A stretch of DNA of 64,000 bases from Polytrichum commune (Eukaryota; Streptophyta; Polytrichopsida; Polytrichales; Polytrichaceae). Each line of letters opens with the position of its first letter. Position 1 is the stretch's first letter. A program made the position numbers and the translations under genes. The DNA lies in contig OX485809.1 of assembly GCA_950295325.1 (NCBI GenBank), positions 17,296,001 to 17,360,000 of the forward strand, in the 5' to 3' direction. Below, piece by piece: positions 1-64,000 of the stretch. Under the pieces are notes generated by a model. It was not told the origin of the DNA, ran no database searches, and was given only the letters and a program-made list of their open reading frames with translations.

Positions 1-1380
1 GCAAATTGACCCAGAAACTCAGACTGAGCTGATGACAGTTGAAATGCCAGTTCAATGTCCTACGAGCATGGTATTTGCAGGTAAGCCTACCACTCATCAA
101 TCACATTTCAAGGTCATCATACAGTGACAGCTGATAAATTTTCTCTCTCCAAATTCCTGAAACAAGAAGCGCAAAAGTGTTGGAGCTTGTGTGAAATACA
201 TGGAAGCACCATGTAGCCGGCAGCTCGGGCTACAAATGAGCTTCATTGACGACTCAACGGGTGCTTCATTAGTGCTGCCCATCTGGAGTAGTGCCTGGTG
301 GTGAACTAATCTTGCATGTGATTTGGATTTGCAGGAAAGGATTTGACTGAACTTTATGTGACTTCTGGAGCTAGAGGTGAGCTTGATTTTCTTCAAATGG
401 TTGTCACCAATGTTGAACTGGTATCATCACTTTTTTAATACCACTTGGGTGTATATATTGAAAATTTTGCTTCTTTTAAAGAGGAAAAGAAAAGGATGCG
501 GATATATGCGGATTTTTTTAATACCATTTGGGTCTATAGACCATCCAAGAATCTTCATACTTGTTTAATAATAGGGTATCAAAATAACAATGACCCAAAC
601 AATGACTCGGGTTTACGAAGATTCTCATATCTTGTTATACCAACCAAGTATCAATATCTTATGTATATAACAAATTAGATACCAAGCGGGGATGTTCATT
701 GATATAAATATTGATACAATGTATGATTACCATGCATTCACCTATATTCTGGCCCAACATTGGTTGTCACACACTTGCATTGTCATGAGGATAGGCCAAG
801 TGGTTTTGAACCCAAGCGTCTAACCTGCTCCAAGGTCAAGTTGCCAAGGCTAAGGTCGGAATAGGACTCAGATGGGTGACCTTCCTAGCCTTCAATCTCC
901 GGTGCACCCTACCACCTATGGTCCATCCAATCATACTTTCAACCAACCATGTGGAACTTCAAGGGCTTGCCCTTGGGGGAGACAGGTAGAGACTGGCTCG
1001 TCCACTCCCATTGAAGGTGTGCACCCTTGAAAGCAGGCATAAGTATTTGGAAGCCCTCTAATTCTTGTGATGCACAAATGGAATTACATATAGATGATAT
1101 AGACCAACTCGAATATGAAGCAACACTATTATTTATGCCGGTGGCAACATTATAGTCATCTTTCTTTGTCTACCTTTCTTTTTGAGGATAGGCAGGGTGG
1201 TGCAGAGGCTGTGAATTTCTTCAGCTGTTGCTTACGGGCTTCTTGGGGGATGTGTGTATGGCAATATGTCTGGCAGGTGAAGAGCAGAAAGGAGGAAATT
1301 CTGAGCACAGAGGGGGCCTATTCAGAGTGCATGTTCCAGGAGTGAAGGGCTCCTCATTCTCACAGGCATTCACTTTGTAA
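1..1380 (+). CDS. SMP-30/gluconolactonase (regucalcin-like) protein, 3' part
   Basis: C-terminal three exons of a gene that begins outside the window. Exons by GT..AG rules: <1-80, 335-376 and 1277-1380, with phases that join cleanly. The joined frame reads PVQCPTSMVFAG, then KDLTELYVTSGARG, then GGLFRVHVPGVKG near the end, stopping at TAA 1378-1380. These are the last beta-propeller strands of the SMP-30/gluconolactonase/LRE family: 'PTS..F.G.dl..LYVTS' followed by 'GGLF.v.v.GvkG'. The family are metal-dependent lactonases or calcium-binding proteins of the cytosol. The metal-binding residues lie upstream, so activity cannot be judged. The 900-bp last intron carries dispersed repeats (430-780 and 800-1165). 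A short C-terminal tail follows the propeller. I see no disruption in the visible part. The substrate is unknown. Confidence 0.72.
430..780 (+). repeat. AT-rich dispersed repeat family R, copy 1
   Basis: Shares ordered motifs with 3635-3995, 31395-31670 (reverse), 32045-32430 (reverse) and 56780-57150: 'taccatttgggt..ta', 'caagaatcttcat', 'gtatcaatat', 'gacccaaac', 'agattctc', 'gacatacccaccaaata' and 'taccatgcattc'. It ends near 'cccaacattggt'. It lies in the last intron of the SMP-30-like gene. No coding capacity is visible. The element class is not determined. Confidence 0.6.
800..1165 (+). repeat. Dispersed repeat with 5S-rRNA-like block, copy 1
   Basis: Direct repeat of 18320-18640 at roughly 75-80% similarity by eye (both contain 'ggtgaccttcctagc', 'gtgcaccctaccacctatggtcc' and 'cttgggggaga'). 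The block 'gactcagatgggtgacc' followed by 'gtgcaccc' resembles the 3' half of plant 5S rRNA. An upstream 'aagcgt' fits the same alignment. This is compatible with a 5S-derived SINE or a Cassandra-type TRIM LTR. I see no LTR pair, so the class is open. Confidence 0.45.
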
Positions 1381-3634
1381 AACATGGATTTAGAGTTCCA
1401 CAAGGAGTTTACGACTCTGGTGGATTTGTAGTAAAGCATTGTACACCCTAAACCCTTAATCCTAAATTAACCTGTTCTGAAAACAAAACTGCGTCACTAG
1501 AAGTCCCTCATACGAGAGGGATGTTCTTCTCCCAATTTGAGAGAAAATTGTAATACCTAGTACCCGCTTGCAAAGTGATGAGGAAGAAGGTGATTGTGCA
1601 CAACAATTTGTAGATTGACAGTTTTGTTTGCCCAAGGCTGATTTTCCTAATCATACTTGCATGCAAATCTATCTTTCACTTGATCAAAACCTAGATAGGT
1701 AGACTAGATTCTTTTATTTTGGTTATGAAGCAAAATTGATGGCTTGTTATTGATACATTTTTCTCTACACCAGCTTCTCATAGGATATGAAACATGCAAT
1801 GGGTACCAGATGATTAGCATATTCAAATCGTGTCCGTAGTCATTTGCCTCATAATTTTTGGAGCTCATATAACTAATTCATTACCCAAGTGAAGATTTCT
1901 TTGTTCGTCAATTGATCATGTATGTCCCGCCACTTATGCTCTATATATTGAACTTAGAATGGTTGACATGTTTTGAGCACATAGTCCAATCACTCTTAAA
2001 CACGTCTTTTTTGTGTCTATTTTTGAGTTGAAACCTGATCATACATTACTGAAATGTATGCCAGGTGTGTGATCAAGATAAGTGACCAAATTAGGTGCAT
2101 GTACCTCATTATGTAGTGGAAGCTACTCCGGCACACCACATTTGTTTGATGGTATCATAGAAAATGAAAGCAAATAGTTACAAACTTCAATATCAAAATT
2201 TGCGCTCATGCAAGCGTTTGAAAGCACTGATTACCTTACTGGGAGTAGATAATTTGAGCCCCAGGTGGCATGAAGTTGTGAAGACCCATGACATGATGCT
2301 TATAGCTGAAGACATTTTCAATACTCCATTTTAATGAGAAAATTGATTGATCTAAAAAGGACATGAAAGAATGATAGTTTAGAGCACATATTTACAGTTT
2401 CTCTCCAATTGAGATTCACTTAATTAAAAGCTCTGTGATGCTCCGCGCAACCATGGACAACGAAACAAACAATTTTGTTATATTTATTTTGGAGTTATGG
2501 TTTGATTGAGTATTGGAGAAGTTGGAATGAAGACAATTAGGTTGAATTTTGGATACTACGATTTAAATACCAGTATTTTTGCAAAAAATGATATCTCTTA
2601 TCATTGAAATTTCATTAAGTAATAATGTTTGAAAAGATCATCCAAATGATGATGGATACATAAGATTTATCAATTATAAATTATTATAGGGGAAATATTT
2701 ATTGGATGGCACTTGTCTTAGTTTAAAGAAAATTGAGCATCCTTTGCCAATTTTTATTCCTCAAAATCTACTTTCTCCTAGTTACGACTATTTGTTGTAC
2801 ACCTTCTGTTACAAAATGAACAAATCCCCAAAAATGAGTAATAAGTAAAGAATAAGTAAAGAGAAACGAGAGAAGCAAAGTAAAATTCAACAAAAGCTGA
2901 AAATGAGCAATTGTATTAGTGTTTTTTTGTTTTGTGTATTTTACTTTAATGGTCACTATGTTGTCTCCACAAGTTTTTATACTTTAGCAACATTCTTCAT
3001 AATTTTCTTGAGAATTGGACTCAAGATAAGTTACAAATTGCCCATGTAATTTTTCATGACAATCAAAGGAAGCTATTAATCTGTCAAAATGTGGGCATCA
3101 ATCACCAAAACGGTGGTTGCAACAACGTCATCTATGTTGATGAAATCTATTAGAAAAAGAGTGGTTGTGAATCAGCAACACCTATTCTGCTTGGATCAAA
3201 AACATCAAGTTCTTCATAAAAAAAGAAATTGTCATAGCCTACTTGACAACAAGCGGATCCTCTATCTTGGGTTTGCCCAAGACTACAGTTGCAGTATGTA
3301 CTATTGATGATAAACTACAAACATGGTTTTATGCTCGCACCACAAGGTAATGATAAGTTACAACACTTTGCCTCAATGCTATTATGAATTGTATGTATTT
3401 ATGGATGAAGGAATGGTGCGCCACGTGTTGCACTTCCTTCATCCATCTCGTCCACTCCATCAATACCATCCTTGTAATGGTAGTTAAAACCAACACCAAA
3501 GGAGGATCTCAAACATGTTACCAAAGTGTCGTTAAACTGCTCATTACGTTGTTAACTTAACATACTATTAGTTACCATCAAGTTTTGGTTTGAAGCAAAA
3601 TATATTGGATGGCATAAAATAGTGTGGGTATGGT
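1381..3634. other. Intergenic, no gene recognised
   Basis: AT-rich sequence downstream of the SMP-30-like gene. It holds a telomere-like 'ccctaaaccc' at 1446-1455 and short open frames without codon structure. No RNA gene or convincing exon was seen. Confidence 0.5.
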
Positions 3635-3995
3635 ATGGTCTTTTTTTTTATACCATTTGGGTATCTATAACGAGGATTTCTTTCCTTTCTTGATACAAGT
3701 AAGGTGTGGGCATTCAGTGGCATTTTTGTTTTCGATACCATTCGCGACTTGGGTCCATATACAATGCAAGAATCTTCAGACCTAGCAAAATCATCCTAGT
3801 ATCAATATGGTTTAGAATGTTATTGAACCAAATAATGACTCAGGTAATCAAAGATTCTCTCACCTTGACATACCCATCAAATATCATAAACTTGATCAAT
3901 ATTGTAATTTTGTTACCCAGAGGTAGGTTCTTGACACAATTATGCATGTTGATTATTAATACCATGCATTCCCCTATACACTAGATCAACACTAG
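3635..3995 (+). repeat. AT-rich dispersed repeat family R, copy 2
   Basis: Same motif order as copy 1: 'ataccatttgggtat', 'gcaagaatcttcag', 'gtatcaatatggttt', 'attctctcaccttgacatac' and 'taccatgcattcccctata'. It contains a 92-codon open frame that is not conserved in the other copies, so I treat that frame as chance. Confidence 0.6.
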
Positions 3996-4108
3996 TGTGA
4001 ACCCTACCTAAATATATCAACCTATAATATAAACTAAACTTCATCAATTGAATTTTCCAATATCAACAATAGACATGTTTAAAATTTGTTTTGTTGTTGG
4101 TGCAATTC

Positions 4109-4270
4109 AGACAAAGAGTTGCTCGAGCGGACATAACTAGCTTGGCATTCTCAAGGGACAATGAATGGCTTGCCCTCTCTAGTGACACAGGCACTGTACT
4201 TTTTTTTTCAGTTGAAGAAAATGACAGATTGCACACTGAGAGAATTTCTAGCTTCATCAGAGGACGGTAA
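4109..4270 (+). pseudogene. ATG18/PROPPIN-like WD40 exon fragment
   Basis: The frame from 4109 reads RVARADITSLAFSRDN, then EWLALSSDTGTVLFF. This matches the autophagy PROPPIN (ATG18/WIPI) strand 'RADIYSLAFS...WLAvSSDKGTVHVF', just downstream of the phosphoinositide-binding FRRG motif. Here that motif is degraded to FRQR at the exon start. The frame closes at TAA 4268-4270; a splice donor is possible at 4267 (ACG|GTAACC). No neighbouring ATG18 exon was found on either side within several kb. It is therefore most likely an isolated duplicated exon or the remnant of a lost gene. Functional membrane recruitment is not expected from this piece alone. Confidence 0.5.
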
Positions 4271-5652
4271 CCCCACATTGACTGGTCCATCAAAGCTTTT
4301 GGCATCTGCTACTAAGTCAGTGTTGTCCCACATAAAATGAAAGTTATACCTATTGCTTATGTTTGAGATATATATGCCTAATTTGACTTTTGACCTTGAA
4401 CGGACACCTATATTTGATTTGTGTATGGTTAAGTGTGAAACGATGAACGGACACCAAAAAGATGTGTGTTGACAAGAGATTGGACTATCATTCTAGATGT
4501 AATTGGGGGGAACCTATATGATCAAATCACGACTCAGAATCTTCACTTTGACATTGACAATTGATAGGATATTCAGACGAACTCCAATAATTATTAGGAA
4601 AGTGGTTATGGGCACATTTTGGATTTGCTAATCGGCTTGCACTAATTGTGTGTTTCATATCCTACGAGAAGTGGGTGCAGAAAGAAAGCATCCATTTAAG
4701 ATCCGCTTACCTTGGGGTACAAGTGCTTCGAATCTTGCAAATGAGCGAATCCCAGAAGCATACAATTATCATCATATGTGCAAATGGACGGTACTTCATT
4801 AAGGATTTCGTATCTTTCATCATCTTAAATCTTGACGGTCAAAGCTATCTAAGCTTTCCTCTGTAAGCTTTGAGCATTTAAGTTTGTGTCATTGTGAGTA
4901 GCTACATACCTCTTCAATCGACATTGCTGCCACTCTCAATAATTTCTAAGGAAAGAAAGGAACACGTACTAAATTTTTCCAAGAATCTTTAGACTACGAA
5001 AAGCTCATATTTCAGTGAACAAGTTCTAAATACCAAATTGTCCATCCACAGATTCTACAGGTGTTCGTTCGCCCAACAGGGCCGATGCTCTTACAAGAAT
5101 ACAAAGCCTTAATTAACTGCAGACAGACAAAGAACTGACAAAGATTTTCCGTCCAGATTGTATCAATGTCCCAAACATCGATCACCTTGATCATCCAGAT
5201 CAAGAGTCCATGCTCAGAAGACGTCTATAGATGTAAATTTATCTACATAAGCTGTAGATGTAAACGTGTCTCCTTAAGCTATTGAATCAGGAGGCTCAGT
5301 TTGAAATAAAAAATCTGAATTACATTGAATATGATCCATTTTCAAATGTACAAATAGTGAAGTAATCCATGTCCTTCCCATATCAAAACATACAGGAGAG
5401 ACTTCAAAACTTGAGTAGAATGCTCAGTAATGGTAGAACTTGTAGTGTGTTGATACTGCAAATAACTCTATTCACAATTTCAGCTGTGACATAAATAAAT
5501 GTGGACTTCCAGGACTCCATTTAGCAGAATTCCTGCAAGGCCTCATGAATGAGGAGTCTGATGTGTACCAGACAATAAGCCTATAATAACCTCCTGTGTT
5601 CTGACATATCAAAAGTACAGTGGAGCCCAAAATATTTTTGCATATATGTCAA
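4271..5652. other. Intergenic, 3' flank of the SCD1-like gene
   Basis: No gene recognised. The right part (about 5200-5652) probably holds the 3' UTR of the minus-strand gene that ends at 5653. Short plus-strand frames here lack support. Confidence 0.4.
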
Positions 5653-8600
5653 CTAATAACCCACAACTGGCTCCCAAAGTCTGAGGAGCCCATTGCGAGC
5701 TCCACTGCAAACTCGTCCTCGTTCTACATCAGAGGCAACACACCTCACCTGCATGGGACAAAACTGTGTTATGATTATTGGACCCTAAATCAGAATCTTA
5801 TCAGAACACAAAATCACTAGAAATCCAAACATTTAAAAATGGACAGCAGAGATTGCTACACTTACCTACAATTTTCATGCACAAAAATGAAGGAATTCTG
5901 TGCTATTATTAGAAAAATGTTTTAGGCTGAGACATACCACAGCAGCACTTCGTGGAGGAGTCCGTAGCAATTTCCAGGGAGGAAGTCGAGATCCACCCTG
6001 CCTCTCAGGTCGATGAAACAGAGACATGGTGTTATCGGACGCTCCTACTGCTAACCAGCGGTCTCCTGCCTTAATGCTCAAAATGCTACCTGCATGGACT
6101 CCCTCTAAGCTGCTCACACAGCGCATGGTGCCTGCAATCATCACAACAATGAACAAATCTGAGACTAATTTCATCTAAATAACACTAGCTGAGTTTCTTC
6201 TCTGAGATCAGAATACAATACAAGGACATCATTAGTTAGATTGACAGACGAACCAAGATTCAAGTGAATCGAGCATGCCCATTGCACCAACAAGGCATCA
6301 TATTCATAGGCATACTGGATCTCTTTTACTTCCATTTTTAATGATCCAGATTTAGGGCCTTTTCATTGTCTAGGGATATGAATATGGGAGTCTATTTGTA
6401 AGTAGAATATATATTGATTTCATATAAGATCCGAATCTGGGAGCCTATCTGGAAGTGAAATCTATGCTGTATTCTTATACAAGCCAAAAATCCTACAAGA
6501 ATAGGATGTCATAGTCATCATATCAGAATTTCCATACCTTCATTAGGTTCCCAAATGCGTACCAACCCATCTGCAGAGCCTGTGCAATGAACACCCAAAT
6601 AAATATATCAGAACTTTAGTTTGATTTCAAGTTGTTCACATATTCTCATTGATTATTTAATCATTTGGTAGTTGAGTTCACAACAACGTGTTGAACTTTC
6701 ATTGGGAATCTTGGGAGATAAATTGCATGACCCAAGAATATGTCCAACCATTCTTTTAATAAGCTCGTGGCATCATCGAACCTACATTAAATATGATATT
6801 TAGTGTCATATGGTATTTAATGTCACTATGGTAACTTTTTGGATGACACTTCTTATGAATAAGTGAACAAATATTGGTATGGATGATGAATGATGGACAC
6901 CATACCATGGTTTACAATAGTATTGAGCAAGACAATTAGAATTGGTGACACTAAATATCACTTAGTGTAGTTACATGTTTAATTATCTTCTTAGGATTTT
7001 TGTTCACAGGTGGTGCAAAAATTGTAAACAAGTGATTAAAATATACCAGTAATGATGCCTTTATCTGCTGCACAGTACTCAACAGAAGTGACTGGTCCAT
7101 TATGACACACAAGCACGGAATCACATGTGCCACGTGAAACAGACCACACACGTGCAGTCCAATCATCACTGCCTGTAACAATTGTATCATCCACCATCCG
7201 CAATGATCTGTGCCCAATACCACAATGCCTTAGCCAAAATAAATCACCATAGCTGTGTAGGCCATCCTGTATATAGAATAATGCCTGTGAATATCTTACT
7301 ATCAAGTCAAGGAAATCAGCAAACCTCACCTGATCCACTTTGTATGACCAGTCAGCTTGTGCATTTGCTTCCCTGCACGAATATCCCAGACATTCCCAAC
7401 ACTGTTTTTGCAAAAGTCAGCACTATTTTGACACCAATAAAAACTTTCAAATTGACGAATCAACAATTACAAATCTACTTCTGATGAGATCCACTAACAC
7501 ATAAAGAAACCTGGATTATAAAGTTAACATCTGGTAAAGAGAGACATACCCATCTACACCAGCAGCAGCCAGCATGGAGGTGTTGTCATCATAATCCACG
7601 CACAATACAGGACTAGAGTTTTTCCCAACAGTAGCAACACATGAATATCCACTGCGAATATCCCACATCTTTACACTGCCGTCATGGGAAGCTGTTAAAA
7701 TACGCTCCCCTTTCAGCATTCTTACAACATTTACCTGTGGAAACAGAGGACAAGGAACAGATATAACAACATTTTTTCAAGAGACAAGAAGATGTGTTCT
7801 TCAGTAATATCATAGTAATTACAGCCTTGGATTCTGTATAACCAGAGCCATGGTCCAGCAATTTCAGCTCCATTTCTTTGTGTAAAGTCAAAACAACAAG
7901 CATAATATAATGTGTGATAAAGGTGGGTGAACAGCAATGAGTTTATTACCTTCCCTTCATGACCCTTCAACTCTTGTAACAGTTGTTTGGAATTCTTGTC
8001 CCATACTAGGACACGATTATCATCAGATCCGGAAACCACTCGCAATCGGTCTGAGCTGATGGCACGTACTGCCCTGTTATTGCAACCATGTTTAGTTGGT
8101 AAACAGGAACATGTATAGCTTCAAGGTAGGCAAAATATCCTGGTATAGTATATTTAGATGCATATCTCTAATCATTTCTACTGCTCCCACACCAAAACAA
8201 AAATAGATGAGCATTTCCGATTCTTTGTAGCATGTCAGATTGACATTTCCAGTCTTTGAATAGTAGCAGATCTAGCAGATTACAAGGAGTTATAAATATT
8301 TTCCATGCATCTAATTCAAGGTCAACCCAAATTGCAAATGCAGCGAATGATAGTGATGTGAGATGCATTTCTACTCTAATTCATTCACCATAACTTGCAA
8401 AACTTCAAGCTAACCTGGTATGGCCGATAAAGGTAGCACGCAGTTCTGACCCCCGCATGCTTGGATCCCAAATCTTGATCTATAAGGCCCAAATTGTTTG
8501 CATCAATGAGTGCTTGAACAATTGTGCCCTGATTTTATAAAAGTACGTCCATACTCACGAGTGCAGGATAGCAGTTAACAAGGACAAAGCATCTTTCCAA

Positions 8601-11600
8601 TCAACAATAATCAGAAGAATTACTAGTAGCTGAACATACCGTGCAATCAGCAGACCCACTAATGAAGTACCCAGGATCTTCAGAATCACCCATCAGGTCC
8701 CCCATCTCACGTTTGGTTCCTGCATGTAGGGCAGTTACTGAAGCCTTATGACCCCTCAACAAGCGTACCCCTGATGAACCCCTCTTTGCCCCTGCCCCAG
8801 AAGGTGGCTCTGGGGCCGGTGCTTGCATATTCCTGCTGCTGTCACTTCTCTCTGCAAATGCACCTTTTGTTAGTCAAATATACTCCATATCAAGTATACA
8901 GCAGGTGCTCAATCAAGGGAGAAGGTTCGTAGAACTGTAAACGACACTGCAATATCCTTTCTCAGGCTGCAAACTAGATTCAACAACTATACTATTTGCA
9001 GTGTCCGGGAAGATTTTAGGGCAAAATCAATCAAGATCCTAGTGTTTCCAAGTCCAACTGGTTACATGTTGTGATATTTCGGTTTTCCTATATTAATGAG
9101 GTATATTCTATAGATTCCTTTTAAATGATCAGCAGTTTTCCTCAAGTCTTGAACTTCAAGTGGTTATTTCTCAAACTCAACCAGTTCATCCGTAACTAGA
9201 AGCCGGTTCTCCCCATTCATTGACTATTTGACAGAACACTAAAAACTAACAACAATGCCATAACAGGTTACATTTCCAATTTTTTTTACTGAAAATGTGG
9301 AAGGTGAAGACATTTTGCAGTCATCTTCAGGTTCACGCAGGACACATGCTAGTTTGGCTATTAAAAACTACAGTCCCACCTAATACAGGTTGATTTCCTC
9401 GAGTGCGACCACCTCCATTTGACTGGCCAAGAGCAGCTCTGTCTCGACTAAACATACTGTGCACCCAACTTCTTCCTATGCCAGCAGTCTCTGAGGAAGG
9501 TGGATTATTTTCATCGTTGGTACTTTGATCTGAGTTTTGTTGTTGTTGTTGTTGGGCATGCAACACAAAGGCCTGTTCTGGCAAAAGTCCCCAGTAACCC
9601 TCTCCTGCATACTTCATGAGGGCTAACAATCCCCTCAACCCTATCTGCAATAGACATACTCCCAGAGAGTCACTTATACTGGCTAGCTATTGCAATTACA
9701 AAATCCAAAACAGTGTAAGAACCAACAGTAACAGAAAATGTAAGGATTACTCAGATACACCTGAAGGACCATTTGCATATATCACAAGAAGCCCAAAGGG
9801 TACATCTAGACAAAATGAACCTTGGATGTCCTCAGACGACTATCAAGATGATCCACAACATTGAAGGCAAGAATTTCAAAATACTTCATAAAACTGAAAA
9901 GAGGCAAATGGAGTTAAAAAGAGCAGAAAACTAACCAAATTATTTACACCAAGGTTGTGATTCTTTGCAATTGACTCCAGAATATACCAGGCCTTTAGAT
10001 CACGCATTCCTAGACCAGCCTTCACATTCATTAACACAAACCATTTATGTCAAACCAGAAAACATACTGTACGAATTTAGACAAGAGTTTATCAAGTGTG
10101 AACCAACGTCAACCTCATACTATAAACACTTTGCACTAATAAGTCAGTACATGAGATTCCAACGCACAAACTCCAGATTTTACAAAATAACCTCACTTGA
10201 AAAACTATAACCTTGCATAGATTAAAAAAAACTTACCATGTGCTTGGCCAAGACAACTAGATGTTCAGTAACAATTGCTGCATAGCTGCCAGATCTGCAC
10301 CACCATATTGGATCAGAGGACAAACCAACTAGGAAAAGAAAAACCAAAGTAACATCTATAAATATTCAGGCAGGTGAGACACAAGGTCATAGACCCAGTG
10401 CTCCAAATCAATCTGAAGCAGACTCCCTAAATAGACTAAACTTCCATAGCTCTAGAACAAACAAAGCATTTCAGGAGAGAATCCATGGAGAAAGTAAGAC
10501 AGTTGGAATAATTTCAGAAGTAACTAGACAAAATGTATAACCCTGGGCATCAATGGCGAAGTGGATAACAGTGTCAATGCATGTGACATGCCTATTGAAA
10601 AACCTTTGTAGCAAGAAAGGTAAATCCATACCTTTCTGAATCCATGCAGTGGTCAAAATATGCCTCCCAAAATCTACATACAGAAACAAGGCATTCTTCA
10701 GTCTAATCTACCATGACTATCTGTCAATCCTGTGCATGATCAACAAGTTGCTCTAAAATTAAGACATGCCTGCATCTCGCAACCAAGGCAACTCAGACAA
10801 CTCCCTATATAACCAAAACTCAGACATTCAGACAGCAATACTGACATCATCCAATAAATGTTTGATGTACTCATGGGAACTTACCGCATTTCATCCCATA
10901 CAGGCAATGGTCCAAGATGGCGTTGGATATAGTCAAGTACATCTGCATGATCTTTGCGGTGGATTTGTGCAGCTATCTCTAAAGAGTCTCGGACTGTTAT
11001 CATATCATTCCGAGAAGTGGCTCTACTTATAGTGGTCTTCATCTGCAAGCCAAACAGATGTAAAGGCAGATTTGGCTCTGTAATTTTAAAAAAGATGTGG
11101 CACAATGGAAAAAAGACCATAAATACAAGATAATCGACATAAATTGACCTGTTAATCTAGCCAAGGCTCAAAATAATCAAAATCCATCAAAACCAAATAG
11201 TTCCAAGAAATTGTTGGCAGCTATTCCAAGCCTGAACAGAAGTAGATGACACTTTGTTGGCAAGGGTAACAACTAATCAACAACCCATTCAGATGGTAGA
11301 GGTTTACAGACCAGTTCCTTGACTGCGTTGAACTGTAGCTCTGTCAACTCACACTGCCAGCCCTGCAGCCAAGAACGTGAGACTTATTATTGACAAAAAG
11401 TAAAATGGTATCATACTAAAGTACGATGTGGAACAACCAGATGTATGACATGTAGATGAAAGAGTATATGTGTGACTCCAGCATCAAGTAAGCAACAGGT
11501 GGAATGTATAATCAGCTACTTGCAATAAAACTCCACTTTGTATCCACTTTGATGAAAAAGGATGAAGAAATTATATATTATGGAAACAGAACGCCACAGA

Positions 11601-14600
11601 ACAATAACATTGTGAATCAGACAACTTACTGAGTGAATGTGCTCTCGTAGACATTCAACAAATCCGCTGCCACCAATACCCTCAGCATCTGACTCTATCA
11701 AGGCTATATCAACAAGCCCACAACTCAATAAGGAAGAAGAAAACAGAATGAAGGTGCTAATTTTGAATAAATTGGAAATGATGACATTCTAAAGGCATGT
11801 CATCTTCTAGTATACATTCTATACAATTTACAATTACAAAGTAAGGTATCATGCCTCAATCTTTAGTGACTGAGATATCAAACAGGTTCCAGACCATATC
11901 TTTACCTAGTATAGTTCCATACTCAGCAGAAGAAATGGGATCTTCTGTAGGACCAAGGCTCATAAGACGTCTCCACAAACCCTGATACACCAAGCAATAA
12001 ATCCATTAGATAATACTAACTAACTATTGGAAAGAAAGAATATTAGATCATATAGGTTTACATAGCTGTCATGAATGTGGAAGATTTACCATTATGGCAT
12101 ATACTAACCTGTAGTTTTACTTTGATGTCAAGGACCATAAGATCTCGCTCAGCCTGTAGAAAAGGAGAGCCAGAAGGATGTATGTTAAGTACAGAAATAT
12201 TACAGATAGAAAGACAAAGAGGGCATTGTGTCTAAGGATCGCAGAACTTCTCGACAAGTTTTTGAAATGGAAAGCCATATCTCAACACACACAGATTGAT
12301 TAGGCACATAAGATGGCACATGTAGCGTGGGCCACAAACTTATGGAGTTGCATTTGTTGAAAAAATACAATCATAACAAAACTTTCCATGTCAAGCTGGT
12401 GTCCCTTATCTTATTAACCAAATTTCTCAAGAGATAACAGATCATGGACAAGGTTAATAGAAAGACAACTCACAGCTCGTTCCTGTGGAGTAAGAGTTTC
12501 TGTCCTCCCACTAGCACCAGCAGAGCTGCATTTGCCATGCCACACAAGAATGTCAGCATTCAAAAAACCATGTTTTAATATTTGAACACAGAACCATTGA
12601 CAATTTTATTTCTTCCAGAACTATTTGCCTGTGTTCAAGTCAATATTGCTTACAATATCACAACTAAGGACTTGAGTAACCAGCCCAATATCTTGCACCT
12701 TAGTAAGAAAATTCCTACTTTTGGCGCTAACTCGTATCAAACTTTGGAATCTTATGGGAAACAGTTAGCAACCAAGATAAGGTCAGGTACAAGCTACATT
12801 GAGTATGCCTATATCAGAGAGTGGACCAATAGCCTTCAAACTTACCTTGACCTCATTGCTTGTTCAACAGCAGCACACAATATAGCCTTTCGTTTTTCAT
12901 CCTGTGATGGGGTTCTCAGAAATGCTGGGAACCGATCATAACAATGCCGAGACCTTGACACTGTCCATCGAACACATTGAGCTCCAAACATCAGACACTA
13001 AGATGATTAATATCATTTATATCCAGTTTAATTGAAAACAAAGCACCACAACATGGACAGCAGAAAGTGTCAACCTTACATGTGGTGCATACAGAAGATG
13101 TGGTCACTTGACAAGAAAGAACCAGTTAAAGAGGGACCTTAAACCAACTACACCCTTGACTTTTGACAATAAACAGTTCCCATCGTTCAAGATGTAAACT
13201 CCACAGAAACAACTGCAAGTACCTGGAGCTTGCCCATCAGCATCTGGAACTGTAAGGATTTCCATTTCAGTTGTTCGTGCTGGGAGAACAGAGTAGCGGT
13301 CCTCGCCGCGACTAATTGCTAATTGCAGCTTGTCCACAAGGTTGGGCCCTGCCTCAACACATCCATATCCTGATTCTAGAAACGAAAGAAATCCCAGAGA
13401 GCTTAACAACTCTGTGACCTGCAACCAGAGGAAAGACTTGTGATCAAGATATTACAGAGCTAATATAGACAAACATAAAATGTGTACGTTAGACTAGCAT
13501 AGGTTTGTGGGTTGATGGGTTGATTACACTTCTCATTAATTACTGGGTTACAAGGTAGGTAGATAACCAGTGCCAATTGGATAAACTAACTACATGAAAT
13601 CAAATCAGAAGAACAGTTTAATTGTTTTGGTTGATTTAAGATACCATCGGCTCTTCTGAACATCCCATTATCCGCGACCTCTTTTTTTGAAATGCTGGAG
13701 CATTGAATACACTTGCTGCTGCAGAGGATGAGTCCTGCACAGAATAATTGCAAAGTTACTTCCTGCCAGGGGTGTAAACAGAAGGAGTTCAAACTATCCC
13801 GCAAAACTTGAGGATTCACAAACTTCAACAAGAAGGTTCATAAAACCCTACAGGTAGGGAGACTTACTACAAAATCTCGATACCCACTCAGCACTGAAGC
13901 AAAGAACTGCAGGAAAATGAGCCTGTCAACAGATAGTACACAGATTAGCAGATAGTGATGATATTTAGTTGAACAGTAAATTAAAATACAAATTTGCATC
14001 AAACCAAGCTAGTTAACTTACCGCAACTATTGAGATAAGGTGCACAAATACTAACCTGGCTGAGTCTACGAAAATCCTCTGAACTTCACCTTCATGCTTA
14101 CAAGCCAAATTAACATAAACTCTCATATACCTGAAGGACTATACAGTGAAAGTAACATGATCAGCTGAAAATACCTCAACTCAGCATCATGATCCTGGCA
14201 CCAAGGTTTTGAAAAGCGACGGAGATAGGAATTAGTCGAATGCACAAGGTCTAAGCGCACCAAAGCTGGATGCGCCAACTGCAATAGAGATTCCCTTAGC
14301 TGCCTTCCTTCAACCTCTGGCAAAGCTGGTATATCTTCTGGTAAAAATTCCACTCTGTTGTTGTCAAGATCAACTACCACAACCTGTAGAAAAATGTTTC
14401 AAGATCAGTTTTGCAATGGTCATTTATTTAAGTTCAATTGATCTCATCTAACTAGAATGAAGAGCATTCTAGGTTGCTCTAAGCATGTAAGCACAAGCAT
14501 GGTAAAGCGAACCAAAAAAGTGCTCCAGTATACTAAAACCATAGTTTTTTTGGTCAAACACCTAAAAGTAGTAACAATATGTTGTTTAAATTGGATTTTT

Positions 14601-17600
14601 TTTTCATGAAGCCCTCTATTGTTGTATTAACTATTCAAGTATAGAATATCAAGATGAGATCTTCAAAACTTATTAAAAGTAATACTCAAAGGCAAATGAC
14701 TTAATTTGGCTTTGCACATAAAGTTCATGACCTTTAGAACTCTGAAATATTTTTTCATAGTCCTTGAATTCAATATAAACTTTAGGACATCATCAAAAAA
14801 CAATGTAGAAAATCATCCTTTCAATGTAATTTTATCATATTCTAAACAAATTTCAGACAATACTTGTTAAATCTCACCTACTTGCACCGTTTTCTAGAAT
14901 ATGTATACTTCTTTTGATATTTATTTGGATAAACATAAGTTGCTTGGCTTTGTAGATCAATATGCTTTTTAAATGTCTATGAATTGTTTTCACAAAATTC
15001 AAAGTCTAGTATATGGTTTCAAGCCTTGGCAGGGATCAAGAGCTGTCCACTTTACTTTGCTTGCACCCATATGCCTACCAAGTTTTAAGCAGATCACCCA
15101 ATAATTCCCTTGTATATTTTTGAAGAATATTCACATCAAATCACAATATAGAAACTTACTTCCTTCAGATTTGCCCAAGAGATATCCACATTTGAGTGTA
15201 GCCCCATCAGGTAAGGAGTTGGCGCATCAATGTAATCCACCCCGGCATAGAAAAGCACTGGAATATACACATGCTGCCAAAGAACACAGCAACTACTCAG
15301 AAACCGCACACTTTGGAAACAACGAACTTCTCTCCCCAAACCACGACATACTCACCTGCCACTTGATAGGGTAGATAAGGTGGCGGATTGATTCAGCTAC
15401 TACTGTCAACAAGGAGTACCTGTACATCACAGGAATAGAAGCAATTAATGAATATAATGATCCTTCTGAGTGAAGTCACCAGAACTTAACCTGATGTATA
15501 CAAACACCATTAGCATGCAAGCAATCTCATACAGCATGCCCTTGGGGTCAGAAATCTTAACCTATCAGGGTCCACTGAGCATAAGTTAACAATAAAAAAT
15601 TCTGTTTGTGTCAGCATCATCTCCTAGGAGCAGGAAATCTAAGTATCACAACACACACAACTTCACAAGCAACATGACATCAACAGTTTCAGGAATATAT
15701 CATACTTTAAATAGTACACAGGTACCGTTCTCACAACGAATGCAACCAGCACTATCAAGGTGCCCTCTCCAGCACAGGAAAATTGTACGGAAGTAACCCG
15801 AGAAGGTGAATTATTTGCAGAAGGAAATAGAGTCATCACATACATTGGAAAACAGCTGCTAGTTAAATTTTCAACAAAGTAGGTGAGATGATGTACTTGT
15901 TTGCTCGCAGAAGAACACGCCGCTCCAGAAGAATGGCCGTAAATAAGCGAAGTAGATTGTCGACATCCAAGCACTGAAGCAATGGCTCAAACGACATCTG
16001 AAATACTCATTGCAACAGAAACTAAGTTAAAGTAATAAATATACACCACCATGTAAGGAGTCAATTGAGAAAGAGGGTAAACCTTCCCTTTCTGCACTCC
16101 TTCAACTGTACAGCAGCAGTACATCTAAAAAGGAAAGGGGGGAGGGATGCCCTCTCCCTTACTCTAGCCACAAATCTGAACCTCAAACCAATATACACAC
16201 ATCATGAACTAGTAAAAACTTTCCAGAAAATAATATGGGTAGTGCCAGTTACCCACATCCGCATGAGGAAACCCATCTTTAGGTGGTGCTTCTACTGTCA
16301 GCAAGTAACTCTCCAGAGAGAACAAAATTTGGCCCTTGCCTCCACTTGGGACAGGCACAGACATGACCACATGTGCAACAATGTCCCATATTGGCTTGCT
16401 GCATTCACACACAATCAGATGCTTAAAATCAATCTCAAATTTAGACAGCTCATTGGCTTGTTTTTATATATCTCTGACCCCCTTGCCCCAGAACCAACAA
16501 AAGTTACAACGAGGGGTTACCTGATAATAAATTAAACCGCCATTACCATGAATGATAATAAACCCACTAGAGCCATAACTATAGAAGTTAATTTTCTTGA
16601 TCAAACAAACATGCCATCTTCTTTGCGATAGACTTTTACTTGCTGAGCTTCTCTCTGCAGCTCTTTCACTTCCAGGCTGAAACTTATGTCTATTGTGCAC
16701 AGCTAAAGGCAAGGCTTTCTTATCACAATTCCAATCTCGTCTGCAATTTCAAGTGTACTTCAACCACATGTAAGGTACCTACTAGATACACGTAGAATCC
16801 AGCATCAAAGGCTTCACAAAAGTTGCATAACTCCAATGACCATATCGCTGAGCGACAAAGGACTAGATCTGCCCTTCCTCACCTACAGGTTCTCTACACT
16901 TGTCACTCATGCTCCAGATTCAAGGGTATCATAAAATGAGTGCAACTACAGAACTTGTTTCTCTTTCGACAAGGGAATAAGAACTAGAAGTCTTAAACCC
17001 TAAACCCTGAATGTTTCAGGTACGTTCCCACCAGTAAATACACAGGGAAGCATGCAATACAAGTAGATCAAGAGTCTGCATGATATATACAGCATTACAC
17101 TAACTCTTCTTTTGCAAGTAACCATGTGGATAATGCTCAAAACAAGTAATTTCTTTCAATGATTAGGGACAATGTCTAATGAGACAGAAGTAATTAGTGG
17201 TTCTCAAAGGTCCGATATATGATCTGAGAGACATCTGTCCTAGATTTTCAAGTTACGCATTGTTGTGGAGTTGATTCAGCAAAGATGACCCTGTAGGATC
17301 TTAAGCATATGACTATGAGTGACAGTCAAATTTGAGAGGACCAGAAAATGAAAACATACCTGCAACCAGATGATGAGAAGCAACACCGATGGATCTCCTC
17401 AAGTGTATCCCGAAACAACGCAAAGCAAGGGGAGTGGGAAACAAAACAGATGCACTTGTCCACAAATGAATTGGCAGGAATGCCATATGCTTGGGCAACA
17501 TCATCATCCACAGGGTCACGAAATGCGACACAGCTCACATAAATTAGAGAACCATCTCCATCTGCAGCCAGCAACCACGGCTAAGAACTTCCAAATCATC

Positions 17601-19138
17601 TTTGAAATTCAATCTGTTTAACACGCCTTGAAGTAAAAGAATAGTATGAGGTCAAATCCAAACCCAAATCTATGAGTAGAATCGCTTAACTGCCCATTGC
17701 CAGATAACCCCATCCTCAATGTCATTGAATTGTTTAGCTTCATCTCCAGTATGCAACATGTTTCACTGTATATTCTTTTGTTATTTGATTTTAATGGGTA
17801 CACTGGCAAAGAGGAGTCTCTGGTAATCTTGACCATGTTCCACTCCACTTTCATGAACAGTTTTTTGAACTTAACCTAAAGGGACAGGTCCTACACTCCT
17901 TCAAATGTATATATGAGAAGGTGATGTCCCTGTAGGGCCACTCAGCCACAGGCACAGTTGAGGAACAGAATCGTGACCTCATCAGGATGTAGACTTGCCG
18001 ATGGTCTTCCATACAATTAACAACTACATTCGGGAGTCCAGAACATCGATCAGGATAAATTTAGCCGAATATAATTGGAATACGGAATATATGAATACAA
18101 AAAAGATTCGTCGGTACAATGACACAGAGAATTGAGAAATGGTGTTCAGGAGGTACCAGTGAGCACAATAGGGTAGCTGCGAGGAATGCTGTTTGGATCC
18201 TGTGAGCTTGGTCCCTGTGAATACAATTGCACTCCTCCTGGCAGCACACACTGTGTAACAAGAGACAGAGATCACCACAATGGAGGATGTCAACATCTTG
18301 ACTATGTCAATTGAAACCTAAGATCGGAAAGTTACTTCGATAGGTGACCTTCCTAGCACTTGATTTCCAGTGCACCCTACCACCTATGGTCCACCCAATC
18401 ATAATAGTGGGTATCACAATAGCGGGGATACCAGGTGAACCGCATATTTTCAACCAAACCTGTGGGAACCCAAGGGCTTGCGCTTGGGGGAGAAAGGTGC
18501 AGGTCGGCTTGTCTGCACCTTTCAAGGTGTTCACATATTCATGAAGTCCATTTCGAAATCATATATAAAACCTACACCAGCTCGAAGATGAAGCAACATC
18601 ATAATTCATGCCAGTGGTAACATCGGAGTCATCTCTCTCTCCTCAACCTGACTAAATTGGCCAAAATTTGGAAAATAGTGCAAGTACATTATGGTTGATT
18701 CCGAAATTCGAATCCAAGTCGCGGGGAAGAAACAATAATTATATCCATGCAGTGAATTTTGACCATAATATGCTAAAAGTAGAGAAAGGGGGAACCTACA
18801 AATGCCATGCCTCAAAAGGAGCTTGATATTATGCAATACCGCATTTATTTGCAAGAGGGAATCCACAGATGAGATCGGATCTGCAATTCCTATGGACCGC
18901 AGTAAACATGAAGCAATGCACATCATGAACAAGGAAGAACTGGAGCATGGAAGGGAAATCGTACCAAGGGCAGCTGAGGAGGTGGGGGCGGAAGCTCAGA
19001 GATGTCGGAAGGGGGAAACTGGTCGAGAAGAGCGGGCTGGTAGTACACAGATGTCCCGGAGTAGCCTCGCTCGTTGTCCGTGGATTGCAGGTCGGGGCCC
19101 AGCCCGCAGACGAGGAAATACTCCAGCAACCTCCCCAT
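5653..19138 (-). CDS. SCD1: DENN domain and WD40-repeat protein, SCD1-like
   Basis: Multi-exon gene; the start [15 protein letters not shown] at 19138 matches the conserved SCD1 N-terminus. Worked exons: 19138-18965, 18250-18157, 17561-17360, 16398-16257, 15997-15897, 15419-15356, 15273-15160, 14383-14175, 13922-13868, 13734-13645 and 13418-13223; these joins preserve frame. uDENN/DENN/dDENN blocks include [21 protein letters not shown] and [20 protein letters not shown] linker has [15 protein letters not shown] (about 11.7 kb), [12 protein letters not shown] (about 11.0 kb) and [11 protein letters not shown] (about 9.45 kb), with a short poly-Gln run coded at 9535-9553. WD40 exons run from 8828 ([13 protein letters not shown]) to the last exon, which ends [11 protein letters not shown] with its stop at 5653-5655. 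SCD1 acts in exocytic vesicle traffic, cytokinesis and guard-cell division with a Rab GTPase; this is family knowledge. All domains appear intact. Exon 12 onward was not fully resolved. Confidence 0.93.
8999..9222 (+). mobile_element. hAT-type MITE family M, copy A, in an SCD1 intron
   Basis: 224 bp, flanked by a perfect 8-bp target duplication ACTATTTG (8991-8998 and 9223-9230). The ends are CAGTGTCCGGG and, on the reverse strand, CAATGAATGGGG, similar to the copy at 34762-34987. The interior carries repeated AACCGGTT-like boxes and 'tctcaaactcaacc'. It has no coding capacity. An 8-bp duplication with CA ends points to mobilisation by a hAT transposase. Confidence 0.85.
14401..15159. other. 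Large AT-rich intron of the SCD1-like gene
   Basis: Lies between exons 15273-15160 and 14383-14175. I see no nested gene or repeat copy in it. Confidence 0.5.
18320..18640 (+). repeat. Dispersed repeat with 5S-rRNA-like block, copy 2
   Basis: Direct repeat of 800-1165, here in the first SCD1 intron. It keeps 'ataggtgaccttcctagc', 'gtgcaccctaccacctatgg', 'cttgggggagaaaggt' and 'gaagcaacatcataattcatgcc'. About 55 extra bases ('agtgggtatcacaatagcgggg' region) split it relative to copy 1. Confidence 0.5.
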
Positions 19139-19440
19139 CGCGTGCCGCGAGTCTCATTCCCTGCCACCACGTCGCAGATCGGCAGGTCAGCGTGTGATCG
19201 CGCAGGCCATGCCCCGATTGCAGTACAAGAATGAGCAGAGTTAGGGTTTGCAGCGCATCCCCATCGCCATCGCCATCGCCAGCAAGCAAGCAGGCACCAA
19301 GCTTCGAGACAATGGCGCTCGCTCGACCCCTCCCCCGAGCCACACTCTCTGTGCAGGCCTCCACCGCGGCCATACCCGGTAACGCAGGGTATGGCAGGGT
19401 ATGGCAGGGTATGGCAGGGTATTAGCCGGTCATTATGCAT
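19139..19440 (-). promoter_or_regulatory. Putative SCD1 promoter/5' UTR with simple repeats
   Basis: Sequence upstream of the SCD1 start codon is clearly more GC- and CpG-rich than its surroundings. It contains a CCATCG hexamer run (about 19260-19281, five units) and four tandem copies of a 10-bp GGGTATGGCA unit (about 19386-19423). No TATA box is evident. The promoter assignment comes from position and composition only. Confidence 0.5.
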
Positions 19441-19528
19441 TTTAACGGCCAGCTTCACCGACTGTGGCAGTGCCAGTGGCCAATAGGACGGGCATTGATT
19501 AATTGTCAAAAGTCAAGCCATTGCTCAG

Positions 19529-20102
19529 CACTACACTAAATTGCCTAATTAGTGTGGGTTACCATTTAGCGTTACGTGTTGCTATAACCTTTTACGGATA
19601 TTATCATGTTTTATCAATGAGGTTATATCATATTCTTTGGTTTGCATGCTAACTACACTAAATAGTCCTATTATTGTGGGCCACAATATTTTTCTAGAGT
19701 CCACGTTAATTCTCATCATGTGAATTAATGTGGGCCAAAATAATTTTCAATTCACATTAAATTTTTGGTAATAAAATATGTATTTGGGTCACAATAATTT
19801 CTTTTTCTAGAAAATTAGTGTGGGTGATTTTTTGTGCTATTTTTGTCTTGAAACTAATATTCAATGTCTTGGTCGGAAGTCTTCATGACTTAGGGGAAGA
19901 CTTAGGGTCATGGACCAGAGTAATTCCACCTTGACTACAAAATTAGTGTGGCCCATGCTAACTTTCCACCCACACTAATAGAACTATTTAGTGTACTTAT
20001 GTTATTTTGGTAAAAAAAAAAAGAGGATACTCTCTGTATAATGTTATAGCAATGCGTAACCACGGATGGTAACCCACACTAATTAGACAAAACTATGTAG
20101 AG
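19529..20102. mobile_element. Non-autonomous element with nested inverted repeats (CACTA-like ends)
   Basis: 574 bp. The left end CACTACACTAAATTGC plus 'ctaattagtgtgggttacca' pairs with the right end, whose reverse complement is CTCTACATAGTTTTG plus the same core. A second inverted pair lies inside: 'actaaatagtcctattattgtgg' (near 19655) against 'ccacactaatagaactatttagtgt' (near 19966). 'Aattagtgtggg' recurs several times, like subterminal transposase-binding repeats. The CACTA start suggests a CACTA MITE, but no 3-bp target duplication is visible, so the class is tentative. Confidence 0.55.
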
Positions 20103-21919
20103 AACTACCAAATACGAGTGTGCTTCTCATCCATCCAACATCAAAAGAAAATTATAATTTTTTTTGAAAAAACTTGACCTGTCTATAGGTTTGTTGTCAA
20201 TTTGTCTTGAATGACCTTGATAAGGTTGATTCGGGGTCTCCAAAACTAATTCTAGCATCAAGTGAATTTTTTAAATACCTTTGGGTTGTATATTATTTTT
20301 AGGCTTTAATCTTGGATGAATGAGAGGTACGTTTGTATGTGACAATTTCCTCTCTCCCTCTGCATTCGTTTTGTTCTTTTTGTCTTTCTTTGTAGGGTCA
20401 TGTTTTATTATGAAAGTGTGTAAAATCAATCTCATTGTACGCTAACACAACTCTTTCCATATTTGGAGGCATAATCTAAAGCTTGGACAAACAGAGCACC
20501 ATCACCAAGTAAAGGTGTGCAGGTGCCATTCATCAAAAAAATTATTGGATACAAATATTTGATTGGTGTGTAGTTTGATAAGGATTGAAAAATAAAATTA
20601 ATATAAACAAATGTTCAAAAAAGTTTAAACTACATCTTCAAATTTTATTAAATATCCCACACTAAGCAATGAACACAATTCAGGTAAGGAATCAACAAGC
20701 ATAAACTTCCAATTACTATAAGTAAATCATGGGAGAACCAAATTTTTTGTTGTAGATGCTTCATTGTAGAATTGTTGATGCACCACAAGTTTCGTCGTGT
20801 ATATTTTTATTGGCAGATGTTGGAGAACGTCGAAACCTAATTGAATCATGTCCATATACCTTGCCCACTGTCAAGACAATGACACATGTTCGATCCTCTT
20901 TGTATTGCAAGAGGCAAAGGACATTTTCATGGTTGCTAACTTGAAGTATAACACGGCACACAAAGCACAAAATTTGGATGTCCTGGATCTCAACGAGCTA
21001 GTGAAACCCCGGGTACACAACTCTCATATTATACGCAGGGGGCATTGGATTAAAAATAACTTAATGAACGGATTTGATAAAAATTTATATCAAATTATAC
21101 AAAAACAAAAGGACCAAAAAGTTGGGTAAAGACCAAATTAAATAAAATGAGATGTATAATAAGTCGGGTTGCATATTTATTTACTTTTTAAAAACTCCAC
21201 AACGTATATAAAGAACTGAAACACCTAACTATGGCTATGCAAAATTTTAAATGATCCACGCGAGCAATTGCCTTCAATTAAAATTTAAAAAAATTGGCAA
21301 TGCTTTGTTTACAATAAATGAATCTTAACTTTTTTTAATCCAACAAATTGGGTAGTTTAACCTATGGTACGTGTATTAAAAGAATTCATATAATTAGGCT
21401 TATAATGCAATTATATGCTTTCAAAAATATTCATTTCTTATAAACAAATTACATACTCACATTCCTTGTTAGAAGGGCTACATAACTTATATCATTTTGA
21501 GATTGGACTAAAATGCATTATAAGTGATTATAATTAGGGCCATATAAAACATAAGTTGCGTACCCGGGTGTGAAACATGTATGTGCAAATTAATCTCAAA
21601 TCCTCGTTCCTTCATTGCATCATATATTTGGACACACCAATGCTTTGCTTCATTGCATTGGCTTGCTTCCCAAGCATGGAATGTGGAAATGTCATGCATT
21701 CACCTGGGTGTGTAATACTTCCATCATTAAATGCTAGAGGAAGACCTACGGGTGCCATTGGGCAGGTGTATGTGCATCACTGCAATTTATAATATTGAAA
21801 TGGTAAAACCTTAGTAATGGGGTTTACCTATGAGTGGTTACTACATTACAAACACACCAAGAAAAAACAATGACATTGGTAAAGTAATGATAAGGCAAGG
21901 AAGTGGACATATGAAATGA
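20103..21919. other. Intergenic, unassigned
   Basis: AT-rich. A 93-codon plus-strand frame at 20848-21129 and a 71-codon frame at 21577-21792 are the longest; neither resembles a known family or shows exon structure. Probably decayed transposon DNA next to the element starting at 21920. Confidence 0.4.
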
Positions 21920-22804
21920 TCCCACCCACCCTCCCGGGTTTTGAAAGGTGCATGGATATATCAAAGAATGGTTTGGCCACAACATATAAGCATCGAACAA
22001 TATAAACATTGAAAACTGCACACAACATATTGCCAGATCTATTGATGGAGGATGAGTAGGACACATCCCAGTTTGCTTTGCTAGCCCAAAAAATAGAGGT
22101 GGTATTAAAACTGGCAACGAAGACGCACTGAGCTTTGAGGCAGCGCGTACGATTATTGGACCAGAATCCAATCCCAACACCAATACCCACCTTTTTCTAG
22201 CTAAGTTTAAGACCTCAAACACAAATTTAAGCACTCTGGAGGATTTCAACAAAATCATACAGTCATCCCATGCAAAAAAACAAAAGAATACGATGGTCAC
22301 AAATAAAATACTCATTAGGAGCAAAGTTGGGCCTATGTGAGGCCTCTAGTTTTAGCACCTGCCCATCATGGATTTGCATGCTGCCCAAAACACTCGAGTG
22401 TTTTTGCCTTGCTGGACGATGATCGCATACGGTAGGAAGTACACAGGTCCTGACCAATCATCGTTGAATGCCCGCAATCGTAGCTGGCAGGAACAGAACG
22501 TGGGAAATTTGTGTGGCTCAATGCTTGTATCATTTGAATCTCCAGTTTTTGTCCCTCCTCAGCGACATCCCCCGCGCTCTTGTTTGTACTTTTCTTGGAG
22601 TTGGAGGAGTTGTTTCTGAGGGTATGGTGACAACATTACACTTCATTAGGACCAGAGAGATTGCATAGTGATATATAGGGATACATATCAATAGGAGTAG
22701 TATATAGGGATGCCTAGTCACTACTTGTGATGGAAGAACGATTGAGTTACAAAGTCTCCGCAACTATTGCTCGATAATATGCTCCGCTTATAAATCGAAG
22801 TCGC

Positions 22805-25800
22805 ATGCTCCATGAGCAAACGCCAAAATCTGAGTTTCCTAGAATACGTGAGAGTGGTGCAACAAACATTGATGTATGGATTGATGGATCTATATATCCT
22901 CATCATCCTGGCTCAAAAAAATGCCCGAGCTTCCGTAGTGTCAGTGACTTGCTAGAATTTGTTGGGGAAGGCAAAAAAAGGTTGCTAGGGTATGTTGAGA
23001 GTCTGTCTGCATGCAATGAAAGTAACCTAAAATTTTGATTAGATGAAGCGGAAAGAGAGAATTGCAACTTACAAGCAAATGTGAGGAGTCTCACAAAGAG
23101 TATCGAATAGAAGAATCGTCTGCTTCATTTTAGTAGAGATGAGTTACTTGCTCGACAGATTGCCGAAGGAAAAAACCAAGAGACTTTAGTATCCATCGAG
23201 TTGTTAAAGAGCGAAGTCCAATCTTTGAAAAAAGAATGTCACTGTTTGAACGTTTTATCTGTGGAATGTCTTGACCGCATGAACGCCTTTTCGAGTCAAA
23301 ATGAAGAGAGTTGCTTGCAATTAGAAATCAATTATTGGATTGAAATTGAATCGTTACGTGAGAGTTACGAGGATAAAATCAATTTTCTAAAATTTGATTT
23401 GAAAATAACAATTGCCACACTCAGGCGAAGAGAGCAACGATTACAAAATTTAACAAAAACACCCTATGGGTACCGTACTACCATCTGCATGAGGAAGGAT
23501 TTGTCTTGTTTAGCCTCAACCGGAGGTCAGGCAAAGCGTAGGTTGAGATTATTGTGTTCTGTCATTGCTCCCACGACAACAAATCACGTTCAAACTGTGA
23601 ACCAGGAAACTGGATCAAGGCAACGTTTGCGTGGAGATAAAATAGTACAGATTCAAACTGTCAAAGTCCTTGCCTCTTTGCTCTCAGAGATTGAAGTAAC
23701 ATCGATGTGTGAGTCTTCAAAACTGAGTGCAGTTGGCATCCGCATGTCTAACTTCTACTTAGACAAGATAGGAGAAAATGTTGGAGCAAACGAGATATGT
23801 GAGACCATGGATTGGAATGGTATTACTCAAGCTGGCTACGCTATAGTTTACAAGCAGTTCAAAGGTGCGACACGAGCTGCAAGACGAGGCCTTCGCATCG
23901 GATGCCTTCCGAACCCTCATCAGATATCGCTTGCCAGATCGATGCTTAACTTGAAATTGAGTGAGTATGTCGGGAAATACTATTCGATTGTAAGCACACT
24001 GGAAGTCACACCACCACCGAAATCAAAGTCTAAGGATCTTGTGAAGGTTTCACTAAACGAATTCAATTCAATCTTTGTTGATGTTGAACAAGTGCAACGT
24101 ACTATGGTGGAACTGTACAAAATAACACCATCAGGTAATCACCAAACCTCTTTTTGTTAAATGCTTTGAATTTTCTCAATTGGGTCAATCGTATGTATTC
24201 TCTCAATCAGATGCGTTTGTCTGTTTCATGAACTCTACGTATGCTAGACTAAGTAGTGATTATGCAACTTTGTTGAATGCATGCACGCAGACGTTAACAA
24301 TGTCAATTTTACGTTGGTTTAATTTAGTGATTTTGCACTGTTTTTAAAATTGAATGGGAAGCCTTTAATATTTGTACTCAAGCTTGATGAAGCGGAGATC
24401 ATATATGGGCAGAAAATGGAAAGAGTATCCATCACGTTAATGAACCGGGCCTTAGATAGCACCATAGACTTTAACAGTGAGCGATACTTCTCTGTACAAT
24501 CGGAAAGAGAAATCTGGCCCATTGCATCATTTCAGGTGCCACAAGAATCATACGAAATTCTCAAGTGGGTTTTTGATCAGACTCATATCCCAAGTTTGAT
24601 TAAATTACAAGGTGAGGGTCAGTTGCTGAATGTTCCAGGAATTGGTGATTTCTCTATCGAGTGGCATCTTGCCGCTGACATGAAAACCATAAAGTGTGTT
24701 TACGGATTGAAGCACGGTGCCAATAGCTTACATTCGTGTATCTACTGTTGCCAAGAGCGAGTAAAATCAAGGATTGGCTCAATATCAGATGTTGAAGTTG
24801 CAAGCCATAATAGATGCAAACACTCTTGGAATGAAGGTTTGTTCTAAAAAAAAATCTCAGCCAAACTTCTAACAGGTGAAGCCGCAAAAGAACGATGGAG
24901 ACCAATCTTTGCAATTCCACTGGATAGAGTGCACATTTGCACTTTGAACGGGCTAAATAGAATCATAGAGAAGATAGTCCATCTCCATTTCATCCATATC
25001 TGGACCATACGTGATGACGCACTGAGAAAGTCAGCTATAAGAGAAATGGAAAGAGCAGTCTCGCTAACAGGTGCTCACGGTGGCAACATGACCATTTTCA
25101 AGAATAAAGACCTTTTTGGTAAAAGCAACAACGTGCCTAATAAACCGTCATTCAATGGAGCTCATGCCCTCAAACTTTTCAAACTAAATCCAAACATTCT
25201 AGGCAATCCACCCAGAAAACTTTATGTGGACATTGTGAATGTTGAAAAGAACACATTAAACAAGGGTCACGCCAAAAGAGACCGACTTGAGTTGTGGCAT
25301 GCGCTTGACGCATTGCAACCTTACTTCACGGGATTGCGGTTGACAAACGACCAATCAACAGGAGATTTCAAGCACAAAATTGATGCGTTTGGCCAGCTTT
25401 ACCTGAAGTGTTTTGGTGAGCATCAAGTGACCCACTACATGGTGAGACTGCTCTTAACCATCCTTTATTAAATATTGTTAGTTACTGTTTTGCAAGCACA
25501 AATTTCAACATCCAATGCAGTCAGTCAGTGAAACTCATGAGAATTAAATTCTTATAACATAGCATAGATTCTAAAATTTGTTGGAATTTTTTTATTAATA
25601 TCACATACTTTTAATGTCATTGCAGCATGTCTTCATCCACCATGCACCATATTTTGTGGAAAAATATGGCTCCCTAGCAGTGTGGAGCTGCCAGGGAATG
25701 GAGAATTCCCACCATGTTGCGAAGACTGCATACCAACGACATACACAACATTCAGGTGGAAAAAGAAAAAAAATCCTCTCATCCAAACATTCCAGCACTG

Positions 25801-25963
25801 GTATCGAATAATTGCGCATAGATTCCGAAACAAAGAAGTTGCCATTAATAATACTGAATTTGATTCATTACAAGGAGAGGAGGCAATTGCTGCAAGGCGT
25901 GAAGCATCTTTGAATTCTTTAGCTGCCTTACATAGTGCCTTGTGGCGCGCCAAGTGCACCTGA
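22805..25963 (+). pseudogene. RAG1/Transib-superfamily transposase, inactivated copy
   Basis: Reconstructed exons: about 22805-24134, 24291-25441 and 25626-25963. An N-terminal coiled-coil region (about 22960-23460) precedes a RAG1-core-like region. Catalytic candidates: Asp at 24386-24388 (VLKLDEAEI), Asp at 24677-24679 (LAADMKTIK), Glu at 25701-25703 (AVWSCQGMENS). Zinc-ligand candidates: two Cys in CIYC (24737-24748) and His at 25626 and 25641 (HVFIHH). Order matches RAG1 D600, D708, C727/C730, H937/H942, E962; the D-D gap is 97 residues against 108, D-to-Cys 20 against 19, and His-His-Glu spacing is identical. Lesions: in-frame stops at 23036-23038, 23108-23110, 24320-24322 and 24845-24847, plus a frame change at the A8 run 25766-25773, after which the frame reads QTFQHWYRIIAHRF like the RAG1 C-terminal helix. 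Long uninterrupted stretches imply recent death. Confidence 0.72.
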
Positions 25964-26123
25964 GTAAGAAGTAGGTGGGTCCCAAATATAGAGCCAAGTG
26001 AAGTTTCTCTGTAATCATGAAAATCATTATTTTCTATTGTCTTGCTCTAAATTCAAGTTTCTTAGGTGGTAGAACCATAGAAACTGTAATCGTCTTCTCT
26101 TTTCTAGTATTGACTTTTGTAGC

Positions 26124-26801
26124 CTAACCATCAGTGATAATATACATCTGGAATTGAGAATCTAGAGCAGGTCCTGTTTGGACTGAAATTTCTTGTCTAA
26201 CATCATAAAGTGACCAAGATAAGTCAACTTCAACGTCAATTTTGCGATCATCCATTTCACAATGCACAGTGACCATAGTCACTTGCTCGCTTTGGTCAAT
26301 GGCTTCAAAGACATCATGTGATATCATCTTGCTACGGTTGTACACGAAGTTGGAATATAATGTGGATCTACCCAAGTGGTAACGAAAATTAAGAGAAGGA
26401 AGATGTACCTCTGTTCTGATTATATCTGCTCCAATTGTAATTTTGTTGTTCCATCCTTGATCCATTAATGAGGAGCATAATTCTTCACTGACATTTTTGA
26501 AAACGAACAGTGTGGATGTCTTGTGCATTTGTTCTTCTGATACCAAAAATAGGTCGATGAAAACACCGATTGGCATGAACCACGATAAGTGTGTCAATTT
26601 GCTTCCAATGTTTGGTCTCATTGATGTCTGGAAGTCTTGACGTAATTTTGAACGAAAAGCTTCACTAGTTCCCATGTCTGGTAGTGGCCACTTTGTGGAG
26701 TCAAACCGTGGTAGAGCAATAGGTACTAGCCTCCCATAGTGTCCATCTTGTATATATTTGGCATTGTAAAAGAAGATATTGTCGTCTATTGCCAATTGCA
26801 A
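26124..26801 (-). CDS. Unrecognised protein, second gene of the RAG1-like element
   Basis: A 225-codon open frame on the strand opposite to the transposase and convergent with it, inside the inverted repeats. No ATG opens it: the frame begins after a plausible acceptor (ATATAG|TTGCAATTGG at 26801), so it is probably a last exon. Visible segments include PRFDSTKWPLPDMG, LSWFMPIGVFIDLFLV, GWNNKITIGADIIRTEVHLP and a C-terminal block VEVDLSWSLYDVRQEI that looks like a compact alpha/beta fold, perhaps ubiquitin-like. I do not recognise the family. It has no kelch repeats, so it is not an evident RAG2 counterpart despite the RAG1L/RAG2L-like tail-to-tail layout. The intact 678-bp frame beside a broken transposase is notable. 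Confidence 0.5.
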   Translation of the reverse strand: MQLAIDDNIFFYNAKYIQDGHYGRLVPIALPRFDSTKWPLPDMGTSEAFRSKLRQDFQTSMRPNIGSKLTHLSWFMPIGVFIDLFLVSEEQMHKTSTLFVFKNVSEELCSSLMDQGWNNKITIGADIIRTEVHLPSLNFRYHLGRSTLYSNFVYNRSKMISHDVFEAIDQSEQVTMVTVHCEMDDRKIDVEVDLSWSLYDVRQEISVQTGPALDSQFQMYIITDG

Positions 26802-27229
26802 CTATATATGATCAACACTCTAGCAATATTGGCTATGGTGCAAAATATTTAAGTGCTTTCATGTGTAGTGGGACTTAACTCATATGAATCCAATGGAAGG
26901 CAACCCATGTACAATAAAATTGAGTGGCCACATACAACATCTACCTTAATGGGAGGCTTAATGGGCCCTTTAAAATATAATGCAAAATTCTTCATGAAAT
27001 ACATCATAACATTATTCATTTCTAGCATGAAGTTCTTTATCCATTAATGAGGACTTTGATAAGTGGTAGGATTACAAAAATGGTCATCTTGAGAGAGTTG
27101 GGCGTGTCTTGATCATATCTATGCTTACATTCAAGCTTAGTCATGTCTAAATGCATCCTCTTGTTTAGAGGCCAAACCATTCTTTCCAGATATATATGTT
27201 TCCCTCAAACCCCGGGAGGGTGGGTGGGA

Positions 27230-28777
27230 CCCTCCCTCATGGAAAAACGTTTTCTACCATAACCAACACTATTCACAACTCAATGGACAACTCAAAGTAA
27301 TCATCAGAAGTTTATATACTATACTGATAAGGTATTGGTCTAGGTAAACTTATGTAGTATACCATACTTCATATCCATCTCTCACTTAGTCAAAAACAAA
27401 ATTGTATGTAATAGCTACACAAGCTAACCTCAAAGGCGTTTTTACTCAAATAAAAAATGCTTTGTATTCCAAACTTTCTTGTAGAATATCTAAGCAAAAT
27501 ACACACTACTTGTAACAAAAGATGAGATACAAAATTTAAGAATACTGCCAAGTTTATCAAGGGTTTGCCTCACATGTGGCCATATCACCAACCAAATCCA
27601 CATAGAGGGTTAGTAGCGTACACGAGATGAATAACAACAGAGCCCAATTATTATCTATGTCACACAATCAACCATGGTATAACCAAATACTTTGTATCAA
27701 AGAATACACATCCCATTCATGAATATTCTACTTATTATTTAGCCATTCGGACCATGTGTAACCAAAGCTTGTGGTAGGTTACACACACCAACCGTTTTTA
27801 CTAGTCCACACCACTTACACTAATCCTAAAAAAATTACTTAGGGTAAGCGACCACTTGCGACTAAACCTTCAAAAAAAGGTGCTCATGTTTCTCTACACT
27901 TAATATAGGATTAGGTAAAGACATGCACCTTAGATGTGTTAGGTAACTTTTGTCGAACCCTAAGGTAAATTTCTTTGGGCTGATATTTTGATACCAAGGC
28001 TAGAGAGAGAGAGAGAGAGAGCCTGGAGGAATGGAAGTGTCAACCCGGAAGAAGTTTTTGTATCCATTTGTGGTAGTTTTTGCCTATTGTTTCACCTCTT
28101 CTAACAATGCCATAGTAGCTATGGTAATTAACGTAGCTACATTAACATAGATGGACCCAAATGCATTTGAAATCCACTTTTTTTTTTATGGAATTTGTAT
28201 ATAGCCATGACATATGATAATTCATTGCTATTTATGGGCATTTTAGGTATGTTTTTATGTATTGTTGCTTGGAGATTAAGTATGAGCTCTTCAATTGAAC
28301 ACCATTTACCATTGTGTATGCATGGTAAAAAGTTAGGATTGTTTAACATTTTTAATGTTTATTTCCTTATGTGATCCACATAAATGAAACATGCATTGTT
28401 GGATGCATTGAAACATGCATTGTTGGCTGTACAGGGGTGGAGGGATTGCAGTGACCTAGCCAAAGCATCCACCTCGAGTTGAGCTGCGAGGCCACTCTGT
28501 GGAGACGGTTGGGCATTGATCGCCTGGGCGACTCTATCGGGGAACCGAGAAGCATTCTAGGCCTCCTTGCAAGGTCTGAAGAAGCATGCTGGGCGACCAA
28601 GGAGGGCCGTTTCCTGGGAGCCTCGATGTCGGGCTAAGGCAGGGCCAGCTCACCGGTGGACAGGGGGTGTAGGAGTCATGGGAAAGGGTGCGAACACTGG
28701 GACAATTTCAAAGGGTGGAGTTTTGGTTAGTATAGGGTTGGGGTGCTGAGATTAGGAAGTGTGGGCAGAATTTAAGG
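27230..28777. other. Intergenic, unassigned
   Basis: Contains a (GA)n run at 28003-28021 and a locally GC-rich stretch at about 28430-28740 that breaks the AT-rich background and could be a retroelement scrap. No gene recognised. 28770-28777 (ATTTAAGG) is the left target duplication of the next element. Confidence 0.4.
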
Positions 28778-29672
28778 CACGGGGAGGTCACTTAGTGCAT
28801 TTTAAAAACGACGTGCGGCATAATATAGGGAGGATTAAAATCATTTGACATAAAAATTATAAAAAAATTCCAAATAATGAAGGGTCCATTAAAAGTACAT
28901 AAGCCCATTACAAGTAAAATAGATAGGTATAAAATATGGGCCATTCCCTTTTAGTAAAAATAATATAGGGGCTGAAAATAAGGATCTTAGGATGTATGTT
29001 TAGTAGAATCAATTTCGTACGCTGCCTCACGAGGGATGGATGAAAAATTACTCATCATTCACCCAAAAATGGATGAAATTGGAAGCCTAACTCTATACCC
29101 GACTTCTCTTGGTGGTTTTTCTCCCCTTCTCTTTTGAAACTCTTCAACCCAATTGTAGGGCGCCCGTTTGTGCACAACATTTGAGCCTCACCGTTGTGTT
29201 TAGGGTTTAGGATTGCTTGTCGTCATCCTCTTCTCCAATCTTGTGTAGAGTTTTTTAGCCAGGCTGCATGATCATGTTGTGTTCCATCCTAAGTCTTCTT
29301 TTTGTATTTTCACTTCAAGTTTTTGTACTTGGTTTTTGCAATGGTACGTAATTTTTATATTTTTTTGTTGCCATGCTTTTCCCATCACTTTTGCATTGCA
29401 TACATGCGTTTTCGAGGTCTCCACTGGCTTGCATCCGTTTCACGAGGTCGACTCCACTACCCGGTTTTTTAATTAAAAGGAATATAGACTACAAAAATTT
29501 CAATGACATGGGCATTGTAAGTAATGGTAGGGTACAAAAAAAACAGGCCATTTTAAAATATTATGTAATTATAGGGAGCTTTTAATTCGTGCCTTGGAGG
29601 TAAATAGCCCCTAAACAAATACCCCTCCGCCACACGTGGTACACAAAAATCCTACTAAGTGACCTCCCCGTG
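28778..29672. mobile_element. hAT-type non-autonomous element family H, copy 1 (long)
   Basis: 895 bp with perfect 19-bp terminal inverted repeats CACGGGGAGGTCACTTAGT (28778-28796; complement at 29654-29672). Perfect 8-bp target duplications ATTTAAGG lie at 28770-28777 and 29673-29680. The outer parts match 57741-58241 closely, but about 400 bp in the middle (roughly 29050-29465) are absent from that copy. CA..TG ends and an 8-bp duplication are hAT hallmarks. No transposase coding was seen. Confidence 0.9.
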
Positions 29673-29680
29673 ATTTAAGG

Positions 29681-31394
29681 GGGTTGACTGATTAGTAGGG
29701 TGTTCGGAGGAGGTGGAGCCAAGAGGCGAGCCAAACATGTGTACTTGGCCGTGGCCAAGAACATTAGTTGAATTTCATTTAGGTTGGGTGGTGTGTTAGC
29801 ATTGGAAGTTAGGCCTTGTGGTTAGTATTGGGGTTGATGGCGTGTATGGCTGCGGCGTTGAGTTCAAGGGATTCAAGTATTTGTAAATACTCGTGACCTT
29901 GTTTTTCTCTTAATAATAAAGTTGTGTGTGCTTCATGTTCACCTGGATGGAATTTGGGGAAGTGCCCTTATAATAAAGCTAAGGGAGGACCGACAAGTGA
30001 ATGTGAGCCATAAGCTCTCACCCGGACTACGACGCATAAGGGTGGGGGTTTGTGGCTGACAGAAGCACATGCAAACTCTGAGTACAATCACACAATCTCT
30101 TTGCAAGCACCGGATGATGCGGGAATTTCATGGAGTAGAAACATTCACTACAATCAAGAGATGCAACTGAATTATTGTTGTGATCATGACAAGGGATCAC
30201 TCAATTCCTGTCTGTGAACACCTTCCTCACAGCTTTTAATTACTTCAATTGGTGCTTGCTGCCTTGTGAGAGCGGGGAATGGCCTCAAATGCTATGATCA
30301 AATTAACCTAGATTGACCTACATTAACCTTGCTTGAGCTCCTGTAACTTTATACCTTAACCTGATCCATAATTCCTTGCGCCTGATCGTTGAGCAAGCCA
30401 CTAATAATTCGCACCAGACTCCTACACTGAAATATAAGAATTGCAATCTGACGTGCCTAATGAAGAACACAAAACTCAAGGTTGCATGGCGAAGTGGATC
30501 ATCTATGGCATATGCTTGTCAAGCTGGCCATCTCAAACACAAGTCAAGGATCATCTTTGCAGCAGGCACAGAGGGTGGTCGTTGTTAGCAGGCTCTGATG
30601 AAGAAATCTAGTCCACCATAATCTTGAGGACTCATGCTGCCGATTTAGAGGCTGAATTGCCGACAAGAGAGTAGTGCTGATCGATGTGGGGTTAGCATTA
30701 GGGTTTCAGATTTAAAGTTTACAGTTTAGTGAGGTTAGTGTGATGATTCGCTGAGCCACTGCAAGATTTCTCGATCGCTGTGATGTGATTTTCAGGCACA
30801 AAAGTTGATGGTGCACATGATCTCCGACACGAGTACTGCTTGCATCCAGCCCTTTTGAGGTCACGTCTTTCTGCCATTTCGCATTGCCAATGCCCCCACC
30901 TCCCTCGGATGCTAGGTCAGCCTCTGGGATCCGGTCAAGGGCCGTGTGGGGTCTGACACCTCTGGTGCAAACACCCCGACTGAAATCACAAATTTGTCAT
31001 GTGCAAAACACATTAGTATGATCGTTAGAGAAGCATGAAGCTGATACTTGAGTGGTCGAGAAGAAGTCTATGGGCGATGAAAGCAACTTCTGGCTTCTGG
31101 TGAGGCCACGTTGCCTGTGCTTTCTCGACCGTCGGATTTGACAGATGTAACCCTCCTCCTTTGATCTCCTTTGGATCAAGGTTGGACTGGTATATAGGTA
31201 ATTACATGTGTATTAATATGTCGATGTGCACATTGACGAAATCTGATTGGCGGTGAAGAGAGAGATGTGCAAATGAAACCAGGAGGACGAAGACTAAACT
31301 CATTTGTAACCCTAATCCTAGCAGGTGACGTGGCCGCCTCAAAGGGCAACATTTCGGGAAAGGACTATAAGCCTCCTCCTCGATAATGAACATC
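29681..31394. other. Intergenic, unassigned
   Basis: Mixed composition. A segment near 29925 ('ttaataataaagttgtgtg') looks like a polyadenylation region, and 30360-30600 holds a 70-codon frame; neither could be tied to a gene. Retroelement remnants are plausible but not demonstrated. Confidence 0.35.
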
Positions 31395-31670
31395 AAGAAT
31401 GGTATAAAGAACCTACATGTGGATATCAAAATTGCAATACCTTTAATGATGGGTTGGTGGGTATCTCAAAGTGAGGGAATCTTTGTATACCTGCATTATT
31501 ATTTGGGTCAATAGCATTTGTAAACATTAATGGGGCGGTTTTGCCCAGGCACAAAGGATTTTGCATGGTATGTAGACCTGAATGGGGTCAAATACCTATA
31601 CCCTTCTAGTATCAAAAATGGTGAAATCCTCACTGTGGTTACCTAAATGGTGTCAAAATAAGACGATATG
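31395..31670 (-). repeat. AT-rich dispersed repeat family R, copy 3
   Basis: Reverse-strand copy: 'gtatctcaaagtgagggaatctttgtatac', 'gggtcaatag' and 'tgcatggtatgtagac' correspond to family R motifs in the same order as copy 4. Confidence 0.55.
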
Positions 31671-32044
31671 AATCCAATAGTAGTTGGGACCCAACTCTAC
31701 CTTGCAAGTGTTGTGGGTTCCATTCTCCACTTAGCCATGTTAATGTTACCCATAAAGGTCCACCCACCCTTTGTACGTGTGGGGGTCACAAGCCAACCCT
31801 TTACCTTAAAAGCTTGTGAGTATCGAAGGGCTCTACAAGCCTAATAGGGGAGGAACAACTACACTATTTATCTTGATTAATGCATGTTACTATTCGGAGT
31901 TTTGCGAATGAGATGGGTCCAACAAAATAGAGTAATCCTATTGGCCGTGAGGTGTAAATTGGACTGAAGGCCTTTAGATGAGGGTCCAAGGCCAAGAAGA
32001 GGCAAAGTGAGGTGTCTCCTACGTGGCATCGTTTTGGAGGGGTA

Positions 32045-32430
32045 CACTAATGGTCCAAACCAATGTTGGATTGATATATAAGTGAATGCATGGCATCAAT
32101 AATCAACATCAATCATGGTATCAAAGAACCTACTTGTGGGTATCAAAATTGTCATGCCAATCAAATATTGATATGTAGTGGGTATGTCAATGTGAGAGAA
32201 TCTTTGTATACTTGAGTTATTGTTAGGGCCAATACCAGTCTAAACCATACTGATACTAGGGTGATTTTACCTAGGTATGAAAGTTCTTGCATGGTATATA
32301 TTCTTGAATGACATCGAAAACAAAAATACTGCCAAATACCTATACCTTAATGGTACGAAAAAGTATAAAATCCTCATTATAGATATCCAAAATGGTATAA
32401 AAACAGACGGTACCAACTCAACAGTAGTAG
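32045..32430 (-). repeat. AT-rich dispersed repeat family R, copy 4
   Basis: The fullest reverse-strand copy: from 'accaatgttgg' through 'tgcatggcatcaataatc', 'gggtatgtcaatgtgagaga', 'ttgcatggtatata' and 'aaaatggtataaaaa'. It lies just beyond the 3' end of the MLO gene. Confidence 0.6.
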
Positions 32431-32551
32431 TCGACGCCAAGAAATGAAGCTCAACAGAGAGCACATGTTTTGAAAGGTAGGGTCCAGTTCAAGGGTTCAC
32501 TTTGCCTCAAATTGCTTCAAATTGGTCTCTATGTTTGTGGACCGTGGATCC

Positions 32552-35500
32552 TCATCTAAAGCGCCCCTTCATAGATGCATTGAAGAGGAATAAACAACTA
32601 AGGAAGCGAAAAGAAAACGACAGAGAATTAGGTTGCGAGCACCAACCCGTTGATTCATCCTCCACAATATTTGCATGCGTTCGATGAGGTGATGATCCCC
32701 CGCCTGGTGAGTCGGTCCCGCGGGCGCGATCCTTCACATCGCTGATCCTCTCCAAATTTGAATTGGACAGCTGCAAGCTGCGGGAGCTCTCTGTCACCGA
32801 AAACTCACAGCTCCGCATCGAGTCCGCAGAATCCAGCTTCATCGACCCCTGCACCAACTTCTCTCTTGTCATCGACATCGACCCACCATCTTTGTTGATC
32901 TTCTTCCGGTTCTGCTTCGCTGTGTGGTGCCACCCGTGGATCGCCTCTGCCGTTTTGTCCTGAAATATCGCCTTCTTGTAATTCGTGCCCATCTGACACA
33001 TTGCAGCAACTTACATATGACAAGGCTGTTCTAAATCCCGAATCGGCCTATGCAAGGGTTTGGCCCATCCATTTTAGTATGACAAAGGCGGTTTTAATAT
33101 CCTGGCACCATTCTTTGAACACGTAATTTGAGCTTTAAGAAAACTTGGGTGACTCTATGCATAAGCTCTCAAACTTGCGTTTTAGCCAACTCGCTGCGAA
33201 TTTGATGTCAGGACTTTAAGCATAACCTCTAATATTACAATGACTGTTGGAGATGCTAATGGCTGATCTCCTCTAATCATTCCAACTGTGTAGGTTATCA
33301 TTCGAGGGTTCGACACACACCTGTGTGACAAGGGCGTACAGAGGGAGAGTGCTGTAGCTACACAAGATTTGCACTGCCGTCCTGCAGACACAAAAGTTTG
33401 CAACCTGTAATTAGGGGTTCTAGTTCCTGTAGGGAAGAAATTTTGAATAGGACATTTGATGGTTGTTCTCGTCATCATTAAAATCATTCGAAAGGTTGAA
33501 TTGCACACCCGTTGCATATGTGGGGAAAGAATTCTCATGCCCCAGGTATGAGAACATGCATGCGTGTGTCTCTACAATCATCTCAAAATGCAAGTGATTT
33601 TCGTTTCATGGTAGCTCAGTGTTGGTACATATATAGCCTTCAGGTTTGATATCTTGTCAGCACTAACTCAACATTTAGTGAATGATTATTCAACATTGAT
33701 TTTTCTCACTATTCAACCTCTTCATGTCTTGCAACTTTGAAATATAGACACAAAAGCTTAGTGTGATAGGCATGGTTTTTTAATAAAAAAACTTTGAATT
33801 TGAATGTGAAACAATTTTTAGAGGTTTGTGATAATGTGTATGTTGCAAAACCAGCAAATTACAGATAATAGACCACATGAAGATTGCTACATGAAGATGC
33901 ATGTAGTAAATGGGGGAGAGGTTAAGTTGCTTGTGATTATACCCCAAGACCAAGCGGACAATGACCATTACAGATTTTCCCATAACGCATGAATCGAAGC
34001 CGAATGTTGTCTGCAAGATCAATGTCCAGCACAGTACTTTAGGGTATAAACATAGGAGTTACTATAGCAACCTTAATTGAGCATTCGAACTGGTTTCCAA
34101 AATAGATCTCCCTGTACACATTGACCAGCTTTCAAAGATATCTTACCAAGATCCAGAAGAAAAACGCAAGCTCAAATGCATTCTGAAACACAAATACACG
34201 CACACACAAAGAAAAATAGTACAAGTATCAGGTGGATGAAGGTATAAGGAATTTTGACTCAAATGCCGTGCACTGGTCGGGCCAAGATATTTTGCTGACA
34301 TGTCTACAAGGGGGTTACGGGGTAGGTTAACCAACTTTCCACTAGAGAACGTAGTGCAATAATAGGTAGGGTCCAATAATATCAAAGTAATCCAATAATA
34401 TCAAAGTAAAAAGTTATAAATTGTTTGAAAAAACTAGGGCATTGAAAATGCATTTTGAGAGCATTATAGATACATTCCAAGAACATTCATCAAACATGCA
34501 GAGTATCCCATGAATATGCGTATTACTTCATAGCTCCCTTGAAAATACTCCATTATCGCACGTGACCCCTTAAATTATGGGGGAGTGACCCCTGTGCATG
34601 TGAAATCTTGATTGGATACAAGGAGACATATTATGAACTGTATTAATGACCTTGCCATGGCTTGACCACTACGTCCAACAATAGACACGTGTTGGCCTAC
34701 CACAAGCTGTAGTACGCACCCAATACCTATTGAGCCGCCTACTTACAACAACCCATGGCAACAATGATCGGGGAGAACCCGCAGTTAGTTACAAATGAAC
34801 CGGTTGAGTTTGAGAAACAACCGGTTGAAGTTCAAGACTGCAGGAAAATTACCGATCATTTTAGAGGAATTTAAAGAATATACCCCAATTTAATGAAGGA
34901 AAACCAGAGGATGTGAACATGTAACCGGTTGGACTTGCAAACACTAGGATTTCAACCGATCATGCCCAAAAATCTCCCCGATCACTGCATGGCAGGGCTC
35001 CTTGCATCCGATACCTAGTACATAATTATAAAGCTATGCATGCACATTTGCAGATGTAATTAGTACCTGGAAGAGAATGAAGTGGATGACAATGAGCAAG
35101 ATTTGGGGTTTGTTGAACCAGAACAGGGAGTCACGGGCCTGCACGTGAACTTCGCCAATGACCTCATGCAGCTGAGCGGTCTCCACAGACAATTGTTGGA
35201 TGATGTGCTGCAGTTTGGTACCTATCACCAGAATCATCTGCAGGCCTTGATCCATCACCTAATTAGTTCCGCAATCAATAAGCCTGCTGATATTCTTAAG
35301 CCTTGTAAGGAGTCAGGATTCTAAGTTCTATTCTACCTTTAGCAATACATTTTCAAGGTTGATGTCCTTGATGGCATGCACGAATGCCGCTGGCCGGGCA
35401 TAGTCGAGAGGCAAGGTGTCATTGGTTGACATCTCTTTGTTGCCAATCTCCGAACGCCAAAGCATCTACCATCTACCAAGATTCAGTTGAAGAGGTTATC

Positions 35501-38500
35501 CAGATCTTCTAAGAATTAATCTGTTTGCGCTGGAACGTAAATAGGCTACTCAAGCATATGAATTAGAGAAGTAAACACCATAATCTTCTGTTTGTCAGAC
35601 TCATAATATTACATTCTGTCAACCGTTTGAGTCTGCAAAAGTGGTATGACCGTCATCTTCAAAACAACTGGTGGCAGTCTCTCATTAGTCAAGACTCATT
35701 GTTGCCGATCTTCGGACACGAAGCATTGTGCCTATACCAAGATTCAAATGAAGAGATTATCCAGATTAACTAAGAATTATTCCATTTGCACCAGAACCTA
35801 ATAAGGCTACTTAAGAATGTTATGAGAATAGTAACATCATCATCTTCTGTTTGTCGGACTCATTATTTTACTTTTTGTTAAAGTCTTTTATGAGTCTGCA
35901 AAAGTGGCACAGCTGTCATGTATAAACAACGAGTACTGAATTGCCGAACATGTAAGGGATTAAATAATCGCGGTGGAACTCATCACTTACCACGACAGGC
36001 AAAAATGCAATCCAGAAGTACGTTAACCACCCTGCAGGAGACAGAGGGTATGGCCACACACGGATATCAATTATGACCTGAATTTTGATGATGGACAAAT
36101 CGAGTTTATTAAATATGGAGAAAATTGTGAAATGAATTTGCTTGAATTTGCTGAAAAGAAAAACGAAGGGTGGCACTCACTATCGACGTTCAGAAGAAGA
36201 AAGATGATCACAAACACCCATAGAGAGGCACTGCAATCACCAATTCCATTTCCAATTTAGGAGACACATGGTCTGAGCAGCATCGGAATGGAGGAGCAAC
36301 GTCAGAGAGTACCTGATTCAATACTTAGTGTACAAGAAGATTGAGAATTTTCAAAAAACAAAAGTTGCATTCCACCTCGAGCCTAACCTGATGCCTACAA
36401 CCACTTTGAAGTCGTCTTCCATGGAGCGTCGCATGTAGGAGTGGAAATCAAATGTGGGGCTCAGCTTGTGAGTCTGCGCCAGAAGAGGTTAGGCAAGGTG
36501 TCAGAGGAGGAAATTGACAACATTCGGCGTTCACAAAGTACCAAAGGAATGCATGCAAGCGTAAAGAACTAAACTACCAAGAAGTTTAAAAAAATTCTTA
36601 CGCTGATGAATCCTATGCGTAGAGTGAGGTAGTCAGATTTCCCCACCGCCACTCCAAATTGCCGGAAAAAACTAATCTGTACGCCCAGCCGCCAAAATCC
36701 AGGAACAAGAACAGTAAGGTGAAGGAGCATCGAACTGGATCCGAAGGAAAACAGCTGGGATTGAGCATCGAGGATAAAGTAAGTGGGCTTACAATCCAAC
36801 TCTGAATTGATTTGCTGGACAGAGGATGAGCCTTGTGAGCGGCGATAAATGTTTTCGTGCGATCCATTTTGAATGTCTCTCTCAATGCTGCAATGGCACA
36901 CAATTTAGGTCAAATCATCAAACAGGTCGGTTGTAATGAGAACCACAAGCAGAGACATTCTCTGAATCGACCGCTCTTTTTATTGAAAACATTCCGAAAT
37001 CACACAAAAACATGCTTACCACTGGTATGGTCATAGCCTACCGCCCGGGTTTCCACTTCCCACTTTTTCCATCCATGCATCTGCGAAAGAATTGCAACCA
37101 TTCTCATCAGAGACTAATTGCAACTGTCTGCCGAGTATCAGTACAAGAAACATATGGATTGGGTGGAGAGTCCCCAGACCTTGTAGAAGCCAAGGAACAC
37201 GGTGGCACAGCAGTAAACGACGTGGACAACCGTCATTACGAAGATGAAGATGTGAAGCTGGTGGAGACCCTCCAAGGAGATGATCGGCACTTTACCCTGC
37301 CATGTTACCCCGACCGTAGAAGATAATTCTTGTCAATTGAATACATGTTGGAATTCAAATGATTCTCGAGGTTACATAGGCCATTGTCTCTGAAGTGGAG
37401 GAATGGATGCACGAATTAAACCAATGCAGATTAGATAGACTATCCCAATCGAGGCTTTCAATCAAAAACTGTAGCCCTGTTGCTTCAAGTGCCAGAAGTA
37501 GCACATGAAAATGCAAAATTTGGCTTTAACCCCTGCAAACTGCAAGAAAGGTGAATTCTCAAGCTTACATAGGCCCCCATAGGCCATCGTCTCCGAAGTG
37601 GAAAATAAATGCAGGGATTAACCAATGAAGCTGTAGACCATCCCCATTGAAGCTTTCAACCAAGAATTGTAGCCCAGTTTTCTTCTTGTCAGACGCAGCA
37701 CATGCATATGCAAAATTTGGCTTCAATGAGTTTGCCCCATGCAAACTGCAAGAAAGGTGAATTCTCAAGGTTGCATAGGCCATCGCCTCTCAAGTGGAGG
37801 ATTGGATGCAGGGATTAAACCAACGAAGATTAGATAGACTAACCCAATGAAGCTTTCAATCAAGCACTGTAACCCGAAGGAGGACATGTATATTCAAAAA
37901 CTGGATAATTTCAATGAGTTTAAATTGAATACATGTTTGGATTTATGCAAGAATTTGAAGATATGTCCATGGTTGACATAGCCTTACCACCGGACATTTC
38001 ACTGGCCCCGCCTCGTTTAACCACCGTTCAATTCGAGCTAACAATTTCCTGCCCCCTGCAATTGCAACATTAATGCTCTCATTGTGGACAAGTTTTTGGG
38101 ATCCCCACTCGAGCAGCCTTCGACGACTATGCACTGCGGGTGGTGCAGCTAATTCCGGTGCAGCCGCGCCAGCATCCTCGGATCTGGGCACGTAGGGACA
38201 AGGCAACATGAACGGAGCCCAATCTTCGGGCATACACAGGCTGGTGATGGAGGTTTGGAAGACGGTGAGAAGAAGGGAAATGAAGCCCATAATCATCAGC
38301 TCTGCACCCAAACCACAGCCAAATGCGGCTTCAATGAGGTTAACGCCTGCAAACTGCAAGAAAAGTGAATTCCCCAGGTTGCACAGGCTATTGCCTCCGA
38401 AGCGGAGGAATTCATGCAGATATTAAGCTCATATAGCTTTAGACTATCCTGATTGAAGCTTTCAACCAAGGCTTGTAGCCCAGTTTCTTCTTGTCAGCAC

Positions 38501-39419
38501 TATACATGCAAAATTTGGCTTCAATGAGTTTTGCCCCCTGCAAACTGCAAGAATGGTGAATTCCCAAGGTTGCATAGGCCATCGCCACCAAAGTGGAAGA
38601 ATGGATGTAGGGACTAAACCAATGAAGCTCTAGACTATCCTGATTGAAGATTTCGACCAAGAACTGTAGCCCAGTTTCTTATTATCAAAAGGGGCACATG
38701 TGGATGCAAAATCTGGCTTCAATGAGTTTAACACCTGCAAACTGCAAGAATACTGAATTCCCAAGGTTGCATAGGAAATCGCCTCCGAAGTGGATGATTA
38801 GATGCAGAGATGAAACCAATGCAGCTCTAGACTATCTCAATTGAAGCTTTTATCCAAGAACTGTAGCCAGTTTGTTCTTGTCAGAAGGAGCACATGTTTA
38901 GATATGCGTTCATTCGATTGGTATAACAAGAAGCTCACCTCCTTTCATCTTCTCTAATGCTTCAAATAATGGCTTCTGCTTCTTCTCTTTCAACATCTGC
39001 AAGAGGCCGACACCACAGAGGATCTCATCCCATCAGTCCTGATTAGCTAACTCTCTCCGAATTTTCCAGCATTGCAACTGACAAATCATCAAGTTAACCC
39101 ACTTTATGTATCCCAATTAATTCACCATAGACCTTCATATTTTGGCGATGCAAGTGCTGTGTTCCAAAATACACACACACACACACAGACAACCACAGTG
39201 TGCTTTCTGAATCGTGATCGAGCATTTCTATTTTCTTGTAAAAATATTTATTTGGCCTTAACGACATGATGAATTCATTTCCGAATAGATATGGCACACT
39301 AATATTCAAACCTTGCCCACAAGATTGATGAGACGCTCCACAATCAAAGACACCAACACAATCAAAGTGCACACTGCTGCCACCGCCCATGTCGGCGTCT
39401 CTTCGAGAGTGTATGCCAT
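32552..39419 (-). CDS. MLO: MLO family seven-transmembrane protein
   Basis: Complete gene of 15 exons: 39419-39312, 38996-38939, 38301-37988, 37296-37180, 37080-37020, 36887-36793, 36676-36602, 36473-36388, 36230-36181, 36031-35991, 35237-35067, 34182-34147, 34010-33943, 33381-33321 and 32992-32552. They sum to 1782 nt, or 593 residues, with frame kept at every join. Family blocks in order: MAYTLEETPTWAVAAVC, ELMIMGFISLLLTV, GKVPIISLEGLHQLHIFIF, GWKKWEVET, FFRQFGVAV.KSDYLTLR, MEDDFKVVVGISASLW, VIGTKLQHII, LFWFNKPQILL.IHFILFQNAFELAFFFWI and LCSYSTLPLYALVTQMG. The tail has the calmodulin-binding element with its tryptophan (AEAIHGWHHTAKQ). MLO proteins are plasma-membrane proteins, calmodulin-regulated and reported as calcium channels; some are powdery mildew susceptibility factors. 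Exon 3 is long owing to an Ala/Pro-rich loop. Introns carry a MITE and a tandem array. Confidence 0.94.
34762..34987 (-). mobile_element. hAT-type MITE family M, copy B, in an MLO intron
   Basis: 226 bp with 15-bp terminal inverted repeats CARTGATCGGGGAGA (34762-34776; complement at 34973-34987). It is flanked by CATGGCAA (34754-34761) and CATGGCAG (34988-34995), an 8-bp duplication with one mismatch. It reads as the reverse complement of copies A and C. It lies in the MLO intron between exons 35237-35067 and 34182-34147. Confidence 0.88.
37372..38925. repeat. Roughly 200-bp tandem repeat array surrounding MLO exon 3
   Basis: Units starting 'ttgcataggcca..' occur at 37372, 37565, 37771, 38379, 38570 and 38767. 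Each carries 'aatttggcttcaatgag' and 'gcaaactgcaagaa..tgaatt'. On the gene strand these resemble the intron sequence just before exon 3 (ending TTTGCAG-like). Exon 3 (38301-37988) sits in the 608-bp gap between units three and four, so the array has expanded on both sides of a functional exon. Confidence 0.75.
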
Positions 39420-40680
39420 CTTCTAAACTTCAGAAATTCAGCAAGCAATACAAGCAATTCAGAAACCAATTTCCGCTGACTAAAGTTATCCTCCAGCTCC
39501 CTTCATGCCTCCAAAATATTTATAATGCCACACCGAGCTCCAGTCTAGATTCACTCAATCGGACCAAGTAATCCACGATTCACCAACAGAGCAGCTAAGC
39601 CTTACTCACAGGCAATGCAAAGAGTTTGGGAACCATATTCATATATATATATATATATAAAATATTGTCCACCGCTTGAATTTCAAGTGGACAGGACGCC
39701 TAATTTTCTGATCAACCAATGTTGCGGTGGCGTTGAATTTTTTTCCCTCCACGTTTCCTGTCACCGTGCAGCTGTTACCTGGGATGAATTCACTCCACAT
39801 TCTAGGATAAAATTAAGGGTGAAACTTGAATTGAATCAACACGAGCACACATCACAAATTGATATGATCTGATACACTCTTGCTGCCTCCTCCTGCATGT
39901 ATTAGCTTAAATAAGTTTAAGCTTCAAAGTGAGTCAGTGAGTAGAATAATCATGTGATCATGAAGAAAATTTCTGGCAAAATTGAAGGAAGATCAGAATC
40001 TATAGCTCTACGCATCAGATGACGAGTATTGCGACAAGAGGCAAGATCTTGCTTTCCGAATTCGTCTAACCATGATAAGGTTACAAGTAAGGAATTCATA
40101 GGAAGGAGTCCTTTTTAGGATCAAATGTGACAGTTTCTATGATTGTGCTAAGTCTTGACTTAAAATGGAAGTGAAGCTCCAAATAAAAGCATGCGTGATA
40201 ACTATTCAAAGAAGTGTCACGGATTGTGAATAAAAGGTGACGTGTGACACAGTTTTGGTACACCTTATCGTGGTTGAACTATAATATCAAATTGCCTTCA
40301 TATTTCAAACAAGTACTAGAACCAAATTACAGATGTGCTCATGAAGAGATGAATGTGGCACATCCTTTTTGTTAATTTCCAGATAGGCTTACTTAGTATC
40401 AACATGCATCACAAGCGGCGTGCGCCACACAGTGTACACATAATTAACACACAACAAATATGAAACCACCTCAAGGTTGGTCTTTCTCAATGAACAATGC
40501 AAGTACAACAACAATGCAATGGACACAATACAGACTCCGCGCCCGTGACACCATGAAATTGGAGTACTATGTGTTCAAAATGTAGACACCATTCTAGGTT
40601 CAATTGCTAACAAAGTATACCACAATTGAGAGGGCCTGTGTAATACATCACTCTCATGTGATCACTTTGAGAGAAAGAGA
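39420..40680. other. MLO upstream region
   Basis: Upstream of the MLO start codon. It contains an (AT)n run at about 39640-39658. An (AC)n run at about 39171-39187 lies in MLO intron 1. No other gene recognised. Confidence 0.4.
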
Positions 40681-41010
40681 TTAATCTTCATTTTAACATT
40701 TTGCGTCTCATGAAACTCTAATTCTGAAACTTGAAAATCATGATGATTTTTGGGATTCATCGCAGTTGTTAATCGGAATATGAATCTGTCAAGTCCCGGT
40801 ATGATCCAGCAACAAGGGATTGTCTGTGGAGTTGAAAATGCCCACAAAATCTCTTCATGTCTTTTGCATCTCATGACATTCTGGCGATTCTGTAACTTGA
40901 AATGACGACCGTCATGATTCACTGCAATTGCTATGAACCGGATAATATTGTTAAGAGAGTTCCCGGTCAGATCCAAGAACAAATTGAATTGTTTGTGGAG
41001 TTGGAGGTGC
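40680..41010. repeat. Two tandem ~165-bp units, with a dispersed third copy
   Basis: Units at about 40686-40836 and 40853-41006 share 'gcatctcatga', 'tgaaacttgaaa', 'gattca.cgca' and 'ttgt.tgtggagttg'. A third copy lies at about 44355-44490 ('ttgaaacttgaaac', 'gatccgatcc', 'ttgtttgtggagttggag'). They are noncoding as far as visible. Confidence 0.45.
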
Positions 41011-41164
41011 GAGAGTAAGTACCTTGGATTAAGCGGCTGGTGATGGTGATGAAGTCTTTATGTAGCTGTTGTGAGGATTGCAATTCTAAGTTGGACTGAA
41101 ATGGAAGGAGTGGATGCGATCACTTCCAAGGATCCCTCGACCTTCATTATAGGGGAGGTTCCAC

Positions 41165-41498
41165 ACATTCAAAAACTCCAGTTGTGAAACGGAGTTTGGT
41201 AAGCCACGGTAAACGAATCTTGGCCTCGACATGTGCTTAAGCTCCAGGAGTTTGGTTTCAAAGTTGGTTCCCCTTTTTTTGGGGGGGTATAATTGTCCAC
41301 TTTTCAACTCCGAGCGGGAACGGAGGTTTTGAGCCTTGTAAAACTGCCGTCTTGGGTCGGAGTTGAAAATGGACATTTTTATTCATATAAAAGAGGGACA
41401 AACCTTGGAACCAAGCTCCTTGAAGTTAGACACATGTCAAGGCCGAATTTCGTTTACCTTGGCTAACTAAACTAAACTCCGTTTCGAAACCGGCCTCC
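41165..41498. other. Long foldback (inverted duplication) with ~145-nt arms
   Basis: The left arm 41165-41313 pairs with the right arm 41357-41498 around a 43-nt loop. The inner stem is TGTCCACTTTTCAACTCCGA against TCGGAGTTGAAAATGGACA (one mismatch plus one bulge); outer arms share 'gaaacggagttt', 'ggtaaacgaa', 'gacatgtg' and 'aggag.ttggtt'. Pairing is roughly 80% by eye. A transcript would form a single long hairpin. Alternatives are a foldback transposon or a young MIRNA/siRNA locus. Confidence 0.7.
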
Positions 41499-43430
41499 AT
41501 GAGGACCATGAGTTTCTTCATCGTCGCTCATCATCCCTACGAGTTGCACGGTAAAATAATCGAACCCCGCCCGTGTCTTGGAAGTTTCAACCAACAAAAG
41601 AATTCTTTCAAATCTCTAACCCCTAATTAGCATCTCACAAAGCCTACCATATTGTTCTTGATTGGGCACTCGTAAATTGAATTTAACTTCAACACACATC
41701 TACTAGGAAAAAGAGTGCAAACTTATAGGTTGCTCATCATCCATGTTAATGGTTCATATTCATCGCCTAGATTTGGCGGAATGAAATTTGATGCAAGTAT
41801 AGGGTAAATCCTGAGGGAAGGGAGGGCCTTGGGTCCACGATTCTAAAAAATCTGACCTTCAAGGACTTACATGACATCAAATTTGAGAAGATGACATAGA
41901 TGAATGCATTCCACTAGAGGCAATGCATTATGGCACATGTAATTCATGCAACCTTATCGACACCATCCCGCTTATGGATGCTTGTATTACACGCTCAACC
42001 ATAAGTTTTGGTCTATGTATTGTAGTTAGGCGTATTTCGAGAAGTCAAGAGGAGGTGAGTTCCTCCTAGGAAACAAAAAATCACTCGATTGGTATGAGGC
42101 GATTAGCAAAGCCGGTTTGAAGTTCTAGAACAAAAACAAAAACCTCCTATCATGGTCATTTTATTGATTAGGAACACAATCGTAGTTACATTTCTATGTT
42201 GTCCATGAGTGACACCTTGGTGCTAAATACGCATATTTATAGAACAATTTGAGGTGTGGTCATAATTAACATGCTTCAGCATTGAGGATTTGGTTGGAAT
42301 TATAATCATGGATACTACCTTCAGGTAGTATATTGTAGAGTTACATTGTTTGTTCGTGAAGCTATTTCTTCGTCTCTTAGAAATGGACTAATACAAATGT
42401 GGACTCATTCAATCAAATGTTGGGAATGTTGGCTTGGAGTTCATGCACATATGGTGTGAATGTCCTGGGCTCATCAAACATAGTCACTTTGTTGAGGAAT
42501 GTCAAGGCACTTCAAAAACCTAAATGCCAGCCATTGTTTTGAGCAAGGCACGGTTATATCATGGTACTACATTTACAAAACAATTCACGTCTATCCAAAG
42601 AAGGATGCGTTCATAAAATTTCATGTTAGAAAAGTGGCTTAATTTCTTTCCGAAAGAGGGGTGGAGCCCGATTTTTAAATGGATTTTCGATGCATTGTAC
42701 ATCCATGGAACTATAATTCTTCTAGTTTGACAAATAAAGAGGAATATTCTCATTTGTTCTCAAACGGAAGCATATGTCATGTGATAGGAAAGGCAAGACG
42801 TTGGTAATAATGTGTCGTGCACCCATAACATTATTCGACTGCATGGTTGCGTTCCATTCTATATTTAGCATCGGACATGGGCCTCCACTATCTTACCTTC
42901 ATGGGAAGAAATTTAAAAAATACGAAGAGACTAACATTGGTACAAATAATGAACAATGTCAATATGATTAGTACGAATATTGTGCATAGTGGCCATATTT
43001 TCATAATAAAACTGGGATGAACAATGATTCCTGTGAATTGCTATGGGAGTATAACTCCACCCAAATTTCCAAGTATCAGCATGGATGTGTGAATAGTGCA
43101 TGTATATTCTTTATTTTTTTCTTGAGGACCCACAAAATGTATTTGACATATTTCAAGGTCATGGAACCGACCGACATGGTCGAATAATGTTATGCCCGTC
43201 ATGCACATTTTTTAGAGACACCTTTACGTTTGGAATTCAACATGACACATGACATGGCTAGGAAGAGAAAATCTAGCACTTCCGAGCACTAAGGCCCAAA
43301 AGCCCTTGATGTCATTGAACACCTTGTGGAGTGCTTGGCTTTGGACTTTTGGTCATCTTCCAGTCCTTTAAAAAAGCCATGAGTCCCAAACATGGAGGCC
43401 ACCACCAATTACAATTAGGTTTCATGCCAT
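41499..43430. other. Intergenic, unassigned
   Basis: No gene, RNA or repeat copy recognised. 43431-43435 (GTAGG) is the left target duplication of the next element. Confidence 0.4.
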
Positions 43431-43435
43431 GTAGG

Positions 43436-44079
43436 CCCCTGGGGGTGGACTCTTCATACCACATACGAACTAATGTGAGTGTATGAAGGGGTATTCTTTG
43501 AGGCATTAGTATACATAATATACATATGGGAGAGGTATTCTTTGTTTCTAACGCATAGATTTGAAAAGGCTATTAGGAATTTTGAAGTAAAAGTAGATGT
43601 ACAAAAGAGGGCCCTAATATTTAGAGTATAATGACAATAGATGTGTTAATCAAATCCAATTCACATCATCCATTGTTGTCATATCATAATAATCATCATG
43701 ACTACCCTATCTGTTTTTGTTAGGGTTTGCATTTGGGTTCTAGGTTTTTGCAAACTTGAGTTTTGCTCTCTAGATTCAAGCTAAGTTATTATGCTCTTGT
43801 CTTTGTTTGTTTGATGCAATCGTTGAGTTACATCCTATGTAGGAAAAACTTTCAATGACTTCACACTAGAAAGTGAAAGTGGAATGAAAGCTTATTTAAT
43901 TCACAATTCCTATTTGGTATATACAGTGGAGGTTTTTATCACATTAAAACTGAAAAGCTCTTGCCATTAGTACATAAAAATTTGTTGTTCTCTATAAGCT
44001 TCTTGTAAACATGGGGTTTAATTTCATAGTGACCCATGCAAGGCATTTAGGCTTCCAATAAAGAGTCCACCCCCCGGGA
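43436..44079 (+). mobile_element. G-rich-ended element family D, copy 1
   Basis: 644 bp. Ends CCCCTGGGGGTGGACTCTT and, on the reverse strand, TCCCGGGGGGTGGACTCTT, flanked by a perfect 5-bp direct repeat GTAGG (43431-43435 and 44080-44084). It is homologous along its whole length to the complement of 47375-48093. No transposase is visible. GC-rich 5-bp duplications are typical of Transib/RAG-type integration, so a link to the RAG1-like transposase is possible. Confidence 0.75.
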
Positions 44080-44664
44080 GTAGGCCAGACATTAAATGAA
44101 GTTTTTAGGGTTCCTTCTAGCAAGTCTTTTTTGTTGTTCCTTTCCACATAGTTTGTATCTAACATATGTGGGGCTTATACAATCAGTCTTATTAACCAAA
44201 CATCTACACCCTGAGGAGTACTTGAGTGGTATATGTCTAGGCTCTTAATTCATCATGGATGTATCCTAAAAATACACATGTCACAATAAAATTGACCTCA
44301 ACACATACAAACACTAGTCTACGCTCAATGGCTGTACTAATAGCTTATAACCTCTACATCTCAACTCAAATTTTGAAACTTGAAACAACGATTTATAAGT
44401 TTTGTGATTGTTGATTGAATGAGGCAATTTCTGATCCGATCCAACGACTCAAAATTGTTTGTGGAGTTGGAGAATGCCCACAATAATAGGGCCGTGTACC
44501 TTTACGTAGATGATAAGCTTGGACATCAAACCTTCTTCCAATTTGTTGACAACAAAAAAACGTGCTGTACTATAAGTAGTCCTGACCAACCTATACACAA
44601 CCGAAAATCAAAGCTTGACAACTTACAATGAATGATATGATAGACCTCGTTCACAGCTTGGGAT

Positions 44665-45316
44665 CAGAGCCTGGGAAGTTTTTGGGGGTAGTCAGTCAAG
44701 ATCCGAGTGATTCTAAGGTAGAAATACCATAACCCATGAAAATAAGGTGATTTGCATTGAAGATATGGTCTGACAATCATGAAATAATTTTCCAAGATAG
44801 ACAAGAAGGATTCATGAAGAATGCAAGTTGTTGCATATTTTTCGGCCCTATACAAAAAATGCTACAATTTTTCAAAGTGGAAAGTTGTCGAACCCCCTAC
44901 TCGTTCACTAGATTCTCCCTACACTGAACACGGTAATCCACAGTTCCATACGGAACATCGCCTAAATCGGTTACCTCATAAGTACATTAACACTTGACTT
45001 CCATTGGCTACACTAAGTGTACACGCATTGAAGTTGCTGCCAAGCCATGATCGGTTTTAGAAATGGCACTTCAGCATTGTGACGGCGGTCTAGTGCACGG
45101 CTAGAGGGTGGTTAACGGGTCATGGTATTCTTACCTTAAATCCAGCCGGTTACATGTTGACATCTTCCGGTTTTGTTTTCATTTATCCAGGGTATATTCT
45201 TCTATAGATTCCTCTAAAATGATCAGTAATTCTCCCAAAGTCTTGAACTTCAACCGGTTATTTCTCAAACTCAACCGGTTCATCTGTAACTAACCGCCGG
45301 TTCTCCCCAGACAGTG
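44665..45316 (+). mobile_element. hAT-type MITE family M, copy C (long form)
   Basis: 652 bp between perfect 8-bp direct repeats CTTGGGAT (44657-44664 and 45317-45324). The left end CAGAGCCTGGGAAG and the right end (reverse strand CACTGTCTGGGGAGAA) fit family M. The right 200 bp align with copies A and B ('ccggttacatgttgaca', 'tctcaaactcaaccggttc'). About 420 bp of extra left-internal sequence makes it the longest copy. Confidence 0.82.
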
Positions 45317-45324
45317 CTTGGGAT

Positions 45325-47374
45325 GTTTGAGAACTGCATGCTCACCCACTTCTTCACAAGTTGCTCTAATAAAGAAAGCCTTATAAATATTGCCAACTTT
45401 TGTACAAATGCCTTGGAACCAATTTAATACATGAGGCGGTCACCTTGCAAAGCATTGTTGTTGACATGGGTTCCTCATTTGCACTCTTAGAAATGATAGT
45501 TCATGGTACTTGGATCCGCATCTTGGGGAACGGGGCATCGCGAGGCCACACTTGTCACAATACAAGTGAACCCCCAAAACATTGTACGTAGAATGGAGTT
45601 TGAAGTGTACTCATGTACGAACTTTGTGATTCCATTTGAAGAATTTCTTTCAAATGATTTTGTGTTGTAATTGTAACTTCTTCTTCTTCTTCTTCTTTTT
45701 TGGATGGTACATGGCGGATTAGCTAGTACTAGATTACTATTACTAGATCTAAAATTGGGTCATACTAGGCGTAAACTAATTTTTGGAGTCGAGAAGGTGT
45801 CACGTGTCATCATGTGATTGTTTGGAACTTTTAGCCCCTAAATGCTCACATGTTGGAGGTCCCAAAATGATTTTGAAAACCTTTTTGTGACACAAGCTGT
45901 GTCATAAGATGAAGCACATGCTATGTATTTGTGCAATACTCATATCAAACCCTAAACTTGACAAGGGTTTATGAGTGAGAAATGGGTCATAGTGAAGTCC
46001 TTTGTTTGAGGACTTTTAGAGGGAGGTCTACAAAGTTTTTGGGCAACCCAATTGATAAAGTGCAAACATTGTGAAGTCTCAAAAAATCATATTTTTAAAG
46101 TTTCAATTTCCATTTTTGACAGCCAATAGAAGGATTCAATATAAAACACCTATGTTCTATGGTTTGTTTTGGGAAACACTACACCCTAAACTCCATAATA
46201 TCAACCTCTGTAATGTCACCCACTCTCTCATATCCCGAAACCCTAGGAAACGGATGTTTTAAGTTCAAATGTTACTCCTCATTGTAAAATTTCTATCCCT
46301 TATATCATGGGTTTTGCCATTAATGCTAACCACCATAGAGGTCAACCCACACCCTCACATTGCGCCATGTGTTCATATGTGGAGTGTCTTCATCTTCTTC
46401 CTATTCGTGTTCTTCTTGTTATGCCACTTGTTAAATTGTTGGTGCATGGATATGTCACGTTGGTAAGGAAGGCCAAGTGGGAGGTTGACTGTGTTATGGT
46501 ACTGCAAATTTCCCATCGAAAACATTTGTTCTAAACCCTAAACCCTAATCCTAGGCCATGTCTTCTCCCTCTCACATGTGTTGCACATCTCTCGGCATTC
46601 AATTCACCAATGTGGGAAGCTCTTTAAGGAGTTAAATGTGTACATGTGCATGCATTACTCATTGTGAAGGTCACTGCTTACTAATCTCAAATGCAAGCCC
46701 TATTAATTATGCTTTCTACATATCCTTAGAATCTGAGTTGTTTTGAATATGAGATCGAGCATCATGGAATAGGTGTTGTTGTAGGACACTTCCATCAATT
46801 GTTGATGAAGACATAGAAGCAATATTTTATGCATTAGACGACAATGGTGACTCCAAGGTTTGTTTTGACACTGATTTTTGTTTATTGTAAATATTATATT
46901 AAAAAATAGTGAAATTCTTCATCAAATGTTTGGGGGTTTTTCCATGTCGGGAATTTGATGTGTTGGTTATCTCCAGTTCAATAAAGAAGAATTTGTTGAC
47001 CTTTGCAACATCATCTCTTTGAATTTGAAAAGGCAAACAAGGTGAATTGCATTCATGTTTGCATTTGGATGATGTCCCTTGTACTAATGTTTCTTTTTCA
47101 TGGTTGTTTCTTGAGATGAATTTCTAGTGAGCTCAAATCTATGACTTCAAGATAAATGTGTATGTTGTCATTTTTTTTTCAACTAAATATTGACGAAATT
47201 GGGTCATTGTGTTGCCAATAGTGTTATGGTTATAATTAGTAGACATAATATTTCCAAGCCTCTATAAATTTAGACTAACCTTATGCAAACAATGTACTTG
47301 ATATTAAATACCACAAAAAATCTTGTAGGATACAATGTGGATAATCTGAGCACCAACTTTCATGGACTTTTTTG
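45325..47374. other. Intergenic between family D copies
   Basis: Contains a (TTC)n run (about 45679-45697) and telomere-like 'taaaccctaaaccctaa' (46532-46548). No gene recognised. Confidence 0.4.
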
Positions 47375-48093
47375 GCCCAAGGGATGGACTCTTCATTGGA
47401 AATTTAAATGACCTACGTGGGTCTCTATGATATTAAACCCCTTATATGCAAGAACTTTATTGAGAAAAGCAATTGTATACATACTAACGGCAAGCTAGAA
47501 AATGGACTCATGGATTTATACTAAGCTTTTCAATTTAATGTGATAAACGCTTCCACTACATATACAAAACAAAAATCATGAAATAAATAGGCCTTTATTA
47601 CTTGTTATTCCAACTTTTTTTTTACCATGAGAATGTCATTGAACAATATGTTTTCATCCATAGCATGTGTCTCAATAATTGCATCAAACAAACAAAGACA
47701 AGAACACAATAACTTAACCACAGTCCGAAGAGAAAAACTCAAGGCAGCCCATGAGCGCTCCAAGAGGCTCCAATTTGGAAAACCTAGAACCCAAATGCAA
47801 ACCTAACAACCATGAACAAGATAGTCATTGAGGATAATTACCATATGACAAAAATGGATGAATAAGTGAATTGTATGAAATTGACACATCTATTGTCACA
47901 TTTTCTCTAAGCCTTAGGGCCCATTTTTGTACATTTATCTTTACATCAAATTTATTAACAAGCTTTCTAAATGTAAACACTAGGGAAAAAAAACTTATCC
48001 CTTATGTATATTATGTATGTTAATGCCTCAATTAATATCCCTTCTCACACTCACATTATTTCGTTCATTGTATGAAGCGTCCACTCCCCGGGG
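47375..48093 (-). mobile_element. G-rich-ended element family D, copy 2
   Basis: 719 bp, inverted relative to copy 1. On the reverse strand it begins CCCCGGGGAGTGGACGCTTCAT and ends ATGAAGAGTCCATCCCTTGGGC. Shared interior blocks include 'aatgtgagtgt', 'gaggcatta', 'cttgtctttgtttgtttga' and 'gggtttaat.tcatag'. Flanks are T-rich (ttttg / ttttt), a possible 5-bp duplication with one mismatch. Confidence 0.72.
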
Positions 48094-48798
48094 TTTTTTT
48101 CTTTCTAGTGTGATTCTTAACCCAAAAGGACCACATGCACATCGAAGTCAAATTCACAACAATTTTTAGGCATTCAATTAGGGACACAAAAGTGGATGTC
48201 AATTTAGAAATTGTCTCAATCGTCTTCACGGATTGAATATACTAGTGGTTCGGGCATTGAAATTTCATGCTTATACCATTGAAGAACACTTTGACCATTG
48301 AGATTAGGTTGTGAAAACCCAATGATGGAATAGTCAAGGAGGGGGGGGGGTGAGGTTATGAGTCTAGTTTGTTTTTAGGTATTTTGAAGCGTTGTAGGAT
48401 GAGGTTTTTACATGGCCCTTGGAAATTGGTTCAACCCCATGCCAAGTATTTCTCATGAACATACAATATGTTACATTCATCTAGTGAAATAGTTGGAAAC
48501 CGTCTATAACCTAGGCTTACTTGATATTGGGGTTAGTTTCCAAAGACGTAGTTGAACCTATTTGAGATGAATACTTCAATAACGAAGGGTATGTGTTGTG
48601 GTATTCATGAATATCACTATAAACGTAACTACAACTACTCCAAAAAAAAAAAGTAAAAGAAAAGGAAATGTTTCAATAAAAGCTAACAACATGCATAAAA
48701 GCATGTCTACTTTTGACATTTTCTTTTGCTTTTGTTCCTTTTACTTTCCCAGTAGACTTTTGCTTTGATATACTTTCTATTTACCTACCCTATCATGT

Positions 48799-48830
48799 TG
48801 TATATATATACATATATATATATTCTCTCG
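48799..48830 (+). promoter_or_regulatory. TATA-rich core promoter of the cyclotransferase-like gene
   Basis: A (TA)n run at 48800-48823 followed by CT-rich 'tattctctcg' lies about 55-75 bp upstream of the preferred start codon at 48877. This is the expected spacing for a TATA-driven promoter with a short leader. It is inferred from position and sequence only. Confidence 0.5.
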
Positions 48831-48876
48831 TCATTCCATTTCAACTCCACTTCCAACTATATTGCATTGTGAAGAA

Positions 48877-49764
48877 ATGGCACAAACTCACGTGCTCACG
48901 CTCTGCAAGTCTTCACCTTTGGCATGGTCCCATAACATTGTGTGCAAGAAAATCGATGCGAGGAACAAACAAACGCCCAAGATTACGAGCAAGATGGTGC
49001 ACTTCAACACGCCACCCATCAAGGCAGCGCAATTGCAATCTCCTCCAAGAGAATCCACCTTCACTAAACCACGTGAGCATCATTCGGCCTCGAATGACAA
49101 AGCCACAATTTTACACCACTTGCTGAAGCAGTCTCCACCCACAACAAGAAACACGAATACCAGCAATTCAACACACCTGAAACGCATCGCATTCATCTAT
49201 GGGGCCTTGGCTCAGGGCAATCCCTACCATTGGGTCCTCAAGGTTGCGATCGCCACAGGTCACGCAAGATACCTGGGTTCCGCAAAAACCGCAAAGAGAT
49301 TCTCGTTTGCATGGGGGCCCTTCCTCCTAAACCGCTCGGAACCATTGGCGAGAGCTCAACACATGCAAGGGGAGCTTTATGAACTTGATGCGGTTGCCCT
49401 GAACTTACTTGATAATGTTTACGGCGTGACAGACCAACTTTTCTTACGTCGGACAATCGACGTGACTCCAAAGAACATTGCATTGTATGAAGACATGGAT
49501 GTTGCAACTCCGAACTGTGACGACCTAGCATTGCAAGTGGAAGCATATTTTGGAGATCCTTTGTCCACCGTAGGACTTTCCACCTTCATGACATGGTGTC
49601 CCCCCGTGGCGCATTTGAAGAACGGGGCGGTTGAATTTCTGCATAGAGAGGATGAGTTACGTTGGGAGGGAGTGCTAAATGAGCGTGTGGAACGTTGGAT
49701 CGAAGCACAACAGGCCACCAACACCAAACGTCACATGATAATCAAAAAGTCGAATGTTACGTGA
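48877..49764 (+). CDS. Gamma-glutamylcyclotransferase-like (AIG2/GGACT fold) protein
   Basis: Intronless, 295 residues. The ATG at 48877 (gaagaaATGGC) has a better plant start context than the in-frame ATG at 48862. The first ~100 residues are basic and Ser/Thr-rich, possibly an organelle transit peptide. The fold then starts with RIAFIYGALAQGNPYHWVL, the family's YGTL-rG-pn-H glycine loop, followed by YLGSAKTAKRFSFAWGPFLLN, then GELYELDAVALNLLD and LRRTIDV. In human GGACT the catalytic Glu82 follows 'LDDF'; here the equivalent is LDNVYG, with Tyr where Glu is expected. The enzyme may be inactive, or may use another acid. The active family releases 5-oxoproline from gamma-glutamyl compounds. 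The frame is open and not obviously decayed, so the locus is probably a functional gene. Confidence 0.75.
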   Translation: MAQTHVLTLCKSSPLAWSHNIVCKKIDARNKQTPKITSKMVHFNTPPIKAAQLQSPPRESTFTKPREHHSASNDKATILHHLLKQSPPTTRNTNTSNSTHLKRIAFIYGALAQGNPYHWVLKVAIATGHARYLGSAKTAKRFSFAWGPFLLNRSEPLARAQHMQGELYELDAVALNLLDNVYGVTDQLFLRRTIDVTPKNIALYEDMDVATPNCDDLALQVEAYFGDPLSTVGLSTFMTWCPPVAHLKNGAVEFLHREDELRWEGVLNERVERWIEAQQATNTKRHMIIKKSNVT

Positions 49765-50819
49765 CTTAGTTTGGACATAGGCTGATGATGTTTGCTTAGA
49801 TTGAACTAGGGCGTCGGAAAAGCCAAAAGTTGGACATATTTATTCTTATTTAACTATTTTTGGACTTCAATTCAAAAAACGTTTTTGTTTTTTTTGGTGT
49901 GTGTGTGAGTTGATTGCCTATAAATGCTATTTCAGGGATGATTACAACTGAGTATATGTGTATGAGTATCAACTCCAATCTACAGCTAGGCAATCTGTAA
50001 AACGGAGAGCACTTCCGGCAACTCCCCTACTTATTTATGCACTCGAAAGAGATCCATAACCTTTAGCTTTGTCTGTGACAGACCAGATATGAACAAATTG
50101 AATGGGAGGATGTCTCCCTGCAACTGCAACTCATCATGTAATGTCCTCTCGCCAGTTTACAATCCATCCCAAATTTGTCTTGCATTCATACAAGTTTATA
50201 GTCACAGATTCTTAGTGTTTAAAGGCTAGTCCCATACAAACTAGAAGGGACGACACAAGATCATGTATTCTTTCATAACTTCAACAGAAATTTCAGGCGG
50301 TAGATTATCTGGAATGAACTACGCTTTTGAGGGGATGGCAGAAGCAAGGATACCAGACAGACATGAACTATGAAAGAGGTAGTGAGATATATAGTAGGAC
50401 CTTGAATTAGTGGACTGATGTACTTTCTGATCTCTTGATGGTCTCCAAATTTTCCAGCTTCACAGCAGCATTTGGACACACTTGCATGACGCACCCTTTA
50501 CATGGCCATCCACAGTAGACATGTGAGCAGAGATAACTGTAGAAGACAGGTATCATTGCTCAATGTGATCAGCAGGTTAAAGCTTTCCTAACTCACTTCT
50601 TCCAGGTTGGAAATGCAACTGTACTGCATATCTATCATGTTCTGCAGATATATGTACAAATGGGCCTGACGGTTCAACAAGTATGAAAGGGAGACAGTGA
50701 AATGCAGCTCCAAAACATTACATTGGAGAATGATGGCCAGCATAGGCATGATAATTTTTGAAATCCTGGCCATGATACTATCAGATGATAAGACTGCCTA
50801 ATAGTTGAAAGACAATCTC
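49765..50819. other. Intergenic, 3' flanks of two genes
   Basis: 3' flank of the cyclotransferase-like gene (+). No gene recognised; short frames only. Confidence 0.4.
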
Positions 50820-51060
50820 CACCTCTTCAACATTCCCAGAGAGTATTTTCCACTCCCACTCCCGTAAGGGCTCTCCTTTTGTTCTAACTGTAAGCATAAC
50901 TCCAAGATGCCATGAATGGGACACTCTTCATTTAGGTCCCCACATGAATAACAAATTGGAGATGCATCATAAAAAATGCCTCGCTTCCAAATTCTCTTGA
51001 GAAGTTGCCATCCATTTGAAGGGAACTCTGTTTGAGACCGGGATGAGAGGTCAACGCTGT
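50820..51060 (-). pseudogene. Possible LINE reverse-transcriptase tail (zf-RVT-like)
   Basis: The reverse strand reads FPSNGWQLLKRIWKRGI, then ICYSCGDLNEECPIHGILELC. This loosely fits the 'W.LL.r.i..r..L.rRgi...C..C......e...HilfeC' pattern of the zinc-binding tail of plant LINE reverse transcriptases. Only about 75 codons are open, with no upstream reverse transcriptase, so this is a weak call. Confidence 0.25.
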
Positions 51061-51470
51061 AATGTAATATCTATTTGAAGTACTCACTTATCGATTGAGT
51101 GAGCATATATTGTGCTGCTAGGGTAGCTATTCCCCCAAAACTACATCCTGTCCTGACCTTCTAGGAGGTGATCAATTCCTCCACTGGTAGGCCTGTCACA
51201 TCCAAATAGTAGTCGACATTAAAACATGGAATCCTTATCTAAACCATACAAGTTGCAACCTCGAACTGTGCCTTGGATACAGATAAAACTATGAGCTAAA
51301 AACAACTGAACTAAGGTGCTCATGAACTTTTGATGCTGATAAGCGCACTTTCAGTATGATCTATCAACTCATATGTATTAATCTTGAAACATTGAAGTGA
51401 ACCTTCACCTGACTTGAGCCATGTTTACACACAGTGAACTGAAAGCATCACAACTGGAGTTGATCGTTAC

Positions 51471-53710
51471 TTACAAGCCAACAAGCACCTTGATGGTGTC
51501 ATAACAAAACCACTGCGCAGTAACCAGAGGTCCCACGAGCATCACCCGCAATGGCAAGCTTCTTGTGAAAAGACCTATAACTCCTATACTCCGGGCAGCC
51601 TGTACAGAGTCAACGAAAAGGCAGAGCTTTAAAAACGGATTGTTGCTGCTAAAAATGAGTGCAAAAGCCAATCAAGCAGAATAACTCCATGGCCAAAAAT
51701 CTCATGGAGACCAACCATAAAACCTGTTCATTCTTACAAACTAAGATAAAATAAGTCCTCTACTTCCAAGGAGCACCAAAGGCAACGCCAAGTCTATGAA
51801 ATTGAGTCTAAATAGACAGGTCAGTAGTGCTCAATAAGATCTGCAAGGTTTAGGTCAAACCTGCAGCACTGAGACTCCTTTACTCTTGTTGATTGCAGTG
51901 ATGATGTTGTCAGCTGGATTAGAGATAAATGTTCCCGTGACACCAGACATATATCCAGCAATACAAGTGACCCCTAGTTGAACACCTTTAGAGCAATCAC
52001 TCTTTTGACTACCGAGGACATTTTTGTATAGGAAGTCAACTGTATGCTCGAATGTTGAGAACATAAGCATGGCAACTGCAAACAAATTGAATGAATCAGG
52101 TGATCAATGACATGAACATAAAATCATGTAACTCGTGATTTTTCCTCTAGTTATCCTATGAGCAAGACACTGATAGAATGAACAGAGCCTATTAGTGAAA
52201 GGAGGTCACCAGTGGTCCAAGTTGCAACACTAGCTAAACTGAGTGATAAAAGGCAGAAGTGCCTAAAGAGATTGTACTCTTATTTTGTGAAAGGGTTGAT
52301 TCATTACATGTCATTGCCTTCAACACTCTCCATTTTGCCGGAAATGAGAACAGCAAATATGCAAACAGGACTAAATCAGCTGTTGCATGGGCACTTACAA
52401 GGTAAATTCCGTCCCCAGAGCGGAAGAAGTCCTTTGTACAGCCTGCCATCACAAAGACAGACAATTGTATAGAACTAAGAATAACAGGAATCACCTACCG
52501 AATCCACCAACAAATTCTACCAGTATTTTCACATTCAATAGAAAAATAATTTCCAAGTACTCCTGGCAACAGAAGGAATCAACAACTTCCTGCTGTGCAA
52601 AAGAAGGCTAGAATCCTTCATGCATAATCATCCACGAATATTGTTTATAAAAGATTTGTTATGTTGACCACTGGATGCTTCAAAGAAGGCAAGAGAATTG
52701 TGTCGCGAGTCCTGATAAGTGCTATCAGGAAACTTTTGAATAAACAAGAAACACTACTGTACTTACCCGGTTATTCCCTCTGCACGGATGAGGCGGGGAA
52801 AGCCATCAGATAAACCCTTTGCATACCCTGTCTGCACCCTCACTTTCACGGACTCAAAAGGACATAATGCCACATCAGCTATGATTTGTGCAGACAAACT
52901 GCCCGCTACAAAGATAGAGGTTTTATGTGATCTTGTATAATCTGGACCAGCCAAGTCACTATAATATTTCTTAAAATACTCATAAAGGCCAAATTTGCAT
53001 GCCCCCTGGGCACTGTAACCATAGAGCTTACTGCCCCAACCTTTCCATATACCAGCCAATCCTTGCTCCTGATATACAATGCCAAAGCTGGATAAAATAG
53101 ACTTGTATTTAACTGGATTCGCCTACAAATACCACAAAACAGACAAACATTAATGCAAAGTTCTGCAGATGCAGTTGAAGTACATCATCCCAACAATCTC
53201 AATATTTACTGGTGAGAGTGATCACTGATCAGAGAACAGGGTATAAATTCAGGGCACAGTAGTTAGTCGTTGTCCTGATAACTTAGCTCAACCTGAAATA
53301 CCATCATTGCCACATGACCTCAACTGATCCATGTATATAGAGCTAGAGAAGTATGAATTAGCTTTATGACCTCTTAGAGCCAGTAAGATGGACAACATAC
53401 TCAAATCATCCTCAATCTATAATGAGATCGAATGTAAATTAATACGAGATAAGAAGAGGACCACCTGATCTATGAATAAGTCTACACAGGATCTGTTGAG
53501 GCTTACTTGCATATTGACCTTGAGCATGTCGAACGGGGTCACAAGAAAATGTACAGAACCACTAGAAATCATTCCGCCAACTGCACATGCTGCATAGTAC
53601 TTGCTGGTAAAAAGCTCCATCTTCTTGGCCCTGAGCTGAGCGTCCCATGTTTGTTCCATACTCCTCTCTACACTATTCTCGTTCTCAAAAAGTCGTGTCT
53701 GGCAATCCAT
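51471..53710 (-). CDS. Mitochondrial phosphate carrier (PHT3/MPT type, SLC25A3 family)
   Basis: Five exons, 53710-53507, 53122-52767, 52442-52399, 52075-51861 and 51599-51471, sum to 948 nt (315 residues) with frame kept at all joins. Carrier signatures: TPFDMLKVNMQ (repeat 1), CPFESVKVRVQT (repeat 2), NPADNIITAINKSKG (repeat 3, the phosphate-carrier form lacking the basic residue). Also GLYEYFKKYYSD, the short-exon segment LYKGLLPLWGRNLPF, MLMFSTFEHTVDF and GLFTRSLPLRVMLVGPLVTAQWF. Six membrane helices are expected in the inner mitochondrial membrane, importing phosphate with protons for ATP synthesis. The N-terminus is short with no long transit sequence, and wording such as LPLWGRNLPF is closest to the Arabidopsis At2g17270 subtype by recall. 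A tandem array (54530-55230) lies 0.8 kb upstream of its start codon. Confidence 0.93.
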
Positions 53711-54529
53711 TTCCGTTGAACTCTAGTGATTCTCCAACAACCCTAATATACGATGCACTTCTTTTCTCTCTCTTCGATCAAAATCTTGTGAATGACCTAC
53801 AATTACTCCTGCTACGCTGATGAATTGCATTCATTGTGAATGGCAGCCTTTGGTAAGAAAATCCTCATGAACGACAGTCTCTCGCTTCAAGGGCAACGTA
53901 GCCCACAGCTGCCCAACCTGTTCCGGGTAATGTGCAGAAAAACCTCAATGTCCGAAATCTTCTGAACACAACCACACAGGATTGTTTCTTCAGACCATAA
54001 TAGTGAACAAACAATTGCATTCGCGATGATTAACGTCACGCCAGAAACACCATGATCTGAAACTTTTTCCTTCCGTCAGAGCATTTGAAGCCAATCATGT
54101 GGAGATCATTACACTAGATATCTGATACCAGGTTATGCCAGATGTGCAAGACATCAGATTTTTGAAGACCACATCAGATTTCAGTTTAAATGCCCCAAAC
54201 AATTCTAGGTCATAATCTAGCTGTTCTTAGATGTGAATGAAATTAGTGATCATCTGAAGCCTCATGGAAATATGTTAAGTTCCATACGGAATATCAGAAA
54301 TCTGCCATAACACATCCGCCATACTCCACAGCCGCGTCCAATAATTTTAAGTATTAAAAAAAAATGCAAGACACTTCTTGAGAGTGCCACTACGCTGAAG
54401 AACTACACCCAAGACGGAAAAACAACAGAAACACATTCTTGACACCAAAACCTCTGAGAAACACAAATGAAGCGGTCACTAACTCCACACAGAATGCAGA
54501 ATTGAGAGAACATCACGGTGCTGTAGCAA

Positions 54530-55230
54530 GCATCGCACCTGAGTTCCCCGGGAGCATAAAATTCCTTAACAAGATTTGAGAACGTGACAGAATTTTGAGG
54601 AAGTAGCTCCACGAAACGCATTAAACACATACACAGGGCTCACTGACTTTGTTTGAATCTAAAAGCTACAAGTAAAAAAACCGCATTATGGCCACGCATC
54701 GCACCTGAGTTCCGCGGGGGCATAAGATCCTTCACAAGATGTGGAGAACGCGACAGACTCGTGCCACAGAAGCTCCAAGGAACGCATTAAACTCGAACAC
54801 CGGGGTTACGGACTTGATTTAAATCCAGAACCTACAAGGCAAAAAAAATTGGCAGTATGCCACGCATCGCACTTGAGTTTCCGGAGGGCATAAAATCCAT
54901 AAGAAGATGAGGAATGCGACAGAATTGTGAGGAAGAAGCTCCAAAGAACGCATTAAACACGTACACAAGGTTTACTGACTGGATTTAAATCCAAGAGTTA
55001 CCACAAAAAAACTTTGGCATTATATCCACGCATCGCACCGGAGTGCTCGGGAGGCCTAAAATTCTTAACAAGATGTGAAGAACCCGACGGACGCGTGCAG
55101 AGGAAGCTCCGAGGAGCGGCATTAAAACACATACACAGGGTTTACTAACTTGATTTCGAACTAGAAGCTAAGGAAAAAAATAATTGACAGCATGGGCACG
55201 CATCGCACCTGAGTTCCCAGGAGCTTGGAA
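54530..55230. repeat. Tandem array, ~167-bp unit, upstream of the phosphate carrier
   Basis: 'gcatcgcac.tgagtt' recurs at 54530, 54696, 54864, 55030 and 55200 (spacings 166, 168, 166, 170). Each unit also has 'aacaagat.tg..gaacg.gaca', 'gaagctcc.a.gaacgcattaaa' and 'acacagggtttactgact.g'. The array starts about 820 bp upstream of the carrier start codon, in its promoter or a 5' untranslated intron. Confidence 0.8.
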
Positions 55231-55740
55231 GCTCGACAAGACTGGAAAGAATCGTGGACAAACTTCTGCTAGATCGCAAGAATGTCGAAGAGCCTCGTGG
55301 CGGCCAAGCGCCCACGAACATTCGGAAGTTGGAAGGGCGTGTTAGGAAGAGGGAAGACCGGGGGGGGGGGGTCTTCGGGCAGGGGGAGTCTTGGAACAAT
55401 AACCTGGCAAGTGAAGTCTAGGGTCTTCGAACAACAATTCTACACTTAGGATCTAACACTATATTATAATTCCATTCTACATTTATATTCTTACAGCTCG
55501 GCGTGGCTTCGAATTGGCCGCAGCCTTTATGTGGGCCCCACCACAAGCCCTTGAGCCGCATTCAATGCCATGGTTTAGGTCTGATGAGTGACGTGTCACA
55601 GACCCTCCTATGTGAGTTTCCTAAAGTCCTTATGCTTGCGTGGGGCCAAAGTCATTGCTTCTGGAAAAGCCGCCATCTGTATTGGAGTTTCAGCTTTGGC
55701 CACGTGGACTTTCATAAACACTTTATTCATCACAGTACAG

Positions 55741-56525
55741 GAGCACTCACCAGCTCAGATCTCGTTGATGTGGCGTGTTTTCATTGGACGCGAGCACGAT
55801 GAATATGAATCGTAGCTAACCAGTCCTCACGACATGGCGAGTGTTATGTTTGATATTGCAGACGTGTGGCCTTGATACATGTTGCAGTCCACGGACATCT
55901 TGTTACAACATGTAGCATGGTCCCTCATGTATAATTTTGAGTGTTTTATTACCCTTTATTGTCGAAGTGACATAATGATGAAAGTGTCAATGTTGTTGAC
56001 ATGAGCACTCACCATCTCAGATCTCGTTGACGTGGCGTGTTTTCATTGGATGCGAGCATGATGAATATGAATCGTAGCTAACCAGTCCTCACGACATGGC
56101 GAGTGGTTATGTTTGATGTTGCAGACGTGTGGCCTTGGTACATGTTGTAGTCCAAGGACATCTTGTTACAACATGTAGCATGGTCCCTCGCGTATAATAT
56201 CGAGTGTTTTATTACCCTTTATTGTCGAAGTGACATAATGATGAAAGTGTCAATGTTGTTGACATGAGCACTCACCATCTCAGATCTCGTTGACGTGGCG
56301 TGTTTTCATTGGATGCGAGCATGATGAATATGAATCGTAGCTAACCAGTCCTCACGACATGGCGAGTGGTTATGTTTGATGTTGCAGACGTGTGGCCTTG
56401 ATACATGTTGTAGTCCAAGGACATCTTGTTACAACATGTAGCATGGTCCCTCGCGTATAATATCGAGTGTTTTATTACCCTTTATTGTCGAGTGACATAA
56501 TGATGAAAGTGCCAATGTTGTTGAC
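55741..56525. repeat. Tandem array, three ~262-bp units
   Basis: 'gagcactcacca.ctcagatct' starts units at 55741, 56003 and 56266. Units two and three are nearly identical; unit one is more diverged. Each holds 'gtggcgtgttttcattgga', 'cctcacgacatggcgagtg' and 'cattgtcgaagtgacataatg'-like blocks. No open frame is conserved across units. Confidence 0.85.
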
Positions 56526-56779
56526 CCTGGCTCAAGTTTGAAGCGCTCTCTGTCGAAGCTTCGTAGGGGTTGGAGGTTCGTGGAGGCTACCCAATGTTGG
56601 ACTAATAGTCCACCCACACTTACTGGTGTGGACCACCAATGAACAACTCCTACCAACATGAACCACTTTCAGCTTTGATTTGGCGAATGAGAATCATTGG
56701 ATGTAACCAGTGCTGGTAGAAACCGTTCACTGGTGGCTCGTACTAGTAGGTGTAGGTGGGCTAGAAGTTGGTATCACTT

Positions 56780-57150
56780 TGTTTATGCCATTCACGTGTC
56801 TATAAGGAATATGTCATTAATTTTGATATCACCAAGGTATGGTGTTGGATGGTATTTGACAGTATTTATGTTTTCAATAGCATTCATGTCTATATACCAT
56901 GCAAAAACCTTCATACCTAGGTAAAGTTTTCAGAGTATCAATATCGTTTGGAATTGTATTGACCCAAACTTAAGTGCATTAACTAGGGTACTTGCAAAGA
57001 TTCTCTCACCTTGACATACCCACCAAATAGCAAGCATTGACTTCTATTACAGGTATGATACTCATGAGTAGGTTTTTTGATACCACCGTTGATGTTGATT
57101 ATCGATACTATGACGATTTTACCTAGGTTTGAAGATTATTGCATGTTGTA
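56780..57150 (+). repeat. AT-rich dispersed repeat family R, copy 5
   Basis: Forward copy with 'tataccatgcaaaaaccttc', 'gtatcaatatcgtttgga', 'gacccaaact', 'attctctcaccttgacatac' and 'ttttacctaggtttgaag', matching copies 1 and 2 and the complements of copies 3 and 4. Confidence 0.6.
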
Positions 57151-57740
57151 TTAAACATGATAAATGCCATAAATCCAAATATCTTCAAATACCCATATCG
57201 TACATGTATCACAATAGTGTCAAATCTCACGTCAAATCTTCATGTTATGTACCCAAGTAAATCATACTAACTAAAATTTAAAGGTGATACCAATCCATTA
57301 TTTGTGTCTATATAAACTTATTCGTTATAAATGAAACAAGTCCTCTATGAGGTGCGCATTGTCCTATTTGACCCTATAGAAGCTCAGTAGCAGCTAGATC
57401 TCCGTGGTATGTACATAAACCCATAAGACTAAGTGAAGGGGTTCTATTAAATACAGGTCCCGTATAGGCCACTTCAAATGGCTTTTCAATTGTCCAAACA
57501 ACATGAAGCGCCAAAGATGACCATGTCTCATATGTGGGCATTGTTAAATTGCTTCTTGTAGAAGCTTGGTAGGGGTCGGTGTTTCATGGCGTCCACATAA
57601 ACTCGGCAATCGTGGTTGAAGTGGCTTCAATAAAATCAAGTCCTCTATCGGTTGAGGGCCTACTCTTTTTCACGGAGCCCATTCATTAGTTCAAGATTTC
57701 TCATGCAATTTTCGGAGTCAAATCACTTACATAGCATTAT

Positions 57741-58241
57741 CACGGGTAGATTACTTAGTGCATTTTAAAAATGACGTGCGGCATAATATAGAGAGGATTA
57801 AAATCATTTCAAATAAAAATTATAAAGGAATTGCAAATAATGAAGGGGCCATTAAATGTAGACAATCCCATTATAAGAAAGTTAGATGAATATAAAACAT
57901 GGGCCATTGTTTTTTTGTAAAATTAATATAGGGGCTGAAGATAAGGATCCTAGAAGGTATGTTTAGTATGGTATGTAAATGGGTTTAGGACTCACGGGGA
58001 TGGATGATAATTGGGATTTCCGTCTGTCCAAAATTACTTAAAATGAATATAGAGTACAAAAAATTACAGTGACTTGGACAATATAAGTAATAGAAAGGTG
58101 CAAACAAATGGGCCATTTTTGAAATTTAAGTAATTATAGGGAGGCTTTAATTCAACCCTTGAAGGTAAATAGCCCCAAAACAAACAAAAAAAACCCAGCC
58201 GCACGTGGTGCACAAAAATGCCTTAGAGTGATCTACCCGTG
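57741..58241. mobile_element. hAT-type non-autonomous element family H, copy 2 (short)
   Basis: 501 bp. Ends CACGGGTAGATTACTTAG and the reverse strand CACGGGTAGATCACTCTAAG, with perfect 8-bp target duplications AGCATTAT at 57733-57740 and 58242-58249. It matches the outer parts of 28778-29672 ('gacgtgcggcataatatag', 'aataatataggggctgaa'-like and 'aattatagggag' blocks). Noncoding. Confidence 0.9.
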
Positions 58242-58249
58242 AGCATTAT

Positions 58250-59560
58250 TCAGATCCATGACAATGTTTCGTGGGATTGATAATATTCCATGAAATATTC
58301 CCAAATATTTCTTGCATTAGGTGACTCTAGTGAGTTCTTAAATGGACATGGTCGACTATGGGATGCCTCGATCTTATATTATATGTTGTGTAATTTATAT
58401 TATTGTTGTTTCAACCATGTCTAAGCCAATCGTGCATGCCACTAATCCAAATGAACTCCAACATGACCTGAATCGCATAAAGTGTTGTTTAAGCACCCTC
58501 TGCCTTACAATGAGGGAAACTCACGTGTGAGCGGTGAAATGGAGGCAAGGAGAGACTTAGATACTTTGAGTGTTATTCTTTTTTAGAATGAGCATAGATG
58601 GCATAAAATCACATGCATCTTATTTATTAGCTTATAAAACAAAAGCACGCAACAAAGCAACAAAATGTGAGTGGTGAGCAATAACTTGTGAGTGATAAGT
58701 AGTTGACTTTCATCAATAAAGAATATAATAGCCAATATGAGATAATTATAGGGGTGACAAATGGCATTTTGAACCAATTGTTTAGGGTTTAGGGTGTGCA
58801 CAATGTGTGAAATTACACCTATTACCATGGAATTCTTAAAACACTTACAGTCAAATGTTGTGATTTATTATAACACACTACAAGCATAAATGAATTCAAC
58901 CACAACCAAATACTATCATGTATTGTCATATAATACCATTTATGGCTCTTGTTATGAAAATATGACTAACATGATTGTTCGTATGCAACCACACAGCCAA
59001 GTCAAGAAGATGCATGACCTCGTTGTAAGTAAATATCAAAGCATGGATGAACTTATCGCTCTCAAAAATCCGCCTTGCAAAGAAATTTGAATACATAGGA
59101 TAGGTGTTTGCAATACACCCGTTGCCCATTTCTTCCCAAAGCTCCCAACAATATCTTTGTGAAGTCCAGACACGTGGGATGTTGCCAATTGTGACATGGG
59201 TGGAGATGTCCTCCTTGAAGGTGATGCCATGGGGTTGGGGGCAATATTAGGTGCCCTATTATGTTATGATATCTAATAATTGGGTTTATTGGGGCTCCTG
59301 GCAATAATTATAATTATGACCTCGTCTTTAAACTAGAGGGAGGCTATATTACTTACAAGTTGTAGACTTGTGTGAAAATTGTAACGAGACATTAAATGTG
59401 TAAAGAACATCCTTTAGTCTTGCTCAAGACCAAATTTCAACTGTACATGGCCCCAAAACACCATTTAGGATCTCAAAGCCTCGACTTGCTATCCAAGTGT
59501 TTTCCAACATTTTTGAGATACTGTTGGTTTCAAGTTTTATTGATTTTCAAAAAAATATCT
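58250..59560. other. Intergenic, unassigned
   Basis: Short open frames only (for example 58342-58530 and 58890-59090, both +). It contains telomere-like 'tttagggtttaggg' (58781-58794). A motif near 58650-58720 ('gtgagtggtgagcaataac') recurs in inverted form near 60690-60745 and 63065-63125. Confidence 0.4.
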
Positions 59561-59564
59561 AAAG

Positions 59565-60117
59565 TTGACGTCTCCAGTGTTTCCCAAGACCTTCTTAGGG
59601 CTTCTAAAGCATCCCTTAAAACTTGAAAGACACCGCTTGATGCTAAGAGGGTTTTTTACAACATTTGGAAATATTATTTTTCATTTCAAATCTTATTGAA
59701 TTTTTCAAAAAGTTCCTCAAAAATCACGCCCCCAACATTTCCTAAAGCTTCTCAAGGCTTCTGAAAATGCCTATAAACTTGAGAAACAAGGGTGTTTCCC
59801 AACAATTTGGAGAATTTTTTGTTGAATTCAATTTTTTTCCCATAAAATCTTTAAAAATGACGCCCCAACACATCCTTGGGCCTTCTCAAGGCTTCTAAAG
59901 AACGCCCAAAAACTTGAAAAACACCCTCTTGGTGTCAAGACGACATTTTCAAACATTTTGGAGACATCATTAGTACTTCAAACATTTATCATTTAAATAA
60001 AAAAAACTCCGTAAAAATAATGCCCCAACATTTCTTAGGGCCTTTGCATAGCTTCAAAAAATGCTCAAAAACTTGAAAAACACCCTCTTAATGCAAAGAG
60101 GGTGTTTTTCAAAATTT
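59565..60117. repeat. Degenerate ~150-bp tandem array with hairpin-forming unit
   Basis: At least four units built on 'gcccc.aacatttc.t..gcttctcaaggcttctaaa..gccc.aaaacttgaaaaacacc'. In the last unit CTTGAAAAACACCCTCTT pairs with AAGAGGGTGTTTTTCAA across a 6-base loop (about 60076-60116), a 17-bp perfect stem. Earlier units have decayed arms. Confidence 0.7.
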
Positions 60118-61079
60118 TGGACACACTGAAGTTGGTTTTGTGCATCTTTGTGGACCTCTTTTTGGCCAGCACCCTAGTTGGAAGGATTTCAACTCATTTC
60201 TTTTGGGATTGTCCTTGTAAGTTTGAAGGGGTGTTTGTTGCCCTCACTGTTGGGTTTGGTAGTGTACTTGAGAGGCATCCAAGGGGGTTTGACTAAGATG
60301 GTGGCATGCACTCCCAAATAATAATTGGATCTTAGAATGGCTAGGAGGATATGTTGAGGAGGGTTGGGGTGATGGCCAATCCTCAACAATCAAATAGGTT
60401 GTTGATGTTGTTCATGTGTATGCCTCCTCGGGTCCTTGCTGTGAAAATGATGAGTGTACATATCATTTAGCATCTTCAAGTGCATCCACCAATATGTGGT
60501 ATTTTAACTTCTTCTTTTGGACTGCATTAGTGGGTTCATGGTCTTGGCAAAAAAATAAATTCAATGTATTGAAAGCTAGAGTTTTGGGTGGTAAAAACGT
60601 ACAACATATCATCTTATGTGCATCCAAATACGCTTTCAAGGTACAAATACCACGGTTATAGGATATTAATGTATATAAATCATGAATATTTTCTTGCTCA
60701 TTGCTCAAATGTTACTGCTTACCCCTCATTGTTCACATGATAATTCTCCATGTTCATGTATTCCCCTCTTGCAATTTCTAGCACTTGGGTGTAGGAAGGG
60801 GGATCTTTGCATGTTCAAAACATCGCAGCGAGAATGTGGGAATTTACAATTGTGCGGCAATGTTCTTGATTTCTTGATTGTAATTTGATGTTTTCCCCAC
60901 TCAAAGAGTAATTGGAGAGATCCAAATGGAGTCTTGTTGATATTGAGGAACTACACGAAGATATGGGTGATGACCATGAAATCAAACACACTCAAGTAGA
61001 AAATTGTACGAAACGCAAAAGAGGGTCCCAAATGATAGTCACTACTTAACATGAAAAACCAAAGTCTCCAAAACATTTG

Positions 61080-62692
61080 GAGGTGGAGCCAAATTTAACG
61101 ATTCCGTTCACGGTGGAGGATACTATTGCAACACTCAATCCTCAAACATTGGTTGTTGCTATTCCTAGAGCTCCTCCTAGCCCTAATGCTCATTCGCAAT
61201 AGGAAACACAAAGGTGTAGTGGTGTGAATTGGGTGGGGTCTTCTTTGACGGCAAGCTCTCAACCACTACTAGTATTGGGAAAAAATACATCCATCGCATC
61301 AATATTGGACAATGAGGGGGCATATCATCCTATCATGGTCGAAATTCTAGAGTTTTTGAAGAAGGTAATTTGTTTTATTTGTTTGTATGTTTGATTGGCA
61401 ACTATTGTTATGTTATCTTATATGTTTTCCATTTCCATATGTAGACATCATTTGGTGGTTGTAAGTTCGACCTTATGATTGCAAATATGCCAAAAAGGTT
61501 GCCCGCCCCATTGTTTCTTCCCCTTCTACCGTCAGTCCTGAGTTGAATTTACACTCAACCTTCCACATCAAAAACTCTTTTTGAGTGTACTAGTGCATAC
61601 TTACATGACAATGGTTGATTCTTTATCATCTTGCCGGAAGCAAAAGAAGTTAGGGATGATGTATGTGGAAACTTACAATTTTGCAATTGCAAAGGCTTAG
61701 TGGAACATCAATGAGCTGTCCTTGTGTTCGGGTGTTGACAAAACTAGTACGGTAAGCGCTTTGTAGGTTGAATTCAATCAAATGTAATAAGTTGGATTTA
61801 TCGTTTTTTTTTGTAATGTTTTTTTATTTAATTTGATTTTTTTCATACTCAAATTTTTGCATTTTGATTTCATCCACAAGTCAGATGCCTCATTGAATTT
61901 TACTTTCCTTAAAAGTGTGGATATGCCCGAAGTGGATCTAAAAGCCACCGATGCTTTCTTTAATATGACCAAACTAAGACTCAACTCATGAACAAAGGTG
62001 CCCCTTGGAGAGGTGGATGCAAGAGAAACTCCGAAATCCATGCAGGTCTTCATCAAGGCATTAACTAAACTTGGATCCGTGGTTCTTGATGCTTATGCGT
62101 CCATAGGTATTTGCAACCGTTGTCTTTCTAAGGTAAATACGGAAACATACCATTGTTTATGGGGTGCTTATAATATATGGTGGACATTGTGGTTTCTAGG
62201 GGCTTCTATTCATGTTTGTAAGTATAGTGGACGACACCTTGTCACGTTTGAAGGAGACTTTACAATATTTGAGGCAGAGTTAATACCTTTTTATGATGCA
62301 AATTATCTTGTGACATGTGGAAGTGTGCCTCACATTACCAACCTCACGAATGATAACAAACATGTTCGCAAGGTGGCAAAGCGATCTCGTATCAGCAAGT
62401 AAGTTTGGAATGCATTCAATGTTGGAATTATTTGTTATTCATTATTATGTGTTTAATCTTGTATAAGTCCATGCAACTAACCGTTTAATTTGATGTCAAC
62501 ATAAGCATGACAACAAATGTTTCATTGCCTCCCACCTCAATGTTGTTTCCTTCACACATAGAGAATGTGGCACAGGTCATGGTGGCTACCTCGACACCAG
62601 CTACTCGTCGAAGGACCCAATGGTTGGTTTGGTGTGCATATGTAGATGATGAGGCAAAAGAAGGTAGTGAAGAGGATGGTGAAGATGACTAG
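61080..62692 (+). pseudogene. N4/N6 DNA methyltransferase-like gene, broken
   Basis: Multi-exon relic. The exon ending at 61362 (VEILEFLKK) joins the exon from 61445 (TSFGGCKFDLMIANMP), a motif IV-like region (family D-[PL]-[PI]-[YW]) that is here imperfect. Downstream are YLHDNG, FFIILPEAKEVRDD and WNINELSLCSGVDKTST (to about 61753, donor GTAAGC). The next exon, about 61882-62106, has FIKALTKLGSVVLDAYASIG; intron 62107-62210; then ASIHVCKYSGRHLVTFEGD and FEAELIPF. The pair 'VVLDAYA..G' and 'GRHLVTFEGD..iFea' matches the S-adenosylmethionine-binding motif I region of N6_N4_Mtase enzymes. Lesions: several in-frame stops (including TGA 61989-61991 and TAG in 'AKA*WNINEL') and a frame change near 61660. 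An acidic tail (EGSEEDGEDD) may be the last exon (62507-62692). Host function is unknown; it may belong to a transposon. Confidence 0.6.
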
Positions 62693-63387
62693 CATCATGG
62701 GTATTATTGGACGTAATGGTTGGATTTTTGTTAGTTGGTTTTTATGTTATGCCTTTCTTTCAATAAACCACATACAATGGACTGCAATTTGTGTGTCAGT
62801 TTCATCTTCCCTCTGTCATTTATTAAACATATTACTTAAGTCAATTGTCCAATTTCCATACATTATTTCACTTGCTTTTGTATATGTGTTGGTCATTGGT
62901 AACACTACATTGATCAAGACAATACAATCTCAAATGCAACTGATTTTGAATTGTGAATGTAATAACTATATAAATGATCCAAACCCATGTACATGGTCCA
63001 TATTTTCATTGCCGCACATCAACAATTGTAGGATATCAATGTCATAGTCATTTTAGTGCCATTAACATTTTATTCCTCACTACTCATATGCTATTGCTTG
63101 CCACTCGCCGCTCATATGATAGCATTCCCACCTTAGAATGGCTCATTGGTTTACAATCCATCCTCGCTATATGATAACACTTTGTAGAAAGGAAATTTGT
63201 CACACTTATGTGGTGTTAACACTATAACACTTATTGAGGGTAGCTTAGACAATTTGTAACTCGCATGAATAGCAATTATGTAACTTTGGAATTTAGAACA
63301 ACACTTATATAAATAAAGGATGAAGATACATAAGAGATGAATGTCATCATACATCTAAACGTCATGGAAGAATGAAATCTATAGTAG

Positions 63388-63760
63388 TTTGATGAGATTC
63401 TTGTGCATGCCAAGATCTTATTTCCTTTTGAAATGTTTGAACGCTTTGGAAGAGAGGCGTAACATCATTAGGTCTTTGTTCCTTAAAAAATTTCAAGGTC
63501 ATAATGCGTTTTCAACATCCTTGAAGCCTATTCTATCTACAAGCACATCGCCAATTTTCACCTTGTTAACTTCTTCAATGGGTTCATTGTCAACTACATC
63601 ATCTCTTTTGTCAAAATTACTTATAAATTCCTCTTCAATAGGTATGTATGGATTGTTTAAATCAAATTCTAGTTCATAATTGATGAACTCATATGGATTC
63701 GTAATGGGCTCAATTTCACTCTCTACAGATACCAATGCCAATTGTTCCCGTAAGGCAATA
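63388..63760 (-). CDS. Unrecognised acidic reading frame
   Basis: Minus-strand frame with an acidic, Asn/Ile-rich stretch (PITNPYEFINYELEFDLNN, then PYIPIEEEFISNFDKRDDVV). It lacks an ATG at the upstream end and is not recognised. The biased composition could reflect a real exon fragment of a transposon gene or chance in AT-rich DNA. Telomere-like 'gggtttagggtttagg' (63760-63775) follows directly. Confidence 0.25.
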
Positions 63761-64000
63761 GGGTTTAGGGTTTAGGTTAGAGTTTATGTCAATTTCATCC
63801 AAGGTATAAAATTTCATAGCCTTGCTTTCATTCAAATTAACACTTATTGAGGTGAACTCAATGAAAATGGGAGAATAATTTTATAATTTCTCTTAGCAAT
63901 TAACAAATAACACCTATTACACCATTTATGGTATTTAATGTCACTTACTATTCGGAGTTACACATTGCTATGACATTTTATTGTTGATGTAACTTACTCA

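Follow-up and report, generated by a model that had tools for sequence, protein, structure and literature searches.

The CMCT clade of transposons, as described in PMC12730594, comprises CACTA/EnSpm, Mirage, Chapaev, Transib/RAG1, Plavaka, ESTA and Lanisha. According to this description, the clade is marked by D, D and E together with two cysteines and three histidines, with C(2)C and H(3-4)H placed between the second D and the E. Most of its lineages end in 5'-CA..TG-3', and the clade is given target duplications of 2-5 bp; EnSpm elements have CACTA termini and a 3-bp duplication (PMC12730594). RAGL elements carry convergent gene pairs, end in CAC and make 5-bp duplications (PMC7204232). Lanisha appears in PMC12730594 through a cited title (reference 35), in which it is proposed as a novel superfamily of cut-and-paste transposons. 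Spy, which is grouped with PIF/Harbinger and ISL2EU in the same description, is relevant here because of its target sites. According to PMC9435367, there are 39 potential Transib-like proteins in plants, and a pelagophyte alga carries a RAGL element; thus, occurrence in plants has a precedent, and RAG1 relatives outside animals are already in print. Among the papers listed for plant RAG1-like and Transib elements, nothing was closer, and among those listed for Lanisha as a transposon there was no paper besides PMC12730594.

We analysed a window of 64,000 nucleotides of Polytrichum commune, 17,296,001-17,360,000 of C7 in a genome of 408 Mb. The feature in this window is likely a copy, now decayed, of an autonomous two-gene CMCT cut-and-paste plant transposon with blunt integration, and by the features tested the family is a distant cousin of RAG1 that lies outside Transib/RAGL. 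The features of the window copy are collected in Table 1. Its catalytic and zinc codons are GAT at 24386, GAC at 24677, TGT ATC TAC TGT at 24737-24748, CAT at 25626, CAT at 25641 and GAG at 25701. The initial annotation had placed the residues at D 24386, D 24677, C 24737/24746, H 25626/25641 and E 25701, and all of these positions are correct. The frame of exon 2 consists of open stretches of 174 and 207 amino acids parted by a single in-frame TAA (24845-24847). Intron 2 begins with GT at 25442, and the exon with His, His and Glu lies beyond it in a different frame.

Table 1. Features of the element copy in the window (positions are those of the window)
Feature	Position	Strand	Relation to other copies or signals
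Probable left terminus (CATTAGGAG...)	22313..22333	+	9 bases identical to the L014/L018 terminus
Transposase exon 1, conserved N-terminal region, with in-frame stops	22805..24134	+	40% identity to L014 exon 1
Transposase exon 2: D 24386, D 24677, C 24737/24746, H 24932	24347..25441	+	55% identity to L014 exon 2
Transposase exon 3: H 25626, H 25641, catalytic E 25701	25626..25987	+	acceptor AG 25624-25625
Gene 2, convergent with the transposase gene: what is left of exon 2, an open frame of 225 aa	26124..26801	-	46-52% identical proteins

Comparison with L014, a relative elsewhere in the genome, revealed the decay of the window copy. The matched part of exon 1 (22877-24136) has two stops, with a donor GT at 24135, and exon 2 has one stop in 362 positions compared, in frame at 24845. 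In exon 3 the first 50 residues are 72% identical; after a frame change near 25770 the identity is 53% in a second frame, which contains a further stop. The window copy is thus a pseudogene, a decayed member of a repeat family: exons 1 and 2 contain stops, an AG is missing where the relatives have their intron-1 acceptor, exon 3 changes frame and no right terminus was found. Position 22313 is the probable, not proven, left terminus of the window element, to judge from its match to other copies; its distance to exon 2 is 2.0 kb here and 2.1 kb in L014. The initial annotation had confined the feature to 22805-25963, which proved too narrow, as the element reaches further on both sides, to the probable terminus on the left and to gene 2 on the right.

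An inverted repeat at 21920-21959 and 27190-27229 was considered as the ends of the element and rejected, as it belongs to another high-copy repeat. Its left arm had at least 40 scored matches among 253 candidates, and it was inside longer shared repeats in the three that were inspected. The arms of this different repeat (TCCCACCCACCCTCCCGGG), at 21901-21978 and 27090-27242 of the window, stand on either side of the element, inverted relative to each other, and mimic terminal repeats.

The exon 2 protein had 43 matches in the genome, which were merged into 39 loci, several of them with long open frames. Eleven cores were extracted from 12 fetched copies and the window, L012 (deleted) and L019 (frame change) being omitted. 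Exons 2 and 3 are free of stops in seven of the 11 cores (L014, L015, L013, L011, L017, L020 and L022), so that the intact paralogues which the initial annotation had hoped for do exist as intact-looking copies elsewhere in the genome. Seven of the 11 cores were aligned, with the single stop of L018, L016 and the window copy each written as X, and L011, L020, L021 and L022 were kept out as near copies of others. The aligned relatives are 53-70% identical to the first row. In the numbering of that row, D14, D111, C131, C134, H195, H364, H369 and E389 are invariant in all seven rows, including the window copy, and the same residues were recognised by eye in the four cores outside the alignment. 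Furthermore, both genes are under purifying selection, with pN/pS of 0.24-0.41 for exon 2 (nine pairs computed) and 0.29-0.49 for gene 2 (21 pairs), ratios that carry the caveat of near saturation of synonymous sites between subfamilies. The conserved pattern of catalytic and zinc residues exceeds chance, because it is invariant in the relatives and accompanied by this low ratio in exon 2.

The transposase gene of the intact-looking relatives has three exons, and the subfamily of L017 has one more. The acceptor AG of exon 3 is missing in four of the 10 copies examined (L011, L013, L016 and L022), and the splice site was taken from the remaining six, which have the acceptor CAG. The four copies show CAA or CAT at this place, and their frames are mostly open. 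L011 and L013 are 97% identical, indicating recent spread. A trio of element copies at C2:23.16-23.30 Mb, with equal match scores and stop counts and alternating orientation, suggests local duplication, not transposition.

The family shows the residue signature of the CMCT clade, with C2C, H4H and the third H in seven of seven rows, and it has CA..TG termini, but a duplication of 2-5 bp is not found. D, D, E with two C and three H is common to the whole clade; therefore, these motifs show the clade and not the RAG1/Transib family. A finer placement was sought by profile comparison. The family profile was aligned by hhalign to the mouse RAG1 core with a score of 35.2 (E=8e-4), above the maximum of 31.9 in 250 shuffles. 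The alignment is colinear over 367 columns with 20% identity, and its hhalign probability of 25% is weak and was obtained with one RAG1 sequence. When the acceptor codon of intron 2 was still in the join of exons 2 and 3, the score was 28.9, with a maximum of 25.7 in 300 shuffles, and dropping this codon raised it to the value given above. The second D, CxxC, H4H and E share columns with RAG1, and the first D lies outside the alignment. The two histidines are 5 residues apart and the second is 20 residues from the Glu, both spacings being equal to those of mouse RAG1 as aligned. CACTA tnp2 from the same genome scored 19.7-19.8 against the family, which is within shuffles (mean 17.2, sd 3.0, n=300). 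Thus, the profile comparison, which used a single RAG1 and a single type of CACTA, favours RAG1 over CACTA. The genome also contains at least 150 scored CACTA matches among 643 candidates, and the Plavaka model PF18759 has ten matches in it, mostly short and with a stop, which is another CMCT lineage in this plant.

By sequence or profile, no named family or solved structure gave a credible match. None of the seven members had a credible match in Pfam, where Transposase_21 (PF02992) was hit by 0/7 at E up to 10 and the KDZ and hAT transposase models by 0/7, and NCBIfam gave nothing credible for the family. No PDB chain of RAG1 or Transib was matched by the family profile. The RAG1 model PF12940 had no match in the genome, but the control genomes gave none either, and mouse RAG1 had a single match in the genome, which at E 3.7 is not credible. 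Exon 1 showed no credible similarity to RAG1 289-585 (E 0.23), and exon 1 of two relatives had no Pfam match. RAG1 alone finds HzTransib (6pqn) at E 0.003, and a profile of RAG1 plus the family no longer finds it. Single-sequence AlphaFold2 models had pLDDT of 29 (exon 2, without the Glu exon) and 36, too low for use. In viral and prokaryote collections, scanned with two short peptide patterns each, no relatives were confirmed. What the initial annotation had called a RAG1/Transib-like transposase is upheld as a DDE transposase of the clade that contains RAG1, with a profile score above shuffles; the motifs that it used are those of the CMCT clade at large, and CAC ends and 5-bp duplications are absent. 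It was right about the RAG1 order of the triad and zinc positions and about the RAG1-like offset of the Glu. Its expected match to RAG1 or Transib structures did not appear at the level of profiles, and KDZ or hAT, which it had named as alternatives, found no support.

The transposase is accompanied by a second gene. Gene 2 had 48 matches at 40 loci in the genome. It lies within 25 kb at 23 of the 39 transposase loci and is downstream and convergent in 23/23; at the other 16 no gene 2 match was found within this distance, and two of these, L012 and L018, keep pieces of gene 2 exon 1. In L011 and L013-L016, proteins 46-52% identical to that of the window are likewise encoded convergently. The subfamily of L017, L020, C5:15.49 Mb and C4:47.68 Mb has gene 2 6.6-19.8 kb off, in longer elements with extra internal DNA. 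The distance between gene 1 and gene 2 is 7.7 kb in L017, 19.8 kb in L020 and 6.6 kb in the C5:15.49 Mb copy, and the opposed CATTAG ends around both genes are 13, 25 and 12 kb apart, respectively. Paired CATTAG ends in L014 likewise enclose both genes. For L019 and L022, which are related to this subfamily, gene 2 was not matched within 25 kb.

Gene 2 consists of two exons, of which exon 1 and the start of exon 2 are BAH-like (score 32.7, E=5e-5, probability 66%). Column shuffles reached at most 22.4 in 200; five of the seven alignment rows were used, and BAH was first suspected by eye. This BAH-like exon 1 was found in the relatives and not in the window copy. Searches of Pfam and PDB with gene 2 gave no BAH match, and its members had no Kelch or PHD match. 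The genome itself encodes BAH domains closely resembling plant SHL/EBS, which, like the MLO-type and AIG2-like gene pieces of the window, point to a plant host. A ubiquitin-like C-terminus of gene 2 (PF00240, E 0.014, one of seven members) was rejected, 10 of 200 shuffles having reached its score (five rows). RAG2 has a PHD finger and helps RAG1 to choose or tolerate a chromatin target, and a BAH-like protein beside a recombinase recalls this finger. The convergent gene with a BAH-like N-terminus is what this analysis adds, and by analogy it would parallel the pair of RAG1L and RAG2L.

The ends of the element are defined by its long copies. CATTAG...CTAATG is present at 14/14 ends of seven long copies (L011-L014, L018, L017 and C5:15.49 Mb), and a genome-wide pattern search found 116 ends of the CATTAG type and one of the reversed pattern. 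Among the 100 ends listed of these 116, there are 21 opposed pairs within 1 kb, 20 of which form a set of MITEs. They are mostly about 415 bp long and are non-autonomous derivatives with the same termini. In this set, which was picked by the CATTAG pattern, 40/40 ends begin with CA, 39 of them with CAT and one with CAG. A CAC terminus was found at none of the 14 long-copy ends and none of the 40 MITE ends.

Integration leaves no target-site duplication. The two flanks of the MITEs agree in one, two or three bases in three, two and one of the 20 pairs, respectively, and in four or more bases in 0/20; hence, a 5-bp duplication is also found in 0/20. Insert-free sites tell the same. When the flanks of L052 were joined, 38 of 40 listed insert-free sites matched at exactly 80/80 bases; these 40 were scored of 138 candidates and are related repeat copies with 88-90% identity. 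The joined flanks of L057 had 16 matches, 13 of which cross the junction; 11 of the 13 are equal in length and two are shorter by 1-2 bases. L012 has a twin empty site that differs by one base at the junction. L018 is flanked on either side by the four bases AAAC. However, this copy sits inside a tandem array whose own sequence includes AAAC, and compared with the array unit zero bases were gained. The other long copies have no common flank of three or more bases. As DDE strand transfer is usually understood, the absence of a duplication would mean that the two target strands are attacked at directly opposed positions.

Judged by these footprints, the relatives appear to be mobile. The gene order, the conservation, the termini, the lack of duplication and the non-autonomous derivatives with the same termini can be read directly from the genome, and we propose the following mechanism. 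Intact-looking relatives consist of two convergent genes between the short inverted repeats CATTAG...CTAATG. Gene 1 encodes a DDE transposase with a RAG1-type site (C2C, H4H) predicted to bind zinc. This transposase would pair both CATTAG ends and excise the element, its D, D and E acting through two-metal chemistry. The 3' ends would then be joined bluntly to directly opposed target phosphates, and zero target bases would be duplicated. The product of gene 2 may help to choose or tolerate the chromatin target, in the manner of RAG2 beside RAG1.

The family could instead be a true plant member of the Transib/RAGL superfamily with diverged ends. Several points lie in this direction: the RAG1 alignment is colinear, exceeds every shuffle and outscores that of CACTA; the H-H and H-E spacings equal those of RAG1; the two genes converge, as in RAGL (PMC7204232); and potential plant Transib-like proteins are in print (PMC9435367). 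The family shares with RAG1/RAGL (ProtoRAG) the arrangement of D, D, CxxC, H4H and E, in both order and spacing, and with Transib the catalytic and zinc signature by which PMC12730594 defines it. However, RAG1/RAGL and Transib have CAC and a 5-bp duplication where the family has CATTAG and none, and the partner RAG2L has Kelch/PHD, whereas the partner found here is BAH-like with no match to either. The family transposase is split by introns and has no credible N-terminal similarity to RAG1, as exon 1 showed; the RAG1 family model is unmatched (in the control genomes as well), and the mixture of RAG1 and family loses HzTransib. Transib differs further in that the family has a second gene and that 6pqn is unmatched by family profiles. 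We therefore regard membership in Transib/RAGL as improbable. CACTA/EnSpm, which is abundant in this genome, has the same clade signature as the family, but the family has no PF02992 match, scores within shuffles and makes no duplication. Spy, by its cited title, is a DNA transposon that, like the family, makes no target site duplications.

Lanisha (Maumus, McDaniel and Carey 2020, Repbase Reports) deserves more weight, and we give somewhat less than an even chance that the family belongs to this superfamily or to a close branch of it, which is compatible with a decayed CMCT transposon as the preferred explanation. PMC12730594 puts Lanisha in CMCT, calls it similar to EnSpm and gives it the same motifs, so that the likeness, compared by this description alone, extends to the CMCT motifs; 2-5 bp duplications are stated there for its clade, but none is found in the family. 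A plant CMCT lineage that belongs to neither CACTA nor Transib would also suit it. Its authors reportedly work on a moss genome. If the family is Lanisha, it is known and not new. Only tentatively, and with more doubt than in the case of Lanisha, can the family be raised to a plant superfamily that is sister to RAG1/Transib, with the convergent plan of recombinase plus chromatin reader and blunt integration without duplication; if this were true, the plan would be older than animals or would have evolved twice. A pair of host genes domesticated from such a transposon, no longer a mobile element, would agree with purifying selection on both genes. It is contradicted for the family as a whole by the many copies with inverted termini, the near-identical recent pairs, the MITEs and the insert-free related sites, the window copy itself being broken, and we consider it highly improbable.

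A decayed copy of a mobile two-gene CMCT transposon, which we prefer, bears on the origin of RAG, where the question is how a Transib-like transposase came by a partner that reads chromatin and what controls the joining to the target. The plant family would offer an independent natural comparison, with its catalytic and zinc plan, its BAH-like convergent partner and its zero-base target spacing. Blunt integration also bears on what sets the length of the duplication in CMCT. Should the family be Lanisha, a second gene and an absent duplication would be added to the descriptions of that clade as given in PMC12730594.

Other genes are present in the window. Fragments of the MLO family (PF03094) lie at 32552-33010 and 37943-38422 (minus strand), apparently as exons of one or more MLO genes, and a gamma-glutamylcyclotransferase (AIG2-like, PF06094) is matched in the frame at 48769-49764 (plus strand).
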